DNA of 64,000 bases from Corynebacterium sp. 74A (GTDB lineage Bacteria; Actinomycetota; Actinomycetes; Mycobacteriales; Mycobacteriaceae). The stretch covers positions 310,001 through 374,000 of the forward strand of contig NZ_PQMG01000001.1 in the NCBI RefSeq assembly GCF_008930665.1, given 5' to 3'. The notes under the pieces were generated by a model that worked only from the letters and a program-made list of their open reading frames with translations, made no database searches and was not told where the DNA came from. A program made the position numbers and the translations under genes. Of the stretch, positions 1 to 64,000 are shown one piece after another; position 1 is the stretch's first letter; each line of letters begins with the position of its first letter.

Positions 1-3000
1 GGCTATCTCAAACGCCTGCTCCCGAAGCGCCCCGATTTGAAGGTGATCATCACCTCCGCCACGATCGACCCCGAGCGTTTCGCCACGCACTTTGGCAGCG
101 AATCCACCCCGGCACCCATCATTGAGGTCTCGGGGCGCACCTACCCGGTGGAGATTCGCTACCGCCCCTTGGAGATCACCCAAGGGGAGAAAACCATTGA
201 TATTGATCCCCTCGATGGGTTGCTCGAGGCGATTGAGGAATTAATGCAGGAGGGGCCGGGCGATATCCTGTGCTTCTTCCCCTCCGAGCGCGATATTCGC
301 GACGCCATGGAGGCCATCGAGGCCAAGCGCTATCGCGGCGTAGAGGTCACTCCCCTCTTCGGCCGGCTATCGAATGCCGAGCAGCATCGCGTCTTCTCCC
401 CGCATGCGGGACGACGCATCGTCCTTGCCACCAACATCGCCGAGACCTCCCTGACCGTGCCCGGTATTCACTATGTGATCGATACCGGCACGGCTCGTAT
501 TTCTCGCTATTCCACCCGCACCAAGGTGCAGCGGCTTCCCATCGAGGAGATCTCCCAGGCGAGCGCCCGCCAACGTTCTGGCCGCTGTGGCCGTGTGGCT
601 GAAGGTATTGCGATTCGCCTCTACTCGGAGCAGAATTTCCTCTCCCGCCCCGAGTTCACTGACCCGGAGATATTGCGCACCAACCTCGCCAGCGTCATCT
701 TGCAGATGGCGTCGTTAAGGCTGGGCGCGATCACGGAGTTTCCCTTCGTGCAAGCACCGGAGTACAAGGCGATTCGCGATGGTTTGATGCTGCTGCACGA
801 GCTCGGGGCGCTGGAGCAGGGGGAAAAGGACGGCAACCCGATCCTCACCCCGATCGGTCGGCAGCTGGCGCGTATCCCGTTGGATCCCCGTTTGGCGCGC
901 ATGCTCATTGCGGGCAATGAGCGCGGAGTCGCCCGCGATGTCATGGTGCTCACGGCCGCGCTGACTATTCAGGATGTGCGGGAACGCCCCCTCGAAAAGC
1001 AGGCCCAAGCCGATCAGGCCCACGCCCGCTTCAAGAACACCAGCAGCGATTTTCTCAGCCTGCTCAACCTGTGGGACTACATCCAGGCCTCGCGGGCGGA
1101 ACTCTCGGGCAATAAGTTCCGCAAGAAAATGCAGAGCGAGTATCTGCACTATATGCGTATCCGCGAGTGGTGGGATCTGGTGCGACAGCTGGAGCAGGTG
1201 GCCCGCCAGCTGGGCTGGAAGCGCCACGACGCCCCCACCGAGCCCGAGGCCACGCCCGAGGAGGTGATCGCCCGGAATCAGGACACAGAGCATCGCGATG
1301 TCACGGGTATTCACATGAGCATGCTCGCCGGTTTGCTCTCTCATATCGGTGTGCGCGAGGAAAAAACCAAGGAGTATCTGGGCACCCGCACCACCCGCTT
1401 TAGGATTTTCCCCGGCTCACATGTAGCGAAAAAGCAGCCGGCCTATGTGATGGCCGCCGAGCTGGTGGAGACCTCCCGCCTCTGGGGGCGCACCGTGTCC
1501 GAGATTGATCCGCGCTGGGTGGAAAAGCTAGCCAAAGATCTCCTGCGCCATCAGTATTCCGAGCCGCATTGGTCCTCGAAGCGGGCCGCCGCGATGGTCT
1601 ATCAGCGCTCCACGCTGTGGGGCGTGCCCGTGGTGGTTGATCGGCTGACGGCCTATCACACGGTTGATCGGGCCGCGGCGCGGGATATGTTTATCCGCCA
1701 CGCCCTGATCGAGGGCGATTGGAACACCCACCACGAGTTCTTCCACTCGAATGCCGCCAAGCTCGACGAGGCCTCCCACCTCGAGGCCAAGGCCCGCCGC
1801 CGTGACATCGTGGTGGACGAGGACACTCTCTTTCGCTTCTATGATGAGCGACTGCCCGAGGATGTGACCACGGGCCCGAGCTTTGATGGCTGGTGGAAGC
1901 GCAAGCGGCGGGCCGCCGCCGACTATTTGGACTTCGATCCGGCGAAGCTGGTGAACCCTGACGCCGAGGATGTGGCCGAGGAGGCCTTCCCCGATAAATG
2001 GCAGCAGGGCTCGCTGGTGTTCGACCTCAGCTACGAGTTCGAGCCGGGCTCCGAGTTCGACGGCGTGACCGTGCGTATCCCCATCCCCGTGCTCGCCGGC
2101 GTGGAGGCTGCCGAATTCGCCTGGCTGGTACCTGGCCTGCGCTCCGAGCTCATTACCGAGCTGTTGCGCAGCTTGCCGAAGCATCTACGCCGCAGTGTTG
2201 TCCCAGCACCCACCTTCGCCGAACGGGTGCTGCCGAGCTTGGTGCCCTATACCTCTACCGTGACCCAGCAGCTGGCCGAGGGGCTGAACAAGCTCGGGGC
2301 CACTGGGATTAATCCCGGCGATTTCTCCTTCGAGAAGCTAGACCCGCACCTGCGGATGACCTTCGCCGCCATTGATAAGCGGGGAAAAGTGGTGGATCAC
2401 GATAAGGATCTGGAAGCGTTGAAGAAGCGTCAGGCCGGCCGGATTCAGTCCTCGGTGCGCAAGCGCGCCCACTCCCGCGCTGCCGCTCCCGTGCACAGCT
2501 GGGATAAGAATTCGATTGGTGAGATCGCGGAAACCCACGACACCCAGGTGGATGGGCAGAGCTTTACCACCTACCCGGCGCTGGTCATCAAAGATGGCGG
2601 CTTGGTGGTGGAGGCTATGCCCACCAAGGAGGCCGCCGATGCGGCGATGCTCACGGCGCAATTGACTCTGCTGATGCGCTCCATATCCGTGAATCAGCGC
2701 CAGATGCTCAATGGTTTGCCGCTCAAGCAGCGCGTGGCCGTGGAGAACTACCCGCACGGCAAGGCTGCGGGCTTGATTGAGGATGCGCGGGTAACCGCGA
2801 TTCGCGACCTCATGCTCGCCCACGGCGGGCCGGTACGCACCCCAGAAGAGTTCGAGACCCTCAGCACCGCTGTGAGCCCCGAGGTGCCCGGCCGAGTGCG
2901 TTCCATCATCGTGGCACTCGCCCCGGGCCTAGTGGACTATTCCTATCTGGCGAGCGAGCTCGAGCAGTGGACAGGCGACGCCATTGCGGACATGAAACAG

Positions 3001-3339
3001 CAGCTGGAGTTTCTGCTGCCGCAGGGAGCAGTAGCCAAACACGGTATCGAACATCTCCGCCATCTCCCCCGCTATCTGGCCGCGATGCGGATCCGGCTCG
3101 ACGATATGGAGCGCGACCCTGACCGTGATTTCGACTTGCTCGATGAGATCGAGGCTGTGGAGGACGCCTTAGAGAAACGGCTCAGTTCTCTACCGGATAA
3201 TCGCGCCCGCACCCGCGAGGTGAAAGATATTCGATGGATGATTCAAGAGTTTCGGGTCTCGCTTTTTGCCCAGCGCCTCGGCACCTCTGGCCCAGTCTCG
3301 GCAAAGCGCATCGAGAAAGCGATCGCCCGCCTGCGCTAA
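1..3339 (+). CDS. hrpA: ATP-dependent RNA helicase HrpA, 5'-truncated by window edge
   Basis: DEAH-box RNA helicase of the HrpA family; in E. coli HrpA acts on mRNA and stalled ribosomes. The frame is open from base 1, so the N-terminus with the Walker A and DEAH motifs lies left of the window. Visible are motif III (TSAT at about 52-63), the motif V-like ATNIAETSLT (427-456) and motif VI QRSGRCGR (571-594). A helicase-associated region, OB-like part and the long C-terminal region typical of bacterial HrpA (DUF3418) follow; the visible part alone is about 1,112 codons. It converges on nrdR, leaving a gap of only about 40 bp. Confidence 0.95.
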   Translation, partial: GYLKRLLPKRPDLKVIITSATIDPERFATHFGSESTPAPIIEVSGRTYPVEIRYRPLEITQGEKTIDIDPLDGLLEAIEELMQEGPGDILCFFPSERDIRDAMEAIEAKRYRGVEVTPLFGRLSNAEQHRVFSPHAGRRIVLATNIAETSLTVPGIHYVIDTGTARISRYSTRTKVQRLPIEEISQASARQRSGRCGRVAEGIAIRLYSEQNFLSRPEFTDPEILRTNLASVILQMASLRLGAITEFPFVQAPEYKAIRDGLMLLHELGALEQGEKDGNPILTPIGRQLARIPLDPRLARMLIAGNERGVARDVMVLTAALTIQDVRERPLEKQAQADQAHARFKNTSSDFLSLLNLWDYIQASRAELSGNKFRKKMQSEYLHYMRIREWWDLVRQLEQVARQLGWKRHDAPTEPEATPEEVIARNQDTEHRDVTGIHMSMLAGLLSHIGVREEKTKEYLGTRTTRFRIFPGSHVAKKQPAYVMAAELVETSRLWGRTVSEIDPRWVEKLAKDLLRHQYSEPHWSSKRAAAMVYQRSTLWGVPVVVDRLTAYHTVDRAAARDMFIRHALIEGDWNTHHEFFHSNAAKLDEASHLEAKARRRDIVVDEDTLFRFYDERLPEDVTTGPSFDGWWKRKRRAAADYLDFDPAKLVNPDAEDVAEEAFPDKWQQGSLVFDLSYEFEPGSEFDGVTVRIPIPVLAGVEAAEFAWLVPGLRSELITELLRSLPKHLRRSVVPAPTFAERVLPSLVPYTSTVTQQLAEGLNKLGATGINPGDFSFEKLDPHLRMTFAAIDKRGKVVDHDKDLEALKKRQAGRIQSSVRKRAHSRAAAPVHSWDKNSIGEIAETHDTQVDGQSFTTYPALVIKDGGLVVEAMPTKEAADAAMLTAQLTLLMRSISVNQRQMLNGLPLKQRVAVENYPHGKAAGLIEDARVTAIRDLMLAHGGPVRTPEEFETLSTAVSPEVPGRVRSIIVALAPGLVDYSYLASELEQWTGDAIADMKQQLEFLLPQGAVAKHGIEHLRHLPRYLAAMRIRLDDMERDPDRDFDLLDEIEAVEDALEKRLSSLPDNRARTREVKDIRWMIQEFRVSLFAQRLGTSGPVSAKRIEKAIARLR

Positions 3340-3379
3340 TAGCGGGCCGAGCCGGCTGCGGACTGGTGGTGGCCGCGTC

Positions 3380-3844
3380 CTAGAAGGAGTCTGACTTCTT
3401 CGCGACGCGACGCATCTTGCGGATTTCTGCCTCGAAGTCATCGGCGCTACTAAAGGAGCGGTAGACGGAGGCAAAGCGCAGATAGGCGACCTCATCGAGC
3501 TCGCGCAAAGGCTCGAGAATCGCTAGGCCAATGTCATTGGCATTGACTTGTGAGCTGCCGTGGCTGCGCACCGTCTCCTCCACCTCTTGGGCCAGCCGCT
3601 TGAGTGCATCATCGGAGACATCGCGGCCTTGGCAGGCGCGTCGCACACCTGTGATCACCTTCTCGCGGCTAAAGGGCTCGGAGACGCCATTGCGCTTGAG
3701 CACCAACAGCATGGCCTTTTCGATGGTGGTAAAGCGACCACCGCACTCAGAGCATTCGCGGCGACGGCGAATGGCCGATCCGGCATCAATGACTCGCGAG
3801 TCGATCACGCGCGAGCTCTGATTCTGACAAAAGGGACAGTGCAT
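3380..3844 (-). CDS. nrdR: Transcriptional repressor NrdR
   Basis: NrdR represses ribonucleotide reductase genes in response to ATP/dATP. The 154-aa protein has the four zinc-ribbon cysteines (C3, C6, C31, C34) in CPFC and CSEC pairs, a basic RRRREC stretch for DNA contact, and an ATP-cone domain from about residue 49 ([17 protein letters not shown]). Length matches the family (about 150 aa). The ATG at 3844 directly precedes the zinc motif, so the start is secure. It lies between hrpA and divS/lexA, as in other corynebacteria. Confidence 0.95.
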
Positions 3845-4021
3845 GGTGGCGAATCCTCAATATCCAATCCGATCAGTTGCCGGCACACACCGCCGACACA
3901 GCGGTTCTGAGAACCTCACCTCACACCGCTATCTGACACGACAGTCTAGCGAAGCGCGACCCAGCGCCGAGACCAGCCACCGCGCTGGGTGGCCGCCGCG
4001 GCGTCGCCCCTACTTGCTGTG

Positions 4022-4480
4022 CTACCGCATGCTCGCGCTCTGGGTGATGAGGTTCGGCGGGGTGTGTGAAAGCTGGGTATCTTGAGCGCTCATTGCGGCA
4101 TGGAAGCCACCAGCCAAGAGCACGCCCACACAGGTGGACACGAGCGCCTGCTTCAGCACGCCACGCCACGGCGCGCCGTGCGCCTTCTTCGCTATACCCG
4201 CGGAGCGGCCATTCGAACGATCACACGTATCCCACGCGAGCCTGGAAACCGAAGCAGTATGCACCCCGTGGGCATCACCGCCCGCCCCACAGGATCGCCG
4301 TGGTGTTCTATCTGAATGAGAAAGCGTTCGAACACCGCATGCGGAGAGGGAGAGCTCTCGACGCTGCACACCACTCCAGGTTGCCGCCGGAGACACCACC
4401 ACCGGAGAAGGCTGGGGGCGCGAAGAAGCCACTCCACGAGTGCTTCGAGGTGCAGATACGGGATTGAGGGAGAGAGTCAT
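4022..4480 (-). CDS. divS: Small single-pass membrane protein, DivS-like SOS cell-division suppressor by position
   Basis: Unconserved-looking 152-aa protein: a long Ser/Arg/Pro-rich N-terminal part, then one hydrophobic segment near residues 112-130 (LVSTCVGVLLAGG core) and a short polar tail. It is divergent from lexA with half-sites of the LexA type in between, exactly where corynebacteria carry divS and mycobacteria carry Rv2719c, which block division after DNA damage. No LysM domain is visible. Start chosen at ATG 4480 because GAAAGGA lies 6 nt upstream; an upstream GTG at 4495 is possible. The name rests on position and topology, not on sequence recognition. Confidence 0.6.
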   Translation of the reverse strand: MTLSLNPVSAPRSTRGVASSRPQPSPVVVSPAATWSGVQRRELSLSACGVRTLSHSDRTPRRSCGAGGDAHGVHTASVSRLAWDTCDRSNGRSAGIAKKAHGAPWRGVLKQALVSTCVGVLLAGGFHAAMSAQDTQLSHTPPNLITQSASMR

Positions 4481-4791
4481 GAGAAGTCCTTTCACTGAGC
4501 GAGTACATCACTAGGGGCCACTGTAGGCAGAGCGCGGGACGTTCGACACAATCCTTCACTCACATGTTCGACTATAGCCAGTGTGTTCGATAGCTCGCAA
4601 GTGGAATCGAACACCGCACTGATGCTTGCTCTGCTGGGCGAACAGCCGTATGATTTGAAGAGAAAATGTTCGATTGGGCGTGTTCGAACACCACGCACCC
4701 TTTCGGGCCGCATCGCCCGGTGGGCCACCTCGGCTCCACTCGCACCCTGCACCTGCACGCTCATCGCCAGACAACTTTCGAAGGACACCTC
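4481..4791. promoter_or_regulatory. divS-lexA divergent promoter region with LexA (SOS) half-sites
   Basis: The 311-bp gap holds six GTTCGA/TCGAAC sites, at 4541, 4566, 4585, 4607, 4668 and 4682-4689 (the last is the palindrome GTTCGAAC). The best full match to the actinobacterial SOS box TCGAACANNTGTTCGA is 4556-4571 (TCACTCACATGTTCGA, 11 of 14 defined bases). Sites at 4658-4673 and 4640-4655 match about 10 of 14. They sit between two genes expected to be under LexA control, so autoregulation of lexA and SOS induction of the left gene are likely. Which boxes bind cannot be decided by eye. Confidence 0.7.
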
Positions 4792-5490
4792 ATGGCCCGC
4801 ACCCCCTCCGAACCTGACTACAGCGCCCTCTCCGAGCGCCAGCGGCGCATTCTCGAAGTAATTCGGGATGCCGTAGTTCTCCGCGGCTATCCGCCGAGCA
4901 TTCGCGAGATTGGTGATGCCGCCGGACTGCAGTCCACCTCCTCCGTGGCCTATCAGCTCAAAGAGCTGGAGAAGAAGGGCTTTTTGCGGCGCGACCCCAA
5001 TAAGCCGCGTGCCGTCGACGTGCGCCACCTGCCGGAGTCGGCGAAGCGCCCCGGCCCGAAACCGAAGCGCACCCAGAAGCCCTCCCCCGCCGATGAGGTT
5101 CCGGAAAGCACGTCCAGCACCACCTATATTCCGGTCGTGGGTTCCATCGCCGCAGGTTCGCCGATCCTCGCCGAGCAAAACGTTGAAAGCTATTACCCAC
5201 TACCGCAGGACATTGTGGGCGATGGTGAGCTCTTTATGCTCCAGGTCGTTGGTGAGTCCATGAAAGATGCCGGCATCCTCAATGGCGACTGGGTGGTTGT
5301 CCGCTCCCAGCCCGTCGCCGAAATCGGCGAGTTTGTGGCGGCCATGATCGATGGCGAAGCAACGGTGAAAGAGTTCCACAAGGATCGCAGTGGCGTCTGG
5401 CTGGTTCCGCACAATATGGAGTTCGACTGGATCAAGGGCGATGAGGCAGAGATCCTCGGCAAAGTCGTATCCGTTATGCGCAAGCTCTAA
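4792..5490 (+). CDS. lexA: SOS repressor LexA
   Basis: Repressor of DNA-damage genes that cleaves itself when RecA filaments form. The 232-aa protein has the N-terminal winged helix ([12 protein letters not shown], then [14 protein letters not shown]), a Pro/Lys-rich linker, the Ala121-Gly122 cleavage site in SIAAGSP, catalytic Ser156 (GESMKDAG) and catalytic Lys193 (ATVKEF). Start at ATG 4792 gives MARTPSEP; the frame is open further upstream but that part overlaps the LexA half-sites and looks non-coding. A strong hairpin follows at 5591. Confidence 0.97.
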
Positions 5491-6047
5491 GTAGCCCGAT
5501 TCCCACAGAACGGGCAGTGTGTGGCCACCTGAGCGCCGAGAAACGGGGCACAATCCACGCCTAGCTAGCGCCTGAGGCCACATACTTCTCACCCCACGAA
5601 CAGGGAATTACCCTCATTCGTGGGGTTTTTACTGTGCACGCGGCCCGCTGTTGCCAATATAACAGCATCGGACATCACATTCCGTGCGCTCACGCCGAGC
5701 ACCAGAGTCACCGCAGCTCATCACAGCAGCACACACGCCTGCGCGCCTAGCGATGGAGCATCCTACGGGAGCGGAGGCCGGACACAATGCGGAGAAATGC
5801 CACACCCATGTGTGGAATTTGGCCCGATTCTTTCTAGTTTTTCGCCCGATCGTGCGAAAATGGATCTACATAATTCGATAACAAACCCACATAGTGCACG
5901 CCGCGAACTTTTATTTTCACACACGCAGCCTCGCCGTTGGTGCCCCGCACAGTGGGTGATTATCTGTATATGGTCTGCCCCAGCTGTTGGCGCGAGCGCG
6001 GCTGTATGCGGACGCGTTTGTTCTAACTTGAGGAGAAGTGGACACCG
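5491..6047. other. 557-bp intergenic region between lexA and sugR
   Basis: No convincing gene. It contains the lexA terminator hairpin (5591-5630), an inverted repeat GCTGTT-N8-AACAGC (5647-5666), a palindrome CCACAC-N4-GTGTGG (5800-5815), and the 13-mer ACAAACCCACATA (5881-5893) that recurs before fruR at 9855-9867. The last 30 bp carry a good ribosome site (GAGGAGAAG) for sugR. The repeats suggest operators for the DeoR-type PTS regulators, but this is inference. Confidence 0.6.
5591..5630 (+). terminator. Intrinsic terminator after lexA
   Basis: Perfect 10-bp stem ACCCCACGAA / TTCGTGGGGT (5591-5600 with 5617-5626), with a further small inverted repeat in the loop, followed directly by a T run (TTTT). 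It lies 100 bp past the lexA stop codon. Confidence 0.85.
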
Positions 6048-6827
6048 ATGTACGCCGAAGAACGCCGGAGACAAATTGCCTCCCTGACATCGATCGAAGG
6101 CCGCGTGAATGTCACGGAATTGGCCACCAAGTTTGGTGTCACCGCGGAGACCATTCGCCGCGATCTCGCCGTCCTTGACTCCGAGGGCACCGTGCACCGC
6201 GTGCATGGTGGTGCGGTGGCGAGCCAAAGCTTCCAGACGGCCGAGTTCAGTGTGGATGCCCGCTCCCGCTCCGCCTCTGGGGCAAAATCCGCCATCGCCC
6301 GCGCTGCTATGGAATTTCTCCCCGAGCGCTCGGGCGGGATGTTTCTCGACGCCGGCACCTCTATTTCCGCCCTCTGTGAACTTATTTCCGAGCACCCCAA
6401 TGCCCGTGCGTGGTCGATTGTAACGAACTGCCTCGCTCACGCGATGCACCTCGCCAGTAACGGTTTGGACGAGGTGCAGCTCCTCGGCGGCTCCGTTCGT
6501 GCCATCACCCAAGCTGTGGTCGGCGATACCGCACTGCGGACTCTCGCGCTGATGCGTGCTGACGTAGCCTTCATCGGCACCAATGCCTTAACACTCGATC
6601 ACGGCCTCTCCACTGCGGACTCCCAAGAGGCCGCGGTGAAACGCGCTATGATCACCAACGCCCGCAAGGTTGTTGTGCTGTGCGACTCCACCAAACTGGG
6701 CAGCGACTACTTGGTGAGCTTCGCCTCGATCACCGATATTGATGTGCTCATTACCGATGCGGGCGCACCGCAGACCTTCGTGGATAATCTGCGCGAACGC
6801 GGCGTTCATGTGGTGTGCGCCCAATGA
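6048..6827 (+). CDS. sugR: DeoR-family sugar-PTS repressor, SugR-like
   Basis: 259-aa DeoR-type regulator. The helix-turn-helix is at about residues 20-45 (VNVTELATKFGVTAETIRRDL), followed by the family's sugar-phosphate-sensing domain with DAGTS, GTNAL and CDSTKLG motifs. In C. glutamicum the gene in this position is SugR, which represses ptsG, ptsI, ptsH, ptsF and glycolytic genes and is relieved by sugar phosphates. Ribosome site GAGGAGAAG is about 10 nt before ATG 6048. Its TGA overlaps the ATG of the next gene by 4 bp, implying translational coupling. It is a paralogue of fruR at 10082. Confidence 0.88.
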   Translation: MYAEERRRQIASLTSIEGRVNVTELATKFGVTAETIRRDLAVLDSEGTVHRVHGGAVASQSFQTAEFSVDARSRSASGAKSAIARAAMEFLPERSGGMFLDAGTSISALCELISEHPNARAWSIVTNCLAHAMHLASNGLDEVQLLGGSVRAITQAVVGDTALRTLALMRADVAFIGTNALTLDHGLSTADSQEAAVKRAMITNARKVVVLCDSTKLGSDYLVSFASITDIDVLITDAGAPQTFVDNLRERGVHVVCAQ

Positions 6828-7795
6828 TTCTTTGCGTCACCCCCACCCCCGTGCTTCAGCGCGCGGCGCGGATCTCCTCCCCCATTGCTCCCGGCGAGGT
6901 CAACCACTTCAACGATGTAGGCATTACCGCCGGCGGTACCGGCACCAATGTGGCCTATGCCCTCTATCTAGCGGGCCAGTCCGCCCAGGCTCTCTTCCCT
7001 GCCCCACAGATCAGCCACTACATGCGCCTGATCACTGAGATGGGCTTGGCCCATGACTTTATTGAGGTGCCCGGCCCGATTCCCATGCACTCTGCCGTGA
7101 TCGAGTCGGATCTGACCACCACCGAGTTCAGGGATCCGCCGATGCCGCTCGATAGCCACCAGCTGGCGATGCTGCGGGATAAGACGGTCGCCGCGGCCGA
7201 GCATCGCGGATCGGTGCTGCTTACCGGCCCGCTGCCCATTGTGGCCACCCACGGTTGGTATTCGGATGTGCTGCGCAGCCTGTGCCTCTACCACCCCACC
7301 AAGAAGGTCTCAATCGCCTCGACGGGGCCGGCGCTGCAGGCCGTGTTGCGCCAAGTGGGCACGATTGCCCCGCATTCCGTGATGTGCCACCTCGAAGACA
7401 TCGCCACATGGGCCCGCGGCGACATCGATGAGCTGCGCTCCCGCCTCCGTGACGAACCGGAGTCCAGCGCCCAAGAGCTGGCCCGCACCTGTCAGCCCTT
7501 GCTCGATGCCGGCATCCATACCCTTCTCATTGGTATTGATCGCCGTCACAGCCTGCTGCTGACGGAATCCATGAGCGCGCTCGGGCGCTACACCGGCACG
7601 CCGGGCTATATGTCTATCCCCTGGCGCGATAGCCTAGTCGCTGGTTTCCAGCTCGGGGTGTGCGAGGATGCGCCCTTAGACGAGCAGCTGCGGCTCGCCG
7701 TCGCCTTCGGCGCAGCCGAGGGCGATAGTCTGCATTCGTTCATGCCCACCAAGGATGGCGCCCGCTGTGACCAGGTGGAGATACTCCCTCTTTAG
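6824..7795 (+). CDS. PfkB-family 1-phosphofructokinase-like protein with altered active-site loops
   Basis: 323-aa ribokinase/PfkB-fold protein that aligns end to end with FruK at 10858. It differs at both signature sites. FruK has GGKGINVA at residues 37-44; here it is GGTGTNVA. The C-terminal anion-hole loop GAGD of FruK is replaced by PWRD (266-269), which keeps only the aspartate, in both proteins exactly 54 residues from the end. It may be a weak or inactive kinase, or a sugar-phosphate sensor working with SugR. Start is the ATG overlapping the sugR stop. Corynebacteria carry a comparable pfkB paralogue beside sugR. Confidence 0.85.
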   Translation: MILCVTPTPVLQRAARISSPIAPGEVNHFNDVGITAGGTGTNVAYALYLAGQSAQALFPAPQISHYMRLITEMGLAHDFIEVPGPIPMHSAVIESDLTTTEFRDPPMPLDSHQLAMLRDKTVAAAEHRGSVLLTGPLPIVATHGWYSDVLRSLCLYHPTKKVSIASTGPALQAVLRQVGTIAPHSVMCHLEDIATWARGDIDELRSRLRDEPESSAQELARTCQPLLDAGIHTLLIGIDRRHSLLLTESMSALGRYTGTPGYMSIPWRDSLVAGFQLGVCEDAPLDEQLRLAVAFGAAEGDSLHSFMPTKDGARCDQVEILPL

Positions 7796-7832
7796 GGCTG
7801 CGTCGATACGCTCCGCGCCCCACAGACATCAA

Positions 7833-7881
7833 CACCGCGCCGGCGACTACGAGAGGTAATCAGGTAGTCGCCGGCGCGGTG
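7833..7881. terminator. Bidirectional terminator between pfkB-like gene and ptsI
   Basis: Perfect 18-bp inverted repeat (7833-7850 with 7864-7881; CACCGCGCCGGCGACTAC arm) with a 13-nt loop, between the convergent stop codons at 7795 and 7900. No T run is present on either side, so it may rely on stem strength or act mainly in mRNA 3'-end protection. Confidence 0.75.
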
Positions 7882-7899
7882 CGTAGAGACTGCGGCAGC

Positions 7900-9591
7900 T
7901 TAGAGGCCAAGCAGTTCGCGCACTGCGCCCTTGGCCTCGGTGGCGCCGGCGGAGTCCAGTGCCACGGCAGCGGCGTGCTGGCACTCCTCGAGAGTGACAT
8001 GCGCCAGCTGGGCACCAACGCCGGCAATGGCGGTGGCGGCGGCGGAGAGCGAGTTAACGCCGAGGCCGGTGAGCACACAGGCCAGTGCCGGATCGGCGGC
8101 AGCCTCGCCACACACGCCCACGGCGGTGTTCGTTTCCTTGCCCTGCTCGCAGGTGCGCTCGATCAGGCGCAGCACGGCGGGCTGCCACGGATCGGTGAGG
8201 TAGGCCAGCTGCGGTGACATGCGATCGGCGGCCATGGTGTACTGCGTGAGGTCATTGGTACCGATGGAGACGAAGTCCAGATGCGGCATGAGCTTATCCG
8301 CCATCAAAGCGGCAGCCGGAACCTCGATCATGGCGCCGGGGATGAGGTTGCGCTCGCGGCACAGACCGGCGAACCACTTGGCCTCGCGGGCGGTGGCCAC
8401 CATCGGCGCCATTACCCAGGTGGGGGCGGCTTCGTCGCGGCCTAGGCTCTCGCTGGCCAGGGCGATAGCGTCGAGCTGGCGCGTGAGCAGGGCCTCATTC
8501 GCTCGGGCGATACGGAGACCACGCACACCAAGGGCGGGGTTTTCTTCCTCTGCCATATTGGCGAAGGCCACCGGCTTATCCGAGCCGGCATCGAGAGAGC
8601 GCACCACAACCTTGTTGGAGGGGAACACCGACAGCACCTTCTTATACACCTCTGCCTGCTCCTCAACGGAGGGCTCGGAGGTGGCAGACAAGAAGCACAT
8701 CTCGGTGCGGAAAAGGCCAATGCCCTCGGCCGGGGTTTGGGCGGCCACACGGGCGGCGTTGCCATCCTGGACGTTGGCCAAGAGCTGCACGCGGTGGCCG
8801 TCCATGGTCTGGGCGGGACCGCGCCAACGGGCGACGCGCTCGGCCATCTCGCGGGACTTGCGTACCTCGGCGGCAGCGAACTCCGGATCGGCGTGGGTGG
8901 AGACGGTCCCCATGGCACCATCGACGAGCACCTCGGTGCCGGATTCGATCTCGTGGATGCCCTTGCCCGCAGCAACGATACAGGGCACGCCCAGCTGGCG
9001 GGCCAGAATAGCGGTGTGGCTGGTGGGACCACCCAACTCGGTGACGAGCGCGGTGAAGTAGGTGGTATCGAGAGCCGCGGTATCCGCCGGGGAGAGGTCA
9101 TCGGCGAAAAGCACGACTTCCTTGTTCACGGCCGGCAGGCCGGGCTCTTGCTCGCCGCGCAGCTCGGCGATCACGCGGTCACGGATATCGCGCAGGTCGG
9201 TCACGCGCTCCGCCATCACTCCGCCGGCGGTCTCGAACATGGTGATGAACTTATTGGTGGCAGTCACCACGGCGTACTCGGCCGGGTGGCCGCCGCGGAT
9301 GGCCTTGCGTACGGTCTTCTGCCAGCCCTTGTCCCGCACCATTCCGGCGGTGGCTTTGAGAATTTCCTTGGCGTGGTCGACCGCATCGGCCGAACGGTTC
9401 TCGAGGCGTTCCGCCACGGTGGCGGCTGCAGCTTGGAAGCGCTCGAACTCGGCGTCGCGCTGCTCCTCTTCAATAACGGGACCCGAGGTGGGCAAAGCGG
9501 GGCGTGGACGAATCCACACGGCCTCGGCGTAGCATACGCCCGGCACAACGCCGGTTCCCTTGTATGTGGTGGCTTGGGAGGTATCAGTCAT
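7900..9591 (-). CDS. ptsI: PTS enzyme I (phosphoenolpyruvate-protein phosphotransferase)
   Basis: Cytoplasmic first enzyme of the sugar phosphotransferase system; it takes phosphate from PEP and passes it to HPr. The 563-aa protein has the HPr-binding N-terminal part, the swivelling phosphohistidine domain with active H192 in GGPTSHTAILARQLG, and the PEP-binding barrel with GLFRTEM, the second signature DFVSIGTNDLTQYT, and catalytic cysteine in GVCGEA. Length is normal for EI. It is transcribed away from fruR, and the region between carries a possible GlxR/CRP-type site. Confidence 0.97.
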   Translation of the reverse strand: MTDTSQATTYKGTGVVPGVCYAEAVWIRPRPALPTSGPVIEEEQRDAEFERFQAAAATVAERLENRSADAVDHAKEILKATAGMVRDKGWQKTVRKAIRGGHPAEYAVVTATNKFITMFETAGGVMAERVTDLRDIRDRVIAELRGEQEPGLPAVNKEVVLFADDLSPADTAALDTTYFTALVTELGGPTSHTAILARQLGVPCIVAAGKGIHEIESGTEVLVDGAMGTVSTHADPEFAAAEVRKSREMAERVARWRGPAQTMDGHRVQLLANVQDGNAARVAAQTPAEGIGLFRTEMCFLSATSEPSVEEQAEVYKKVLSVFPSNKVVVRSLDAGSDKPVAFANMAEEENPALGVRGLRIARANEALLTRQLDAIALASESLGRDEAAPTWVMAPMVATAREAKWFAGLCRERNLIPGAMIEVPAAALMADKLMPHLDFVSIGTNDLTQYTMAADRMSPQLAYLTDPWQPAVLRLIERTCEQGKETNTAVGVCGEAAADPALACVLTGLGVNSLSAAATAIAGVGAQLAHVTLEECQHAAAVALDSAGATEAKGAVRELLGL

Positions 9592-10081
9592 GAGGCGGGG
9601 ACACCTTTCTTATATGGGCGTCGTGTGATGGTTTGGTTACTATCTGTGCTGTCCATCCTATGTGTGGGATGCCACGAGCAGTGTCACGCTGCTCACACTG
9701 CACCGCGAGACGGTGATATCTAGATAGTCTGTCGCACCGATTGATGCCGGTCACTATGACAGGAACATTGTGTTCGGAGCCTAGGGACTCAATATAGCAC
9801 GCCTAGAATGTCCGAGCGGCAAAGAATGGAACAGAATCCAACATCACATTTTTGACAAACCCACATAAATGGGCGTAAACAGATAGGTTGAACAACATTC
9901 TCAGGACGTCCCCTCCCGAGAAGGGGTGTAGGGCCCATCACCTGTGCATTGTGGCCCTTCCCGGACCGTACCGTCTGCGCGGCCACAACGGCATGTGTGG
10001 TTTTCACCACACCACCACTGTCCTCGCGTCCCGACCGTACGGCCCCACCCCTCCCCACACGATCACTAAGGGCTGACACGT
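9592..10081. promoter_or_regulatory. ptsI-fruR divergent control region
   Basis: 490 bp without a gene. It contains ATGTGTGG at 9660 and 9993, the 13-mer ACAAACCCACATA at 9855-9867 shared with the sugR upstream region, a palindrome GTGTGG-N6-CCACAC at 9995-10012, and the CRP/GlxR-like site TGTCA-N6-TCACA at 9682-9697 (9 of 10 consensus arm bases). This fits control of ptsI by global carbon regulation plus local DeoR-type repressors. Promoter elements themselves could not be assigned with confidence. Confidence 0.6.
9682..9697. promoter_or_regulatory. Candidate GlxR/CRP-type operator upstream of ptsI
   Basis: TGTCACGCTGCTCACA matches the corynebacterial GlxR consensus TGTGA-N6-TCACA at nine of ten arm positions and lies about 90 bp upstream of the ptsI start codon. 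Confidence 0.5.
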
Positions 10082-10861
10082 ATGCTTTCTGTCCATCAGC
10101 GCAGAGGAGAGATTTCCTCGCTGACGAACACGCAGGGCCACTCCTCGGTGGCTGAGCTGGCGACCCGTTTTAATGTCACCCCAGAGACGATTCGTCGGGA
10201 TCTCAAACAATTGGAGAATGCGGGATTATTGCAGCGGGTCCATGGCGGCGCCGTGGTACATCAGTCCGGGCAGCAGTCGCGGCGTTCCTATGCGGCCGCC
10301 GAGCTCGAGCGTTCCCGCGAAAAGCGCACCATCGGTGAGCTCGCGGCCACCCTCATCCCGGACGGGCCCGCGGCTATCTTCATGGACGCTGGTACCTCCA
10401 CCAATACCCTCGCCAGCGTGATGGCTGAGCGCTACAGTGAGCAGTCGTGGACGATTGTGACCAATTCCTTGTCCATCGGCATCACCTTGGCCGCCGCCGG
10501 TGTGCCTGGGGTGAATCTGGTGGGCGGCACGATGCGCGCCTTCACCCGTTCGGTCATTGGGGAGCAGGCCGTGGACACCATCTCCGCCTTGCGCGCCGAT
10601 ATCGCCATTATGGGCACCAACGGCCTCAGCGAGGCACATGGGTTGTCTACCCCCGATCCCTCTGAGGCGGCGATCAAAAGAATGATGGTGCAGAATGCCT
10701 CCACAGTGATTGCGCTCTGTGACTCGTCAAAGTTCGGGCAGGACTACATGGTCACCTTCGCCGATATGAGTGATGTGGACTATGTGGTCACCGATGAAAA
10801 CGTCGACAGCCACTACAGAGACACTCTAGAAGCCCACGGAATTGAGGTCGTGCACCCGTGA
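10082..10861 (+). CDS. fruR: DeoR-family fructose operon repressor, FruR-like
   Basis: 259-aa DeoR-type regulator with helix-turn-helix SSVAELATRFNVTPETIRRDL (about residues 20-41) and an effector domain containing DAGTST, GTNGL and CDSSKFG. It heads a tight operon with fruK and ptsF: its TGA overlaps the GTG start of fruK. In C. glutamicum FruR in this position dampens fructose induction of ptsI, ptsH and the fru genes. It is closely related in layout to the SugR-like protein at 6048. Confidence 0.9.
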   Translation: MLSVHQRRGEISSLTNTQGHSSVAELATRFNVTPETIRRDLKQLENAGLLQRVHGGAVVHQSGQQSRRSYAAAELERSREKRTIGELAATLIPDGPAAIFMDAGTSTNTLASVMAERYSEQSWTIVTNSLSIGITLAAAGVPGVNLVGGTMRAFTRSVIGEQAVDTISALRADIAIMGTNGLSEAHGLSTPDPSEAAIKRMMVQNASTVIALCDSSKFGQDYMVTFADMSDVDYVVTDENVDSHYRDTLEAHGIEVVHP

Positions 10862-11820
10862 TCGTCACGTTCACCCCCAACCCGAGCCTGGATCGCACGC
10901 TGTCGCTCGAGGAGCCGCTCAGCCCGGGCTCTGTGCAGCGTCTGAGCGAAACTATCGATTTCGCCGGCGGCAAGGGAATCAATGTGGCCCATGCCTGCGC
11001 CCTCGCCGGGGAGGATACCCTCGCCGTCTTACCTGCCCGCGCGACCGATCCTTTTCTCATGGTCATGCAGGAAACCCCTATCCCCTTCGAGGCCACTCCC
11101 TCCTCGGGTACGGTGCGCACGAATATCACGATCACCGATAGCGCTGGGGAGACCACCAAGCTCAACGGCCCGGGCCCGGTGCTCAGCCCGCTCGATGTGG
11201 ATGCCGCCTTGTCCACACTCATCGAGCATGCCGCCGAGGCCGATTACATGGTGCTGGCCGGTTCCCTGCCCCGCGGCGTGGACGTGGATTTCTATTGCAC
11301 GCTCGCCCGCACGCTTCACGACGCCGTCCCGCAGCTCCCGCTCGCCATTGACACCTCCGATGACCCGCTGCGCGCCCTCGCACCGCAGCTGGAATCGCTC
11401 CAGCTTGATGTGTTGAAGCCCAACGGCATGGAACTGGGGCAGATTGTCGGCGTCTCTGGCGCCCGCCTCGAGGCCAGCGCCCACGCGGGCGACTACGCAC
11501 CGGTGGCCGAGGCCGCCAGCCATCTCATCGCCCGCGGATTGAGCACCTGCATCACCACTCTCGGCGCGGCTGGTGCGGTACTGACCACCGCAGAAGGCTC
11601 GTGGGTGGCCCGGAGCGAGGCGATCACTCCTGTCTCCACGGTGGGGGCCGGCGACTGTACCCTTGCCGGCTATGCCATGGCCCGCACCCGCGGTGATAGC
11701 CCCTGCCATGCCCTGAAGCTAGCGGTGTCCTATGGCACCGCAGCGACCCTCAAGCCTGGCACGATGATTCCTAGCGCCGCGGATGCCGCAGCCATCCGAG
11801 TGGACGTCGACAAGCTATAA
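10858..11820 (+). CDS. fruK: 1-phosphofructokinase
   Basis: Phosphorylates fructose 1-phosphate, the product of fructose PTS import, to fructose 1,6-bisphosphate. 320-aa PfkB-family protein with intact signatures: GGKGINVA (37-44) near the N-terminus and the catalytic loop VGAGDCTLAG with base D266. GTG start overlaps the fruR stop (GTGA), and ptsF follows 31 bp later, so the three genes should be one transcript. Intact motifs here make the changes in the paralogue at 6824 stand out. Confidence 0.95.
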   Translation: MIVTFTPNPSLDRTLSLEEPLSPGSVQRLSETIDFAGGKGINVAHACALAGEDTLAVLPARATDPFLMVMQETPIPFEATPSSGTVRTNITITDSAGETTKLNGPGPVLSPLDVDAALSTLIEHAAEADYMVLAGSLPRGVDVDFYCTLARTLHDAVPQLPLAIDTSDDPLRALAPQLESLQLDVLKPNGMELGQIVGVSGARLEASAHAGDYAPVAEAASHLIARGLSTCITTLGAAGAVLTTAEGSWVARSEAITPVSTVGAGDCTLAGYAMARTRGDSPCHALKLAVSYGTAATLKPGTMIPSAADAAAIRVDVDKL

Positions 11821-11851
11821 AGCGCACCATAGAGCGAGGACACACCGCTTC

Positions 11852-13903
11852 ATGACAGACTCCATCATCGCCGAGTCCGTGGTCTCTGTGGACGTCGACT
11901 TGGGGGCTCGGCCCGCAGAAGTCATCTCAGCATTGGCCACGCGCATTGCCGATGCCGGGCGAGCACGTTCCGCCGCGGCGCTGGCTGACGCTGCCCTCAC
12001 CCGCGAGGACTCCGCCGGCACCGGTGTCGCCGGCCGCGTCGCTATCCCCCACTGCCGCAGCGCCGCCGTCACCGCGCCCACCGTGGCCTTCGCGCGGCTG
12101 AGCCGTCCCGTGGATTTCTCCGGCCCCGATGGCGACGCCGATCTCATCTTCCTCATCGCCGCACCAGAAGATGGCGGCGCGGAGCACATGCGCATCCTCT
12201 CGCGTTTGGCGCGGGCGTTGGTGCAGCAGGAGTTCCGCACCGCGCTTCGCGACGCCACCTCCCCCGAGGAGGTGGTGCGTGCGGTCACTGGTGCTCTCGC
12301 CGCCACGCAGCGCCGCCCACGCAGCGCCACCGCATCCCCGCAGCCGCGAGTCCGCCGGATCGTGGCGGTGACCGCCTGCCCCACCGGGATCGCGCATACC
12401 TACATGGCCGCCGATGCTCTCAAAGTCGCCGCTGCAGAACGTGCGGATGTGGACCTGCAGGTAGAGGCCCAGGGATCCTCCTCACTCCAGCCGCTCGATC
12501 CGGCGGTGATCGCCGCCGCCGATGCCGTGATCTTTGCCAGCGATGTGGGCATACACGACAGCCAGCGCTTTGCCTCCACCCCCGTGGTCGAATCCGGGGT
12601 GAAGCGAGCCATCAACGAACCCGCCGCGATGCTGGATGAGGCGCTTGCTGCGGCGGACAACCCCGCGGCACCCACCGAGGCTGAATCCGTTCCCGCCGCC
12701 ACCCCCGAGCGCAGTGCTGGGCAGGCGAGCTGGCTCACCCGCATGCAGCAGACGGTGATGACTGGGGTGTCCTATATGATCCCCTTCGTTGCCGCCGGCG
12801 GTTTGCTGCTGGCTCTCGGCTATCTGGTGGGCGGGATGGAGACCTCCAGCTACTGGCAGGGCATCCTCGCCCAGTACTCGCTTAGTACTCTGCCGCCGAC
12901 GGAGTTTATGAGCCAGACTGGTGCTGCCGTCTCCTTCGACCGGCCCGCGCTCGCGGTGTATATCGGCGCCGTGCTTATCGCCACCGGTCAGGCCGCGATG
13001 AGCTTCATCGTGGCCGCGCTCTCCGGCTATATCGCCTATGCGCTCGCCGATCGCCCCGGTATCGCCCCTGGTTTTGTCGGCGGCGCGATCTCCGTGGCGG
13101 TCGGGGCCGGCTTCATCGGTGGGCTCGTTACCGGCCTTATCGCCGGCGCGGTGAGCGCCTGGATCACCAGCTGGCGGGTACCGCAGGTGCTGCGCTCGCT
13201 CATGCCGGTGGTGATCATTCCCTTGCTGAGCACCCTCAGCGTGGGGCTTGTGATGTTCCTGCTTTTAGCACGTCCCCTCGAGGCGGTCATGACGGGGCTC
13301 AGCGAGGGCTTGGCGGGCATGTCCGAATCCTACGCGGTGCTGCTCGGCATTGTGCTCGGAGTGATGATGTGCGTCGATCTCGGCGGCCCGGTGAACAAAG
13401 CGGCGTATCTCTTCGCCACCGCGGGGCTGTCCACCGGCGATGAGGCCTCGCTGCACATCATGGCTGCGGTGATGGCGGCCGGCATGGTTCCGCCTCTCGC
13501 GCTCTCGCTCGCCACCTGGCTGCGGGCCTCAGCGTTTAGCACGGCCGAGGTAGATAACGGCAAGTCGGCGTGGGTGCTGGGATTGAGCTTCGTCTCCGAA
13601 GGGGCGATCCCCTTTGCCGCCGCCGATCCGCTGCGCGTGATCCCCTCGATGATGGCTGGCGGTGCGGTCACTGGGGCGCTATCCATGGGCCTGGGCGTGG
13701 CATCCCACGCCCCACATGGCGGCATCTTCGTACTTTTCGCCATCACGCCGATCACCGGCTTTCTCGTCTCTCTGCTCGCCGGAGTAACAGTGAGCGCGGT
13801 GTGCGTGATCGCTACTAAGACTCTGATCAGGTCTCGCTCGGCGCCGCTCGGCGCCGCCGGCGCGGACTCTGGTCACGAGAGAAATGCCACAGCGCAGGTT
13901 TAA
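11852..13903 (+). CDS. ptsF: PTS fructose transporter, fused IIABC
   Basis: 683-aa membrane permease that imports fructose as fructose 1-phosphate. Domain order is IIA (residues 1-150; phosphorylated H67 in AIPHCRS), IIB (about 168-265; C176 in VTACPTGIAHTYMAADAL) and a C-terminal IIC with about eight to ten membrane segments from residue 310 on. Start ATG 11852 gives MTDSIIAES; the frame is open earlier but that part overlaps fruK. An imperfect hairpin with TGCCACAGC / GCTGCGGCA arms spans the stop region (13880-13919). Confidence 0.96.
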   Translation: MTDSIIAESVVSVDVDLGARPAEVISALATRIADAGRARSAAALADAALTREDSAGTGVAGRVAIPHCRSAAVTAPTVAFARLSRPVDFSGPDGDADLIFLIAAPEDGGAEHMRILSRLARALVQQEFRTALRDATSPEEVVRAVTGALAATQRRPRSATASPQPRVRRIVAVTACPTGIAHTYMAADALKVAAAERADVDLQVEAQGSSSLQPLDPAVIAAADAVIFASDVGIHDSQRFASTPVVESGVKRAINEPAAMLDEALAAADNPAAPTEAESVPAATPERSAGQASWLTRMQQTVMTGVSYMIPFVAAGGLLLALGYLVGGMETSSYWQGILAQYSLSTLPPTEFMSQTGAAVSFDRPALAVYIGAVLIATGQAAMSFIVAALSGYIAYALADRPGIAPGFVGGAISVAVGAGFIGGLVTGLIAGAVSAWITSWRVPQVLRSLMPVVIIPLLSTLSVGLVMFLLLARPLEAVMTGLSEGLAGMSESYAVLLGIVLGVMMCVDLGGPVNKAAYLFATAGLSTGDEASLHIMAAVMAAGMVPPLALSLATWLRASAFSTAEVDNGKSAWVLGLSFVSEGAIPFAAADPLRVIPSMMAGGAVTGALSMGLGVASHAPHGGIFVLFAITPITGFLVSLLAGVTVSAVCVIATKTLIRSRSAPLGAAGADSGHERNATAQV

Positions 13904-13919
13904 GCTGCGGCATCTCTGC
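13880..13919 (+). terminator. Possible terminator hairpin at the ptsF 3' end
   Basis: Inverted repeat of 14 bp with two mismatches (AGAAATGCCACAGC and GCTGCGGCATCTCT) with the stop codon inside or next to the loop. No T run follows, so it may be only a partial terminator before ptsH. Confidence 0.4.
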
Positions 13920-14058
13920 TAAAACATCCCACCTCGGGTGTTACGCAAGCTGCTTTTATCCACGGATGTGACTATCCTTGGGTGAGAACTATTAAGGCCC
14001 CTTGCTTCTACAGTGGGGCTAGCGTAGACACCCTTTTATAGAAAGGACATTATCCATT

Positions 14059-14325
14059 ATGGCTTCTAAGACCGTGACTGTCGGCTCCGCTGTCGGCCTC
14101 CACGCCCGCCCCGCCACCATCATCGCCGAGGCTGCCGGTGAGTTCGATGAGGACATCTTCCTCAACCTCGTTGGTGACGACGACGAGGACACCGACGCCG
14201 CCTCCTCCCTGATGATCATGGCCCTCGGCGCCGAGAAGGGCGACGAGGTTGTTGTCACCTCCGACAACGCCGAGGCTGTGGAGAAGATTGCTGCCCTGAT
14301 CGAGAAGGATCTCGACGCCGAGTAA
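14059..14325 (+). CDS. ptsH: PTS phosphocarrier protein HPr
   Basis: 88-aa phosphocarrier between enzyme I and the IIA domains. Active H15 sits in GLHARPA, and the family's serine region is DAASSLMIM (about residues 47-54). It is unusually acidic around residues 40-46. A clear ribosome site AGAAAGGA precedes the ATG. It follows ptsF but is separated by 155 bp, suggesting its own promoter; the 21-bp hairpin downstream ends the unit. Confidence 0.97.
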   Translation: MASKTVTVGSAVGLHARPATIIAEAAGEFDEDIFLNLVGDDDEDTDAASSLMIMALGAEKGDEVVVTSDNAEAVEKIAALIEKDLDAE

Positions 14326-14341
14326 TCCTTCGCTCACGCAG

Positions 14342-14387
14342 ATACATCTACTGCCGCCCACCACATGGTGGGCGGCAGTAGATGTAT
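14342..14387. terminator. Strong bidirectional hairpin between ptsH and uraA
   Basis: Perfect 21-bp inverted repeat (14342-14362 with 14367-14387) around a 4-nt loop ACAT, placed between the convergent ptsH and uraA stop codons. Lacks a T run. It is the strongest hairpin seen in the window. Confidence 0.8.
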
Positions 14388-14417
14388 GACACCGCTCTGG
14401 ACAATCCTCGACGGGGT

Positions 14418-15782
14418 CTAGGCGGGGCGCTCGGCCGGGACGTAGCGCCCCTCACCGAGGCTGCGGTAGAGCTTCATCATCACGGGATAGAACACGATGA
14501 TCCCGGCAGAGCCCCAGGCGATGCCCTCCAGCGAGATCGAGCCAATAGACAAGGTGAGATTGCCGATACCGGCGACCAGCGCAACCGCCGCAGCCATGAG
14601 ATTGACGGGGTTATTAAAATTGACGCGGTTGTCCTGCCAGATCCGCACCCCCAGCATGCCAATTAGGCCATAGAGCACCAAGGTGGCCCCACCCAAGACG
14701 CCGACGGGAATGGTGAAAATCAGCGCCCCGAACTTCGGGATGAAGGCGAGTGCCACCGCAGTAAAGGCAGCGACCCAATAGGCGGCGGTGGAATAAACCT
14801 TGGTGGCGGCCATGACACCGATATTCTCCGCATAGGTGGTGGTGCCGGAGCCGCCAAAACCACCCGCGAGCATGGTGGCCATACCATCGGCCATGAGCGC
14901 ATCGCCTGCCAGATCATCCATATCCCGGCCCGTCATTTCGGACACGGCTTTGACGTGGCCCACATTCTCCGCGATCAGCACAATGACCACCGGCAGGGTC
15001 ACGAGAATCGCGCTGAGCTCGAAGTGCGGGCTATGGAATGTAGGCAGCCCCACCCACGGGGCGGCGTCGATAGTGTCCACGGCGCCCTCGGGCAGGTTGC
15101 CGGTAAGCGCGGCGAAGATCCATCCCACGAGCACACCAATGAGGATGCCGAGGCGGGCGACCATACCGCGCCCAGCCACGGTAGCACCGAGAATCACCAG
15201 CAGCGTCACCGTGGCCACGAGCGGCTGGGTTTGGAAGTTTCCGGCCGCCGTGGGGGCAAGATTCAGCCCGATCAGCGCCACAATGGCGCCGGTCACTGCC
15301 GGCGGCATCACCGCATCAATCACCTGTTTGCCGGCGGCCTTAACGATCACACCCACCAGCACCAGGGTGAGACCGGCGATGAGCACACCACCGATTTGGG
15401 TGCCGATACCCGATCCTTGGGTAGCGCTCAGCGGCGCGATGAACGCAAAAGAACTGCCCAAATAGGAGGGCAGCCGGTTGCGGGTGACGAGCAAGAAGAG
15501 CATCGTGCCCAGACCCGAAAACAACAAAGTGGTGTTCACGGGGAAGCCGGTGAGGGTGGGCACCAGCAGCGTCGCACCAAACATGGCGATCACATGCTGC
15601 ATGCCGATGCCGATGGTGCGCAACCAGCTCAGTCGCTCCTCGGGGGCCACCACCGCGCCGGGCAGGATCCTTTTGCCATCGCCATGCACCGCCCAGCCGA
15701 GGCCCAGCGGCCCCGTTCCGCCGCGGCCGGCGCTATCGCTCGAGCGGGAGGAGGTGTCTTGAGATATCGCAGGATTATTCAC
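14418..15782 (-). CDS. uraA: Uracil permease, NCS2 family
   Basis: 454-aa polytopic membrane protein of the nucleobase:cation symporter-2 family, with about 12-14 hydrophobic segments. The conserved substrate/proton region AENVGHVKAVSEMTGRD and the motif TTTYAENIGV place it in the uracil (UraA/PyrP) branch rather than the xanthine branch. It follows hflX on the same strand after about 135 bp. The C. glutamicum counterpart at this position is annotated uraA. Confidence 0.88.
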   Translation of the reverse strand: MNNPAISQDTSSRSSDSAGRGGTGPLGLGWAVHGDGKRILPGAVVAPEERLSWLRTIGIGMQHVIAMFGATLLVPTLTGFPVNTTLLFSGLGTMLFLLVTRNRLPSYLGSSFAFIAPLSATQGSGIGTQIGGVLIAGLTLVLVGVIVKAAGKQVIDAVMPPAVTGAIVALIGLNLAPTAAGNFQTQPLVATVTLLVILGATVAGRGMVARLGILIGVLVGWIFAALTGNLPEGAVDTIDAAPWVGLPTFHSPHFELSAILVTLPVVIVLIAENVGHVKAVSEMTGRDMDDLAGDALMADGMATMLAGGFGGSGTTTYAENIGVMAATKVYSTAAYWVAAFTAVALAFIPKFGALIFTIPVGVLGGATLVLYGLIGMLGVRIWQDNRVNFNNPVNLMAAAVALVAGIGNLTLSIGSISLEGIAWGSAGIIVFYPVMMKLYRSLGEGRYVPAERPA

Positions 15783-15917
15783 AAACCTCCACTCTATAAC
15801 GCGCAGGATGCGCAGCAGAGAGTGCCTCAGCCTAGACGGGGCGCCACCGCTCGAGGGCCCCTCCTCGGCGATGGCGCTAGCGGATCCAGCGAGAGGGCGT
15901 CGATAAGCGCTTCTGCC

Positions 15918-17456
15918 CTAGTGCGTGTGCACCACGTAGCGGGCGAGCTCCGCGGCCAGCTGCCGGGGCAAACGCACATCCATGGTGGTGCCCTCCTCGC
16001 CATACTCCTCGCCCAAGACGGTGGCCTGATCGTGCAGGCGCGCCACCACATCACCATCGGTGAAGGGAATGAGCATCTCCACGTGCGCGTCGAGGCTGTT
16101 GAGGAATAGCTCGATGCGGGCCTGTAGCTCCGCGATGCCCTCGCCCGTGTGCGCGGAGACGAACACGCAATCATCCAACACGGCCTTGGCCTCGGCGAGC
16201 ACCAGCGGATCTGCCTGGTCGATCTTGTTCACCACAATGATCTCCGGCGGGGCCTGGGTGTCTTGCTCGCGCACAATATCGGTGATCACCTCGTTGACGG
16301 CCTCGATCTGCTTCAGCGGGAAGGGATCAGAGCCATCGACCACGTGCAGCAGCAGATCGGCCTCGAGAATCTCCTCCAACGTGGAGCGAAACGCCTCCAC
16401 TAGGTGGGTAGGCAGGTGCCGGACGAAACCGACCGTATCGGTGAAGATCACACTGCGACCATCGGCGAGCTCGGCGCGCCGGGTGGTGGGATCCAGGGTG
16501 GCGAAGAGCGCATCCTCCACCAGCACACCGGCGCCGGTGAGGGCATTGATCAAGGAGGACTTGCCGGCATTGGTATAGCCGGCAATCGCGATTTGCGGGG
16601 TGGTCGAGCGCTGGCGGCGGGCGCGCTTGATATCGCGGGAGGTCTTCATCCCCGCGATCTCCTTGCGCAGCTTGGCCATGTCCGAGCGCAGGCGGCGGCG
16701 GTCCGCCTCAATCTTGGTTTCACCGGGACCGCGCAGGCCGACGCCGCCATTCGACCCGGCGCGACCGCCGGCTTGGCGGGACAGCGCCCCACCCCAGCCG
16801 CGGACGCGGGTGATGAGGTATTCCATCTGGGCGAGTGCCACCTGCGCCTTACCCTCATTGGACTTCGCGTGCTGGGCGAAGATATCGAGAATGAGCATGG
16901 TGCGGTCGACGACCTTGACGTCTAGGGCCTTTTCGAGGGCGATCATCTGACCGGGGCTGAGCTCGCCATCGCAGACCACTGTGTCGGCGTCGGTGGCTTC
17001 CACGAGGTGGCGCAGCTCGGTGACCTTGCCGGCACCGATATAGGTTCCTGGGTCCGGTTTGTCTCGCTTTTGGTAGAGCACCTCGACGACGTCGGAGCCG
17101 GCGGTTTCGGCCAAGGCTTGCAACTCGGCGAGGGTGGCCTCGATTTCGGCGCTGGTGCCCTCGGTCCATACGCCGACGAGGATGACGCGCTCGAGGCGGA
17201 GTTTGCGGTACTCCACGTCATAACCGTCATCGCGCTCGGTGCGGCGGATTTGGGTGTCGCGGGTGATGTGGCGGAAGCGGCCGCGCTCCTCGAGCTCAAG
17301 CTCACCGGTGGTGGGGGTCTCGGTGGCGGCAGCCGGGGTGGGGTTGGCAGAAATGAGCCCGGTGTGGTCCCGACCGGCGTCGCGTTCCTCCGGCACAACG
17401 GTGGGCCGGTGATCGCGGAATGCCTCAGTCATAAGTTCATCATGAGAATCTGTCAT
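15918..17456 (-). CDS. hflX: GTPase HflX
   Basis: Ribosome-associated GTPase that splits stalled 70S ribosomes under stress. 512 aa: an HflX N-terminal domain (EVLYQKRDKPDPGTYIGAGK), a coiled-coil linker with GPGETKIEADRR, then the G domain with G1 GYTNAGKSS, G3 DTVGF and G4 NKID. A glycine-rich insert (GRAGSNGGVGLRGPGE) precedes the linker, as usual. Start ATG 17456 has AGGA about 11 nt upstream; a second in-frame ATG at 17432 is possible. Not the membrane-protease partner its old name suggests. Confidence 0.96.
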   Translation of the reverse strand: MTDSHDELMTEAFRDHRPTVVPEERDAGRDHTGLISANPTPAAATETPTTGELELEERGRFRHITRDTQIRRTERDDGYDVEYRKLRLERVILVGVWTEGTSAEIEATLAELQALAETAGSDVVEVLYQKRDKPDPGTYIGAGKVTELRHLVEATDADTVVCDGELSPGQMIALEKALDVKVVDRTMLILDIFAQHAKSNEGKAQVALAQMEYLITRVRGWGGALSRQAGGRAGSNGGVGLRGPGETKIEADRRRLRSDMAKLRKEIAGMKTSRDIKRARRQRSTTPQIAIAGYTNAGKSSLINALTGAGVLVEDALFATLDPTTRRAELADGRSVIFTDTVGFVRHLPTHLVEAFRSTLEEILEADLLLHVVDGSDPFPLKQIEAVNEVITDIVREQDTQAPPEIIVVNKIDQADPLVLAEAKAVLDDCVFVSAHTGEGIAELQARIELFLNSLDAHVEMLIPFTDGDVVARLHDQATVLGEEYGEEGTTMDVRLPRQLAAELARYVVHTH

Positions 17457-17570
17457 CGTATCCGCGATCCTACAGTAGTGCTCGTCTCACCTGCGACATT
17501 CCTTCTGGGGTGCGCCCTCCCGCGCCCGCGGTGGGGAGTGCGCCCTCCCCTGCCGCCGCTTATCGACGTC

Positions 17571-17909
17571 TTAGCCACGCGGTGGCCGCGGGCTGAGGGT
17601 GAGGGTGACGATCCCTCCTTTGCTGTCGCTGTGGGTGGGGACCTCGCAGGAGCCGTGGTCGCTACAGCTCGCGCAGGAGCGGGAGGTGGAGCAGGCGGAC
17701 ACCTGTAGTTTTCGGGTGAGCAGGTTCATGCGTTCGAGCTGGTCGAGCCCAGCGCGGATAACCGAGGCGTTCAAGCCGGTGGCCGCGGAAATACTACCGA
17801 TGGTGCTGGCACCCTGCAGGATGGCAGTACGGATGGCGCTGAGCGGGCGTACCGGTGCTGAGGAATCAGCACTGGCTTCGGCGGGAGTCGACGACGATGG
17901 TGCAGTCAT
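17571..17909 (-). CDS. FeoC-like winged-helix protein with Cys cluster
   Basis: Downstream of feoB on the same strand. From ATG 17909 the product is 112 aa; an in-frame GTG at 18017 would add 36 residues. A winged-helix-like part (IRTAILQGASTIGSISAATG, then LDQLERMNLLTRKLQVSAC) leads into four cysteines in ACSTSRSCASCSDHGSC. This wing-with-cysteines plan and the position match FeoC, the small cytoplasmic partner of FeoB that can carry an iron-sulfur cluster. It is longer than E. coli FeoC (78 aa), with a Ser/Pro-rich N-terminal tail. Function inferred from layout. Confidence 0.65.
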   Translation of the reverse strand: MTAPSSSTPAEASADSSAPVRPLSAIRTAILQGASTIGSISAATGLNASVIRAGLDQLERMNLLTRKLQVSACSTSRSCASCSDHGSCEVPTHSDSKGGIVTLTLSPRPPRG

Positions 17910-18062
17910 GACAATGTCGCTGTCTTTGATAGGAGAGGATAAGGACTGGCCAGGCGAAGTATCGCGGGGCCGAGATAGGACCGCGTCGCTCGCCTCGCAG
18001 CCAATGGTGCTGGCCACGAGGTGTGCGTCGATACGCAGCGTGCGGGCGCGGCGGCGGTGGGT

Positions 18063-20006
18063 TTAGAGGATGAGCTTGAGTACCTGGAAGACGGCCACGG
18101 CCAACACCCACGCGGTCAGTAGCTGGAAGCCGATGCCCACCACGGTCCACTTCAGGCCGATTTCTCTGCGCTGCGCGGCAAGCGTGGCCACGCAGGGGGT
18201 ATAGGCGAGAATAAAGATCATAAACGCCCACACCGCGGCGAGGGTATGGCCGCCGGAGGTCTCCTCGAAGTCGCCGCGGACGGCCTTCGCCAGCGGCGAG
18301 GAGGCCTGTTCCGTCGGGCTTTCATCGGTGACGTCGTCGAGCGCATAGGTTTGCGCCCACGAGGCGATCACGGCCTCCTTGGCCACGAAACCGGTAATCA
18401 GCGTGCCAGTGATAGACCAGGAGCCGAAACCGGCCGGCTCGAATATAGGCGCGATCGTCTCGGAGACCTGGCCATAGACGCTTTCGCGGGGGCTGAGGTT
18501 CTCATCGGCGAAGGAGTACTCGTCGGTGACGGGGATGGATTGCAGTAGGAACACAACGGTGACGGTGGCGACGATGATCGTACCGGCTGTGTGCAAGAAG
18601 CCGCGCAGCCGCACCCAGGCGGAGGCCAGGGTCAGCCGCAGCCGAGGCACCTGGTAGTCGGGCAGATCGATCACCAGCGGATCCGAGGGCATATTGCGCC
18701 ATAGGGTGCCACGCATCAATAAACCGGTGCACACAATCAACGCGATCGAGATGAGGTACATGGCAAATACCGCCGTCCCCGCGTGCTGCGGGAAGAAGGT
18801 GGCCGCGAGCATCACATACACCGTCAGGCGCGCCGAGCACGAAGTGAAGGGAATAAGAAGCGCGGTGAGCAGCCGCTGGCGCGGATTGGGCAGCACGCGC
18901 GTCGCCGAGATCGCCGGTACATTGCAGCCGTATCCCACAATCAATGGAATGAAGGCGGTGCCGGGTAGGCCGATGGTACGCATGACGCGATCAGTCACCA
19001 CGGCTGCACGGGCCATGTAGCCGGAGTCTTCCAAAATGGCCAAGCAAATAAACATCAACGCCATCAGCGGGGCAAAGGTGAGCACCATGCCCACGCCGGC
19101 AATGAGGCCGTCGACCAGCAAGCCTTCGATGACTCCTCCGCCAAGGCCCACTGCGCCGAGTAGCGCTCGGGCACCAGAGCTCACAGGCCCGTTGAAGAGA
19201 TTGTCGAGGGCGTCTTGCAGTGGCACCGCCACGGTGGTGGTGATCTGGAATACCAGCCACATCACCCCGAGGAACACCACAAGCCCCGCCCAGCGATTCA
19301 GCGCCACGGCATCGATCTTCTCCGACACACTAGGTCCGTGCTCGCCCTCGTTGTTCACCGCAGCCTGGACGGCCGCGTCGATATAGGCGAAGCGTTCATC
19401 GGCGGCGTCGAACTCATCCGCGGGTGCTTGTCGACGCTGTGTCTTCGGCGTGTTGAGTTCCAATTCCACAGCTTGGGGCAGGGCCTCGACATTCTTCATG
19501 CGCCGCGGATCCACATCGATCACCGGCATGCCCAGTGCCGCGGACAGGGCGCGGGCATCCACTGGCATCCCCTTGGCTGCGGCCATATCGTTTTTACTCA
19601 GGGCCACCACGACGCGTAGGGGCTGCTCGGCCAGCTGGGAGATCATGTACAAACTACGGGCCAAGTTGGAGGCATCCACCACGGCGATCACGCAGTCGGG
19701 CTTATCCTCATCGGGACCGTCGATAAGCACATCGGCGGTGAGTTGTTCATCGGGGCTGACGGGATCCAGAGAATAGGCACCCGGGAAATCGATGAGATCG
19801 TAGGTACGTCCATTGTGTTTCCACAGCACGCGCGAGGTTTCCACGGTGGTACCCGGCCAGTTACCGGTGCGGGCCTTGGTACCAGTGAGGGCATTGAGCA
19901 GGGTGGATTTGCCGGCGTTGGGGGATCCAACGAGAGCCACCACAGGGGTTCCTTCGGGGGCGGCTACGCCGTGAGTGGAGCTGTGACAAGACGGTGTTGA
20001 AGCCAC
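18063..20006 (-). CDS. feoB: Ferrous iron transporter FeoB
   Basis: Inner-membrane Fe(II) importer with a cytoplasmic GTPase domain. From GTG 20006 (AAGAGG just upstream) it has 647 aa: G1 GSPNAGKS (27-34), switch NWPGTTVE, G3 DFPGAY and G4-like SKND, then a hydrophobic region with the Gate motifs YGCNVPAISATRVL and FTSCSARLTVYVML. Somewhat shorter than the E. coli protein (773 aa), as in other actinobacteria. The frame is open further upstream, but that part overlaps the feoA-feoB hairpin and is unlikely to be translated. Confidence 0.93.
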   Translation of the reverse strand: MASTPSCHSSTHGVAAPEGTPVVALVGSPNAGKSTLLNALTGTKARTGNWPGTTVETSRVLWKHNGRTYDLIDFPGAYSLDPVSPDEQLTADVLIDGPDEDKPDCVIAVVDASNLARSLYMISQLAEQPLRVVVALSKNDMAAAKGMPVDARALSAALGMPVIDVDPRRMKNVEALPQAVELELNTPKTQRRQAPADEFDAADERFAYIDAAVQAAVNNEGEHGPSVSEKIDAVALNRWAGLVVFLGVMWLVFQITTTVAVPLQDALDNLFNGPVSSGARALLGAVGLGGGVIEGLLVDGLIAGVGMVLTFAPLMALMFICLAILEDSGYMARAAVVTDRVMRTIGLPGTAFIPLIVGYGCNVPAISATRVLPNPRQRLLTALLIPFTSCSARLTVYVMLAATFFPQHAGTAVFAMYLISIALIVCTGLLMRGTLWRNMPSDPLVIDLPDYQVPRLRLTLASAWVRLRGFLHTAGTIIVATVTVVFLLQSIPVTDEYSFADENLSPRESVYGQVSETIAPIFEPAGFGSWSITGTLITGFVAKEAVIASWAQTYALDDVTDESPTEQASSPLAKAVRGDFEETSGGHTLAAVWAFMIFILAYTPCVATLAAQRREIGLKWTVVGIGFQLLTAWVLAVAVFQVLKLIL

Positions 20007-20090
20007 GGGCTGGCCTCTTTTCTTCCAATTAGGGGGTGAACGGCACACTCCGTCGGGAACATGGGCTCTGGCGGAGCACAGGATGGTATG

Positions 20091-20124
20091 GCGCCACTTC
20101 ATGTGCGACCACATGAAGTGGCGC
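20091..20124 (-). other. Perfect hairpin in the feoA-feoB spacer
   Basis: 15-bp perfect inverted repeat (arm GCGCCACTTCATGTG) with a 4-nt loop, halfway in the 156-bp spacer between feoA and feoB. No T run follows on the feo strand, so it may trim, stabilise or attenuate the message rather than end it fully. Confidence 0.75.
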
Positions 20125-20162
20125 GGGGGCGACAACGTTGTTTTCAGCTAAGGCTGGGCGTA

Positions 20163-20396
20163 TTAGACCTGCAGACGCATTGCTCGCGCGGTATGGGCAT
20201 CAAGCGCATAGCGAGCGGAACCGACGCGGACAACAACGCCGCCGCCGGCTGTGTGGTGAGTGATCTCAATCGAGCAGCCTTCACGGAATCCGAGCTGCGA
20301 AAAACGGCGGTAACACTCGGGGCTGACACTATCGGAGTCAATGCCATCGAGGCGGCCGCGCTGACCTTTCTCCATCTCGGCGAGAATTGCAATCAT
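20163..20396 (-). CDS. feoA: Ferrous iron transport protein FeoA
   Basis: 77-aa cytoplasmic SH3-like protein that works with FeoB. Typical features are RRFSQLGFREG, the hydrophobic IEITHH strand and the VRVGSARYALD core with a final ARAMRL. Start ATG 20396 has the ribosome site AAGAGG just upstream. First gene of the feo block; a palindrome TGAGAATGTTCTCA lies about 85 bp before it. Confidence 0.9.
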   Translation of the reverse strand: MIAILAEMEKGQRGRLDGIDSDSVSPECYRRFSQLGFREGCSIEITHHTAGGGVVVRVGSARYALDAHTARAMRLQV

Positions 20397-20749
20397 GGAT
20401 AACCTCTTATCCGTTTCAAAGGGTGAACTATTTAATCCTAACGCCACACGCCAAGCCAAGGCTATGCTGGCCAAGTATGAGAATGTTCTCAGTGAGCAAT
20501 GCCTCACCTACCCAGCGTTAATGGATCACAGTCGATGCGAGACATAACGGTCCTCACACCCCTTCCCGCACTGCCCCGCTGCCGCCCGCGAACCCGTGGG
20601 TGCCCCCGCCTCGCCACCCGCTTCTACCCCACCCTCTGAGAGGGAAAACGCAGGTCATACTGAGCTGTGGTTATTACCACAGAAATCCACGGATTATCTA
20701 GGGAAAATACCGTGGGCTGTATTTTTATCTCGTTGTGTCCTTGCCTACC
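20397..20749. promoter_or_regulatory. Divergent control region between feoA and the Gly/Cys-tailed protein gene
   Basis: About 350 bp with no gene. It holds the palindrome TGAGAATGTTCTCA (20478-20491) on the feoA side and CTGTGGT-TATT-ACCACAG (20665-20682) on the other side. A stretch TTAGGATTAAATAG read on the minus strand resembles half of a DtxR iron box but is too weak to call. An AT-rich TATTTTTATCT at 20720-20730 could be the -10 region of the rightward gene. Confidence 0.45.
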
Positions 20750-21517
20750 ATGAGTCTCATGACCAGTGACCTTAAAAGTATCGGCATGGACTTCCCCGAG
20801 TGGCAGGACGCAGTAGAGGCTGCTATCTCCTCCAACCAGCTCGCCGTCACCGGCGAGGTCGGCGATGGCCAGCTTGTGCAGTTCACCGACGCCTCCGGCG
20901 CCCAGATCAACATTCTGGCCGCCGAGCCCTTCTCTACCTATGCGGGTTTCCTCTCCCCGCTCGTGGCGCGCGGTCATGTCACCATGGTCAACGATGTACT
21001 CGGCCAGATCGAGGTGCTCGATGATCAAGACGAGCCCATCACCACCCTCACCGCCAATATCGCTCAGGGGCCGCTGCTCGTCGAGGACGGCCAGCAGCGT
21101 TTCCAAGAGCTATCCATTACCGCTCTGGGGATTTCTTTGGCCGGTTTTAGCGATCCCGATAGCTATATCGCCTCCAGCTCTGGGCTGAAGCTCGGTACGG
21201 TCCTCTCCCACGGCGCCGAGGTGATTGCCGCCGGGGATGGCTCGACCCCGCCCGACTCGGCCGCCCAGATCGCCTTCCAGGTCTCTCACTCGGAGTACCG
21301 CACCAATGCCTTGACCGGCCAGCGCTTCATCTATGTGCGCGTCTCCTCTCCCTTCCCCATGGATCTGTGCCTGCCCGCCGACTCCGATCTGCCCACACCC
21401 GGCTCGGTGATCGCCGGGCGCGTGTCCCTGACCGCATCCATCCTCGCCCCCAGTGGCGGCGGCTGCGGCTCCGGCGGCGGCTGCGGTTGTGGTTCGGGAG
21501 GCTGCGGCAGCCACTAA
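20750..21517 (+). CDS. Unrecognised protein with Gly/Cys-rich C-terminal tail
   Basis: 255 aa from ATG 20750 (GTG 20735 and ATG 20759 are alternatives; no clear ribosome site, and a -10-like TATTTT just upstream raises the chance of a leaderless start). The body is acidic, without membrane segments or signal peptide, with predicted beta-type stretches. The last 20 residues are only Gly, Cys and Ser plus a final His, including GGGCGSGGGCGC, giving four cysteines in a flexible tail. Divergent from feoA. I do not recognise the family; a metal-binding tail is inference. Confidence 0.75.
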   Translation: MSLMTSDLKSIGMDFPEWQDAVEAAISSNQLAVTGEVGDGQLVQFTDASGAQINILAAEPFSTYAGFLSPLVARGHVTMVNDVLGQIEVLDDQDEPITTLTANIAQGPLLVEDGQQRFQELSITALGISLAGFSDPDSYIASSSGLKLGTVLSHGAEVIAAGDGSTPPDSAAQIAFQVSHSEYRTNALTGQRFIYVRVSSPFPMDLCLPADSDLPTPGSVIAGRVSLTASILAPSGGGCGSGGGCGCGSGGCGSH

Positions 21518-21623
21518 CCGGCTGGGCGGAGGCAGGGGAACAATTCGCCAGCACGACTCGTTGCCCCCATGTCCCCCATCATCGAGTGAGCTACTCGCCG
21601 CCGCGAGAACAGAAAGGAGCGCA

Positions 21624-22136
21624 GTGCGAAACCATTGGCCGTCCCTCGACTGGACCCACTACATACTGCTGGTGTGTTGTGTCGCCCTCATCGTCTTCCT
21701 GCGCTTCGAAGGCATCATTTTGGTGCTGCTCGTCTCCGGCGTGGTGTGGTATACCCTGCGCAATCGCCCCGATAGCAAGGAGACCGCCGCCGTGGTCTCT
21801 TCCATCCGCTATTCCGCGGAGGATATTCAAGACACCATCAGCGAATACGAGCGCTTTCTCACCGGCACGGACACCGATTCCATTGCCGATCGCACCTTGC
21901 AGCGCCCGGCGCTGGCCGATCCCGATTGCACGGACCCAGACATTGAAGAGTTCCACCACGAGTACTCCACGGCCAAGCGCTTCCTTAATCGCCTGAACTC
22001 CAAGCTGGAAACCCACGATACGATCCCGCAACTGGAGTCTTTGCTGGCGATCACCGATCGTCGTGCCGCCGCGCTCGAGGAGCGCTATCAAAGCGCTCGG
22101 CGCGCCGCGCTCCGCTTGGGCCACGACTACAGCTAG
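21624..22136 (+). CDS. Small membrane protein, unknown function
   Basis: 170 aa from GTG 21624, chosen because AGAAAGGAG lies about 4 nt upstream. Two hydrophobic segments close to the N-terminus (YILLVCCVALIVF and IILVLLVSGVVWY), then about 120 charged, helical residues likely facing the cytoplasm. Its stop codon overlaps that of the convergent miaA gene. Family not recognised. Confidence 0.75.
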   Translation: MRNHWPSLDWTHYILLVCCVALIVFLRFEGIILVLLVSGVVWYTLRNRPDSKETAAVVSSIRYSAEDIQDTISEYERFLTGTDTDSIADRTLQRPALADPDCTDPDIEEFHHEYSTAKRFLNRLNSKLETHDTIPQLESLLAITDRRAAALEERYQSARRAALRLGHDYS

Positions 22137-23083
22137 TTCTTCGCCACCACTGGGTCTTCGCCATCGCTATAGCCCCACCGGCGCAGCTGCGCTCGCGCCT
22201 GCTCGAGCGGGTTGTCCGCAGCGTCAATCCAGGTGATGCGCGGATCGCGTTTAAACCAAGAGCGCTGGCGCCGCACATAACGCCGGGTGGCGCGCACCGT
22301 GTCCTCATATGCCTGCTCGGCGCTGATCTCTCCACGCAGATGCGCCAATACCTGGGCGTAGCCGATCGCTCGCCCGGCCGTCGAGCCAGCAGTGAGCCCG
22401 CGCTCGCGGAGGCTGCGGACCTCCTCGATGAAGCCCTGGTCAAACATCTCGCGGGTGCGCTGCTCGATTCGCGGGCCCAGCCAGTCCATGTCTACCGCGA
22501 GTCCCAAAAGATGCGTGCCCCACCGCGGTGGGTTGTCCTTCGGCGGCTGGGACGCGGCATAGGGCTTGCCGGTCAGCTCGATGACTTCAAGGGCGCGTAC
22601 ATTGCGCCGGGGGTCATTCTCCTCGATGATCTCCGCTGCCGCGGGATCCACGGCACGCAGCCGCTCATGCATGCCGGCGGGGCCGATCTCTTCTTGCAGC
22701 GCCATATAGCGGGCCCGCACCTGTGGGTCGGTGGGCGGAAACTCCCACTGGTCCACCACCGATTGCACATACATCATGGAGCCACCCACCAGGACCGGAA
22801 CTGTTCCGGAACCGCGGAGACTCTCCACTACCCCGCGCGCGGTCTTGCCGTATTCGGCCACCGAGGCGGTGTGGGTGACATCCCAAATATCGAGCAGGTG
22901 ATGGGTGATACCGCCCCGCTCTGCTGGGCTGAGCTTGGCGGTTCCGATATTCATTCCGCGATAGAGCTGCATGGAATCGATATTGACTACCTCGCCACCG
23001 AGCTGCTGCGCTAGGGCGATACCGAGACTCGACTTGCCAGAAGCGGTGGGGCCGACAATAGCGAGAGGGGTGCACTGGCTCAT
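22133..23083 (-). CDS. miaA: tRNA dimethylallyltransferase MiaA
   Basis: Adds the isopentenyl group to A37 of tRNAs reading UNN codons; MiaB at 27447 then methylthiolates it. The 316-aa protein has the P-loop GPTASGKSSLG at the N-terminus, the DSMQLYRGMNIGTAKL substrate loop, and the C-terminal FKRDPRITWID end. Start ATG 23083 overlaps the stop of the upstream gene (ATGA), so the two are coupled. In many actinobacteria dapF follows miaA; here it does not. Confidence 0.96.
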   Translation of the reverse strand: MSQCTPLAIVGPTASGKSSLGIALAQQLGGEVVNIDSMQLYRGMNIGTAKLSPAERGGITHHLLDIWDVTHTASVAEYGKTARGVVESLRGSGTVPVLVGGSMMYVQSVVDQWEFPPTDPQVRARYMALQEEIGPAGMHERLRAVDPAAAEIIEENDPRRNVRALEVIELTGKPYAASQPPKDNPPRWGTHLLGLAVDMDWLGPRIEQRTREMFDQGFIEEVRSLRERGLTAGSTAGRAIGYAQVLAHLRGEISAEQAYEDTVRATRRYVRRQRSWFKRDPRITWIDAADNPLEQARAQLRRWGYSDGEDPVVAKN

Positions 23084-23697
23084 GCGGCCATCTCCCACTC
23101 CGCTACGAAGCGGCCTACCCCGCCGGTGGTGTCTTCTGCGAGGAGCTGCTGCGCTGTGGCCTGCTCGCGGAGCTCCCACAATTCCATCCAGGGCGCTGGG
23201 TCAAGCACCCCAGCCCGAGAGAGATCGGAGTAATGCCACTGCTCGGGGCTATCGCCGCGAAGCAGCTCACGCACAAAGCTCTGGGCATCCTCGGCCTCAG
23301 GGTGGAAGCCGCCGGGGGCTCGCTCGGTCAATGTCACGGGGCCATCGACGAGCACAATCACCAGCTCGGCGTGGACAAGCGCCTCGATCTTTTCGGCACA
23401 GGCGGTGATCTTCTTTTCTTGCTCACCCAGCAGGAGCCGGGCGATGATCTCGCCCAGGAGGTGTCCGTCTTGGGCGCGCGGCAGCTCCACCCCGGGTGCC
23501 CAGGCGCTGAGCGAACCGAGGAGCTCGGTGCGGCATTCCGGGGCGGCGGAGCGCATCACAGCGATACTGTCGACAGCGGCGGCGCGCGTGCTCAGGATGC
23601 TGCGGGCCGCCTGGCGCAGGCGCGCTGATCCCTCATCATGGGGAGAGACACCCTCGATCAATGCTGGGGAGGAGGGGATGACCACGATGTGCCGCAC
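23080..23697 (-). CDS. Conserved actinobacterial protein upstream of miaA (Rv2728c position)
   Basis: 205-aa protein starting at GTG 23697 (GGAG 6 nt upstream; TTG 23703 also possible). Begins RHIVVIPSSPALI and contains VIVLVDGPVTLTERAPG; the layout resembles class III extradiol dioxygenase-like proteins found next to miaA in mycobacteria, although I see no clear metal-binding set. Overlaps miaA by 4 bp. Catalytic role unknown. Confidence 0.7.
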   Translation of the reverse strand: MRHIVVIPSSPALIEGVSPHDEGSARLRQAARSILSTRAAAVDSIAVMRSAAPECRTELLGSLSAWAPGVELPRAQDGHLLGEIIARLLLGEQEKKITACAEKIEALVHAELVIVLVDGPVTLTERAPGGFHPEAEDAQSFVRELLRGDSPEQWHYSDLSRAGVLDPAPWMELWELREQATAQQLLAEDTTGGVGRFVAEWEMAA

Positions 23698-23875
23698 AGA
23701 CAACTCCAGACCTTGACTGATTTTTCCTCGGAAATTTAGCTTAAACCATCGGTGCTGCCACCTAGGGTTCTCCCCTACGTGCCCCCAGCAGAGGTGCTAG
23801 GGTTTTTGTCAGTTCGTGTTTATTGGCAGCCGTGCCGCGCGGCAGCGTTACAGACTTATAAGGATTCCTCACGCC

Positions 23876-25240
23876 ATGACTACTCCCCCGAGCCCCACAC
23901 CAGGTCCGCGTCCGGGCCCCCGCCCCGGCGTCACCCCCGGAGCCATGCCGGGAGCCACGCCCGCGCCGCGCCCCAGCGCGGTAGCACGGCCGGCGGCACC
24001 GCATGCTGTGCATATCCCGAAGTCGGATCCGTCCCGCTTCGGCCGCATCGACGAGGACGGCACCGTCGTGCTCATCACCAAGGCCGGTGAGCGCGTGATC
24101 GGCTCGTGGCAGGCCGGCTCCCCCGAGGCCGGTTTGGCCCACTACGCACAACGCTTCGCTGATCTTGCCACCGAGGTCGAGCTGCTCGAGGCCCGCCTCA
24201 AGGCGCACCCCGATGATGCCGCAAATATTCGCACCTCGGCGGCCGCGCTCCGAGAGTCCCTGCCCGAGGCCACCGTGATCGGCGATGTGGACAATCTCGA
24301 TGATCGCCTCGCGGAGATCATGAACGAGTCCGTGGAGGCCGGAGAGGAAGCCAAGCAGCGCAAGGCCGAGCGCCGCGCCCGGGCCATCGCCCGCAAGGAG
24401 GAGCTCGCTGCCGAGGCCGAGAGTATCGCCGCGGACTCCACCGAGTGGAAGGCCGCCGGGGACCGCCTGCGCGCCATCTTGGATGAGTGGAAAACCATCC
24501 GCGGTATCGATCGCGCCACTGATGATGCGCTGTGGAAGCGCTACTCCAAGGCCCGCGATTCCTTCAACCGCCGCCGCGGCTCCCACTTCGCGGAACTCGA
24601 CCGCAACCGCGCCGCCGCCCGCCGCACCAAAGAGGCGCTGGTGGCCAAGGCCGAAGAACTTAAGGACTCGACTGACTGGAACGCCACCGCTGGGGAGTTT
24701 CGCGAGCTGATGAAGCAGTGGAAGGCCGCCGGCCGCGCCCCGCGCGAGGTGGATAATGCCTTGTGGGCCTCTTTTAAGGCCGCCCAGGATCACTTCTTCC
24801 AAGCCCGCAATGCCCTCAACGAGCAGCGGGACAAAGAGTTCCAAGCCAATGCCGAGGCCAAGGATGAGCTGATCGCGGAATACACCCCGCTGATCACCCC
24901 GGAAAAGGACCTCGAGGCCGCCCGCACGAAGCTGCACGAGCTGCAGGAGAAGTGGGAGGCTATCGGCTATGTGCCGCGGGCGAAGATCCGCGAGTACGAC
25001 TCCAAGATCAAGCAGCTCGAGGACAAGGTTGCACGCGCCGCGGACGAGCAGTGGCGTCGCACCGACCCCGAGGTGCAGGCCCGCGCCCAGCAGTTCCTCG
25101 ACCGCGTGGATGAGTTCAACCACCAGGCCGCCGAGGCCGAGAAGGCCGGCAAGACCAAGGACGCCGAGAAATACCGCGCCCAGGCCGCCCAATGGCAGGA
25201 ATGGGCCGACGCCGCCACTCAGGCGGTGGACAACCTCTAA
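23876..25240 (+). CDS. DUF349-repeat coiled-coil protein
   Basis: 454-aa cytoplasmic protein. After a Pro/Gly-rich, probably disordered start (residues 1-45) it has at least three helical repeats of the DUF349 type, recognised by WKAAG, LDEWKTIRG, LMKQWKAAGRA and LQEKWEAIGYVPRA, then a helical end rich in Ala/Glu/Lys. DUF349 proteins are linked to ribosome or RNA-associated roles but the exact function is not known. Start ATG 23876 follows AAGGA. Same neighbourhood as Rv2731 in mycobacteria. Confidence 0.9.
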   Translation: MTTPPSPTPGPRPGPRPGVTPGAMPGATPAPRPSAVARPAAPHAVHIPKSDPSRFGRIDEDGTVVLITKAGERVIGSWQAGSPEAGLAHYAQRFADLATEVELLEARLKAHPDDAANIRTSAAALRESLPEATVIGDVDNLDDRLAEIMNESVEAGEEAKQRKAERRARAIARKEELAAEAESIAADSTEWKAAGDRLRAILDEWKTIRGIDRATDDALWKRYSKARDSFNRRRGSHFAELDRNRAAARRTKEALVAKAEELKDSTDWNATAGEFRELMKQWKAAGRAPREVDNALWASFKAAQDHFFQARNALNEQRDKEFQANAEAKDELIAEYTPLITPEKDLEAARTKLHELQEKWEAIGYVPRAKIREYDSKIKQLEDKVARAADEQWRRTDPEVQARAQQFLDRVDEFNHQAAEAEKAGKTKDAEKYRAQAAQWQEWADAATQAVDNL

Positions 25241-25264
25241 GCCCTTAAACGGCGCTTCTTCACC

Positions 25265-25309
25265 CCACCACCCACGAGACACCCCATTTAGCCGTCTCGT
25301 GGGTGGTGG
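25265..25309 (+). terminator. Terminator after the DUF349 gene
   Basis: Perfect 16-bp stem (arm CCACCACCCACGAGAC, 25265-25280 with 25294-25309) and 13-nt loop, 25 bp after the stop codon. Only a short TCTCT tail follows. Confidence 0.75.
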
Positions 25310-25372
25310 TCTCTGTGGCGCGGGTGACCACCGTGTAGCAGGTATAGGCCCACCGTTTAAGCTGGGTGGACG

Positions 25373-26620
25373 ATGACTGTCTATCACTTCTCCCCCATCG
25401 CCGCCTTACCGCGTACTGACGCGATCAATACCAATCTCAAAACCCTCGCGCTCAGCGACGGGTTCCGAGCGCAGATGCTCGCCGGCACTGCGGATCGTTC
25501 CTTCTCCGTGGAGCGGCTGTGTTCCTGTCTCATCCCTGCTCCCGATGCGCGCAGCACCATCCTGCTGCTCAGCGCGGATCACGATCTGCAGCTCAGCCCC
25601 GCTCACGCGCTGGATAACAGCGTGGCTCTGCCCATAGCCGCGGCGGAGGCGGACGCAGCCACTGCCCACGCCGTGGATGAGGTGGTGGATTTTAGCTATG
25701 GCATCATCGTCTCCCTGCCACTGCTCGAGGACGGCTGCGCCGCCACCGTCGAGCTCATCGCCGATGTCGAGGAACTCGTCCTGCTCGGCGAAGAGATGAG
25801 CGAGCAGCAACGCCAGCGCTACTACTACGCACTCGAGCTGGCGCGGCTCTTCGCCGCGCGTGCCGAACGCACTCTGCTCACCACTTGGCTCGAACAACCC
25901 ACCGTGGATACCGGCGATAATCAGGCCCCCGCTGAGCTCCCCTATACGCAGCTCCTGCAGGACGCCGGGTTCTCCCCGGTGCTGCACACCGTCCAAGGCT
26001 ATGTGCCGCTGCCGGTCACCGCCCCCACAGTGGCGAGCTGGGAGCGGCTGCACACCGCGGTGGCTCAGTCCGGCATCGCTCAGGATGGCAAGGCACAGGA
26101 CGGCACGGACGCGCAGGTGCGCTTCGAGTACTTCTGCGATGAACTACCCAGCCCTATGCGACAGCAGATCACTGAGCTTTATGCGCTGGCGGATAGCGAT
26201 GCGCCGCGGCGCGACTTCGTGGGCGAAAACGAGCGCTGGGACCGTGGCCGCTTGGATGCCATCACCCGCCTCGCCCAGGAGAATGGCACCCGCACTCACT
26301 TCGGCCTGCTCCTGAGCGGCCATGGCGAGGCGAGCACCGTACTGGCCTTAAGCGTGATTGCCCAGGCCACCGGCTCCCGCGAGGATGTGGCCGAGCAGAA
26401 CGTCACCGTCACGGCACGCTCGGTCCGCGGATGTGGGGCGGGGCTGCTGGTGAAGCAGGAACTCCTGCGGGCACTGCATGCGAAAGACCCGCGGCTAGCG
26501 CGGGTCTATACCTCGGTGGAGGTGTCCAATAAGCCGATGCTGGCGGTGAATACGGCGCTGGGTTTCCACCCGATTAGTCGGGCCACGGCCTATCAGCGTC
26601 ATCGCCCGCTGAGCGCTTAG
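25373..26620 (+). CDS. GNAT-like acetyltransferase, possibly double-domain
   Basis: 415-aa cytoplasmic protein. The C-terminal end has the GNAT signature pattern: a turn GCGAGLLVKQELLRAL matching the acetyl-CoA pyrophosphate loop, then VEVSNKPMLAVNTALGF, typical of the last GNAT strands. The N-terminal half is of similar size and may be a degenerate second domain. Substrate unknown. The start ATG at 25373 has no strong ribosome site. The stop overlaps that of the convergent gene at 26617. Confidence 0.65.
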   Translation: MTVYHFSPIAALPRTDAINTNLKTLALSDGFRAQMLAGTADRSFSVERLCSCLIPAPDARSTILLLSADHDLQLSPAHALDNSVALPIAAAEADAATAHAVDEVVDFSYGIIVSLPLLEDGCAATVELIADVEELVLLGEEMSEQQRQRYYYALELARLFAARAERTLLTTWLEQPTVDTGDNQAPAELPYTQLLQDAGFSPVLHTVQGYVPLPVTAPTVASWERLHTAVAQSGIAQDGKAQDGTDAQVRFEYFCDELPSPMRQQITELYALADSDAPRRDFVGENERWDRGRLDAITRLAQENGTRTHFGLLLSGHGEASTVLALSVIAQATGSREDVAEQNVTVTARSVRGCGAGLLVKQELLRALHAKDPRLARVYTSVEVSNKPMLAVNTALGFHPISRATAYQRHRPLSA

Positions 26621-27306
26621 TCCTCAGCGTCGGTGGCGTCGGTGCTGCGGGGGCGGTGGCGCTCCGAGGCCTTCTTGCGGCGATCATCGACGAATAGCGG
26701 GCTGTCCTCATAGCGAGAGAAGCGCCGCCCCACGCTCGCCTCACGTTGAGCGTCGGCCACGGGATCATCCGAGCCGGCTTCGCGGCGGGCATCTTCAATA
26801 TCGAGCTGTTCCTCGCTGCGGCGGAAGATCAATCCCGTCATGATCAGCAAGAATGCAATGGCCACGATTCCGCTTAAAGCGGCACCAAACTCGGTGCCCG
26901 AGGAGCCCTCGGCGCGCAGCCGAGTCTGCCCCATCCAAATCATGAACATCGCCGCAGTGCCCGTGATGCCGGCGAATACCCAGTTGATGTAGGTCAGCAG
27001 CATGCTTCGCGACGCCACCACCACGAGATTCACCACCACCATCGACACGAGCCCCAGAATCACAAAGAGGCGTTCGAGCGGGGTGGCACCAAATTCGAGG
27101 GCCTTATCGTTCATCACCAGAATGTCGAAGCCATTGGCTTTGCCGGTGAAGGGAAGGATCAAGGTGATGAGAAACAGCACGAAAACGGCGATCAGGCTGA
27201 TCCACGTGGAGCCCATGTCCACCTTTTTCGCTGCCTGCTTCTCGAGGCCGGCGAGATCATCGGCCGAGAGTAGCTTCTTCTCGGCGGGGGTGTTCGCTTT
27301 ATCCAC
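26617..27306 (-). CDS. Four-helix membrane protein (Rv2732c position)
   Basis: 229-aa protein with four hydrophobic segments between residues 35 and 160 (WISLIAVFVLFLITLIL, LFVILGLVSMVVVNLVVV, YINWVFAGITGTAAMFMIW, LSGIVAIAFLLIMTGLIF) and a charged cytoplasmic tail of about 65 residues. It lies downstream of miaB on the same strand, as the Rv2732c membrane protein does in mycobacteria. Function unknown. Confidence 0.75.
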   Translation of the reverse strand: MDKANTPAEKKLLSADDLAGLEKQAAKKVDMGSTWISLIAVFVLFLITLILPFTGKANGFDILVMNDKALEFGATPLERLFVILGLVSMVVVNLVVVASRSMLLTYINWVFAGITGTAAMFMIWMGQTRLRAEGSSGTEFGAALSGIVAIAFLLIMTGLIFRRSEEQLDIEDARREAGSDDPVADAQREASVGRRFSRYEDSPLFVDDRRKKASERHRPRSTDATDAED

Positions 27307-27446
27307 TAGGGGTTCATCTCCACTGTGTAGTCGATTCCATCCACGTGCGCGACCACGTGGTGTGGCCTGCAGATACTAGAACGGAGGGCGCAGCGGGTTG
27401 CGGGTGCGCACTCCCCACATATTGTAGGCCAGAGTCGCCTCAAGCC

Positions 27447-28976
27447 CTAGGAAGAGGGGCGGATACCCGGCAGGCCAAGGCCCACCCCCACTGGTTCGGT
27501 CGTGGGCCGCTTCCCCGCCTCGGACATATCCCCCGCCTTGGTGCGGCGGTGGCTCAGCACACCACCATCGGCGAGGAGGAAGTGCGGGGCGGAGTCCGTG
27601 ACGGTCACCGTCACCACATCGCCTGGACGGATCTGCTCTCCCATATCCGCGCCCTGGGCGTCGATGGGGCTAAAGTGCACGAGGCGGCCATCGCGGGCTC
27701 GGCCCGAGACGCGCTTGGTGGCGCTGTTCTTCCTGCCACCGTCGGCCTGCACCAGCAGCTCCACCTCGCGGCCATGGAAAGCGGCGTTTTCCTCTTCGCT
27801 GATACGCTCCTGCACTGCCAGCAGCCGCTCATAGCGGTCTTGGACTATGTCCTTGGGGATCTGATTGTCCATTTCCGCGGCGGGTGTGCCCGGGCGCGGA
27901 GAGTACTGGAAGGTATAGGCGCTGGAGAACCGAGATTTCTCTACCACCTCTAAGGTGGCTTGGAAGTCCTCCTCGGTTTCGCCGGGAAAGCCCACAATGA
28001 TGTCGGTGGTAATGGCGGCGTGCGGGATCTTCTCCCGCACTTCATCGAGGATACGCAGGAACTTGCTGGTGCGGTAGCTGCGGCGCATCTTCTTCAGCAC
28101 CTCATCGGAGCCGGACTGCAGCGGCATGTGCAGCTGCGGGCACACCGAGGGGGTCTCGGCCATGGCGTCGATGACATCGCTGGTGAACTCCGCGGGGTGG
28201 GGGCTGGTAAAGCGCAGCCGCTCCAGTCCCTCGATGTCGCCGCAGGCGCGCAGCAACTTAGAAAAGGCGCTGCGATCGCGCTCGAGATCGGGGTCGACGA
28301 AGTTCACACCATAGGCGTTGACGTTTTGCCCCAGTAGGGTCACCTCGGACACGCCCTGATCGACCAAGGCCTGCACCTCGGACAGGATATCGCCGGGGCG
28401 GCGATCCTGTTCCTTGCCGCGCAGACTAGGAACGATGCAGAACGTACAGGTGTTATTACAGCCCACCGACACGCTCACCCAGCCGGCATAGGCGGATTCG
28501 CGCTTCGCTGGCAAGACCGAGGGGAATTGTTCGAGAGCGTCGACGATCTCGACCTCGGCATGGCGATTGTGACGGGAGCGCTCCAGTAGCGTGGGCAGCG
28601 AGCCAATATTGTGGGTGCCGAACACCACATCTACCCACGGCGCTTTGGACACCACGGTGTCCTTGTCCTTTTGCGCCAAACAGCCACCCACGGCGATCTG
28701 CATGCCCGGGTGCTTATCTTTCACCGACCGCAGATTGCCGAGGGTGCCATAAAGGCGCTGGTCGGCGTTATCACGTACGGCACACGTATTAAACACCACG
28801 AGATCCGGGGTGGCGCCTTCTTCCGCCGGCACATATCCGGAGTCTTCGAGCAGACCGGAGAGACGCTCCGAGTCGTGCACGTTCATCTGGCAGCCGAAGG
28901 TGCGGACCTCATAGCTGCGGGCGGAGTCGGACACAAGACTGGTTTTTACACTGTGCTGATTCTGGGGGTGAGACAC
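27447..28976 (-). CDS. miaB: tRNA-2-methylthio-N6-dimethylallyladenosine synthase MiaB
   Basis: Radical SAM enzyme that methylthiolates i6A37 in tRNA, the step after MiaA. 509 aa: the N-terminal iron-sulfur domain with C29 in [11 protein letters not shown] plus NTCAVR and GGCLAQ, the radical SAM CxxxCxxC motif in [13 protein letters not shown], and a C-terminal TRAM domain (about 400-465). The final 40 residues are a low-complexity tail. Start ATG 28976. No gene lies between it and recX. Confidence 0.96.
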
Positions 28977-29171
28977 GGGTAGTCATTCTAACGATCTGGG
29001 TCGAGCCAACATAATGCAGCAATCGAGGGCCGATGGCGTGAAAAGACAAACGTCTCCAGCAGCAGCCCCAGCTCTGGCGAGTGAAGACGCTTGCACGCAA
29101 GTGCCGCAATAGGTGCGACGGGAGGCGTTCTCTCCCGCCCACGGCGTGACCTGCGCCCACGACACGAAACC

Positions 29172-29783
29172 TTAATCGTCGAGTTCTGCGATCCTCGCGT
29201 CGAGGGCGGCGATGGCAATACCCATGCTCATGTGCTGGGTGAAGCCTCGGCGAGCGAGGGCGCCGACGATGCGGCGTAAGTACTTATTTCTTTCTGCGAA
29301 GTCGGCAGGCGGCCGCGCAATGGAACGGGCTTTCTTTTCCGCCACGGCCTCGGCCACGCTGCGTTCGTCGCTATCGTCGACCTGCTGCAGCGCCTCGGCG
29401 CGGGTATCGGCGCCGATTCCCTTATCTCGGAGTTCGCGGTCCAGTACTGCGCGGCTTTTGCCCTTGCGATGGCGCTGCCGCACCCATTCCGAAGCGAAGA
29501 GGGCATCATCGATGAGGCGTTGGGAGATGAGATCGTCGATGACCGCGTCCACGACCTCGGGTGGGTAGTCATAGCCGAGCAGCCGTGTCCGCATCTCGTG
29601 TTCCGAGCGCATGCGGTGGTTGAGCAGAACGAGCGCCTTGGCGCGCACGGTCTGGCGCTCTTCTTCCGCGTGCTCGTCGAAGAGCCCAGGATTGCCCTCG
29701 CGCTCATAGCGCTCGAGGGCGTCGGCGAGCGCCCGCAGCTTGGCGTTCTTCTCTTCCCAGGACTCGGCGCTGTGCTGTGTCAT
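29172..29783 (-). CDS. recX: Regulatory protein RecX
   Basis: 203-aa inhibitor of RecA filament growth. Helical repeats of the RecX type are visible: ALVLLNHRMRSEHEMRTRL, VDAVIDDLISQRLIDDALFA, VRQRHRKGKSRAVLDREL and the final three-helix part. Start ATG 29783 overlaps the recA stop codon by one base (TAATG), a usual recA-recX coupling that keeps RecX below RecA. Confidence 0.95.
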   Translation of the reverse strand: MTQHSAESWEEKNAKLRALADALERYEREGNPGLFDEHAEEERQTVRAKALVLLNHRMRSEHEMRTRLLGYDYPPEVVDAVIDDLISQRLIDDALFASEWVRQRHRKGKSRAVLDRELRDKGIGADTRAEALQQVDDSDERSVAEAVAEKKARSIARPPADFAERNKYLRRIVGALARRGFTQHMSMGIAIAALDARIAELDD

Positions 29784-30916
29784 TACTCCTCAGAGTCGTC
29801 TCCCAGATCGACATCATCAAAGTCCACATTGGGCACCATGTCCACCGGATCGTCGGTGAGCGCGTCATCGTCCTCGAGATTGGCGTACTTGCCTACCTTC
29901 AGCTTGCGCAGGATCTTATCCTCGATCTCATTGGCCAGGTCTGGGGTGTCCTTCAAATGCAGGCGCACCTTTTCTCGGCCCTGACCGAGCTGATCACCGT
30001 CGTAGGTAAACCACGAACCGGATTTCTTCACGATGCCATTTTCCACGGCGAGATCAATGATCGAGCCCTCACGGGAGATACCTTCGCCGTAGATGATGTC
30101 GAACTCGGCCACCTTGAATGGCGGCGACACCTTGTTCTTCACCACCTTCAGCTTGGTGCGGTTACCCACCGCATCTTGGCCATCCTTCAGGGTTTGGATG
30201 CGACGCACATCGCAGCGCACCGAGGAGTAGAACTTCAAGGCTTTACCACCGGTGGTGGTTTCCGGCGAACCGAACATCACGCCGATCTTCTCGCGCAGCT
30301 GGTTAATGAAGATCGCGGTGGTGCCCGCGCTGTAGAGGGCACCGGTGAGCTTGCGCAGCGCCTGGCTCATCAGTCGCGCTTGCAGGCCGACGTGGCTATC
30401 GCCCATATCGCCTTCGATCTCGGCCTTCGGGGTCAGCGCGGCCACCGAGTCCACCACAATGATGTCGATAGCCCCAGAACGCACCAGCATATCGGCGATC
30501 TCGAGGGCCTGTTCGCCGGTATCGGGCTGGGATACCAGCAGCTGGTCGGTATCCACGCCCAGCTTGCGGGCATAGTCCGGATCAAGGGCGTGCTCGGCAT
30601 CGATAAAGGCGGCGATACCGCCGGCGCGCTGCGCCTCGGCTACCGCGTGCAGCGCCACGGTGGTCTTACCGGAGGACTCCGGACCGTAGATTTCCACAAT
30701 GCGCCCGCGCGGGAAGCCGCCAATACCCAGGGCGATATCAATAGCGGTATTGCCCGAAGAAATCGCGCTAATCGGCGGGCGATTCTCATCACCCAGGCGC
30801 ATAATTGAGCCCTTGCCAAAGTCCTTCTCAATCAGCGCCATGGCCGATTCGAGGGCCTTGGCCTTATCATTCGACGCACCCTTGGGGGTCTTCGACTTGG
30901 TCTTGCGTGCTGCCAT
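29783..30916 (-). CDS. recA: Recombinase RecA
   Basis: 377-aa DNA strand-exchange and SOS co-protease. Walker [15 protein letters not shown], Walker [13 protein letters not shown], the L1/L2 loops ([19 protein letters not shown] and [16 protein letters not shown]) and the acidic C-terminal tail are all present; no intein. Start ATG 30916 (MAARKTKSK, with GGAG upstream) is preferred over the open frame extending to 31021. Two imperfect LexA-type boxes lie about 260-290 bp upstream. Confidence 0.98.
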
Positions 30917-31242
30917 TGTTGTCTCGTCTCCTGCTATCGCTTGGTTGTTTTTCACCGATGCGCCACCAGCCCTAGCGGGCTGTGCGCATCGTGGTGGCTT
31001 TGTGCGCCCGTATATAGCCATCGCCGTATGGCGCCACGCTACCGGAGGACTCGAGCCACCAATATCTTCTATAGACGCTCAGGCTCCTGCAGCGGTTCCG
31101 CCACGCGAGTGCCCTCTGGCTGCGCGCTGGGCGGCGCGCTCAAGGATCACACTAGCGCCCGCGTGCGACACTATCGAACAGATTACGGGCACACATGTTC
31201 TAATGCAACTTTCGTTATCCCAGTACAGCCCTTCTTGCCGCG
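30917..31242 (-). promoter_or_regulatory. recA upstream region with candidate SOS boxes
   Basis: 326-bp gap before recA with no credible gene. At 31174-31189 (TCGAACAGATTACGGG) and 31187-31202 (GGGCACACATGTTCTA) are two overlapping partial matches to TCGAACANNTGTTCGA, each 9-10 of 14, with one perfect half each. SOS control of recA is expected for the genus. Confidence 0.5.
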
Positions 31243-31452
31243 CTAGTCATCCACACCCAAGTGCCGTTCGGCCGGTACATCAAAATCCGCACAGAGATGC
31301 CACCAGATATCCCGCAGATCAGTGCCCTGTCCCTCCATGAGCTCGGCGGCCGTCTGCCCCCAGCGGCTGAGCACATGGGAACGCACGATCCACTGACCGT
31401 ACTGTTGCCCGAACTCGTCGGTCACGAGCTTCAGGAATTGTGTTTCGCGCAT
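31243..31452 (-). CDS. DUF3046 family small protein
   Basis: 69-aa protein from ATG 31452 (ATG 31461 also in frame). Begins MRETQFLKLVTDEFG and contains VLSRWGQTAAELMEGG-like text (VLSRWGQTAAELMEGQG) and DIWWHLCADFDVP, the conserved core of the DUF3046 family that precedes recA in actinobacteria (Rv2738c). Function unknown. Confidence 0.85.
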   Translation of the reverse strand: MRETQFLKLVTDEFGQQYGQWIVRSHVLSRWGQTAAELMEGQGTDLRDIWWHLCADFDVPAERHLGVDD

Positions 31453-31717
31453 AGCGCCCATCGTAACCCGCTCGGCGTTCTCGCCTACAGCGCCCCATCC
31501 AGTCCCGCGCGGTGCCGAGCCACCGAAGGCGACGTCGATAAGCGCGAGGAAGTTCTCCGTCCCCCATGTTCATAGGCGCTCTCAACGACTACAGTAAGAC
31601 ACACGTTTTGTTTCTTCTCAGGTGACACTAAGTCGCTGCCGCCTGCTGAGGGTAGTCGCGGCGTTCCGTGCCCGCTGAGATCCGCTCCCTATTGTGATTA
31701 TTAAGGATTCCCCACTT

Positions 31718-32320
31718 ATGGCCGCCTCTCCCTCCCGCTCCACAGTGCGCGATATCTCCTATATCGCGGTTTTTACCGCATTGATCATCGTTTTCGCATT
31801 CGTCACTATTCCCGGTGCCGCCGGCGTGCCCATCGTGTTGCAGAACGCGATCGTGGTGCTCGCGGGCCTCGTGCTGGGTGGTCGTCGCGGTTTCTACACG
31901 GCGGGGCTGTTCCTTCTCATCGGCATGCTGGGGCTGCCGGTGCTGGCGGGCGGTCGTTCCACCCTGGCGGCGCTGGCGGGGCCGACGATCGGCTATCTCT
32001 TTGGCTATCTCTGCAGCGCGTTCATCGCCGGTGTCATCGCCTATAAGGCGCGGCCGCGCAACAAGAGCAACTTGGTGATGGCGGTGAGCTTCGGTGCCTT
32101 CGTGGGGCTGCTCGCCCAGTACCTGCTCGGCGCGATCGGTCTGTGGCTGCGCGGCGATATGGGCTTCGGTGAAGCCATCGTCATCCACGGCACCTTCCTG
32201 CCCTTGGATGCGCTGAAGTTCGCCGCCGCTGCCGCTATTGCCGTCGGCGTGCACTCCGCATTCCCCGACATCATGGCTGAGGAGAAGCGCCGCCGCGAGC
32301 CCTCCCACACCACGATCTAG
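31718..32320 (+). CDS. bioY: Biotin ECF transporter substrate-binding subunit BioY
   Basis: 200-aa membrane protein with about six hydrophobic segments that binds biotin with high affinity. Features: the family's LVLGGRRGFYTAGLFLLIG and LGLPVLAGG stretches and a late LGAIGLWLRGDMGF loop. Start ATG 31718 follows AAGGA; the frame is open 24 bp upstream. Head of the bioYMN operon; the next ATG follows its stop directly. Corynebacteria need external biotin, so this is their main uptake system. Confidence 0.93.
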   Translation: MAASPSRSTVRDISYIAVFTALIIVFAFVTIPGAAGVPIVLQNAIVVLAGLVLGGRRGFYTAGLFLLIGMLGLPVLAGGRSTLAALAGPTIGYLFGYLCSAFIAGVIAYKARPRNKSNLVMAVSFGAFVGLLAQYLLGAIGLWLRGDMGFGEAIVIHGTFLPLDALKFAAAAAIAVGVHSAFPDIMAEEKRRREPSHTTI

Positions 32321-33007
32321 ATGCCGCGCATCGTCTTTTCCTCCGCCAGCATCAGCTTTGATGGCGATCGGGTGCTCGATCCGATCTCTGTGGAGCTTGA
32401 GGAGCAGCGCATCGGCATCATCGGCGCCAATGGCGGCGGCAAATCCAGCTTCATCCGGCTGATCAACGGCCTCGGCGAGCCCACCAGCGGCTCGGTGAGT
32501 GTCGATGGGCTGGAGGTGGCCAGACACGGCAAGAAGGTGCGTCGGAAAGTCGGTTTTGTCTTCACCGACGCGGAGAACCAGATCGTGATGCCCCGCGTGG
32601 AAGACGATATTCGCTTCTCCCTCAAACGCCTCAAGCTCAGCTCGACCGAGCGGGATGCCCGCGTCGAGGAGGTCATGGAGCGTTTCGGGCTGAGCGCCTA
32701 TCGTGAGCACTCCCCGCATACGCTCTCTGGCGGGCAGAAGCAGCTTCTGGCCTTGGCTGCGGTGCTGGTGATGCAGCCGGAGGTGCTGATCGCCGATGAG
32801 CCCACCACCCTCTTGGACCTGCGCAATCGCGAGCAGCTGCGCCGCATTGTCGCCGAGCTGAGCCAACAGGTCATCGTGGTCACCCACGATCTCGGCTTCA
32901 TCCGGGACTTCGACCGCGTGCTGTGGATCGATAACCACACCATCCGCGAAGATGGCCCGCCGGCGGAGGTTATCGCCCACTACGAGCGCGCCATGATCGA
33001 GGGCTAA
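32321..33007 (+). CDS. bioM: Biotin ECF transporter ATPase BioM
   Basis: 228-aa ABC ATPase energising BioY-BioN. Walker A GANGGGKSS, Q-loop region FTDAENQ, signature LSGGQKQ, Walker B VLIADEPTTLLD and H-loop VVTHD are present. Its ATG comes immediately after the bioY stop codon. Confidence 0.94.
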   Translation: MPRIVFSSASISFDGDRVLDPISVELEEQRIGIIGANGGGKSSFIRLINGLGEPTSGSVSVDGLEVARHGKKVRRKVGFVFTDAENQIVMPRVEDDIRFSLKRLKLSSTERDARVEEVMERFGLSAYREHSPHTLSGGQKQLLALAAVLVMQPEVLIADEPTTLLDLRNREQLRRIVAELSQQVIVVTHDLGFIRDFDRVLWIDNHTIREDGPPAEVIAHYERAMIEG

Positions 33008-33011
33008 GCCC

Positions 33012-33623
33012 ATGCGTTCGGTCCCGCTCAGCATCTACGTTCCCGGCCACACCCCCATGCATCGGCTGCCGGCGGCCGTGAAATTCTGCGGCCTCATCAT
33101 CTTCGTGATCGCCGCCGCGGTGGTGGTCTCCTCCCCCACCCGCGCCGCTATCGTCCTCGCGCTGGTCGCCGCCGGCTATCTGCTTGCCCGTATCCCCGCG
33201 CACATCGCGTGGAGTCAATTATGGCCGACGCTGCCGCTCTTGCTCCTTCTCGGCGGCTTTCAGTGGTGGCAGAACACGCTTATCGACGCCATCACGCTGG
33301 TGCTCCTGCTCTTCGCCTCCATCGCTGCCGCGGTACTGCTCACCCTCACCACGACAATTGCCGAGATGATGCACTCGCTGGAGTCCATGCTCGCCCCCAC
33401 CGCCCGCTGGGGTGTACCGGTAGAGACCATCAGCCTGGCCATCTCGTTAACCATCCGGTTGATCCCGCTGCAGCTCAACGCCGTGAACGAGGTACTGGAT
33501 GCCAGGAAGGCACGCGGGGTTGATTTCTCCCTCACCGCCCTTGGCACCCCCGTAGTTATTCGTTCTATTCGCCGCGCCCGCGCCATCGCTGATGCCCTAT
33601 GGGCGCGCGGGGTAGGCGATTAA
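33012..33623 (+). CDS. bioN: Biotin ECF transporter transmembrane subunit BioN
   Basis: 203-aa EcfT-family integral membrane protein coupling BioM ATP hydrolysis to BioY. Hydrophobic segments in the first 110 residues are followed by the coupling region with NEVLDARKARGVDF and RRARAIADALWARG, matching the two Ala-Arg-Gly motifs of the family. Starts 4 bp after bioM. A hairpin at 33642 ends the operon. Confidence 0.92.
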   Translation: MRSVPLSIYVPGHTPMHRLPAAVKFCGLIIFVIAAAVVVSSPTRAAIVLALVAAGYLLARIPAHIAWSQLWPTLPLLLLLGGFQWWQNTLIDAITLVLLLFASIAAAVLLTLTTTIAEMMHSLESMLAPTARWGVPVETISLAISLTIRLIPLQLNAVNEVLDARKARGVDFSLTALGTPVVIRSIRRARAIADALWARGVGD

Positions 33624-33641
33624 TCCTTCCGTAGACACACA

Positions 33642-33681
33642 AACGCTGGCCCAGACACATTCCGGTGTGCGGGCCAGCGTT
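33642..33681. terminator. Terminator between bioN and pspA
   Basis: 11-bp perfect stem AACGCTGGCCC / GGGCCAGCGTT (33642-33652 with 33671-33681) and a smaller inner stem ACAC/GTGT. Lies between the convergent bioN and pspA genes. Confidence 0.75.
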
Positions 33682-33768
33682 AATGCTTGGGGCAGTACTA
33701 CCCCCTAAGCCGTGTGCGCGCCCTGTGTGCATCTCTCGATGCCGCGAGGGCGGATACGGGCCGAGGAG

Positions 33769-34602
33769 TTATTCGCCACGGATTTCTCGCATGCGCTGCT
33801 GAATGGCATCGTTGCTCACCGAGTTCGAGGAGGGGCGAGGCGACTCGATGGACTGCTGGGGAGAACCGGACTCGAGAGCATCCCCACGCATATCGGAGCG
33901 GATCTGCTCCAAGCGGGAATGGCCTGCCATCTGTACGCCGGCTGCCTCAACCTCGGCCATGCGGCCTTGGACGCTGTTTTCTGCCAGCTCGGCGCGGCCC
34001 AGTGCGTTGGAATAGCGCCGCTCGATCTTCTCGCGCACCTGATCCAGGTTCGGGGTGTTGCCACCAGCAGCCACGGAGTTCATGGACTCCAGGGACTCGG
34101 TGACCTTCTCCTGCATCTTGGCCTGCTCGAGCTGCGAGAGCAGCTTGGTGCGCTCGGCGACCTTCTGCTGCAACACCATGGAGTTGCGCTCCACGGCCTT
34201 CTTGGCTTGGGTGGCCTGCTGCAGAGCTTGATCGTGCAGCTTCTTGGTGTCCTCCACAGACTGCTCAGCAGTGACCAGCTGGGCGGCGAAAGCCTCGGCA
34301 GCGTTCTCGTACTCCGAGGCCTTGGCCTCATTGCCCTCGGCGCGGGCTTGATCGGCCAGCTTCAGCGCCTGGCGGGTATTGCCTTGGAGCTTCTCGATCT
34401 CGGAGAGACGGCGGTTGAGCTGCATCTCCAACTGGCGCTGGTTGCCGATCACGTTGGCAGCCTGCTGCGAGAGCTCCTGGTGCTGACGCTGGGCTTCCTC
34501 AATGGCCTGCTGAATCTGAATCTTCGGATCCGCGTTCTCCTCGATTTTCGAGTCGAACAGCGCCATCAAGTACTTCCATGCCTTAGTAAAGGGATTAGCC
34601 AT
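33769..34602 (-). CDS. pspA: PspA/IM30-family membrane-stress protein
   Basis: 277-aa coiled-coil protein that binds stressed membranes. Starts [21 protein letters not shown], the amphipathic membrane-binding helix, then long heptad-rich helices ([19 protein letters not shown] onward) and a Ser/Pro-rich disordered tail from about residue 240. Downstream of clgR with a 180-bp gap, as in mycobacterial clgR-pspA; no pspM-like membrane partner is visible here. Confidence 0.93.
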
Positions 34603-34783
34603 AACGCTTTCTCGTCAGCCTTTCTTGCCACAATGTGTATTCCTGCGCTGATTGTACGTCAGCAGGTATCGAACTGGCGCGCACGCACAGCACTACGCAC
34701 CACAGCGTCCATCGGTGTCGCACCTAGCTCGTGCCGCCAAGCGTATCCAGCTCGGCGATCACTCTAGGCGCAGGGGGACGGTC

Positions 34784-35143
34784 TTACACTTTCGCCAAGT
34801 CCGCCTGCGCAGACTCCACTGCCATTGAGCCAGCGGCCTCGATGAGCACATCCGCGACACGGGTATCGAGTGCATAACAGACCGCGGCCAGTAGCTCGGA
34901 GGAGACCTCCTTGCGGCCTCGCTCCAATTCGGAGAGATAGCCTGGGGAAACACTGGAGGCCTCTGCGAGCTCGCGGAGGGTGATGCCCTTATCCGCGCGG
35001 AAGGACCGCAAGGCTGCCCCAAGAGCCTCGCGCAACAGCGGCTCCTCGGGACGCGAGGATGCCATGGTCTCCGCGCCTGCCGAGTCGGGGCGCACCCGAT
35101 GGGCGCCGAGCGGCTGATCTAAAAGAGCTGTGTAAGTTGCCAT
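34784..35143 (-). CDS. clgR: Transcriptional activator ClgR
   Basis: 119-aa helix-turn-helix regulator that controls clp protease genes and envelope stress in actinobacteria. The HTH is [20 protein letters not shown] (about residues 52-71) followed by [17 protein letters not shown]. The C-terminal end reads [10 protein letters not shown], a non-polar tail that could be a Clp degradation signal as known for ClgR. Start ATG 35143 has AGAAGAAG upstream; the frame is open 81 bp further. Confidence 0.93.
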
Positions 35144-35240
35144 CACTTCTTCTAACGTCTCGGGGACACCTTTTGTTCCCCGCGCCATCATCGGCGCGGC
35201 ACGCGGTGGTGGTTGTGCACCCACTGTAGTTGCTTCTCGT

Positions 35241-35741
35241 TCACCCCAGCGGCATAGCGTCGATATGCTCGCGGCCGAAGTCGATCGCCTCGGCCACCGC
35301 CTGCGCGCGAATCCCCTGTCGGCTACAGCGGCGGGGCGGCGACATCCGGCGCACCCGCACGGCGTGCTCGCCGCTGGCTACGGCCATCCATACTTCCCCG
35401 ACGGGATGCCCATCCTGTCGCTCTGGGCCGGCCACGCCGGTGAGGGCGATCGCGATGTCGGCACCGCAGGCCCGGCGAGCTCCACGCGCCATCGCAGTGG
35501 CACATTCCGGGGATATAGGGCCGAATAGGTCCAGCAGCTGCGGATCCACCCCAGCGAGTTCGCTTTTTAGCTCCGTGGCATAGGTGACTAGACCACCGCG
35601 CAGAACCGCGGAGGCGCCGCTGATATTGGCGAGCGTGCCGGCGAGCATTCCGGCGCTCAAAGATTCACAGCAGGCCAGAGTCAATCCGCGCCTGCGCAGC
35701 GCGTCGAGCAGCGCTGCCGCGGCGGTATCGAGAGAGTCCAC
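35241..35741 (-). CDS. cinA: CinA-type nicotinamide-nucleotide amidase
   Basis: 166 aa from GTG 35741, four bases after the pgsA stop; GTG 35783 would overlap pgsA. Conserved [37 protein letters not shown] and [18 protein letters not shown] match the CinA C-terminal domain that deamidates NMN in NAD salvage. Only the C-terminal domain is present, as in short CinA homologues such as PncC. It is in the pgsA-cinA-clgR order common in actinobacteria. Confidence 0.9.
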
Positions 35742-35745
35742 GCTC

Positions 35746-36333
35746 TTAATTGGCCTTGCGGCCGTCGATAATGTACTGCACACCTGTGACTACGGTCACC
35801 ACCACAGCGGCCAGCATCACCACAAAACTGGGGATGTCCATCCACCCTGGCAGCGGCAGCAAATAGAGCCCCACGGCAATGGTTTGTAGCGCGGTCTTGA
35901 GCTTGCCGCCCTTGGAGGCCGGAACCACCCTTCCGCGCCGGAGCTGCACCATGCGCCAGAAGGTAATGCCCAGCTCACGCGCCACGATGACGATGGTGAC
36001 CCACCACGGCAGCATGTCAATGAGGTTGAGGCACACCAAGGAGGTGATCATCAGCGCCTTATCGGCTATGGGATCAGCGATCTTGCCGAATTCAGTGATC
36101 AGCCCGCGTTTACGCGCGATGTCCCCATCGAGCTTGTCGGTGAACATTAACATGGCGAACATGATGAACGCGGCCCATTGCCAGCCATTGTTCTGGCCTT
36201 GGCTCGTCAGCACCAGCCACGCGAAGGCGGGCACGAAAATAATGCGCAGCGATGTCAATACATTCGGCAGATTGAAATTCGAGGGTCGCTGCACGGAGTT
36301 AGCTGCTGGGGTGCTGTTGCTCGGGTCCTTCAC
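35746..36333 (-). CDS. pgsA: CDP-diacylglycerol-glycerol-3-phosphate phosphatidyltransferase PgsA
   Basis: Makes phosphatidylglycerol phosphate in the membrane. 195 aa from GTG 36333 (AGGG 8 nt upstream); an ATG at 36372 would overlap the start of the divergent gene and is less likely. The catalytic CDP-alcohol motif is complete: DKLDGDIARKRG followed by FGKIADPIADK. About six hydrophobic segments. In the C. glutamicum genome this locus holds pgsA2. Confidence 0.93.
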   Translation of the reverse strand: MKDPSNSTPAANSVQRPSNFNLPNVLTSLRIIFVPAFAWLVLTSQGQNNGWQWAAFIMFAMLMFTDKLDGDIARKRGLITEFGKIADPIADKALMITSLVCLNLIDMLPWWVTIVIVARELGITFWRMVQLRRGRVVPASKGGKLKTALQTIAVGLYLLPLPGWMDIPSFVVMLAAVVVTVVTGVQYIIDGRKAN

Positions 36334-36370
36334 GCCTTCAACCCTACCTTGCGACCTATAATTTGAAACC

Positions 36371-36664
36371 ATGAAGGTTTTCGCAGTGGAATACTCCTAC
36401 TCCCCCAGCTCCGAAAAGATCGCCGAGATTCGGCCCGTACACCGCGAGTTTCTTGGCGATCTCAAGCAGCAGGGAAAGCTCATCGGCTCCGGCCCCTACA
36501 CCGACGGCGAGGGTGGCGCGCTCATCCTCATCGCTCTCGAGGATGAGGCAGGTATCGACGATGCCCGCGCGCTCATGGACCGCGACCCCTTCTACACGGG
36601 CGGCGCACTGGAGTCCCGTTCCTTTAAAACCTGGAACCCCGTGCTCAACGTCTTCGATATCTAG
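36371..36664 (+). CDS. YciI-like protein
   Basis: 97-aa YCII-domain protein: begins KVFAVEYSYS, has RPVHREFLGDLKQQGKLIGSG with the conserved His, and DPFYTGGALESRSFKTWNPV. Such small ferredoxin-fold proteins often have an active Asp/His pair but unknown substrates. Starts 37 bp from the likely pgsA start on the opposite strand, so its transcript is probably short-leadered or leaderless. Confidence 0.9.
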   Translation: MKVFAVEYSYSPSSEKIAEIRPVHREFLGDLKQQGKLIGSGPYTDGEGGALILIALEDEAGIDDARALMDRDPFYTGGALESRSFKTWNPVLNVFDI

Positions 36665-36684
36665 CGTGAGGGCGTCTCGCCGCC

Positions 36685-37767
36685 CTAGTCCTGGGAGGCC
36701 TCCACGCGGGCACTGCGCTGCGCGGCATCGCCGGTGGCGCTGTCCTCGTGCTTACCCAAGAGCTTGTTCGTGGAGATAGCCACGGCCCCTTGGGCCTCAT
36801 CGCGCTTGCCCTTGATCCAGGACGCCACAATGGTCAGCACCAACACGCCCACGATGAAGGCCAAGGACATCCAGGTGCCGATCTCGGGCACATGCACATC
36901 CTCGCCGCCATTGATGAAGGGCAGGTTGTTTTCGTGCAGGGCGTGCAGGATGAGCTTCACGGCGATGAACGCCAGAATGATGCCCAGGCCATAGGCCAGG
37001 TAAACGAGGCGATCGAGCAGCCCATCGAGCAGGAAGTACATTTGCCGCAGGCCCATCAAGGCCAAGGCATTGGCGGTGAAGACGATATAGGCCTCGTTGG
37101 TCAGCCCATAGATGGCGGGGATGGAATCGAAGGCGAACATCACGTCGATAAAGCCGATCGCCACCAGCGCCATCGCCATCGGGGTAAAGAAACGCTTACC
37201 GTTGACGCGGGCGGTCATCTTATCGCCGTTGTAGTCGTCCGTCATCGGAATGAACCGGCGGGTGAAGCGGATAATCGCCATGTCCGCAGGATCGGTCGGC
37301 GGTGCATCCTTCGCCTCTTCCCACACGGTTTTGATCGCCGTGTAGAGCAAGAAGATACCGAAGAGATAGAAGATATCCGACCAGGCATTAATGGCGGCCG
37401 CGCCCAAGAGAATGAATACGGTGCGGAAGACCAACGCCATGGCGATACCGAAGAGCAGCACCTTTTGTTGATACTTGCGGGGAACATTGAAGGTGCCGAT
37501 GATCAGCGCGAACACGAAGAGGTTGTCCACGCTCAATGCTTTTTCGGTGACGTAGCCGGAGAGGAACTCCAGGCCGCGTTGGTGATCCCAAACCAGCCAC
37601 ACAAAACCGCCGAAGAGCATGGCGAGCACCACGTAGAAGGCGGTCCAAAAGCCGGCTTCTTTCAAGCTCGGCTCGTGCGGGGTTTTGACGTGGGTAAAGA
37701 AGTCGAATGCGATGAACGCAATGACAATCACGGCCGTGAGCACCCACACCCACAAAGGCACATGCAT
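36685..37767 (-). CDS. TerC-family membrane protein, probable manganese exporter
   Basis: 360-aa integral membrane protein from ATG 37767 (RBS ACCGGAGG). Contains the TerC signatures EKALSVDNLFVFALI, FRTVFILLGAA and DVMFAFDSIPAIYG with buried acidic residues, and about nine hydrophobic segments. TerC/Alx proteins export manganese and help load metal onto secreted enzymes. A yybP-ykoY-type manganese riboswitch lies directly upstream (37805-37916), so metal-dependent control is likely. Confidence 0.93.
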   Translation of the reverse strand: MHVPLWVWVLTAVIVIAFIAFDFFTHVKTPHEPSLKEAGFWTAFYVVLAMLFGGFVWLVWDHQRGLEFLSGYVTEKALSVDNLFVFALIIGTFNVPRKYQQKVLLFGIAMALVFRTVFILLGAAAINAWSDIFYLFGIFLLYTAIKTVWEEAKDAPPTDPADMAIIRFTRRFIPMTDDYNGDKMTARVNGKRFFTPMAMALVAIGFIDVMFAFDSIPAIYGLTNEAYIVFTANALALMGLRQMYFLLDGLLDRLVYLAYGLGIILAFIAVKLILHALHENNLPFINGGEDVHVPEIGTWMSLAFIVGVLVLTIVASWIKGKRDEAQGAVAISTNKLLGKHEDSATGDAAQRSARVEASQD

Positions 37768-37776
37768 AGTGATTAT

Positions 37777-37916
37777 CCTCCGGTGCGAAAAGTAGTTACG
37801 TACCGGAGGTCTCCCCCACCGCGTAGTGGGCTGGTGGGACCGGGGCTGCTGCACGCCATCGCGGTACAGCGGCGGCCGTGCTGACGATCACCACCATTTC
37901 AGGGGTACTCCCCTCC
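37777..37916 (-). ncRNA. yybP-ykoY-type manganese riboswitch upstream of terC
   Basis: On the minus strand the leader holds the conserved GGGGAGTA (37913-37906) of this riboswitch class, a middle CGTCAGCACGG segment, and the downstream GGGAGACC (37815-37808). P1 pairs GGAGG (37916-37912) with CCTCC (37809-37805). The same 3' strand extended, CCTCCGGT (37809-37802), is fully complementary to ACCGGAGG (37784-37777), which contains the terC ribosome site. So metal-bound P1 would free the ribosome site, giving an ON switch. Class assignment is by eye. Confidence 0.85.
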
Positions 37917-37937
37917 ATGACGGAACCCACTATATAC

Positions 37938-37975
37938 GAAAAACCCGCACACATTGATCTCCATGTGTGCGGGTT
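37938..37975 (-). terminator. Intrinsic terminator after ftsK
   Basis: 13-bp perfect stem (arm AACCCGCACACAT, 37942-37954 with 37963-37975) with an 8-nt loop, followed on the minus strand by a T run (GGGTTTTTCG). It lies just after the ftsK stop and before the terC riboswitch. Confidence 0.88.
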
Positions 37976-37980
37976 CGGTC

Positions 37981-40900
37981 TTAGAACACTCCGCCGGTGG
38001 GATTCGCATCCACGGTCTTCACCTCGGGGCCATCCTCTTCCTTAGGCGCCTCGGCGGGATCGGCGCCCTTGATCATCCACAGGATGGTGTCCAGCTCATC
38101 GGGCTTGACCAAGACCTCGCGGGCCTTCGATCCCTCGGAGGGTCCGACCACCCCGCGAGTTTCCATGAGGTCCATGAGTCGGCCGGCCTTGGCGAAGCCG
38201 ATGCGCAGCTTGCGTTGCAGCATGGAGGTCGAGCCCACCTGGGCGGTGACCACCAGCTCCACGGCCTCGAGGAGATCCTCGAGATCGTTGCCGATATCCG
38301 GGTCGATATCCTTGCTGGCTTCCGCCGACTTATCGTCGGTGACGCCCTCGGTGTACTCCGGTTCGGCCTGGGCCTTAGCGGCCTCCACCACTGCCTGGAC
38401 TTCCTCGTCGGTCACATAGGCGCCCTGGATGCGCTGCGGCTTGCCGGCGCCTTGGGGAATGAACAGGCCATCGCCCATACCGATGAGCTTCTCCGCGCCG
38501 CCCTGATCGAGGATCACGCGCGAGTCAGTGAGCGAGGAGGTTGCGAAGGCCAGACGAGAGGGCACGTTCGTTTTGATCAGACCGGTGACCACATCCACCG
38601 AGGGGCGCTGCGTGGCTAGCACCAAGTGAATGCCTGCGGCACGCGCTTTTTGCGTGATGCGTACGATGCATTCCTCGATTTCCTTCGGCGCGGTCATCAT
38701 CAGATCGGCGAGCTCGTCCACCACGCACACGATATAGGGATAGGGCTCGATCACCCGCTCCGAGCCCAGCGGTGCCTGGTACTCGCCGCTTTTGACCTTG
38801 CGGTTGAAGTCCTTGATGTGGCGCACGCGCGCCGACTTCATGTCTTGGTAGCGCTGCTCCATCTCATCCACCAGCCACTGCAGAGCGGCCGCCGCCTTCT
38901 TGGGCTGGGTGATGATCGGGGTGATCAGGTGGGGAATCCCCTCGTAGGGGGTGAGCTCCACCATCTTCGGGTCCACCAGGATCAGGCGCACATCCTCCGG
39001 CCGCGCACGGGTGAGCAGCGACACCAGCAGCGAGTTGACGAAGGCGGACTTACCGGAGCCGGTAGAACCCGCCACCAACAGGTGCGGCATCTTCTGCACC
39101 GAGTGGGAGACAAAATCGCCCTCAATGTTCTTACCCAAGCCGATAACCATCGGATCGGGATTGTCATGAGTTTCTGGGCAGCTCAGCACATCGGCGAGGT
39201 GCACCATCTCGCGATCGGAGTTGGGCACCTCGATACCCACGGCGGACTTGCCGGGAATCGGGGTGAGCAGACGCACGTTATCGGTGGCCGCCGCATAGGC
39301 CAGGTTGGACTGCAGGTTGGTCACCTTCGAGACCTTCACGCCCGGGCCCAGCTCCACCTCATAGCGGGTGACTGTGGGGCCGCGGGAGAAGCCCGTTACT
39401 TGGGCGTCCACTTTGAACTCATTAAAGACCTCGGTGATGGCCTCGATCATGCGGTCATTGGCAGCCGAGCGGGTCTTCGGCGCGCTACCGGCCACCAACA
39501 GATCGGTGGAGGGCAGCTCATAGTCGCTGTCATTATTGGCCACCGGTGCCGGCTCGCGCGCCGGCTCCTCCCGCTTATTCAGCTCGCTACGCGGCGTGGA
39601 GGCCGGAATCGCCGCCGGATCCACCGTCGAGACCTCAGCCGCATCCGACTCGGGCACAGCAGGCTTCGGAGCAGCGGGTGTCGGCGCGGCAGGCTGCGGG
39701 GTAGCCGGGCGCGGGCTGTGCGCGGCGGTGCGGGCTGCGGCAGAGCGCCGCACCGCGTCATGGGAGCGTTGTACGGCATCGTCGCTGCGCTCGGCTGCTG
39801 CTGCGTAGTCCTCGTCCGCATAGTCATCCTCTGCCTGCTCGGGATCTTCTGCCGGCAGCGGAGAGTCTGTACCGATGGCCGCGAAGGAACTGGTGGTGTG
39901 CGGATCACTCGGGGTGTAATCACGCGGCAGCACCGCAGTCGGCTCCGCCTCGGAGGTGGAGTACTCGGGCTGCGGGGCCTGCTGAGTGTCCTCGGCGGCG
40001 GCGGTGTAGCGGGGGCGCGGGCTCGCGCTCGGGCGCGGGGCAGGCTGCTGCGGGCTGGCGGCCACACGGCGCGGAATCTCCGCGCTGTCTCGCTCGCGCT
40101 CGCGGCGGGGACGAGACAGCGAGGAGTCCTCCACCAGCGGGCTCTGTGCGGCGTCCTCGTCGAACTCGGATTCTGCAACGGCGTCGATATCGAACTCCTC
40201 CGACTCGCCGCGGCCGAGCTGTTCGCGGATCCACAGGGAGCAGATATCCACGAATTCCCGCACGCTGATATCGGTGACGCGCAAGGCGCCGTAGATGATG
40301 ACGAGCGTGAGAATCGGCACGGCCACATAGGAAGTAAAGCCTAGAGCCAGGACTCCGCCGAAGAGGGTGCCGATAATGCCGCCGGAATCGGCGCGCCCCG
40401 CTGTGGTCGTGGGCTGGCCGGAGAAAATATGGATCTGCCCCAGCATGCCCGCCACGATCAAGGCGGTGCCCACAAGCACGCGTAGCCGGTGGGTGGCCTT
40501 GGGGAAGGTGCCCATCATCACCACCACAGCCACAGCGATCAGTGCGATCGGCAAGAGGTGCGCGCCGGCGCCGATGAGCCATTGGCTCGAGCCGGCGATG
40601 ACACGGCCAACGGGGCCCGCCACGTTAAACCACATGCTGGCGGCGATCACCGCAGCCACGCCGACCAGGCTGAGACCAATGCCATCGGAATGACGCTCAA
40701 TAAAGTCTGGGACGCCGGCGGTGTCTTTCGCCGCGGGCGCCGTGTCCGTATCCGGCTCGGAGGCGGTGGGCTCGGAGCCATAGGAGGAACGCGAGCCACG
40801 CGGGCTCGCCGTGTAGCCGCTGGAGTCTGTTTCATTGAGGGGGTAGGCCTCATGCGGGGTACGAGCTCGCCGTATGACAGTGGTCTCCTCCTCCGATGCC

Positions 40901-41268
40901 TCGCCGGTATCGGCCTGCTCCGCCGCTTTCACGGCTTTGGCGGCCTTACGCTGCTGGGAGCGCTCAGCCATACGAGCCTTGCCCTGGGCCAGCTTCGCGC
41001 CCATGCCGCGGGTGGCGTTCGCGGTAGCGCTGGCCATAGCGGATACCCCCTGCCCCACGGCCACCAAGGCACTGCCGGTGCGCTCGCCGGAGCTTTCCGC
41101 AGCGCGGTAGGCAGGGTGGGTAGAGGTCGTGACCACCGAGGTGGATCGGGTAGAACTGGCCGAGCGTGAAGAACGCCCAGTGCTCGAACTACGGCCTGGG
41201 CGCGAGGTGGAGCTAGAGGGGCGCTTCTTCTTCCTCCGGGAAGATCCGGTTTGGCTCGTGACAGTCAT
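37981..41268 (-). CDS. ftsK: DNA translocase FtsK
   Basis: 1,095-aa septal motor that pumps chromosome DNA and links division to dimer resolution. An unusually long Ser/Arg/Lys-rich start (first 160 residues, with [18 protein letters not shown]) precedes four membrane segments (about 185-325), then an Ala/Pro/Ser-rich linker. The motor holds Walker [13 protein letters not shown] near residue 735 and Walker [12 protein letters not shown]. The C-terminal gamma winged helix ([20 protein letters not shown]) reads KOPS sites. Terminator follows at 37938. Confidence 0.96.
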
Positions 41269-41382
41269 GCGTTTTAGTCTATCCCCTCACATCCCTGTAG
41301 TCACAGCAGCAACACGGGCGTGGGGCGTGATCCGTGAAAAGAACTGTCGATCGCACCGCCCCAGCCGCGACCGCGGCCGGTA

Positions 41383-42012
41383 CTAGAGGCTTTTCTTCTT
41401 CACTCCGGATTCATCACCCAGGATGCGCACATCCACCGGCTCGCGGCCGAAAAGCCACAGCACGATCTCGCCGATATCACCGATCACGGTCACTACCTGG
41501 TCCTCGGCGGAGGCGACCTTGCGCTTATCCCCCACCACGAAGCGCGAGAGCTCACTGGTGGTGGGGACACAGGCCACGGCCGAGCCCTTGGACGAGACCA
41601 TGGTGCGCCCTAAGGTTTTGGCCACCTTGTAGAGCTCGCTTTCCTCTGCGGTACTCAGTTCCCGCTTGGTCCATCCCTCTTGGGCGCGGCGAACATCCTC
41701 GTGGTGGACGAAGTTCTCGGCGGTATTCATCACCGAGTCAAAGGGTTTGAGTAAGGTGGGCGGGCCGGCGGCCCATTCCTCCACGATCGTCTCATAGCCT
41801 TTATCTGCTAAAAGCTGCTCCACGGCGTCGTCGTGGGCGTCTGCTAATTGCGGGATCACAATGCCGCCGGCGGCGCGCACATTGGTCTCGCGGGCAAGTA
41901 GGTGCGCGGCTAAGTACTGGGTGTCCCACCCTTCGCAGAGAGTAGGAGCGGTGGGGCCGAGCTCTGTAAAGAGTGCGGCGAGTTTCTGGCGTTCTGATTG
42001 AGAAAAAGACAT
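41383..42012 (-). CDS. TIGR03085-type protein (DinB/maleylpyruvate-isomerase-like fold)
   Basis: 209 aa from ATG 42012 (ATG 42021 also in frame). Conserved core is PTLCEGWDTQYLAAHLLARET at the start and a histidine pair in NTAENFVHHEDVRRAQ, the pattern of mycothiol-related DinB-like metal-binding proteins in actinobacteria. Likely a cytoplasmic metal-dependent thiol enzyme; substrate unknown. Confidence 0.8.
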   Translation of the reverse strand: MSFSQSERQKLAALFTELGPTAPTLCEGWDTQYLAAHLLARETNVRAAGGIVIPQLADAHDDAVEQLLADKGYETIVEEWAAGPPTLLKPFDSVMNTAENFVHHEDVRRAQEGWTKRELSTAEESELYKVAKTLGRTMVSSKGSAVACVPTTSELSRFVVGDKRKVASAEDQVVTVIGDIGEIVLWLFGREPVDVRILGDESGVKKKSL

Positions 42013-42087
42013 ACGCCCCATCCTAACCAGTTTCAGCTAGCTAGGACTGGGACGTATCGCGTGGTCGCGCCTGAGCGCGACTACTTT

Positions 42088-44217
42088 TTAGAGCGAGGGA
42101 CGAGCAGCCTTGATGTCGTCGTCGTCAAGCGCATCGTCCTTCGAGCGCATGGGGATGACGGTCGGCACGATCATCGGCTGGCGGCGCCACTTCTTCTCCA
42201 CGAAGCGGGAGACGGTGCGCCGCAGCTTCTGCACCATGCGGTAAGGGTCGCCTTCGCCTTCGCCGGCGAGATCGGTCATGGTATTTTCCACCATCTCAGT
42301 GACCTCGCGCATCATGTCCTTGGACTCCTCGGAGAAGCCCTTGGCCTGGACGCGCGGCGTTTCCAGCAGCTGTCCGGAGCGGTTGTCGATCACGGCGGTG
42401 ATGGAGATCAGGCCGCCCTCGCCGAGGGAGGTACGATCGGCCAGCACCTCGGCGTCCACGTCACCCATGGTGACGCCGTCGACGTAGAGATTGCCCACCG
42501 GGATCTGGCCCACAACCTTGGCGCGGCCCTGATCCAAGTCCACGACCACACCGTTTTGGGCGAGCACGACGCGGTCGCGCTCCACACCGGTGGAGATAGC
42601 CAGTTCCTTGTTGGCGCGCAGGTGGCGCCACTCGCCGTGCACCGGCATGGCGTTCTTCGGACGGGCGGCGTTGTACAGGAAGAGCAGCTCGCCGGAGTAA
42701 CCGTGGCCGGAGGTGTGCACCTTGGCATCACGGCCGGTGATCACGGTGGCACCGATCTGGGCCAGCATGTTGATCACGCCGAAGACTGCTTCCTCATTGC
42801 CGGGCACCAGCGAGGAGGAAAGGATGATGAGATCGCCATCGCGGACGGTGATCTGCCGGTGCTCGCGGCGGGCCATGCGCGAGAGCGCAGCCATCGGCTC
42901 ACCCTGGGTACCGGTGGTGATGAGCACGACCTTATGCGGTGCCATACGGGAGGCATCGTCCATGGAGACGATGGTGCCCTTCGGCGCCTTCAGGTAGCCG
43001 AGCTTCTCGGCGATCTCCATGTTGCGGATCATGGAACGGCCATTGAAGGCCACCTTGCGGCCGGCGGCCACGGCCGCGTCCACGGCAGACTGCACGCGAT
43101 AGACATTGGACGCGAAGGACGCGATGATAACGCGCTGCTTCGCCTCGGTCACCAGACGCTTCAGGGTGGGGGCAATGTCTGCCTCCGAGCCGGAGACACC
43201 GGGGGTGGTGGCATTGGTGGAATCGCAGAGGAACAAGTCCACGCCCTCGTCGCCGAAGCGGGAGATAGCAGGAAGGTCGGTGGGACGACCATCCGTCGGG
43301 GTTTGATCCAGCTTGATATCGCCGGTGTGCAGCACTAGGCCGGCACCGGTCTTCAGTGCCACGCCCAAGCAGTCCGGGATAGAGTGGTTGACCGCGAAGA
43401 AACGCAGATCGAAAGGACCGCGCTTTTCGTGAGAGTCCTCGTTGATGATCGTCAGGTTCGGACGCTGGCGGTGCTCCTGGCACTTGGCGGAGATCAACGC
43501 GGCGGTGAACTTGGAGGCCAAGATCTCCAGGTCGGGCTTGAGCTTGAGCAGCCACGGGATCGCGCCGATGTGGTCTTCGTGGCCGTGGGTGACCACGAGG
43601 ACGTCGAGGCGATCGAGGCGGGACTCGAGGTAATCGAAGTCAGGGAGGATCAGATCCACGCCCGGCTCACCCGAAGAGGGGAAGAGCACGCCACAGTCGA
43701 TGAGCAGCAGACGGTTGTGGTATTCGAAGACGGTCATGTTGCGACCGATCTCGGAAATACCGCCGAGGGCGATGATGCGCAGCCCATCCTTCGGCTGCTT
43801 CGGCGGCTCCGGCAACGGCTGGGTGAGGTCGGCGCCCTGCATGGTGTGCACCACGGAGCGGCCGCCACGGTCATTACCGCGACCACCGCGACGGTTATTG
43901 CCGCGGGAACCATTGCGGGAACCGCGCTTATTCGAGCCGTTGTTCTTGGAGTTCTTGCCTCCATTCCCACCGTTAGAGTTGTTATTGTCCCGGTTATCGC
44001 CGCTCGCGGACTTCTTCGAAGAAGAACCGCCGGACTTGCCGCCAGTGGACTGCTTGCCGCCCTGGGAGTTCGATTTCTTCGAACCCTTAGAGTCGGACTG
44101 GGAGGACCCAGAGTTATCGGACTGGGAGGGGTTGGCTTCACCCGGGGCTTGGAATTCGACCTCGGGCGGTCCCGCCTTACGCGTCACCTTACGAGAGCGA
44201 TTACGGGGTTCATTCAT
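42088..44217 (-). CDS. rnj: Ribonuclease J
   Basis: 709-aa endo/5'-exoribonuclease of mRNA and rRNA maturation. The first 120 residues are Ser/Asn/Gly/Arg/Lys-rich and disordered. Then a metallo-beta-lactamase core with ALGGISEIGRNM, the zinc motif THGHEDHIGA near residue 207 and the beta-CASP part, and a C-terminal domain ending in charged residues. It begins 2 nt after the dapA stop, so dapA-rnj is a coupled unit. Confidence 0.95.
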   Translation of the reverse strand: MNEPRNRSRKVTRKAGPPEVEFQAPGEANPSQSDNSGSSQSDSKGSKKSNSQGGKQSTGGKSGGSSSKKSASGDNRDNNNSNGGNGGKNSKNNGSNKRGSRNGSRGNNRRGGRGNDRGGRSVVHTMQGADLTQPLPEPPKQPKDGLRIIALGGISEIGRNMTVFEYHNRLLLIDCGVLFPSSGEPGVDLILPDFDYLESRLDRLDVLVVTHGHEDHIGAIPWLLKLKPDLEILASKFTAALISAKCQEHRQRPNLTIINEDSHEKRGPFDLRFFAVNHSIPDCLGVALKTGAGLVLHTGDIKLDQTPTDGRPTDLPAISRFGDEGVDLFLCDSTNATTPGVSGSEADIAPTLKRLVTEAKQRVIIASFASNVYRVQSAVDAAVAAGRKVAFNGRSMIRNMEIAEKLGYLKAPKGTIVSMDDASRMAPHKVVLITTGTQGEPMAALSRMARREHRQITVRDGDLIILSSSLVPGNEEAVFGVINMLAQIGATVITGRDAKVHTSGHGYSGELLFLYNAARPKNAMPVHGEWRHLRANKELAISTGVERDRVVLAQNGVVVDLDQGRAKVVGQIPVGNLYVDGVTMGDVDAEVLADRTSLGEGGLISITAVIDNRSGQLLETPRVQAKGFSEESKDMMREVTEMVENTMTDLAGEGEGDPYRMVQKLRRTVSRFVEKKWRRQPMIVPTVIPMRSKDDALDDDDIKAARPSL

Positions 44218-44219
44218 AT

Positions 44220-45125
44220 TTATAAGACTCCAGCTTGTTCTAGATTATTTCGGAGCTCGGTCATGTCGTCGTCATTCGCGGGTATTTGCGGCAGACGCGG
44301 AGCTCCCACGTTAATTCCTTGCAGCTGTAATGCTGCCTTAGCCATGGAGACGCCACCCAATCGGCCTTGAGCGGCGACAAGGGGCGCGAGCGTTGCGTTG
44401 ATCTCGCGGGCGCGTACAAGATCGCCTTCATCGAAGGCGGTGTACAAGTCACGGAGCTGTTGCGGTGCAACGTGCCCGATCACGGAGATAAAACCGCTGG
44501 CTCCAAGGGAGAGCCACGGAAGGTTGAGGGGATCATCGCCCGAGTACCATGCCAGACCGGTTTCGGCGATCAGAGTGGTAGCCCCAACGAGGTCGCCCTT
44601 GGCGTCCTTGACAGCCTGAACCTTCTCGTGCTCGGCTAGACGCCTCATAGTATCAGACTCCACAGGAATCGCAGACCGACCGGGGATGTCATAGATGCAC
44701 ACCGGCGCATCGGTGCTATCGGCGATCGCGCGGAAATGCTGGTACACACCCTCTTGGCAGGGCTTCGAATAATACGGCGTGACCAGCAGAAGTGCGTCCG
44801 CGCCGGCATCCCGAGAGGCGCGCGCCAGCTCCTGCGAGGCGGCCGTGTTATTGGTGGAGGCCCCGGCCACAATGGCGATATCGTCGCCCACCTCGGCGCG
44901 GATTTCTTTAATAAAGGTGATTTTTTCTGCCTGCGTCGTGGTGGGCGATTCGCCGGTGGTACCGCCCAGGATGAGCGCATCCACGCCCCGCGACGTCAGA
45001 TGAGCCGCGAGCTTTCGTCCGGTAGCCACGTCGAGGCGATTGTCCTCATCGAAGGGGGTGATCATCGCTACGCCCACGGTACCGAAGACATCGGTTCCGT
45101 TTTTCTCGGCAAATCCAGTGTTCAT
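44220..45125 (-). CDS. dapA: 4-hydroxy-tetrahydrodipicolinate synthase DapA
   Basis: Condenses aspartate semialdehyde with pyruvate, the first step of the DAP/lysine branch. 301 aa with [10 protein letters not shown] pyruvate loop (55-64), TPYYSKP with the catalytic tyrosine pair and Schiff-base K173 in AVKDAKGDL. Normal length. Downstream of dapB-thyX; dapB and dapA are split by thyX, as in other corynebacteria. Confidence 0.96.
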
Positions 45126-45215
45126 GCTGTATCTAGCTACTCTCTGTGTGTCGGGATGGTGTCTGCTTCCGCGGCGGAAAAAGGGAGTATATCGCCTGCC
45201 CCAAGCGTCTCCATT

Positions 45216-45968
45216 TTAGGACACGCCCACATAGGGACTCGACGCCATGGGCGAACCATCGCTGAGGATGGCGATATCGAAATCACCAAAAACCACCGGG
45301 GCGGCGTCCTTGAGCAATTCGAGGCAGCGCACGGCCACGGTTCGCATCTCCTCATCGGCGTGCTCGGTGGCGCGGGTGGCGATGAAGTGTCGCCACGCCC
45401 GGAAATTACCGGTCATCACGATGCGCGATTCGGTGGCATTGGGCAGCACCGCGCGCGCTGCTTGCCGGGCCTGCTTCTTGCGCAGCAGGGCATTCGGTTC
45501 GTCGGCGAGTTTCTCCTCTAAAGCGGCGAGCAGCTCATCATAGGCGAAACGGGATTCATCCATCGCCCGATCAAACAGCCGCCGCAATTCGGGGTCGCGG
45601 TCGATCGCGCTCGGCACCACCACCGTGGCTTGGTCGGGGTGCACGAAACGCTGCGAGAGCTGCGAAAAGGAGAACATGCGGTGACGCACAAGCTCGTGGG
45701 TGCAGGCCCGCGAGATGGCGCGAATATACATCGTGGCTTGGGCGTGCTCGAGCAGCGCGGTATGCCCCACATCGATAATGTGGCGAATATAGGCCGCGTT
45801 GCTCGCGGTGCGTGGATTCGGCTTATCGAAGCTCTCGTAGCAGGCCCGCCCGGCGAACTCCACGAGCGCCTCGGCCCCTTCTGCATCGGTGCTCCAGTCG
45901 ATATCGCTCGGCGCCTGAAACGAGGTGCAGGCCACCAGCTGCACCGATAAATCCTTATGTGTTGCCAC
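45216..45968 (-). CDS. thyX: Flavin-dependent thymidylate synthase ThyX
   Basis: Makes dTMP from dUMP using FAD and methylene-tetrahydrofolate. 250 aa from GTG 45968, the length I expect for the corynebacterial protein; GTG 46022, right after the dapB stop, would add 18 residues. The ThyX motif RHR-x7-S is R95-H96-R97 with S105 ([14 protein letters not shown]). Several conserved patches ([40 protein letters not shown]) are intact. Part of the dapB-thyX-dapA-rnj run. Confidence 0.95.
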
Positions 45969-46022
45969 CTCTACCGTACTTTCTTTTTCGCTTATCGACG
46001 CATCCCTGGCTGCTATCGCCAC

Positions 46023-46802
<780 letters not shown>

Positions 46803-46803
46803 C

Positions 46804-46838
46804 TAAAAGACTGGTGGGTTAATCTACCCCACCAGTCT
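46804..46838 (-). terminator. Terminator after galK
   Basis: 11-bp stem AGACTGGTGGG / CCCACCAGTCT (46808-46818 with 46828-46838), 9-nt loop, and TCTTTTAG on the minus strand. It closes the gal block just before the dapB promoter region. Confidence 0.85.
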
Positions 46839-46853
46839 AGGCAAGCGTCCCTG

Positions 46854-48119
46854 TTATGTGTGGGAGAACCTACCGTGCGCGCTCTCCACAATGCGTGCGC
46901 CCCAGCTCGGCATGGCGAGCAGGAACTCTGGCTGCGGGTAGCCGCGCTCCGCGGCGCGCTCGTTGATGGCCTCAACCAGTTCGGTTGCGGTGCGAATATC
47001 GATCAGCGCGATGGCCGAGCCGCCGAATCCACCACCGGTCATGCGGGCGCCGAGGGCGCCGAACTCGCGGGCGGTATCCACCACGAGGTCGAGCTCCTCG
47101 GTGGAGACTTCATAGTCGTCCCGCAGCGAGGCGTGGGAGGCCCACATGTGCTCGCCAAAGCCCTGCAGGTTGCCGTCGACAAGCATCTGCACAGCCTCGG
47201 AGGTGCGCTCGATCTCGCTGATGACGTGCCGCACCCGACGGTGCACTACTTCCTGCCATTCTTCCTCCGTGCTGCCCTCGGGCACATTCTGTGCCGCCCA
47301 CTGCTGGGCGACGGTGAAAGGATCCTCGACCTCGCGGAGGGTCGCAACGTGGGCGTGGGCGGTGACCCCGTCGATCACGGCGCGGCGCGAGGCGTATTGA
47401 CCATCGGCCAGCGAGTGCGGGGCGTTGGTATTGCACACCACCAGGGTGTAGCCGGCGGCACCGACATCAAAAGGCACCAGCTGCTCGGAGTTGTCGAGGA
47501 AGTCGATAGCCAGGGCATTATCTTCCTGGGCAAGCAGGGAAATGCGCTGGTCCATACCGCCGGTAGAGGCACCAACGACCTCGTTTTCTGCGCGCATGGC
47601 GCACTCGACGAGACGGCGGCGACGACGCGGGGTCATCTCCATGCCCGCCAGGGCCATGGCGGCGGTGATGGCGGAGCATTCGATTGCCGCGGAGCTGGAC
47701 AGGCCAGCACCAAGCGGAACATCGGAGACCATGGCCAGATCCATGCCCTGCTCCGGCAGAATGCCCGCCTCGATGGCGGCCCAGACCGCACCGATGACAT
47801 AGCCGGCCCAGTTGTCGGGATGCTTTGGACCGACCTCGTCGATCCGGCACTCCACCACCGCGGGATCGGCGCCAACGGAGCTGACGCGCAGCACATCGTC
47901 GGGGCGCGCCGCGGCCGCAATATAGGCGCGGTTGTGCAGCGCGAAGGGCACGCTGATGCCGCCGGCGTAGTCGACGTGCTCCCCGATGAGGTTGACGCGA
48001 CCCGGCGCCGCCACGACCACGCTCGGATCGGCGTCGAAGATCTCGCGGAAGTGCTCCTTGGCGCGCTCAATGCCCTGCGGAGCCTCGAGGGTGTCCATCC
48101 ACTGGACGCTCTGTGTCAT
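46854..48119 (-). CDS. galK: Galactokinase
   Basis: Phosphorylates galactose in the Leloir pathway. 421-aa GHMP kinase with the galactokinase signature GRVNLIGEHVDYAGG (40-54), the ATP loop PLGAGLSSSAA, and the C-terminal GARMTGGGFGGSAIAL. Starts at ATG 48119, one base before the galT stop, so translation is coupled. Final gene of the gal block; terminator follows. Confidence 0.96.
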   Translation of the reverse strand: MTQSVQWMDTLEAPQGIERAKEHFREIFDADPSVVVAAPGRVNLIGEHVDYAGGISVPFALHNRAYIAAAARPDDVLRVSSVGADPAVVECRIDEVGPKHPDNWAGYVIGAVWAAIEAGILPEQGMDLAMVSDVPLGAGLSSSAAIECSAITAAMALAGMEMTPRRRRRLVECAMRAENEVVGASTGGMDQRISLLAQEDNALAIDFLDNSEQLVPFDVGAAGYTLVVCNTNAPHSLADGQYASRRAVIDGVTAHAHVATLREVEDPFTVAQQWAAQNVPEGSTEEEWQEVVHRRVRHVISEIERTSEAVQMLVDGNLQGFGEHMWASHASLRDDYEVSTEELDLVVDTAREFGALGARMTGGGFGGSAIALIDIRTATELVEAINERAAERGYPQPEFLLAMPSWGARIVESAHGRFSHT

Positions 48120-49307
48120 TTACTTCTCCCCTGCCTCAAGAATCTCTCGGAAACGATCGGCAATGCGTTCAGGGGTGGTGTCCGAGATCCACGCCCCCAT
48201 GCCGGATTCGGAGCCGGCCAGGAACTTCATACGGTTCGGGGAACGCATCATGGAAAATAGCTGCAGGTACAGGCGGCCATAGCGGCGGTCCTCGCCGATC
48301 GGTGCCTGGTTCCAGCCTGCGATGTACGGGGTTTTCTCCACTCCGTCAAAGAAGTTGTCCACTGCCCCCAACAGGCGCAGATAGATGCGCGTGAGCTCAT
48401 CCTTTTCCGCATCGTTGAGGCAGGCGAAGTCATAGGCCTCGGCGCGCTTGGCCATCACCATGACCTCCACCGGCCATTCTGCGGCGGCGGGCACGAAGGC
48501 GATGAAGTGCTCACCGTCGATGAGTACGCGGCGGCCACTGTCCTGCTCGGCGCTGATAATCGCGTCGAAAAGCGAGCCCCCCTTGCTGTCCTCATAGGCC
48601 TTTGCCTGCGTCAGCACCGCTTGGGCGCGCTTCGGCAGATAGGGATAGGAGTAGATCTGGCCGTGCGGGTGCTGCAGCGTGACTCCGATTTCCTTACCGC
48701 GGTTTTCGAAGGGGAATACGATGCGCACGCCCTCGATCTCCGAGAGCTCCTTCGTGCGGTGTGCCCATGCTTCCACCACGGTGCGGGCGCGGGTAAAGCC
48801 GAGGTCCTTGAAGGACTTGCTGGGCTCGGGAGTAAAGCACACCACCTCGCAGCGGGCTTGGGCGGCACCGCGAGGATAGAGTTCGTTGCCATCGACATAG
48901 CCGGAAAAGTCCACATCCTCGGGGATGTGCAGCGACAGCGAGGGGAAGCGGTTTTCGAAGACCACCACGTTGTAGTCATTGGCTGGGATCTCGGTGGGGA
49001 TCTCTCCAGGGGTGGTGGGCGCCAAGGGATTTTCATTGGCCGGCGGCATGAAGGTGCGATTCATGCGGTGGGCGGCAAAAACCACCCATTCGCCGGTCAA
49101 GGGATCACGGCGCATCTCCGAGACCGTGCTCGCAGGGGGCAGCTCGCGGCTATCGTGCAGCTCGCGAGTAGCTTTCCCCGAGACATAGTCCGGCTCGTCA
49201 TCAAAGTAGATGAGCTCGCGACCATCGGCGAGACGGGTGCGGGTGATAGCCACCTCGGGGGACGCGGAGTCGGAGACGCTCCTCGCAGTCTCGTCTGGCA
49301 TTGCCAT
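48120..49307 (-). CDS. galT: Galactose-1-phosphate uridylyltransferase
   Basis: 395-aa HIT-superfamily enzyme exchanging UMP between glucose-1-P and galactose-1-P. Active-site QHPHGQIYSYP lies near residue 213; GWNQAPI and EFYPPL-like region (FAAHRMNRTFMPPANENP) are recognisable. The position of the CxxC zinc pair of E. coli GalT reads MPPANENPLAP here and has no cysteines. Directly upstream of galK. Confidence 0.94.
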   Translation of the reverse strand: MAMPDETARSVSDSASPEVAITRTRLADGRELIYFDDEPDYVSGKATRELHDSRELPPASTVSEMRRDPLTGEWVVFAAHRMNRTFMPPANENPLAPTTPGEIPTEIPANDYNVVVFENRFPSLSLHIPEDVDFSGYVDGNELYPRGAAQARCEVVCFTPEPSKSFKDLGFTRARTVVEAWAHRTKELSEIEGVRIVFPFENRGKEIGVTLQHPHGQIYSYPYLPKRAQAVLTQAKAYEDSKGGSLFDAIISAEQDSGRRVLIDGEHFIAFVPAAAEWPVEVMVMAKRAEAYDFACLNDAEKDELTRIYLRLLGAVDNFFDGVEKTPYIAGWNQAPIGEDRRYGRLYLQLFSMMRSPNRMKFLAGSESGMGAWISDTTPERIADRFREILEAGEK

Positions 49308-49535
49308 GAAACATTCACTTCCTTAAACGAAGAATTCGACGACGCTCAAAGCCACTCCCGTGAGCCTGCTCTGAGAGGGAGATGATGAAGTTATGTAAAA
49401 GAAAAGCGTGTGTGGTGTGCCCTGCCACGGCTCGCAACTGACGCGTCGCGGCAGGATGTCCAGCCGGGGCAGCTGGACACACCATTAGCCCCGGACTGTA
49501 CCGCGAGGGACGATCGCCCCTCGCGGCGTGCAGTA
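49308..49535 (-). other. Hairpin-rich spacer between the transporter pair and galT
   Basis: 228 bp without a gene. Contains a 9-bp stem CCGCGAGGG / CCCTCGCGG (49501-49526), an 8-bp stem TGTCCAGC / GCTGGACA (49457-49479), and a competing pairing CCGGGGC (49464-49470) with GCCCCGG (49488-49494). Could be an attenuator or a differential stability element. Confidence 0.6.
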
Positions 49536-49796
49536 TTACTTAATGTCCTCGATGTCATCGGGGACGATGATCGGACGCATCTTCGCCCACGCGAAGAAGA
49601 CGATGGCCACAACAGCCATCATAAGGCCGGTCCACAGGTTATAGGTGGCGTCCTTGGCCACACCGGTAGAGGGATCCACACCGGGATCCAAGAGCAGCCA
49701 GGAACCCAAGAGGATCACAGCGTAGAGGCCGATGAGGCCGCCGATGACGTTGCGAATATCGAAGGCGCCAGCCTTGTGGGTATCTTTCTTAGCCAT
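49536..49796 (-). CDS. Small two-helix membrane protein, probable symporter partner
   Basis: 86-aa protein with two membrane segments (GGLIGLYAVILLGSWLLL and LWTGLMMAVVAIVFFAWA) joined by a polar loop. It starts 27 bp after the symporter gene, with which it must be cotranscribed. Small two-helix proteins accompany some sodium:solute symporters. Family function not known; a role in symporter stability or activity is inference. Confidence 0.75.
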   Translation of the reverse strand: MAKKDTHKAGAFDIRNVIGGLIGLYAVILLGSWLLLDPGVDPSTGVAKDATYNLWTGLMMAVVAIVFFAWAKMRPIIVPDDIEDIK

Positions 49797-49823
49797 GGTT
49801 ATTACTCCTTCCTTGATCTAGTG

Positions 49824-51485
49824 CTAGGCGAAGATCACGTTGAGCGCGATCACGAGAACCATGCAGAGGATACCGAGCGGCACCGTGCGGTTGTACCACG
49901 GCAGGCTGGCCTCAGCAGCGTCGGTGAGGTTCTCCTTCGGGGTCACCGACTTAACAAAACCAACCAGCTCATGATCCGGCTTCGGCTTCGTCATCAAGGA
50001 GACCACGATGGAGAAGGTGATGTCCACGATGAAGGCGATGGAGGCAGCCACGAACGCGGTGCCCTGACCGGGCAGGTTGAAGAAGCCCGATTCCACCGAG
50101 GAGAAGGTGGCGATGGCCCAGTAGGCCATGGCGGAGAGGGTACCCAAGACCAGGCCCACCCAGCCGGCGGTCGGGGTCATGCGCTTCCAGAACATACCGA
50201 GGATGAAGGTGGCGAACAGCGGGGCGTTGAAGAAGCCGAACAGAGTCTGCAGGTAGTCCATCACGTTGCCGAAGTTCTCGGCGATCAACGCGGTGAACAC
50301 AGCGATGAGGGTAGCCAGCACGGTGGCCATACGGCCGACCTTGGTGTAGTAATCATCCTGCTTATCTTTGACCACATAGCCCTGCCAGATGTCATAGCTC
50401 ATCACGGTGTTGAAGGCAGAGATATTGGCAGCCATACCGGCCATGAACGCGGCGAGCAGACCTGCCAGCGCCACACCGAGCAAACCATTGGGCAGCAAAT
50501 CACGCATCAGATAAAGCATTGCGTCATTCGGCTCAGCGCTGCCGTTCATAATCGGGGTGACGGTGGCACCAGCGATCATGCCGGGCACAACCACCACGAA
50601 GGGAACGAACATCTTCGGGAAGGCACCAATGATCGGGGTCTTACGAGCCGAGGAAAGTGAATCAGCAGCCATGGAGCGCTGCACCTCCACGAAGTTGGTG
50701 GTCCAGTAACCGAAGGAGAGCACGAAGCCCAAGCCGAAGGTCAAACCGATCACCGAGATCACCGGGTTATCAAAACCGGAGATCTCCGTACCCGGCCAGG
50801 TGTGGAAGTGGCTTTCGTTTTCCACAGCGTCCTTCAGACCCTGCCAGCCACCGATGTTGTGTAGACCAATCAGGGTCAGCGGCAGCAGTGCGGCGATGAT
50901 CACGAAGAACTGCAGCACCTCATTGTAAATAGCTGCCGAGAGACCACCGAGGGTGATGTAGCTGAGCACGATCACCGCAGCGATAATGAGGGTGACGATC
51001 AGCGGCCAGCCCAGCAGGGAGTTGACCACCTTGGCCAGCAGCAGCAGGTTAATACCGGCAATGAGCAGCTGCGCCACGGCGAAGGAGATGGCGTTAACCA
51101 AGTGTGCGCCGGGGCCGAAACGCCGCAGCATGAACTCGGGCACCGAACGCACCTTGGAGCCGTAGTAGAAGGGCATCATCACGATGCCGAGGAACACCAT
51201 GGCCGGCACAGCGCCGATCCAGAAGTAGTGCATGGTTTGGAAGCCATACTGCACACCGTTGGCAGACATGCCCACGATCTCGACGGCTCCCAGGTTAGCG
51301 GAGATGAAGGCGAGGCCAGTCACCCACGCAGGTAGCGAACGGCCCGAGAGGAAGAAGTCGATGGAGCTCGACACCTTCGAGCGGGCGGCCCAGCCGATTC
51401 CGAGAACGAAGACGAAATATAACGCGACGATCGCGTAATCGACCCACGTGGCGTCAAGCCGGAGCGCGGATTCAGCGACGATCAT
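49824..51485 (-). CDS. Sodium:solute symporter, SSS family, probable galactose importer
   Basis: 553-aa membrane protein with about 13-14 hydrophobic segments. Typical SSS text: VLGIGWAARSKVSSSIDFFLSG at the start, ISANLGAVEIVGMSANG, and a mid-region NFVEVQRSMAADSLSSARKT. It resembles SGLT-type sugar carriers such as Vibrio SglT. Position between galM and galTK suggests galactose uptake with sodium. Substrate is inferred from context. Confidence 0.88.
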   Translation of the reverse strand: MIVAESALRLDATWVDYAIVALYFVFVLGIGWAARSKVSSSIDFFLSGRSLPAWVTGLAFISANLGAVEIVGMSANGVQYGFQTMHYFWIGAVPAMVFLGIVMMPFYYGSKVRSVPEFMLRRFGPGAHLVNAISFAVAQLLIAGINLLLLAKVVNSLLGWPLIVTLIIAAVIVLSYITLGGLSAAIYNEVLQFFVIIAALLPLTLIGLHNIGGWQGLKDAVENESHFHTWPGTEISGFDNPVISVIGLTFGLGFVLSFGYWTTNFVEVQRSMAADSLSSARKTPIIGAFPKMFVPFVVVVPGMIAGATVTPIMNGSAEPNDAMLYLMRDLLPNGLLGVALAGLLAAFMAGMAANISAFNTVMSYDIWQGYVVKDKQDDYYTKVGRMATVLATLIAVFTALIAENFGNVMDYLQTLFGFFNAPLFATFILGMFWKRMTPTAGWVGLVLGTLSAMAYWAIATFSSVESGFFNLPGQGTAFVAASIAFIVDITFSIVVSLMTKPKPDHELVGFVKSVTPKENLTDAAEASLPWYNRTVPLGILCMVLVIALNVIFA

Positions 51486-51577
51486 GTTGCTTTCTCCTTG
51501 GGTTGGTTTGTGGCTCCGCGAGCATTCTTCCGCAAAGCCTGCTTGGTTATGAGTGTCTATATTTAGTTAAAGAGCTT

Positions 51578-52501
51578 CTAGCCTGCGGCGATGGAGAAGT
51601 TGATACTCAGGCTTTCTTCGGGATCTAGCTCCGCCGCCCCATGGGAGCGGAAAGCATTGACCGGTGCCGACATCGGTTCGACCGCCAGAGCCCGCCCCAC
51701 TCCGGGATAACCGCAGTCATAGGCGGGATCAGCCGTAAAGACCTGCAGCCACGGGGTGCGCATATCCGAACGCAGCACCACGGATGTATCGCTGTCGCGA
51801 TGCCGCAGGGTGACTTCATAGGCAGAGGGCTGCTGAGGCTTGTCGACGCTGAAGCAGTGATCAAAGAACACCCCATCCATCGCTATCCCCGTGGCCACAT
51901 CCTCGTTAACACCGAGATGGGTGGTGGCCGTCATCGGTCCCGCGGGCAGATTGCGGGTCGTTTCCAAAGGCAGATAGCTGCCACAGGGAAGAGTGAGCTC
52001 GCATTCATCCAGCGGCGCGCCGTGGGCGGTGATATACGGGTGGAAGCCCACGGCTACGGGCACAGTCTCATCACTGGCATTGCGCACTCGATACGCACAG
52101 CTCAATCCCGTGGCCTCATCAAGGCTCCAGGTAACGCTGTGGTGCAGCGCCCAAGGCCAGCCTTGGTGGTGGCCATCGTGCAGCTCGAGTGTCACGGAAG
52201 CCTCGGAGCTGTCCACACACTGCCACTCTTGGTAATGCACGAAACCATGAATAGCGTTGTTGCGCTGCGGTTCGGTGATCTCCAATTCATGGGTGGTGCC
52301 GTGGAAAATGAAGACTCCGCCATCCACTCGGTTGGGCCAGGGGCTCAAAATATTGCCGGCATTCATCGGTGCATCTGCACCCGCCTCGTACCCGATGAGC
52401 AAGGGAGCGCCTCGATAGCTCAGGGTGCGCACTCCCCCACCTCGTGTGGTGATCGTTGCGGTGTAGTCGCCGGCTTTGAGGGTGATATCGCGGGTGGTCA
52501 T
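51578..52501 (-). CDS. galM: Aldose 1-epimerase (galactose mutarotase)
   Basis: Interconverts beta- and alpha-galactose so that GalK can use it. 307 aa from ATG 52501 (GAAAGGGG upstream). Conserved NRVDGG, AIHGFVHYQEW, GFHPYI with catalytic His, and AVEPMSAPVNAF with catalytic Glu. First gene of the gal block; the promoter should lie in 52502-52750. Confidence 0.93.
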   Translation of the reverse strand: MTTRDITLKAGDYTATITTRGGGVRTLSYRGAPLLIGYEAGADAPMNAGNILSPWPNRVDGGVFIFHGTTHELEITEPQRNNAIHGFVHYQEWQCVDSSEASVTLELHDGHHQGWPWALHHSVTWSLDEATGLSCAYRVRNASDETVPVAVGFHPYITAHGAPLDECELTLPCGSYLPLETTRNLPAGPMTATTHLGVNEDVATGIAMDGVFFDHCFSVDKPQQPSAYEVTLRHRDSDTSVVLRSDMRTPWLQVFTADPAYDCGYPGVGRALAVEPMSAPVNAFRSHGAAELDPEESLSINFSIAAG

Positions 52502-53031
52502 GAGTGCGCGCCCCTTTCCGTGCATTGTGCGGGAAGCGTTGCTGCTCCACCGCCCCACTAGCTATGAGGTACCACACACCCCTACAGGCTCAGGTAATAA
52601 TCAACAGCCTGTGAGTATGTGTGCTTCTGCACTCATGTTACGCCCACTTTTATCGAAATGAACACCATTAGTTCACGGCCATCTGAGAGCCCATGTTCCA
52701 TTCTCACACCTTCTTATAAGCCCTGACCTGCACGATAAGGGAGACATTTACGCACATCAAACCCAACATCAGACGACCTACCTGACCAGTTCGTGGCTAA
52801 GCTCACAGCCACAAATTCTCCACATCCCTCATGTGGGGTTGCTTGGGGTAACGATCAGAGAGTGCAGCCACTCGGGCGTGGTTATATCCTCTCGATTACT
52901 GGTCTTATGAACGCCTATTCTCCGCCTCCAGCGGGCAGACATACGCAACGCCCCACAGAACACACTTGGGCGTTCTGCGGGGCGTTGCTGGCAGTACTAC
53001 ACACCCGAGAGTCGGGCGCGCGGATAAGAGA
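52502..53031. promoter_or_regulatory. Region between galM and pnp: gal promoter side and pnp terminator
   Basis: 530 bp without a convincing gene. Near galM are inverted repeats ACAGGCT-N15-AGCCTGT (52585-52613) and TGAAC-N7-GTTCA (52659-52675), candidate operators for a gal regulator not present in the window. At the pnp end lies the hairpin 52945-52988. Confidence 0.5.
52945..52988 (-). terminator. Hairpin terminator after pnp
   Basis: 17-bp stem (arms 52945-52961 and 52972-52988) with one pair that is G-U on the minus-strand RNA, 43 bp past the pnp stop. No strong T run follows. Confidence 0.75.
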
Positions 53032-55269
53032 CTAGCTCTCCTCGACGGGGATCAAAGAGATCTTGCCGCGATTGTCGATATCGGCGATCTCCACCTGGAG
53101 CTTGTCGCCCACATTGACTTCGTCCTCAACCTTCTCGATACGCTTCTTGCCACCGAGTTTCGAGATGTGCACCAGACCGTCACGGCCCGGCAGCAGAGAA
53201 ACGAAAGCACCGAAGGGGGTGGTTTTGACCACGGTGCCGAGGTAGCGCTCGCCCACCTTGGGCAGCTGCGGGTTCGCAATGGCGTTGATCTTCTCAATCG
53301 CCTGCTCCGCGGCCTCACCGGAGGTGGCGGAGATAAACACCGTACCGTCTTCCTCGATGGAGACGTCTGCACCGGTGTCCTCGGTGATCGAGTTAATCGT
53401 CTTGCCCTTCGGCCCGATGATCTCGCCGATCTTGGACTGCGGCACCTTCACAGAGGTGATACGCGGTGCGTAATCGCTCATCTCATCGGGCTCGTCGATC
53501 ACATCGGCCATCGTGTCGAGGATGGTCAAGCGCGCGTCGCGAGCCTGGGAGAGGGCGTCGGCAAGCACAGTGGAAGGAATACCATCCAGCTTGGTGTCGA
53601 GCTGCAGCGCGGTGACGAAGTCGGCGGTGCCGGCCACCTTGAAGTCCATATCGCCGAAGGCATCCTCGGCACCGAGGATATCGGTGAGTGCCACATACTC
53701 GGTGGAGCCCTTAACCTCGCCGGAGACCAGCCCCATGGCGATACCCGCGACGGGTGCCTTCAAGGGCACACCAGCGTTGAGCAACGAGAGCGTGGACGCA
53801 CACACCGAGCCCATGGAGGTCGAGCCGTTGGAGCCGAGTGCCTCGGAGACCTGACGGATGGTGTAGGGGAAATCCTCGCGGGAGGGGATCACCGGGATCA
53901 GGGCACGCTCAGCCAGCGCACCGTGGCCGATCTCGCGGCGCTTCGGGGAGCCCACGCGACCGGTCTCGCCGGTGGAATAGGGCGGGAAGTTGTAGTGGTG
54001 GATATAGCGCTTGGAGGTGGTGGGAGTCAGCGAATCGATCTGCTGCTCCATCTTCAGCATGTCCAGAGTGGTCACGCCGAGGATCTGGGTTTCGCCACGC
54101 TCGAAGAGGGCGGAGCCATGGGCGCGCGGGATCAGATCCACCTCCACGCTGAGGTCACGGATGTCGGTGACATCGCGGCCATCGATGCGGAAGTGCTCGG
54201 CCAGGATGCGCTGGCGCACGATCTGCTTCATCACCGCGTTATAGGCGGCGCGGATCTCCTTCTCCTGATCCTCGAAGCGCTCGCTCAGCTGCTCCTCGAT
54301 CTCTTCCATGTGCTCATTGGTGGCCTCGTCGCGCTCCTGCTTACCGGAGATGGTGAGCAGCTTGTTGAGCTTCTTGGCGGCCTTCTTCTCCACGGCCTCG
54401 AAGATCTCCTCGGAGTACGGCGGGAAGAGCGGGAACTCCTGGGTGTCCTTGGCGGTCTCCTTCGCCAGCGCCTCCTGGGCGCGGCAGAGAACGTCAATGA
54501 AGGGCTTGGCGGCCTCGAGGCCCTCGGCCACAACCTGCTCGGTGGGGGCCGGAGCACCATCGTTGATGCGCTCGACCACGTTCTCCGTGGCGCCGGCTTC
54601 CACCATCATCACGGCCACATCGTCGACATTCTTGCGTCCCTGCTTGCGGGTGACGCGACGGCCAGCAACCACCAACTCGAACACAGCGGAGTTGTGCTGC
54701 TCATGGGTGGGGAATGCCACCCATTGGCCCTTGGGATGGTCCTCGTCCACAACGAGAGCCATACGCACGCCGCCCACGGCACCGGAGACCGGCAGACCGG
54801 AGAGCTGGGTGGCAGCAGAAGCGGCGTTGATAGCCACCACGTCGTACATATCCTGCGGGTTCACCGACAGCACGGTGACCACAATCTGTACCTCATTGCG
54901 CAGGCCCTTGACGAAGGTCGGGCGCAGCGGCCGGTCAATCAGACGGCAGGCCAAGATGGCCTCGGTGGAGGGGCGGCCCTCACGACGGAAGAAGGAACCG
55001 GGGATGCGACCTGCGGCGTACATGCGCTCTTCCACATCCACGGTCAGCGGGAAGAAGTCGAAACCTTCACGCGGCTGATTGGATGCGGTGGAGGTGGCCA
55101 GCATCATGGTTTCTTCATCGAGATACGCGGTCACGGAACCATCAGCTTGGCGGGCAAGCTGTCCTGTTTCGAGCCGGATCTCGCGGGTACCGAAGTCGCC
55201 ATTATCGATGGTGGCAACTGCTTCGATGATTCCGAAGTCGGTGTCTTTATTAACGAATACGTCGCGCAT
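53032..55269 (-). CDS. pnp: Polyribonucleotide nucleotidyltransferase (PNPase)
   Basis: 3'-5' phosphorolytic exoribonuclease; in actinobacteria also makes RNA tails. 745 aa from ATG 55269 (AGGAG upstream; open frame begins 45 bp earlier). Two RNase PH domains (first near [12 protein letters not shown]-like text DEETMMLAT, second with [11 protein letters not shown] and [10 protein letters not shown]), an alpha-helical linker, a KH domain ([13 protein letters not shown]) and a C-terminal S1 domain ([18 protein letters not shown]). Confidence 0.97.
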
Positions 55270-55378
55270 GTGTGCTTGCGAACTCCTCTTATAACTAAAA
55301 ATGGAGGCGGTCATCGGTGCCGCCTGAGTGGGTGTCTATAACGGTGACTTAGTCTAGCAGTTCCGCAGCACACGGCGC

Positions 55379-55417
55379 ATAAAAAACACCACCGTCTCGA
55401 CGCAGAGGACGAGAGGT
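55379..55417 (-). terminator. Intrinsic terminator between rpsO and pnp
   Basis: On the minus strand the stem CACCACCTCTCG / CGAGACGGTGGTG (one bulge) is followed by six T residues. A second smaller stem TGAGGCG-GCAAT-CGCCTCA lies just before it at 55425-55443. It should give partial read-through into pnp. Confidence 0.85.
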
Positions 55418-55455
55418 GGTGAGATGAGGCGGCAATCGCCTCAGATACACGACGC

Positions 55456-55725
55456 TTAGCGACGCAGCCCCAGACGAGAGATCAGGTCACGGTAGCGATC
55501 GATGTTGGTGCGCTGCAGGTACTGCAGCAGACCCTTACGACGACCAACGAGCAGCAGCAGACCACGACGGGAGTGGTGATCGTGCTTGTGGCTCTTCAGG
55601 TGCTCGGTGAGGTTGCGGATGCGGTAGGTGAGCAGGGCAACCTGAGCCTCGGGAGAACCGGTATCGGTCTCGTGCAGACCGTACTCGTTCAGGATTTCTT
55701 TCTTCTTTGCGGTATCCAATGCCAT
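55456..55725 (-). CDS. rpsO: 30S ribosomal protein S15
   Basis: 89-aa S15 starting [15 protein letters not shown], with [16 protein letters not shown] and [12 protein letters not shown], the rRNA-binding core, and the end [11 protein letters not shown]. Start ATG 55725 has GGAGG 7 nt upstream. Gene order rpsO-pnp is common. Confidence 0.97.
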
Positions 55726-55839
55726 GAGGGGATCCTCCAAAAATATTTCAGTCCGCAGTAAAAACAGGCACCGCCCTCCCAGTAGGAAGCCGGTGGGCGT
55801 GACTGTTGCAGACCACAGTCACAACCAACCCGAGAAATT

Positions 55840-56814
55840 TTAGCAGTCGATAGGTTCGGAAACAATTGCACGGGTGGCGGCCACGTCCGAACGAATGGCA
55901 GCGAGCAGGTCCTCAACACCGTTGAATTTCTCCATGCCGCGCACAAACTCCACAAACTCCACCCGCACCTGATGGCCGTAGAGATCCGCCTCGCGGTCGA
56001 GCACGAACGTTTCAACGCTGCGGCGCGGATCCTCGAAGGTGGGGTTATTTCCCACCGAGATCGCCGCGGGGTAGCGCACCCCGCACCGCATATCACCGGG
56101 AGTGGGAGTGGAGTCCAGCACGGTGAAATACCCGGCATAGACGCCATCGCCAGGCAGGGCTTGGCTGGGCGGGAAGTAGAGATTCGCGGTGGGAAATCCC
56201 AGTTCCCTGCCGCCGCGACCGGCACCGCGTACTACCTCGCCCTGTACCGCGAAGGGGCGAGTCAACGCCGCGTTGGCCTCGCGAATCTCGCCGCGCTCGA
56301 GCATCCCGCGGATACGGGTGGAGGAGATCGGCAGACCCGCTTCATTTAAGAGAGGCAAGACCGCCACCTCGACGCCGTATTTCTCCCCGAGCTCGCGCAG
56401 CGTGTCGGTGGTGCCGGCGGCCTTATGGCCAAAGGTGAAGTTCTCCCCTACCACCACGGCCTTCGCGCCGAGCTTGTCGACGAGCACGGTGGTGAAAAAC
56501 TCCTCTGGCGACAGGTGCGCGAGGGAGGCGTCGAAACGCAGCGCCAGCAGATGGTCGATATTCAGCGCTGCTGCGATCTCGGCACGGTCATACACAGTGC
56601 CGAGCAACGGCGGCATCTTATCTGGGCGCACCACGGCCAGCGGATGCGGATCAAAGGTCACGAGCACAGAGGGCACGCCGTTCTCCCCGGCAAGAGCAGC
56701 GGCGCGGCGGAGCAAGGTTTGATGTCCGCTGTGAATGCCATCAAAAACTCCGATGGTGACCACGGAGGCGTCGAGCTGTGCGGGGACGTTATCCAGACCA
56801 TGCCAAATATTCAC
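55840..56814 (-). CDS. ribF: Bifunctional riboflavin kinase / FMN adenylyltransferase
   Basis: Converts riboflavin to FMN and FAD. 324 aa: the nucleotidyltransferase half with GVFDGIHSGHQ (adenylate site), NFTFGHKAAG and SSTRIRGML, then the kinase half with GRGGRELGFPTANLYF and the FVLDREADLYG-containing core. GTG start 56814 is just 32 bp from the divergent truB start. Confidence 0.95.
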   Translation of the reverse strand: MNIWHGLDNVPAQLDASVVTIGVFDGIHSGHQTLLRRAAALAGENGVPSVLVTFDPHPLAVVRPDKMPPLLGTVYDRAEIAAALNIDHLLALRFDASLAHLSPEEFFTTVLVDKLGAKAVVVGENFTFGHKAAGTTDTLRELGEKYGVEVAVLPLLNEAGLPISSTRIRGMLERGEIREANAALTRPFAVQGEVVRGAGRGGRELGFPTANLYFPPSQALPGDGVYAGYFTVLDSTPTPGDMRCGVRYPAAISVGNNPTFEDPRRSVETFVLDREADLYGHQVRVEFVEFVRGMEKFNGVEDLLAAIRSDVAATRAIVSEPIDC

Positions 56815-56846
56815 AAGTGTATAGGGTACGGCATAGGCTAATACGC

Positions 56847-57788
56847 ATGTCTTTCCCCCAAGAGAAGATCCCCTCCCCCGCTCAGCTGGCCGCCGCCGCA
56901 GACCCCCTCGCCACCTCGGGGCTGGTCGTGGTGGACAAGCCTCAGGGCATGACCTCCCACGATGTGGTGGGCCGACTGCGGCGGATCTTCGGCACCCGCA
57001 AAGTAGGCCATGCCGGCACTCTTGACCCGATGGCTACTGGGGTGTTGGTGGCCGGTATTGAACGCGGCACCAAATTCCTCGCGCATCTCGTGGCGGACAC
57101 CAAAACCTATGCCGCCACCATCCGCTTAGGCGCCTCTACCACCACCGATGACGCCGAGGGCGATATTCTCACCCAGCACGATGCCTCCGCTATCAGCGAT
57201 GAACAGATTCACGACGGTATCGCGCAACTTCGCGGGGAGATTATGCAGCGCCCCTCCTCCGTCTCGGCGATCAAGATCAATGGCCGCCGCGCCCACGAGC
57301 TAGTGCGGGAGGGAATCGACGTAGAGATTCCTGAACGACGCGTCACTATCTACTCTTTCGCGGTTCATTCCATCGAGCGCCACGATAGCTGGGTGGATAT
57401 CCGCTGCTCGGTGCACTGCTCCTCGGGTACCTATATCCGCTCCCTCGCCCGCGACCTCGGGGCCGGACTCGGCGTGGGTGGCCACCTCACGACACTGCGT
57501 CGCAGCGCTGTTGGCCCCTTCACCCTCGACCACGCCCGCACCCTGGACCAGCTCGAGGATAAGCCCGAGCTGTCCTTGAGCCTGGACCAGGCCATGGCCG
57601 TGAGCTTTCCCCCGCTGCCGCTGAGTGCAGCGGAGGCGCGGGATGTGAGCATGGGGAAATGGCTCACCCCGCGCGGGATCAGCGGCGTGCACGCGGCAAT
57701 GGCCCCGGATGGTCGCGCAGTTGCCCTACTCAAAGAAAAGGGCTCGCGCTTATCGACGGTATTCGTCGCCCGCCCCTCGACCCTCTAG
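56847..57788 (+). CDS. truB: tRNA pseudouridine55 synthase TruB
   Basis: Modifies U55 in tRNA. 313 aa with catalytic D60 in GHAGTLDPMATGVL, DKPQGMTSHD near the start, and RPSSVSAIKINGRRAHELVREG. Start ATG 56847; an upstream open frame overlaps ribF. A -10-like TAGGCT or TAATAC sits just before the ATG, so the mRNA may be leaderless. Confidence 0.95.
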   Translation: MSFPQEKIPSPAQLAAAADPLATSGLVVVDKPQGMTSHDVVGRLRRIFGTRKVGHAGTLDPMATGVLVAGIERGTKFLAHLVADTKTYAATIRLGASTTTDDAEGDILTQHDASAISDEQIHDGIAQLRGEIMQRPSSVSAIKINGRRAHELVREGIDVEIPERRVTIYSFAVHSIERHDSWVDIRCSVHCSSGTYIRSLARDLGAGLGVGGHLTTLRRSAVGPFTLDHARTLDQLEDKPELSLSLDQAMAVSFPPLPLSAAEARDVSMGKWLTPRGISGVHAAMAPDGRAVALLKEKGSRLSTVFVARPSTL

Positions 57789-57804
57789 CGCAGCTCGTTT
57801 GCAG

Positions 57805-58464
57805 CTAGACCACGGCGATGGCGGCGATAATAAAGCCCTCGCGGATCTCCCAGCGGCCCGTCATGAAGGGCACCGGCGTGGGGCGGGCCAGGAGATAGGA
57901 GATGAAGGTGCCATCGCTGCGCACATCGATCTCAGCTTGATCGAAGTCGAGCCAGCGATGCGTCAGCGGAAACCACGCCTTATACGTGGCCTCCTTGGCG
58001 CAAAAGAGCAGACGGTCGGCACAGGGAATGCCTTGGGATTCCAGCTCATCGAGTTGGGGTAGCTCACTAGGGCGGGCGATGGAGCTGAGTACTCCCCGCG
58101 GCAAAGACGCTGCGGGTTCGGCATCAAGGCCCATGGACTTCACCACCAGCCGCGGCGCCACCACCGCAGCGCGCAGCCCATCGGTATGCGTCATAGATCC
58201 AGAGACCGCCGCCGGCCACAAGGGCACGCCGCGCTCGCCGCGCAGGATCGGCGCCCCAGAGTCGCGCCCGAGCTTCTTCAGCGCTTGGTGGGCGCACCAG
58301 CGCGCATCACCGAACTCCGCCTTCCGTACCGTCACGGCGTGCGCCACCAAGGCCTGCTCGAGGGGGTGGAGCTCGTGGTATCGGCTCAGATCGGCGCTGC
58401 TGCGATCCACTTGCATGGAACAAAATTGGGCGGCCGCGGGGAAGAGATCGGGGCTACATTGCAT
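57805..58464 (-). CDS. pptT: 4'-phosphopantetheinyl transferase PptT
   Basis: Attaches phosphopantetheine from CoA to acyl carrier domains of fatty-acid/mycolate enzymes. 219-aa Sfp-type protein with GLDAEP (magnesium site) and FCAKEATYKAWFP (conserved Lys-Glu-Lys), plus SMTHTDGLRAAVV for CoA contact. Overlaps pptH by 11 bp, implying coupled synthesis. Confidence 0.93.
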   Translation of the reverse strand: MQCSPDLFPAAAQFCSMQVDRSSADLSRYHELHPLEQALVAHAVTVRKAEFGDARWCAHQALKKLGRDSGAPILRGERGVPLWPAAVSGSMTHTDGLRAAVVAPRLVVKSMGLDAEPAASLPRGVLSSIARPSELPQLDELESQGIPCADRLLFCAKEATYKAWFPLTHRWLDFDQAEIDVRSDGTFISYLLARPTPVPFMTGRWEIREGFIIAAIAVV

Positions 58465-59260
58465 CCGCGTCCACCTCCAGCACCGGATAGGGCCACGGCG
58501 CGCTGGCGGGACGGTTTTTCCACTCGCGCGGATATCCCAGCGAGGTTTCGATATGAGGGATGCCGTCGACCACCGTTTCCCCAGGCAGGTGCAGGTGACC
58601 GTAGATCACCTTCTCCGCGCGATAACGCACCGGCCAGGTGCGGGTATGGATCGTGCCGCACCACAGTGAGATCTCCGGCCAGGCCACCTGGTTGAGCGGC
58701 TCGATCACCAGCGGCCAGTGATTGATCAAGATGGTGGGGCCGGTGACGCGGCTGAGTCTTTTAACCGAGTAGGCCAATCGGTCCCAGCACCACGCGCGGA
58801 TATCCACGAAGGGGGCAATGGCGAACTCATCGGTGAGCATCACCTGATTGTCCCGGGCGCGCTGCACCGCCTCCTCGGCGGTGAGCCCCGGCTGGCGGAA
58901 GGTGTAATCGTAGAGCGTAAAAAGCGGCGCGATGGTGCGACCGGCGAAGACGGGATAGGGATCCTCGGGGGTGAAAATATCGCGGGCGCGGCAGCCGGCC
59001 ACCAGCTCGGCGTATTTCTCGCGGCCCACCACGGCATCGGTCGAGCGGCAAAACAGCTCGTGATTACCTGGCGCCCAGATCACCTCTTCAAAGCGCTCCT
59101 TGAGCTGCTCAAGGACAGCCAGAATATCGGGGGTGCGTTCGGCCACATCCCCGCCGACGATGAGCCAGTCGCTGGGACTCGTGGGCTGGATGCGCGCGAT
59201 CATCTCCGCATTGGCTTTGACCGCGGCGTGCAGATCCGAGACAGCCCACAGGGTGGTCAT
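58454..59260 (-). CDS. pptH: Phosphopantetheinyl hydrolase PptH (metallophosphoesterase)
   Basis: 268-aa calcineurin-like phosphoesterase with metal ligands D9/H11 (SDLH), D38 (GGDVAE), N66/H67 (GNHE), a late INHWPL histidine and YGHLH. In mycobacteria the equivalent gene beside pptT (Rv2795c) is PptH, which removes phosphopantetheine from carrier proteins. The same order truB-pptT-pptH occurs here, so this assignment follows from synteny. Starts ATG 59260. Confidence 0.85.
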   Translation of the reverse strand: MTTLWAVSDLHAAVKANAEMIARIQPTSPSDWLIVGGDVAERTPDILAVLEQLKERFEEVIWAPGNHELFCRSTDAVVGREKYAELVAGCRARDIFTPEDPYPVFAGRTIAPLFTLYDYTFRQPGLTAEEAVQRARDNQVMLTDEFAIAPFVDIRAWCWDRLAYSVKRLSRVTGPTILINHWPLVIEPLNQVAWPEISLWCGTIHTRTWPVRYRAEKVIYGHLHLPGETVVDGIPHIETSLGYPREWKNRPASAPWPYPVLEVDADAM

Positions 59261-59324
59261 TGCCGCACCATCGCCTTTCTCCGCACCGGATCGCTACTCA
59301 CTCGGGGTCGCTTGTATCCCCACA

Positions 59325-60752
59325 CTATACGGCGTTATTGGCCCACTTCATGGACGTGAAACGCCAGAGCACAGCGACCATGCGGATGAAGATGAAGGCC
59401 AAGAGCCCGCACCACACGCCGGTGAGTCCGGCCTCGAAAAACAGCGAGAGCCACACGCCTGGCAAAAAGCCCAGCACCACAGAGGCGATGGTGGCATTGC
59501 GCAAATACACCGCATCGGCGGCACCCAGCAGCACCCCGTCGAGCGCGAAGACCACACCGCCGCCGATAATCATGAGGATCAGAATCCACCACGGCCATTC
59601 CATGGCGGCAAGCACGCTGGCGTCCTGGGTGAATAGCCGCGGAATGAAGCGGAATCCGAGCGCAAAGAGCCCCGCCAATACTGCGGCCACAGCGGTGGAG
59701 TACAGCACCACCAGCCGCCCCACTCCCCTAGCTCGGTAGACCGAGCCCATGCCGAGGGCGGCGCCGGTCAGGGTTTGGGCGGCGATCGCCAGCGAGTCGA
59801 GAACCAGGGTGAGGAAGTTCCACAGCTGCATCATCACCTGGTGCGCGGCGAGGGAGGCCTCGCCGAAGCGGGCGGCGACCCCAGCGGCGGAGAGAAACGC
59901 CACCTGGAAGGACAAGGAGCGAATAATGAGATCTCGCCCCAGCACCAGCTGGTGCCGGATTACCTGCGGGCGCAGCGCCCAAGAGCCCTCGTGGGAGCGA
60001 ACCAGGGCGAGCAGGAAGCAGGCGGAGGTGAGCGCCAAACCGGTGAGATTGGCCCACGCCGAGCCCACGAAGCCATAGGCGTGGACCAATATCGGCACGA
60101 GAATCGCGGCGGGGATCACGCCGGTGAGGGTGAACCAGAGCGGCGCGGTGGTGTTCTGGATGCCGCGCAGCCACCCATTGCCGGCCATGGTGATTAATAG
60201 CAGCGGGATACCGAAGCTAGCGATGCGTAGCCAGAGCGTGGCCTCGGCGGCCACCGACTCGCTGCTCGAGAGCCAGAGCGTAAACCAGGGGGAGCCGAAG
60301 AACATGATGGCGGCCAGCGCCGAGCCGACCAGCAGCGCCACCCAGGTGGCCTGTACCCCTTCAGCGACCGCTTCCTTCTTTTTTCCCGCCCCATAGAGCC
60401 GGGCGGCGCGGGCGGTGGTGCCATAAGAGAGGAAGGTCAGCTGGGTGGTGACCACGGAAAAGAGCGTGGTGGCGGCGCCGAGCGCGGCCAATTCGGTTTT
60501 GCCCAGCCGGCCCACGACCGCGGTATCGAGCAGCAAGTACAGCGGTGTCGCGGCGAGCACGCCCAGGGCGGGCAGCGCCAGCGCCAACACTGTACGGATA
60601 CTCACCTTGCCTGCGGCGGCGAGGCGTTCATGCTCCTCGGCGTCAGCCGGGGCATCCTCCCCTGCCGCGGCGCGGGTGGAGTCGGTGCATTCGGGGGAAT
60701 CGGTGGAGTCCAGGCTCACTGCAGTAGATAATCCTTCATCAGCGTCCAACAA
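59325..60752 (-). CDS. MATE-family efflux protein, DinF type
   Basis: 475-aa exporter with about 12 membrane segments in two six-helix halves. An N-terminal acidic tail of about 50 residues precedes the first helix; LLDTAVVGRLGKTELAALG at the start of the membrane part matches the DinF branch. Overlaps nrnA by 37 bp, in the rbfA-nrnA-MATE chain. No SOS box seen, so no DNA-damage role is implied. Substrate unknown. Confidence 0.88.
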   Translation of the reverse strand: MLDADEGLSTAVSLDSTDSPECTDSTRAAAGEDAPADAEEHERLAAAGKVSIRTVLALALPALGVLAATPLYLLLDTAVVGRLGKTELAALGAATTLFSVVTTQLTFLSYGTTARAARLYGAGKKKEAVAEGVQATWVALLVGSALAAIMFFGSPWFTLWLSSSESVAAEATLWLRIASFGIPLLLITMAGNGWLRGIQNTTAPLWFTLTGVIPAAILVPILVHAYGFVGSAWANLTGLALTSACFLLALVRSHEGSWALRPQVIRHQLVLGRDLIIRSLSFQVAFLSAAGVAARFGEASLAAHQVMMQLWNFLTLVLDSLAIAAQTLTGAALGMGSVYRARGVGRLVVLYSTAVAAVLAGLFALGFRFIPRLFTQDASVLAAMEWPWWILILMIIGGGVVFALDGVLLGAADAVYLRNATIASVVLGFLPGVWLSLFFEAGLTGVWCGLLAFIFIRMVAVLWRFTSMKWANNAV

Positions 60753-61786
60753 TCTTCTTCGGTGCCGGTCATGCTCAGCCCAGCGGCGTGGATGTGGCCT
60801 CCGCCGCCGTGACGGCGCGCCAGCGCAGCCACATCAATCTGCTCCGAGCGCAGAGAGAGGTTCCATCTGCCGGGCTGTTGTTCTTTGGCCACCACACACA
60901 CCGCAGCATCCTCGAGGGCGTGCAGCAGCGTCACAGCGCGTTCCGCCACGAAGGGCGGAACCGTACTCAGCTGCGCATAGGGTGCGATGAGAATGGCGGC
61001 CCGACCCAGCGGAGTGTCCACGGCCTCAACCCCCGCCAGCAGCCTGCCGAGCATCTGGGTTTCTGCCACGGTGGAGCGATCCATGAGATCCGCGGTGATC
61101 GTTCCCGTATCGATCCCACTTTCGGCCAGCGCGGCGGCGAGCAGCAGCCGCGAGGTGGCATCCTCGTTGCCACTCCACGCGAAACCCCCAGTATCGGTGA
61201 CCAGCCCCGCATAGAGGGCATGGGCCAGCGACTCGTTGAGTTCCACACCCGCCCGCTGGGCGAGAAGCCAGATCACGGCGGTGGTGGAATCGGCTCGGGG
61301 AGCAATAAGGTTCACGCCCTGCACCCCAGGGTTATGCTCGTGGTGATCTATCATGACCCGCGCCCAGTCGCCGGCAGCGATCTGCTCGGCATAGCGGCCG
61401 GCACGGTGCAGATCGCCGCAATCGACGACCACCACGCAGTCCGAATCCGCGGCGATAGGCCCCTCCCAAGAGATATCCGCGCACCGCGGAATGCTGCTGA
61501 GGTTGCGCGCTACCCCGCCGAGGTGGTCAATATAGCCGCGCGCCCGCGCCCCTAAAGCCTCGGCCAGCTGCATGAGTGCAGACACCGAACCAACGGCATC
61601 GGCATCCGGGCGCACATGCCCCACCACGGCCACGGATCGAGCAGAGCGCAGTGCAGCGATCGCTGCATCCAGGTCCTGGACGCGGAAGTCACTATCGCGC
61701 ACACCCAACCGGGCTGGGCTGAGCATCGCGGCAGCAGATGTGGTGGCGGGAGGTGGCGTCGATAAGCGCGGGCGCGGGGAGGACAC
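60716..61786 (-). CDS. nrnA: DHH-family nanoRNase/pAp phosphatase, NrnA-like
   Basis: 356-aa protein with the DHH motifs GHVRPDADAVGS, VVVDCGD and IDHHEHN, then a DHHA1 end with HGGGGHIHAAG. NrnA-type enzymes degrade oligonucleotides of 2-5 nt, cyclic dinucleotide products and pAp. Start GTG 61786 lies 3 bp after the rbfA stop; a first part of 30 residues is poorly ordered. Confidence 0.9.
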   Translation of the reverse strand: MSSPRPRLSTPPPATTSAAAMLSPARLGVRDSDFRVQDLDAAIAALRSARSVAVVGHVRPDADAVGSVSALMQLAEALGARARGYIDHLGGVARNLSSIPRCADISWEGPIAADSDCVVVVDCGDLHRAGRYAEQIAAGDWARVMIDHHEHNPGVQGVNLIAPRADSTTAVIWLLAQRAGVELNESLAHALYAGLVTDTGGFAWSGNEDATSRLLLAAALAESGIDTGTITADLMDRSTVAETQMLGRLLAGVEAVDTPLGRAAILIAPYAQLSTVPPFVAERAVTLLHALEDAAVCVVAKEQQPGRWNLSLRSEQIDVAALARRHGGGGHIHAAGLSMTGTEEDCWTLMKDYLLQ

Positions 61787-61789
61787 CTT

Positions 61790-62224
61790 TTACTCCTCGG
61801 CCTCGCGGTAGGGGTTCTCGCCACCAGCATAGTTTTTGCCCTCGGAGAGCTTGTGCAGCTCCTCGTCGCGCTGGCGGGCCTTGGCCAATAGCGCCTCCAG
61901 GTGGGCGCTCGCCTCAGGTACCGTGTCGAGCTCGAAGGACAGACGCGGGGTAAAACGCACGCTCAGGGCATCGCCGACGTATTTGCGCAGCTGGCCGCGG
62001 GCGCTCTCGAGGGCGGCGGCAGCCTCCTCGTGATCCGGCTCGGTGTCGATGGTGGCGCCACGGACCGTGTAAAACACCGTGACGTCGTGCAGATCGCCGG
62101 TCATGCGGCAATCGGTGATGGTGACATACTGCAGCCGCGGATCCTTGATGCGGAATTCAATCGAGTCAGCAACAATCGTGAGAATTCGCTTCGCCATCCG
62201 GCCGGCGCGTTGCTTATCAGCCAT
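61790..62224 (-). CDS. rbfA: Ribosome-binding factor A
   Basis: 144-aa KH-fold maturation factor for the 30S subunit. Features [38 protein letters not shown] and [12 protein letters not shown]. Start ATG 62224 with a GGAG-like site (GGGAG) upstream. Follows infB, as usual. Confidence 0.96.
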
Positions 62225-62347
62225 GGTGATTACTCCCTTTCTTCGTTGTGTATGTTTCCCGCTCCGCCTTGCGATGCGGCGGTGGCGGGAGACCCCGTTA
62301 TTCTATCGTGCCGCCTGGACACCGTGACGACGAGCGGCGGCACGCCA

Positions 62348-62381
62348 ACAGCCCTGCCGCCAAAGAAAGCGACAGGGCTGT
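62348..62381 (-). terminator. Hairpin between infB and rbfA
   Basis: 9-bp stem ACAGCCCTG / CAGGGCTGT (62348-62356 with 62373-62381) with a further inner stem. No T run, so it probably allows read-through into rbfA. Confidence 0.55.
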
Positions 62382-62419
62382 GTACGGCGCATACTCACCG
62401 GTGGCGAGTAAGCGGGATC

Positions 62420-64000
62420 TTAGGTGCGGGGCACCTCGACCTCTTCGAATACCTCGATGATGTCATCGACCTGGATGTCCGGGTAGGACAGCACCATACC
62501 GCACTCGTAGCCGGCGGCGACCTCGGTGACATCGTCCTTCTCGCGGCGCAGCGACTCGATGGTGGCCTTGTCGGTCACCACGTTGCCGTCGCGGATCAGG
62601 CGCACCTTGGCGTTGCGACGCACCTTGCCGGATTCCACCATGCAGCCTGCGATGAGGCCCACGGAGGATGCCTTGAACAGCTGGCGGATCTCCGCACGAC
62701 CGACCTCGCGCTCCTCGTAGATCGGCTTGAGCATGCCGCGTAGGGCTGCCTCCACCTCTTCCAGAGCACGGTAGATGACGGTGTAGTAGCGGATGTCCAC
62801 GCCTTCGGCGTTGGCTTCCTCGGTGGCCTTGCCTTCGGAACGCACGTTGAAGGCGATGATCACGGCGTTGGACGCGGCAGCCAGCGACACGTTGGTCTGG
62901 GTGACAGCACCCACACCGCGGTCGATGATCTCCAGCTGGACTTCGTCGTCCACCTCGATCTTCAGCAGGGCGTCTTCCAGAGCCTCCACCGAACCGGCGT
63001 TGTCGCCCTTCAGGATCAGGTTGAGGGTGTTGGTTTCCTTCAGCACCGCATCCAGATCCTCGAGGGAGATGCGCTTCTTCGCACGGGCCTGCATGGCATT
63101 ACGACGACGGGCGTTACGGCGGTCAGCGATCTGACGTGCCATGCGGTCATCATCGACCACCAGCAGGTTATCGCCGGCACCGGGCACAGAGTTCAAACCC
63201 TGCACCTGCACGGGGCGAGACGGACCGGCCTCTTCCACGTCGTTGCCGTACTCGTCCACCATGCGGCGCACACGACCATAGGCGTCGCCAGCCACGATGG
63301 AATCGCCCACGCGGAGGGTACCGCGCTGCACGATCACGGTAGCCACCGGGCCGCGGCCGCGGTCCAGGTGCGCCTCGATGGCCACACCCTGGGCATCCAT
63401 GTTCGGGTTCGCGGTGAGCTCCAGGGAGGCGTCTGCGGTGAGCAGCACGGCCTCGAGCAGTCCGTCAATATTGGTGGCCTGCTTCGCGGAGATGTCCACG
63501 AACATGGTCTCTCCGCCGTAGTCTTCCGGAACCAAACCGTATTCGGTGAGCTGGCCGCGGATCTTCTCCGGGTTTGCGCCCGGCTTATCGATCTTGTTCA
63601 CGGCAACCACGATCGGCACATCAGCAGCCTTGGCGTGGTTGATGGCCTCCACGGTCTGGGGCATCACGCCGTCATCCGCAGCAACCACCAGAATGGCGAT
63701 ATCGGTGGAGCTAGCACCACGAGCACGCATGGCGGTGAACGCCTCGTGACCCGGGGTATCCAGCAAGGTCACCGTGCGATCCTGGCCCTCGGCCTCAACA
63801 TCGACCTGGTAGGCGCCGATGCCCTGGGTGATGCCACCGGCCTCACGACGGGCTTCATTGGACTGACGGATCGTGTCCAACAGGCGGGTCTTACCGTGGT
63901 CGACGTGACCCATGACGGTGACCACCGGTGGGCGCTTCTCCAGCAGGGAATCATCGCCCTCGTCCTCACCGAACTGCAAGTCGAAAGACTCGAGAAGCTC
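62420..64000 (-). CDS. infB: Translation initiation factor IF-2, C-terminal part, cut by window edge
   Basis: GTPase that brings initiator tRNA to the 30S subunit. The coding frame runs through the right edge (final codons read EL LESFD on the minus strand), so the long N-terminal domain lies outside. Visible are the G domain ([27 protein letters not shown]) and domains II-IV to the C-terminus, ending EVPRT. Confidence 0.97.

Follow-up and report, generated by a model that had tools for sequence, protein, structure and literature searches.

The leader of terC in Corynebacterium sp. 74A is very probably a yybP-ykoY (Mn2+) riboswitch that turns its gene on at the level of translation. It lies on the minus strand of the analysed window, a stretch of DNA of 64,000 nucleotides, between the stop codon of ftsK (37983–37981) and the ATG of terC at 37767. 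The landmarks of the yybP-ykoY class that the original prediction had read from the bare sequence, GGGGAGTA at 37913–37906 and GGGGGAGACC at 37817–37808, were recovered at exactly these positions on the minus strand, and so was the P1 closing helix between GGAGG (37916–37912) and CCTCC (37809–37805). The coordinates of the second pairing were likewise exact, in which CCTCCGGT (37809–37802) is complementary to ACCGGAGG (37784–37777), the ribosome site of terC. The spacing between this Shine-Dalgarno (SD) sequence and the ATG of terC is 9 nucleotides (Table 1). GGGGAGTA and AGACC are separated by a gap of 93 bases in the window, and the combination of GGGGAGTA with AGACC 75–105 bases further on occurs once in the window, compared with 0.02 times per shuffled window (2 in 100). 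The assignment to the yybP-ykoY class is supported by the core motifs, the covarying helices, and the recognition of E. coli alx by a covariance model derived from Corynebacterium. The leader looks like a genuine member of this class, and thus like a known type of switch and not a new kind; all that is new is this one further instance.

Table 1. Features of the terC leader and its surroundings in the window, in order of transcription.
Feature	Position	Strand	Remark
Putative -10 box TATAGT	37929..37934	-	transcription start expected near 37922, inferred
P1 5' strand GGAGG	37912..37916	-	P1 covaries outside the genus
L1 5' strand GGAGUA	37906..37911	-	GGGGAGTA in 149/149 leaders
P1.2 5' strand CCCC	37902..37905	-	partner 37817-37814
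P3.1 5' strand UGGUGG-u-GA	37888..37896	-	with 37832-37839: 8 pairs, one bulge
L3 UCGUCAGCA	37879..37887	-	CGTCANCACG in 149/149 leaders
P3.2 arm	37840..37878	-	conserved closing CGG/CCCGG
P3.1 3' strand	37832..37839	-	covariation
P4 arm	37815..37830	-	2 model pairs, or CCCACU/GGUGGG in predicted OFF fold
L1 3' strand GAGACC	37808..37813	-	GAGACC in 145/149 leaders
Shared switch strand CCUCCGGU	37802..37809	-	first 5 bases = P1 3' strand; or anti-SD
terC Shine-Dalgarno strand ACCGGAGG	37777..37784	-	pairing probability with shared strand 0.96-1.0
terC CDS, 360 aa, TerC/Alx family	36685..37767	-	regulated gene; ATG at 37767

The protein encoded downstream of the leader scored 363.5 bits against TIGR03718 ('R_switched_Alx', TerC/Alx metal homeostasis protein; cut-off 246.4) and 167.7 bits against PF03741, for which it is the sole match in the genome. 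No match to PF02659 (MntP) was found in the genome. By family assignment, terC would be a Mn2+ homeostasis gene. The same order of ftsK and terC, with terC directly downstream, is found in C. glutamicum as cg2158 and cg2157 (PMC7775120); there, terC is discussed for a possible role in the cell envelope, and the main text of that paper does not contain the word riboswitch. A strong terminator-like hairpin follows ftsK at 37939–37973 (11-bp stem, U tract, −25 kcal/mol, z −5.3) and adjoins the putative −10 box of terC (37934–37929); it is absent from the output of the terminator scan. A weak Rfam match to trpB covers this hairpin and was regarded, like the weak matches to mir-1905, CRISPR-DR57, and others, as due to chance, all of them being below their own cut-offs.

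A TANNNT motif ending 10–20 nt upstream of P1 is present in 143 of 149 Corynebacterium terC leaders, compared with 3–12 of 149 in four control intervals. A generic sigma-70 scan of the leader in the window found no promoter. The conserved position of the −10 box makes a transcription start near 37922, slightly ahead of P1, probable, and in C. glutamicum a 5'-UTR start was observed close to the Rfam match (PMC3890552, Table 2). The leader was therefore folded from 37922, the expected transcription start; a fold begun upstream of it produced a long pairing with promoter bases and was set aside.

The set of leaders contains one sequence for each genome with a terC match at an E-value of 1e-60, which applied to 149 of the 151 genomes of the genus. 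The two genomes without a terC match are 77% and 53% complete, and second terC matches in two genomes (G129 and G058) were left out of the set. The motifs GGGGAGUA and CGUCANCACG are present in all 149 leaders, as is the CGUCA context of the L3 adenosine. The 3' side of L1 reads GAGACC in 145 of them, and the remaining four have AGACC with a different preceding base. By analogy with A41/A48, A37882 within CGUCA would occupy the position of the Mn2+-contacting adenosine; an invariable adenosine in L3 is described to contact Mn2+ in yybP-ykoY RNAs (PMC6754395). An insert at the position of P2 was found in 18 of the leaders, and the other 131, among them the leader in the window, are without it.

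To assess covariation, 59 diverse aptamers, the window included, were picked from the 85 short ones among the 149 and aligned. In the helices P1, P1.2, P3.1, P3.2, and P4, 91% of the cells of this alignment are paired, compared with 79% after shuffling; 16 of the 26 pairs show double changes, and the covariation score is 0.347 versus 0.134 in shuffled alignments. None of 500 shuffles matched the alignment on any of these measures, and the signal was lost when the partner columns were slid. Double changes occur at all eight pairs of P3.1 and all four pairs of P4, P3.2 pairs poorly (76% of cells), and P1 is nearly invariant inside the genus. The P4 of the window itself is weak, with two model pairs.

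From these 59 aptamers, which include neither alx nor mntP, a covariance model (R1) was built. R1 assigned 78.8 bits to the window, which is a member of the training set, and outside the training set recognised E. coli alx with 45.3 bits (E-value 2.3e-9) and E. coli mntP with 18 bits (E-value 0.02). Under strict filters, matches were obtained in 120 of 151 genomes of the family, 89 of 121 of the order, and 43 of 198 of the phylum. When TerC loci were fetched by their protein, 76 of 80 carried an R1 match upstream on the same strand, many of these loci belonging to Corynebacterium and thus being near the training set. In the window's own genome R1 identified one riboswitch, the next match having an E-value of 3.15. 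Because of its training set, R1 favours members that lack P2 and undercounts those that bear it; P2 was not taken as a defining element, since 18 of the 149 leaders have the insert and alx aligns to R1 without one. One complete genome of the genus (G182) was missed by R1 in the family search and, when scored alone, reached 20.6 bits (E-value 0.149). Its locus (L360; G182:C9:334186-334347) has the landmarks, a P2-like insert, an SD hairpin, and a TerC-like start.

The Rfam covariance search that had been named as a check in the original prediction gave a different picture. The Rfam 15 model RF00080 (cut-off 45 bits) found no match at the gathering threshold, nor at E-values up to 10, in the whole window or in sequences trimmed to 401 and 131 bases. 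In a control, the same model assigned only 41.6 bits, below its cut-off, to E. coli mntP and did not list alx up to an E-value of 10 (mntP/alx control loci L152, 1462–1558, and L153, 1376–1499). Since RF00080 under-scores one and omits the other of these two riboswitches, its null result for the window is uninformative. At an E-value of 0.001 and with stricter filters no RF00080 match was found in the 151 genomes of the genus, and neither 20 Corynebacterium loci nor 20 loci from other genera gave a gathering match. Three of 14 control genomes were positive at an E-value of 0.001 (E. coli, B. subtilis, and Caulobacter), two of them above the cut-off; C. glutamicum served as a control solely in a run at the looser E-value limit of 10, with nine controls whose passes were not itemised. 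Two sub-threshold RF00080 matches were obtained elsewhere in the genome; the part of one (L001) that was inspected contains no GGGGAGTA. With an earlier Rfam release (2013), the leader of C. glutamicum cg2157 (terC) was assigned to RF00080 with 49.13 bits and an observed 5'-UTR from 2,043,151 (PMC3890552, Table 2), and a yybP-ykoY entry for C. pseudotuberculosis has 49.16 bits (PMC3890534).

The proposal that P1 and the SD helix exclude each other is backed by conservation within the genus and by specific complementarity outside it. The GG/CC extension of the helix between shared and SD strand is paired in 148 and 149 of the 149 leaders, the next two pairs are formed in 139 and 146, and in five leaders one of the five core SD pairs is missing; these counts, as well as those from predicted folds given below, are inflated by the selection of the SD site by best complementarity. 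The window is among the three exceptions at the last extension pair, so that its helix consists of eight pairs. No covariation signal was detected for the SD helix in the genus (own fit 7.846 versus 7.833 in permutations), where covariation is undetectable because the SD and shared strands are nearly invariant.

For the analysis outside the genus 122 loci were used, from which eight without a recognisable core were dropped; removal of six Corynebacterium loci and of duplicates reduced the remaining 114 to 106. In the exchange tests, real and exchanged pairs were treated identically, each being searched across the full region downstream. In the 106 non-Corynebacterium leaders, the fit of the shared strand to the region downstream of it in the same leader was 7.014 of 8, compared with 6.417 ± 0.053 when regions were exchanged (0 of 500 permutations), and the better fit to the own region holds separately for leaders with CCTCC (n = 70) and CCTTC (n = 26; 0 of 500 each); as the leaders are related, the permutation counts should not be read as exact probabilities. 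The P1 strands of the 106 loci are GGAGG/CCTCC (n = 54), GAAGG/CCTTC (n = 20), GAAGG/CCTCC (n = 2), GGAGG/CCTTC (n = 0), and other combinations (n = 30). Downstream, GGAGG is present in 54 of the 70 CCTCC leaders and in 7 of the 26 CCTTC leaders, and GAAGG in 5 of the 70 and in only 8 of the 26, respectively.

In the window, the predicted ground state is the OFF state, with an SD pairing probability of 0.96–1.0 and that of P1 near 0, and the pairing probability of SD and shared strand exceeds 0.5 in 145 of the 149 predicted folds. The 45-nt SD hairpin has a predicted energy of −16.3 kcal/mol, compared with −6.9 ± 2.3 kcal/mol for shuffled sequences, none of 200 shuffles being as stable; the fold of the whole 163-nt leader surpasses shuffled sequences only moderately (z −2.0, 8 of 200 as good). 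Forcing P1 and P1.2 to form costs about 13–16 kcal/mol in the window (13.4 with a different trimming, 16 when folded from 37922), and the gap between OFF and ON reaches up to 18.9 kcal/mol if the SD must open. Across the 149 leaders the OFF state lies below the ON state by a median of 10.8 kcal/mol (range 0.3–21.6). Tertiary contacts, such as those formed when L1 and L3 dock in the presence of Mn2+, are not part of these predicted energies; even so, the gap may be too large for ligand binding alone to bridge. The notion that metal binding frees the ribosome site is supported as far as the mutually exclusive helices are concerned, but a simple freeing at equilibrium is unlikely, the predicted OFF state being about 13–16 kcal/mol more stable. 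The large gap suggests that switching is probably decided during transcription and not at equilibrium, with the metal acting before the SD strand has been made. For the riboswitch of L. lactis, single-molecule experiments are reported to show that Mn2+ and a nearby polymerase help P1.1 to form (PMC11087558).

Transcription would begin just before P1, and the aptamer (P1, P1.2, P3 with L3, and P4) would be finished before the ribosome site is synthesised. With Mn2+ bound at L1/L3, P1 would keep the CCUCC strand and leave the SD at 37784–37777 free; if P1 is held while the ribosome loads, TerC would be made and Mn2+ exported. Without Mn2+, CCUCCGGU would pair with ACCGGAGG across a loop of 17 nt, and the SD would be covered. 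In this scheme we infer Mn2+ as the ligand, the direction of the switch, its co-transcriptional timing, and the export of Mn2+.

Several other readings of the same data were weighed. The aptamer could be correct and its main output transcriptional, with Rho acting on an SD-covered, untranslated leader or with the hairpin itself terminating transcription. Rho acts at E. coli mntP and is cited for the FMN riboswitch of C. glutamicum (PMC11647493), and in 13 of the 149 leaders the hairpin is lengthened by at least three outer pairs and then followed by a U-rich tract. In the window, however, no U tract lies past the hairpin (ATAATCAC; the best eight bases hold three T), a terminator scan limited to loops of 3–8 found none in the leader and none in L011, and the association between a longer helix and a U tract was not significant (p 0.06), which makes this reading rather unlikely. 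An SD hairpin extended into the GAGACC strand and followed by at least five T in eight bases, by eye similar to an intrinsic terminator, was observed in L008, L009, L010, L011, L062, L064, L093, L107, L114, L121, L129, L132, and L137. It is conceivable, if doubtful, that the genus harbours a compact, mostly P2-less switch under kinetic control whose hairpin doubles as a terminator in some species, so that a series from translational to combined translational and transcriptional Mn2+ control would exist among its members.

That the RNA mainly senses something other than Mn2+, for instance alkaline pH or a different divalent metal, is improbable: E. coli alx, the best cross-match of R1, is reported to respond also to alkaline shock, but Mn is the reported ligand of both alx and mntP (PMC9603457), and the CGUCA context of the adenosine that contacts Mn2+ in known members is conserved in every leader of the genus. 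It is very unlikely that the SD hairpin only sets the basal level of translation, with no exchange between it and P1. The great stability of this hairpin and its predicted pairing in nearly all leaders would fit such a role. Against it speak the near invariance of the GG/CC extension that adjoins the P1 and SD strands, and the fit of the shared strand outside the genus, both to its partner in P1 and to the ribosome-site region of the same leader. A chance resemblance to the class, for which the lack of an RF00080 match might be quoted, is practically excluded by the covariation, the cross-recognition of alx, and the R1 matches in the family and upstream of the great majority of the TerC loci.

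The translational Mn2+ switch proposed here can be compared with several known systems. E. coli alx resembles the window in its TerC-family target, in the motifs GGGGAGUA, GAUCGUCA, CCGGUC, and GAGACC and, as judged by eye, in a P3.1 with one bulged base; its P4 is larger, however, and its start codon lies further from the aptamer. E. coli mntP is described as a Mn-responsive translational ON switch that exposes its ribosome-binding site, and is thus of the type proposed here (PMC11647493), but it belongs to a distinct exporter, has about 118 nt separating the aptamer from the start codon, and obtains a weak R1 score. The aptamers of L. lactis and X. oryzae share the L1/L3 core and a P1.1 switch helix (PMC6754395, PMC11087558), but exert transcriptional control and, unlike the window with its lack of an insert at the P2 site, form a four-way junction. 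The cg2157 leader of C. glutamicum belongs to another species, and the relevant published passages give no description of helices that would switch (PMC3890552, PMC7775120). A survey that included the Corynebacteriaceae reported yybP-ykoY from over 75% of the taxonomic groups it covered (PMC3766115). No description of a shared-strand SD switch in a corynebacterial terC leader was found in the literature searched.

Some further loci were observed in the R1 and TerC searches. In two other members of the phylum (L198, L199) an R1 match precedes a reading frame with P-type cation ATPase domains and not terC. C. bouchesdurhonense SN14 (G129:C16; L287, L288) has two terC copies of equal score that face in opposite directions and are separated by about 6 kb; each has an R1 match of 80.2 bits. 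TerC proteins of Halotalea, Salinicola, Chromohalobacter, and Halomonas are 51–57% identical to that of the window and have R1 matches upstream of their genes (L317, L318, L320, L322–L324, L328, L336–L338, L340); judged from these similarities, horizontal transfer is possible.

With a single strand of eight bases that serves both states, the terC leader is a clean candidate for a translational Mn2+ switch in an actinobacterium. Annotation based on the Rfam 15 model RF00080 may undercount the yybP-ykoY class and will miss the predicted Mn2+ control of terC across this group.
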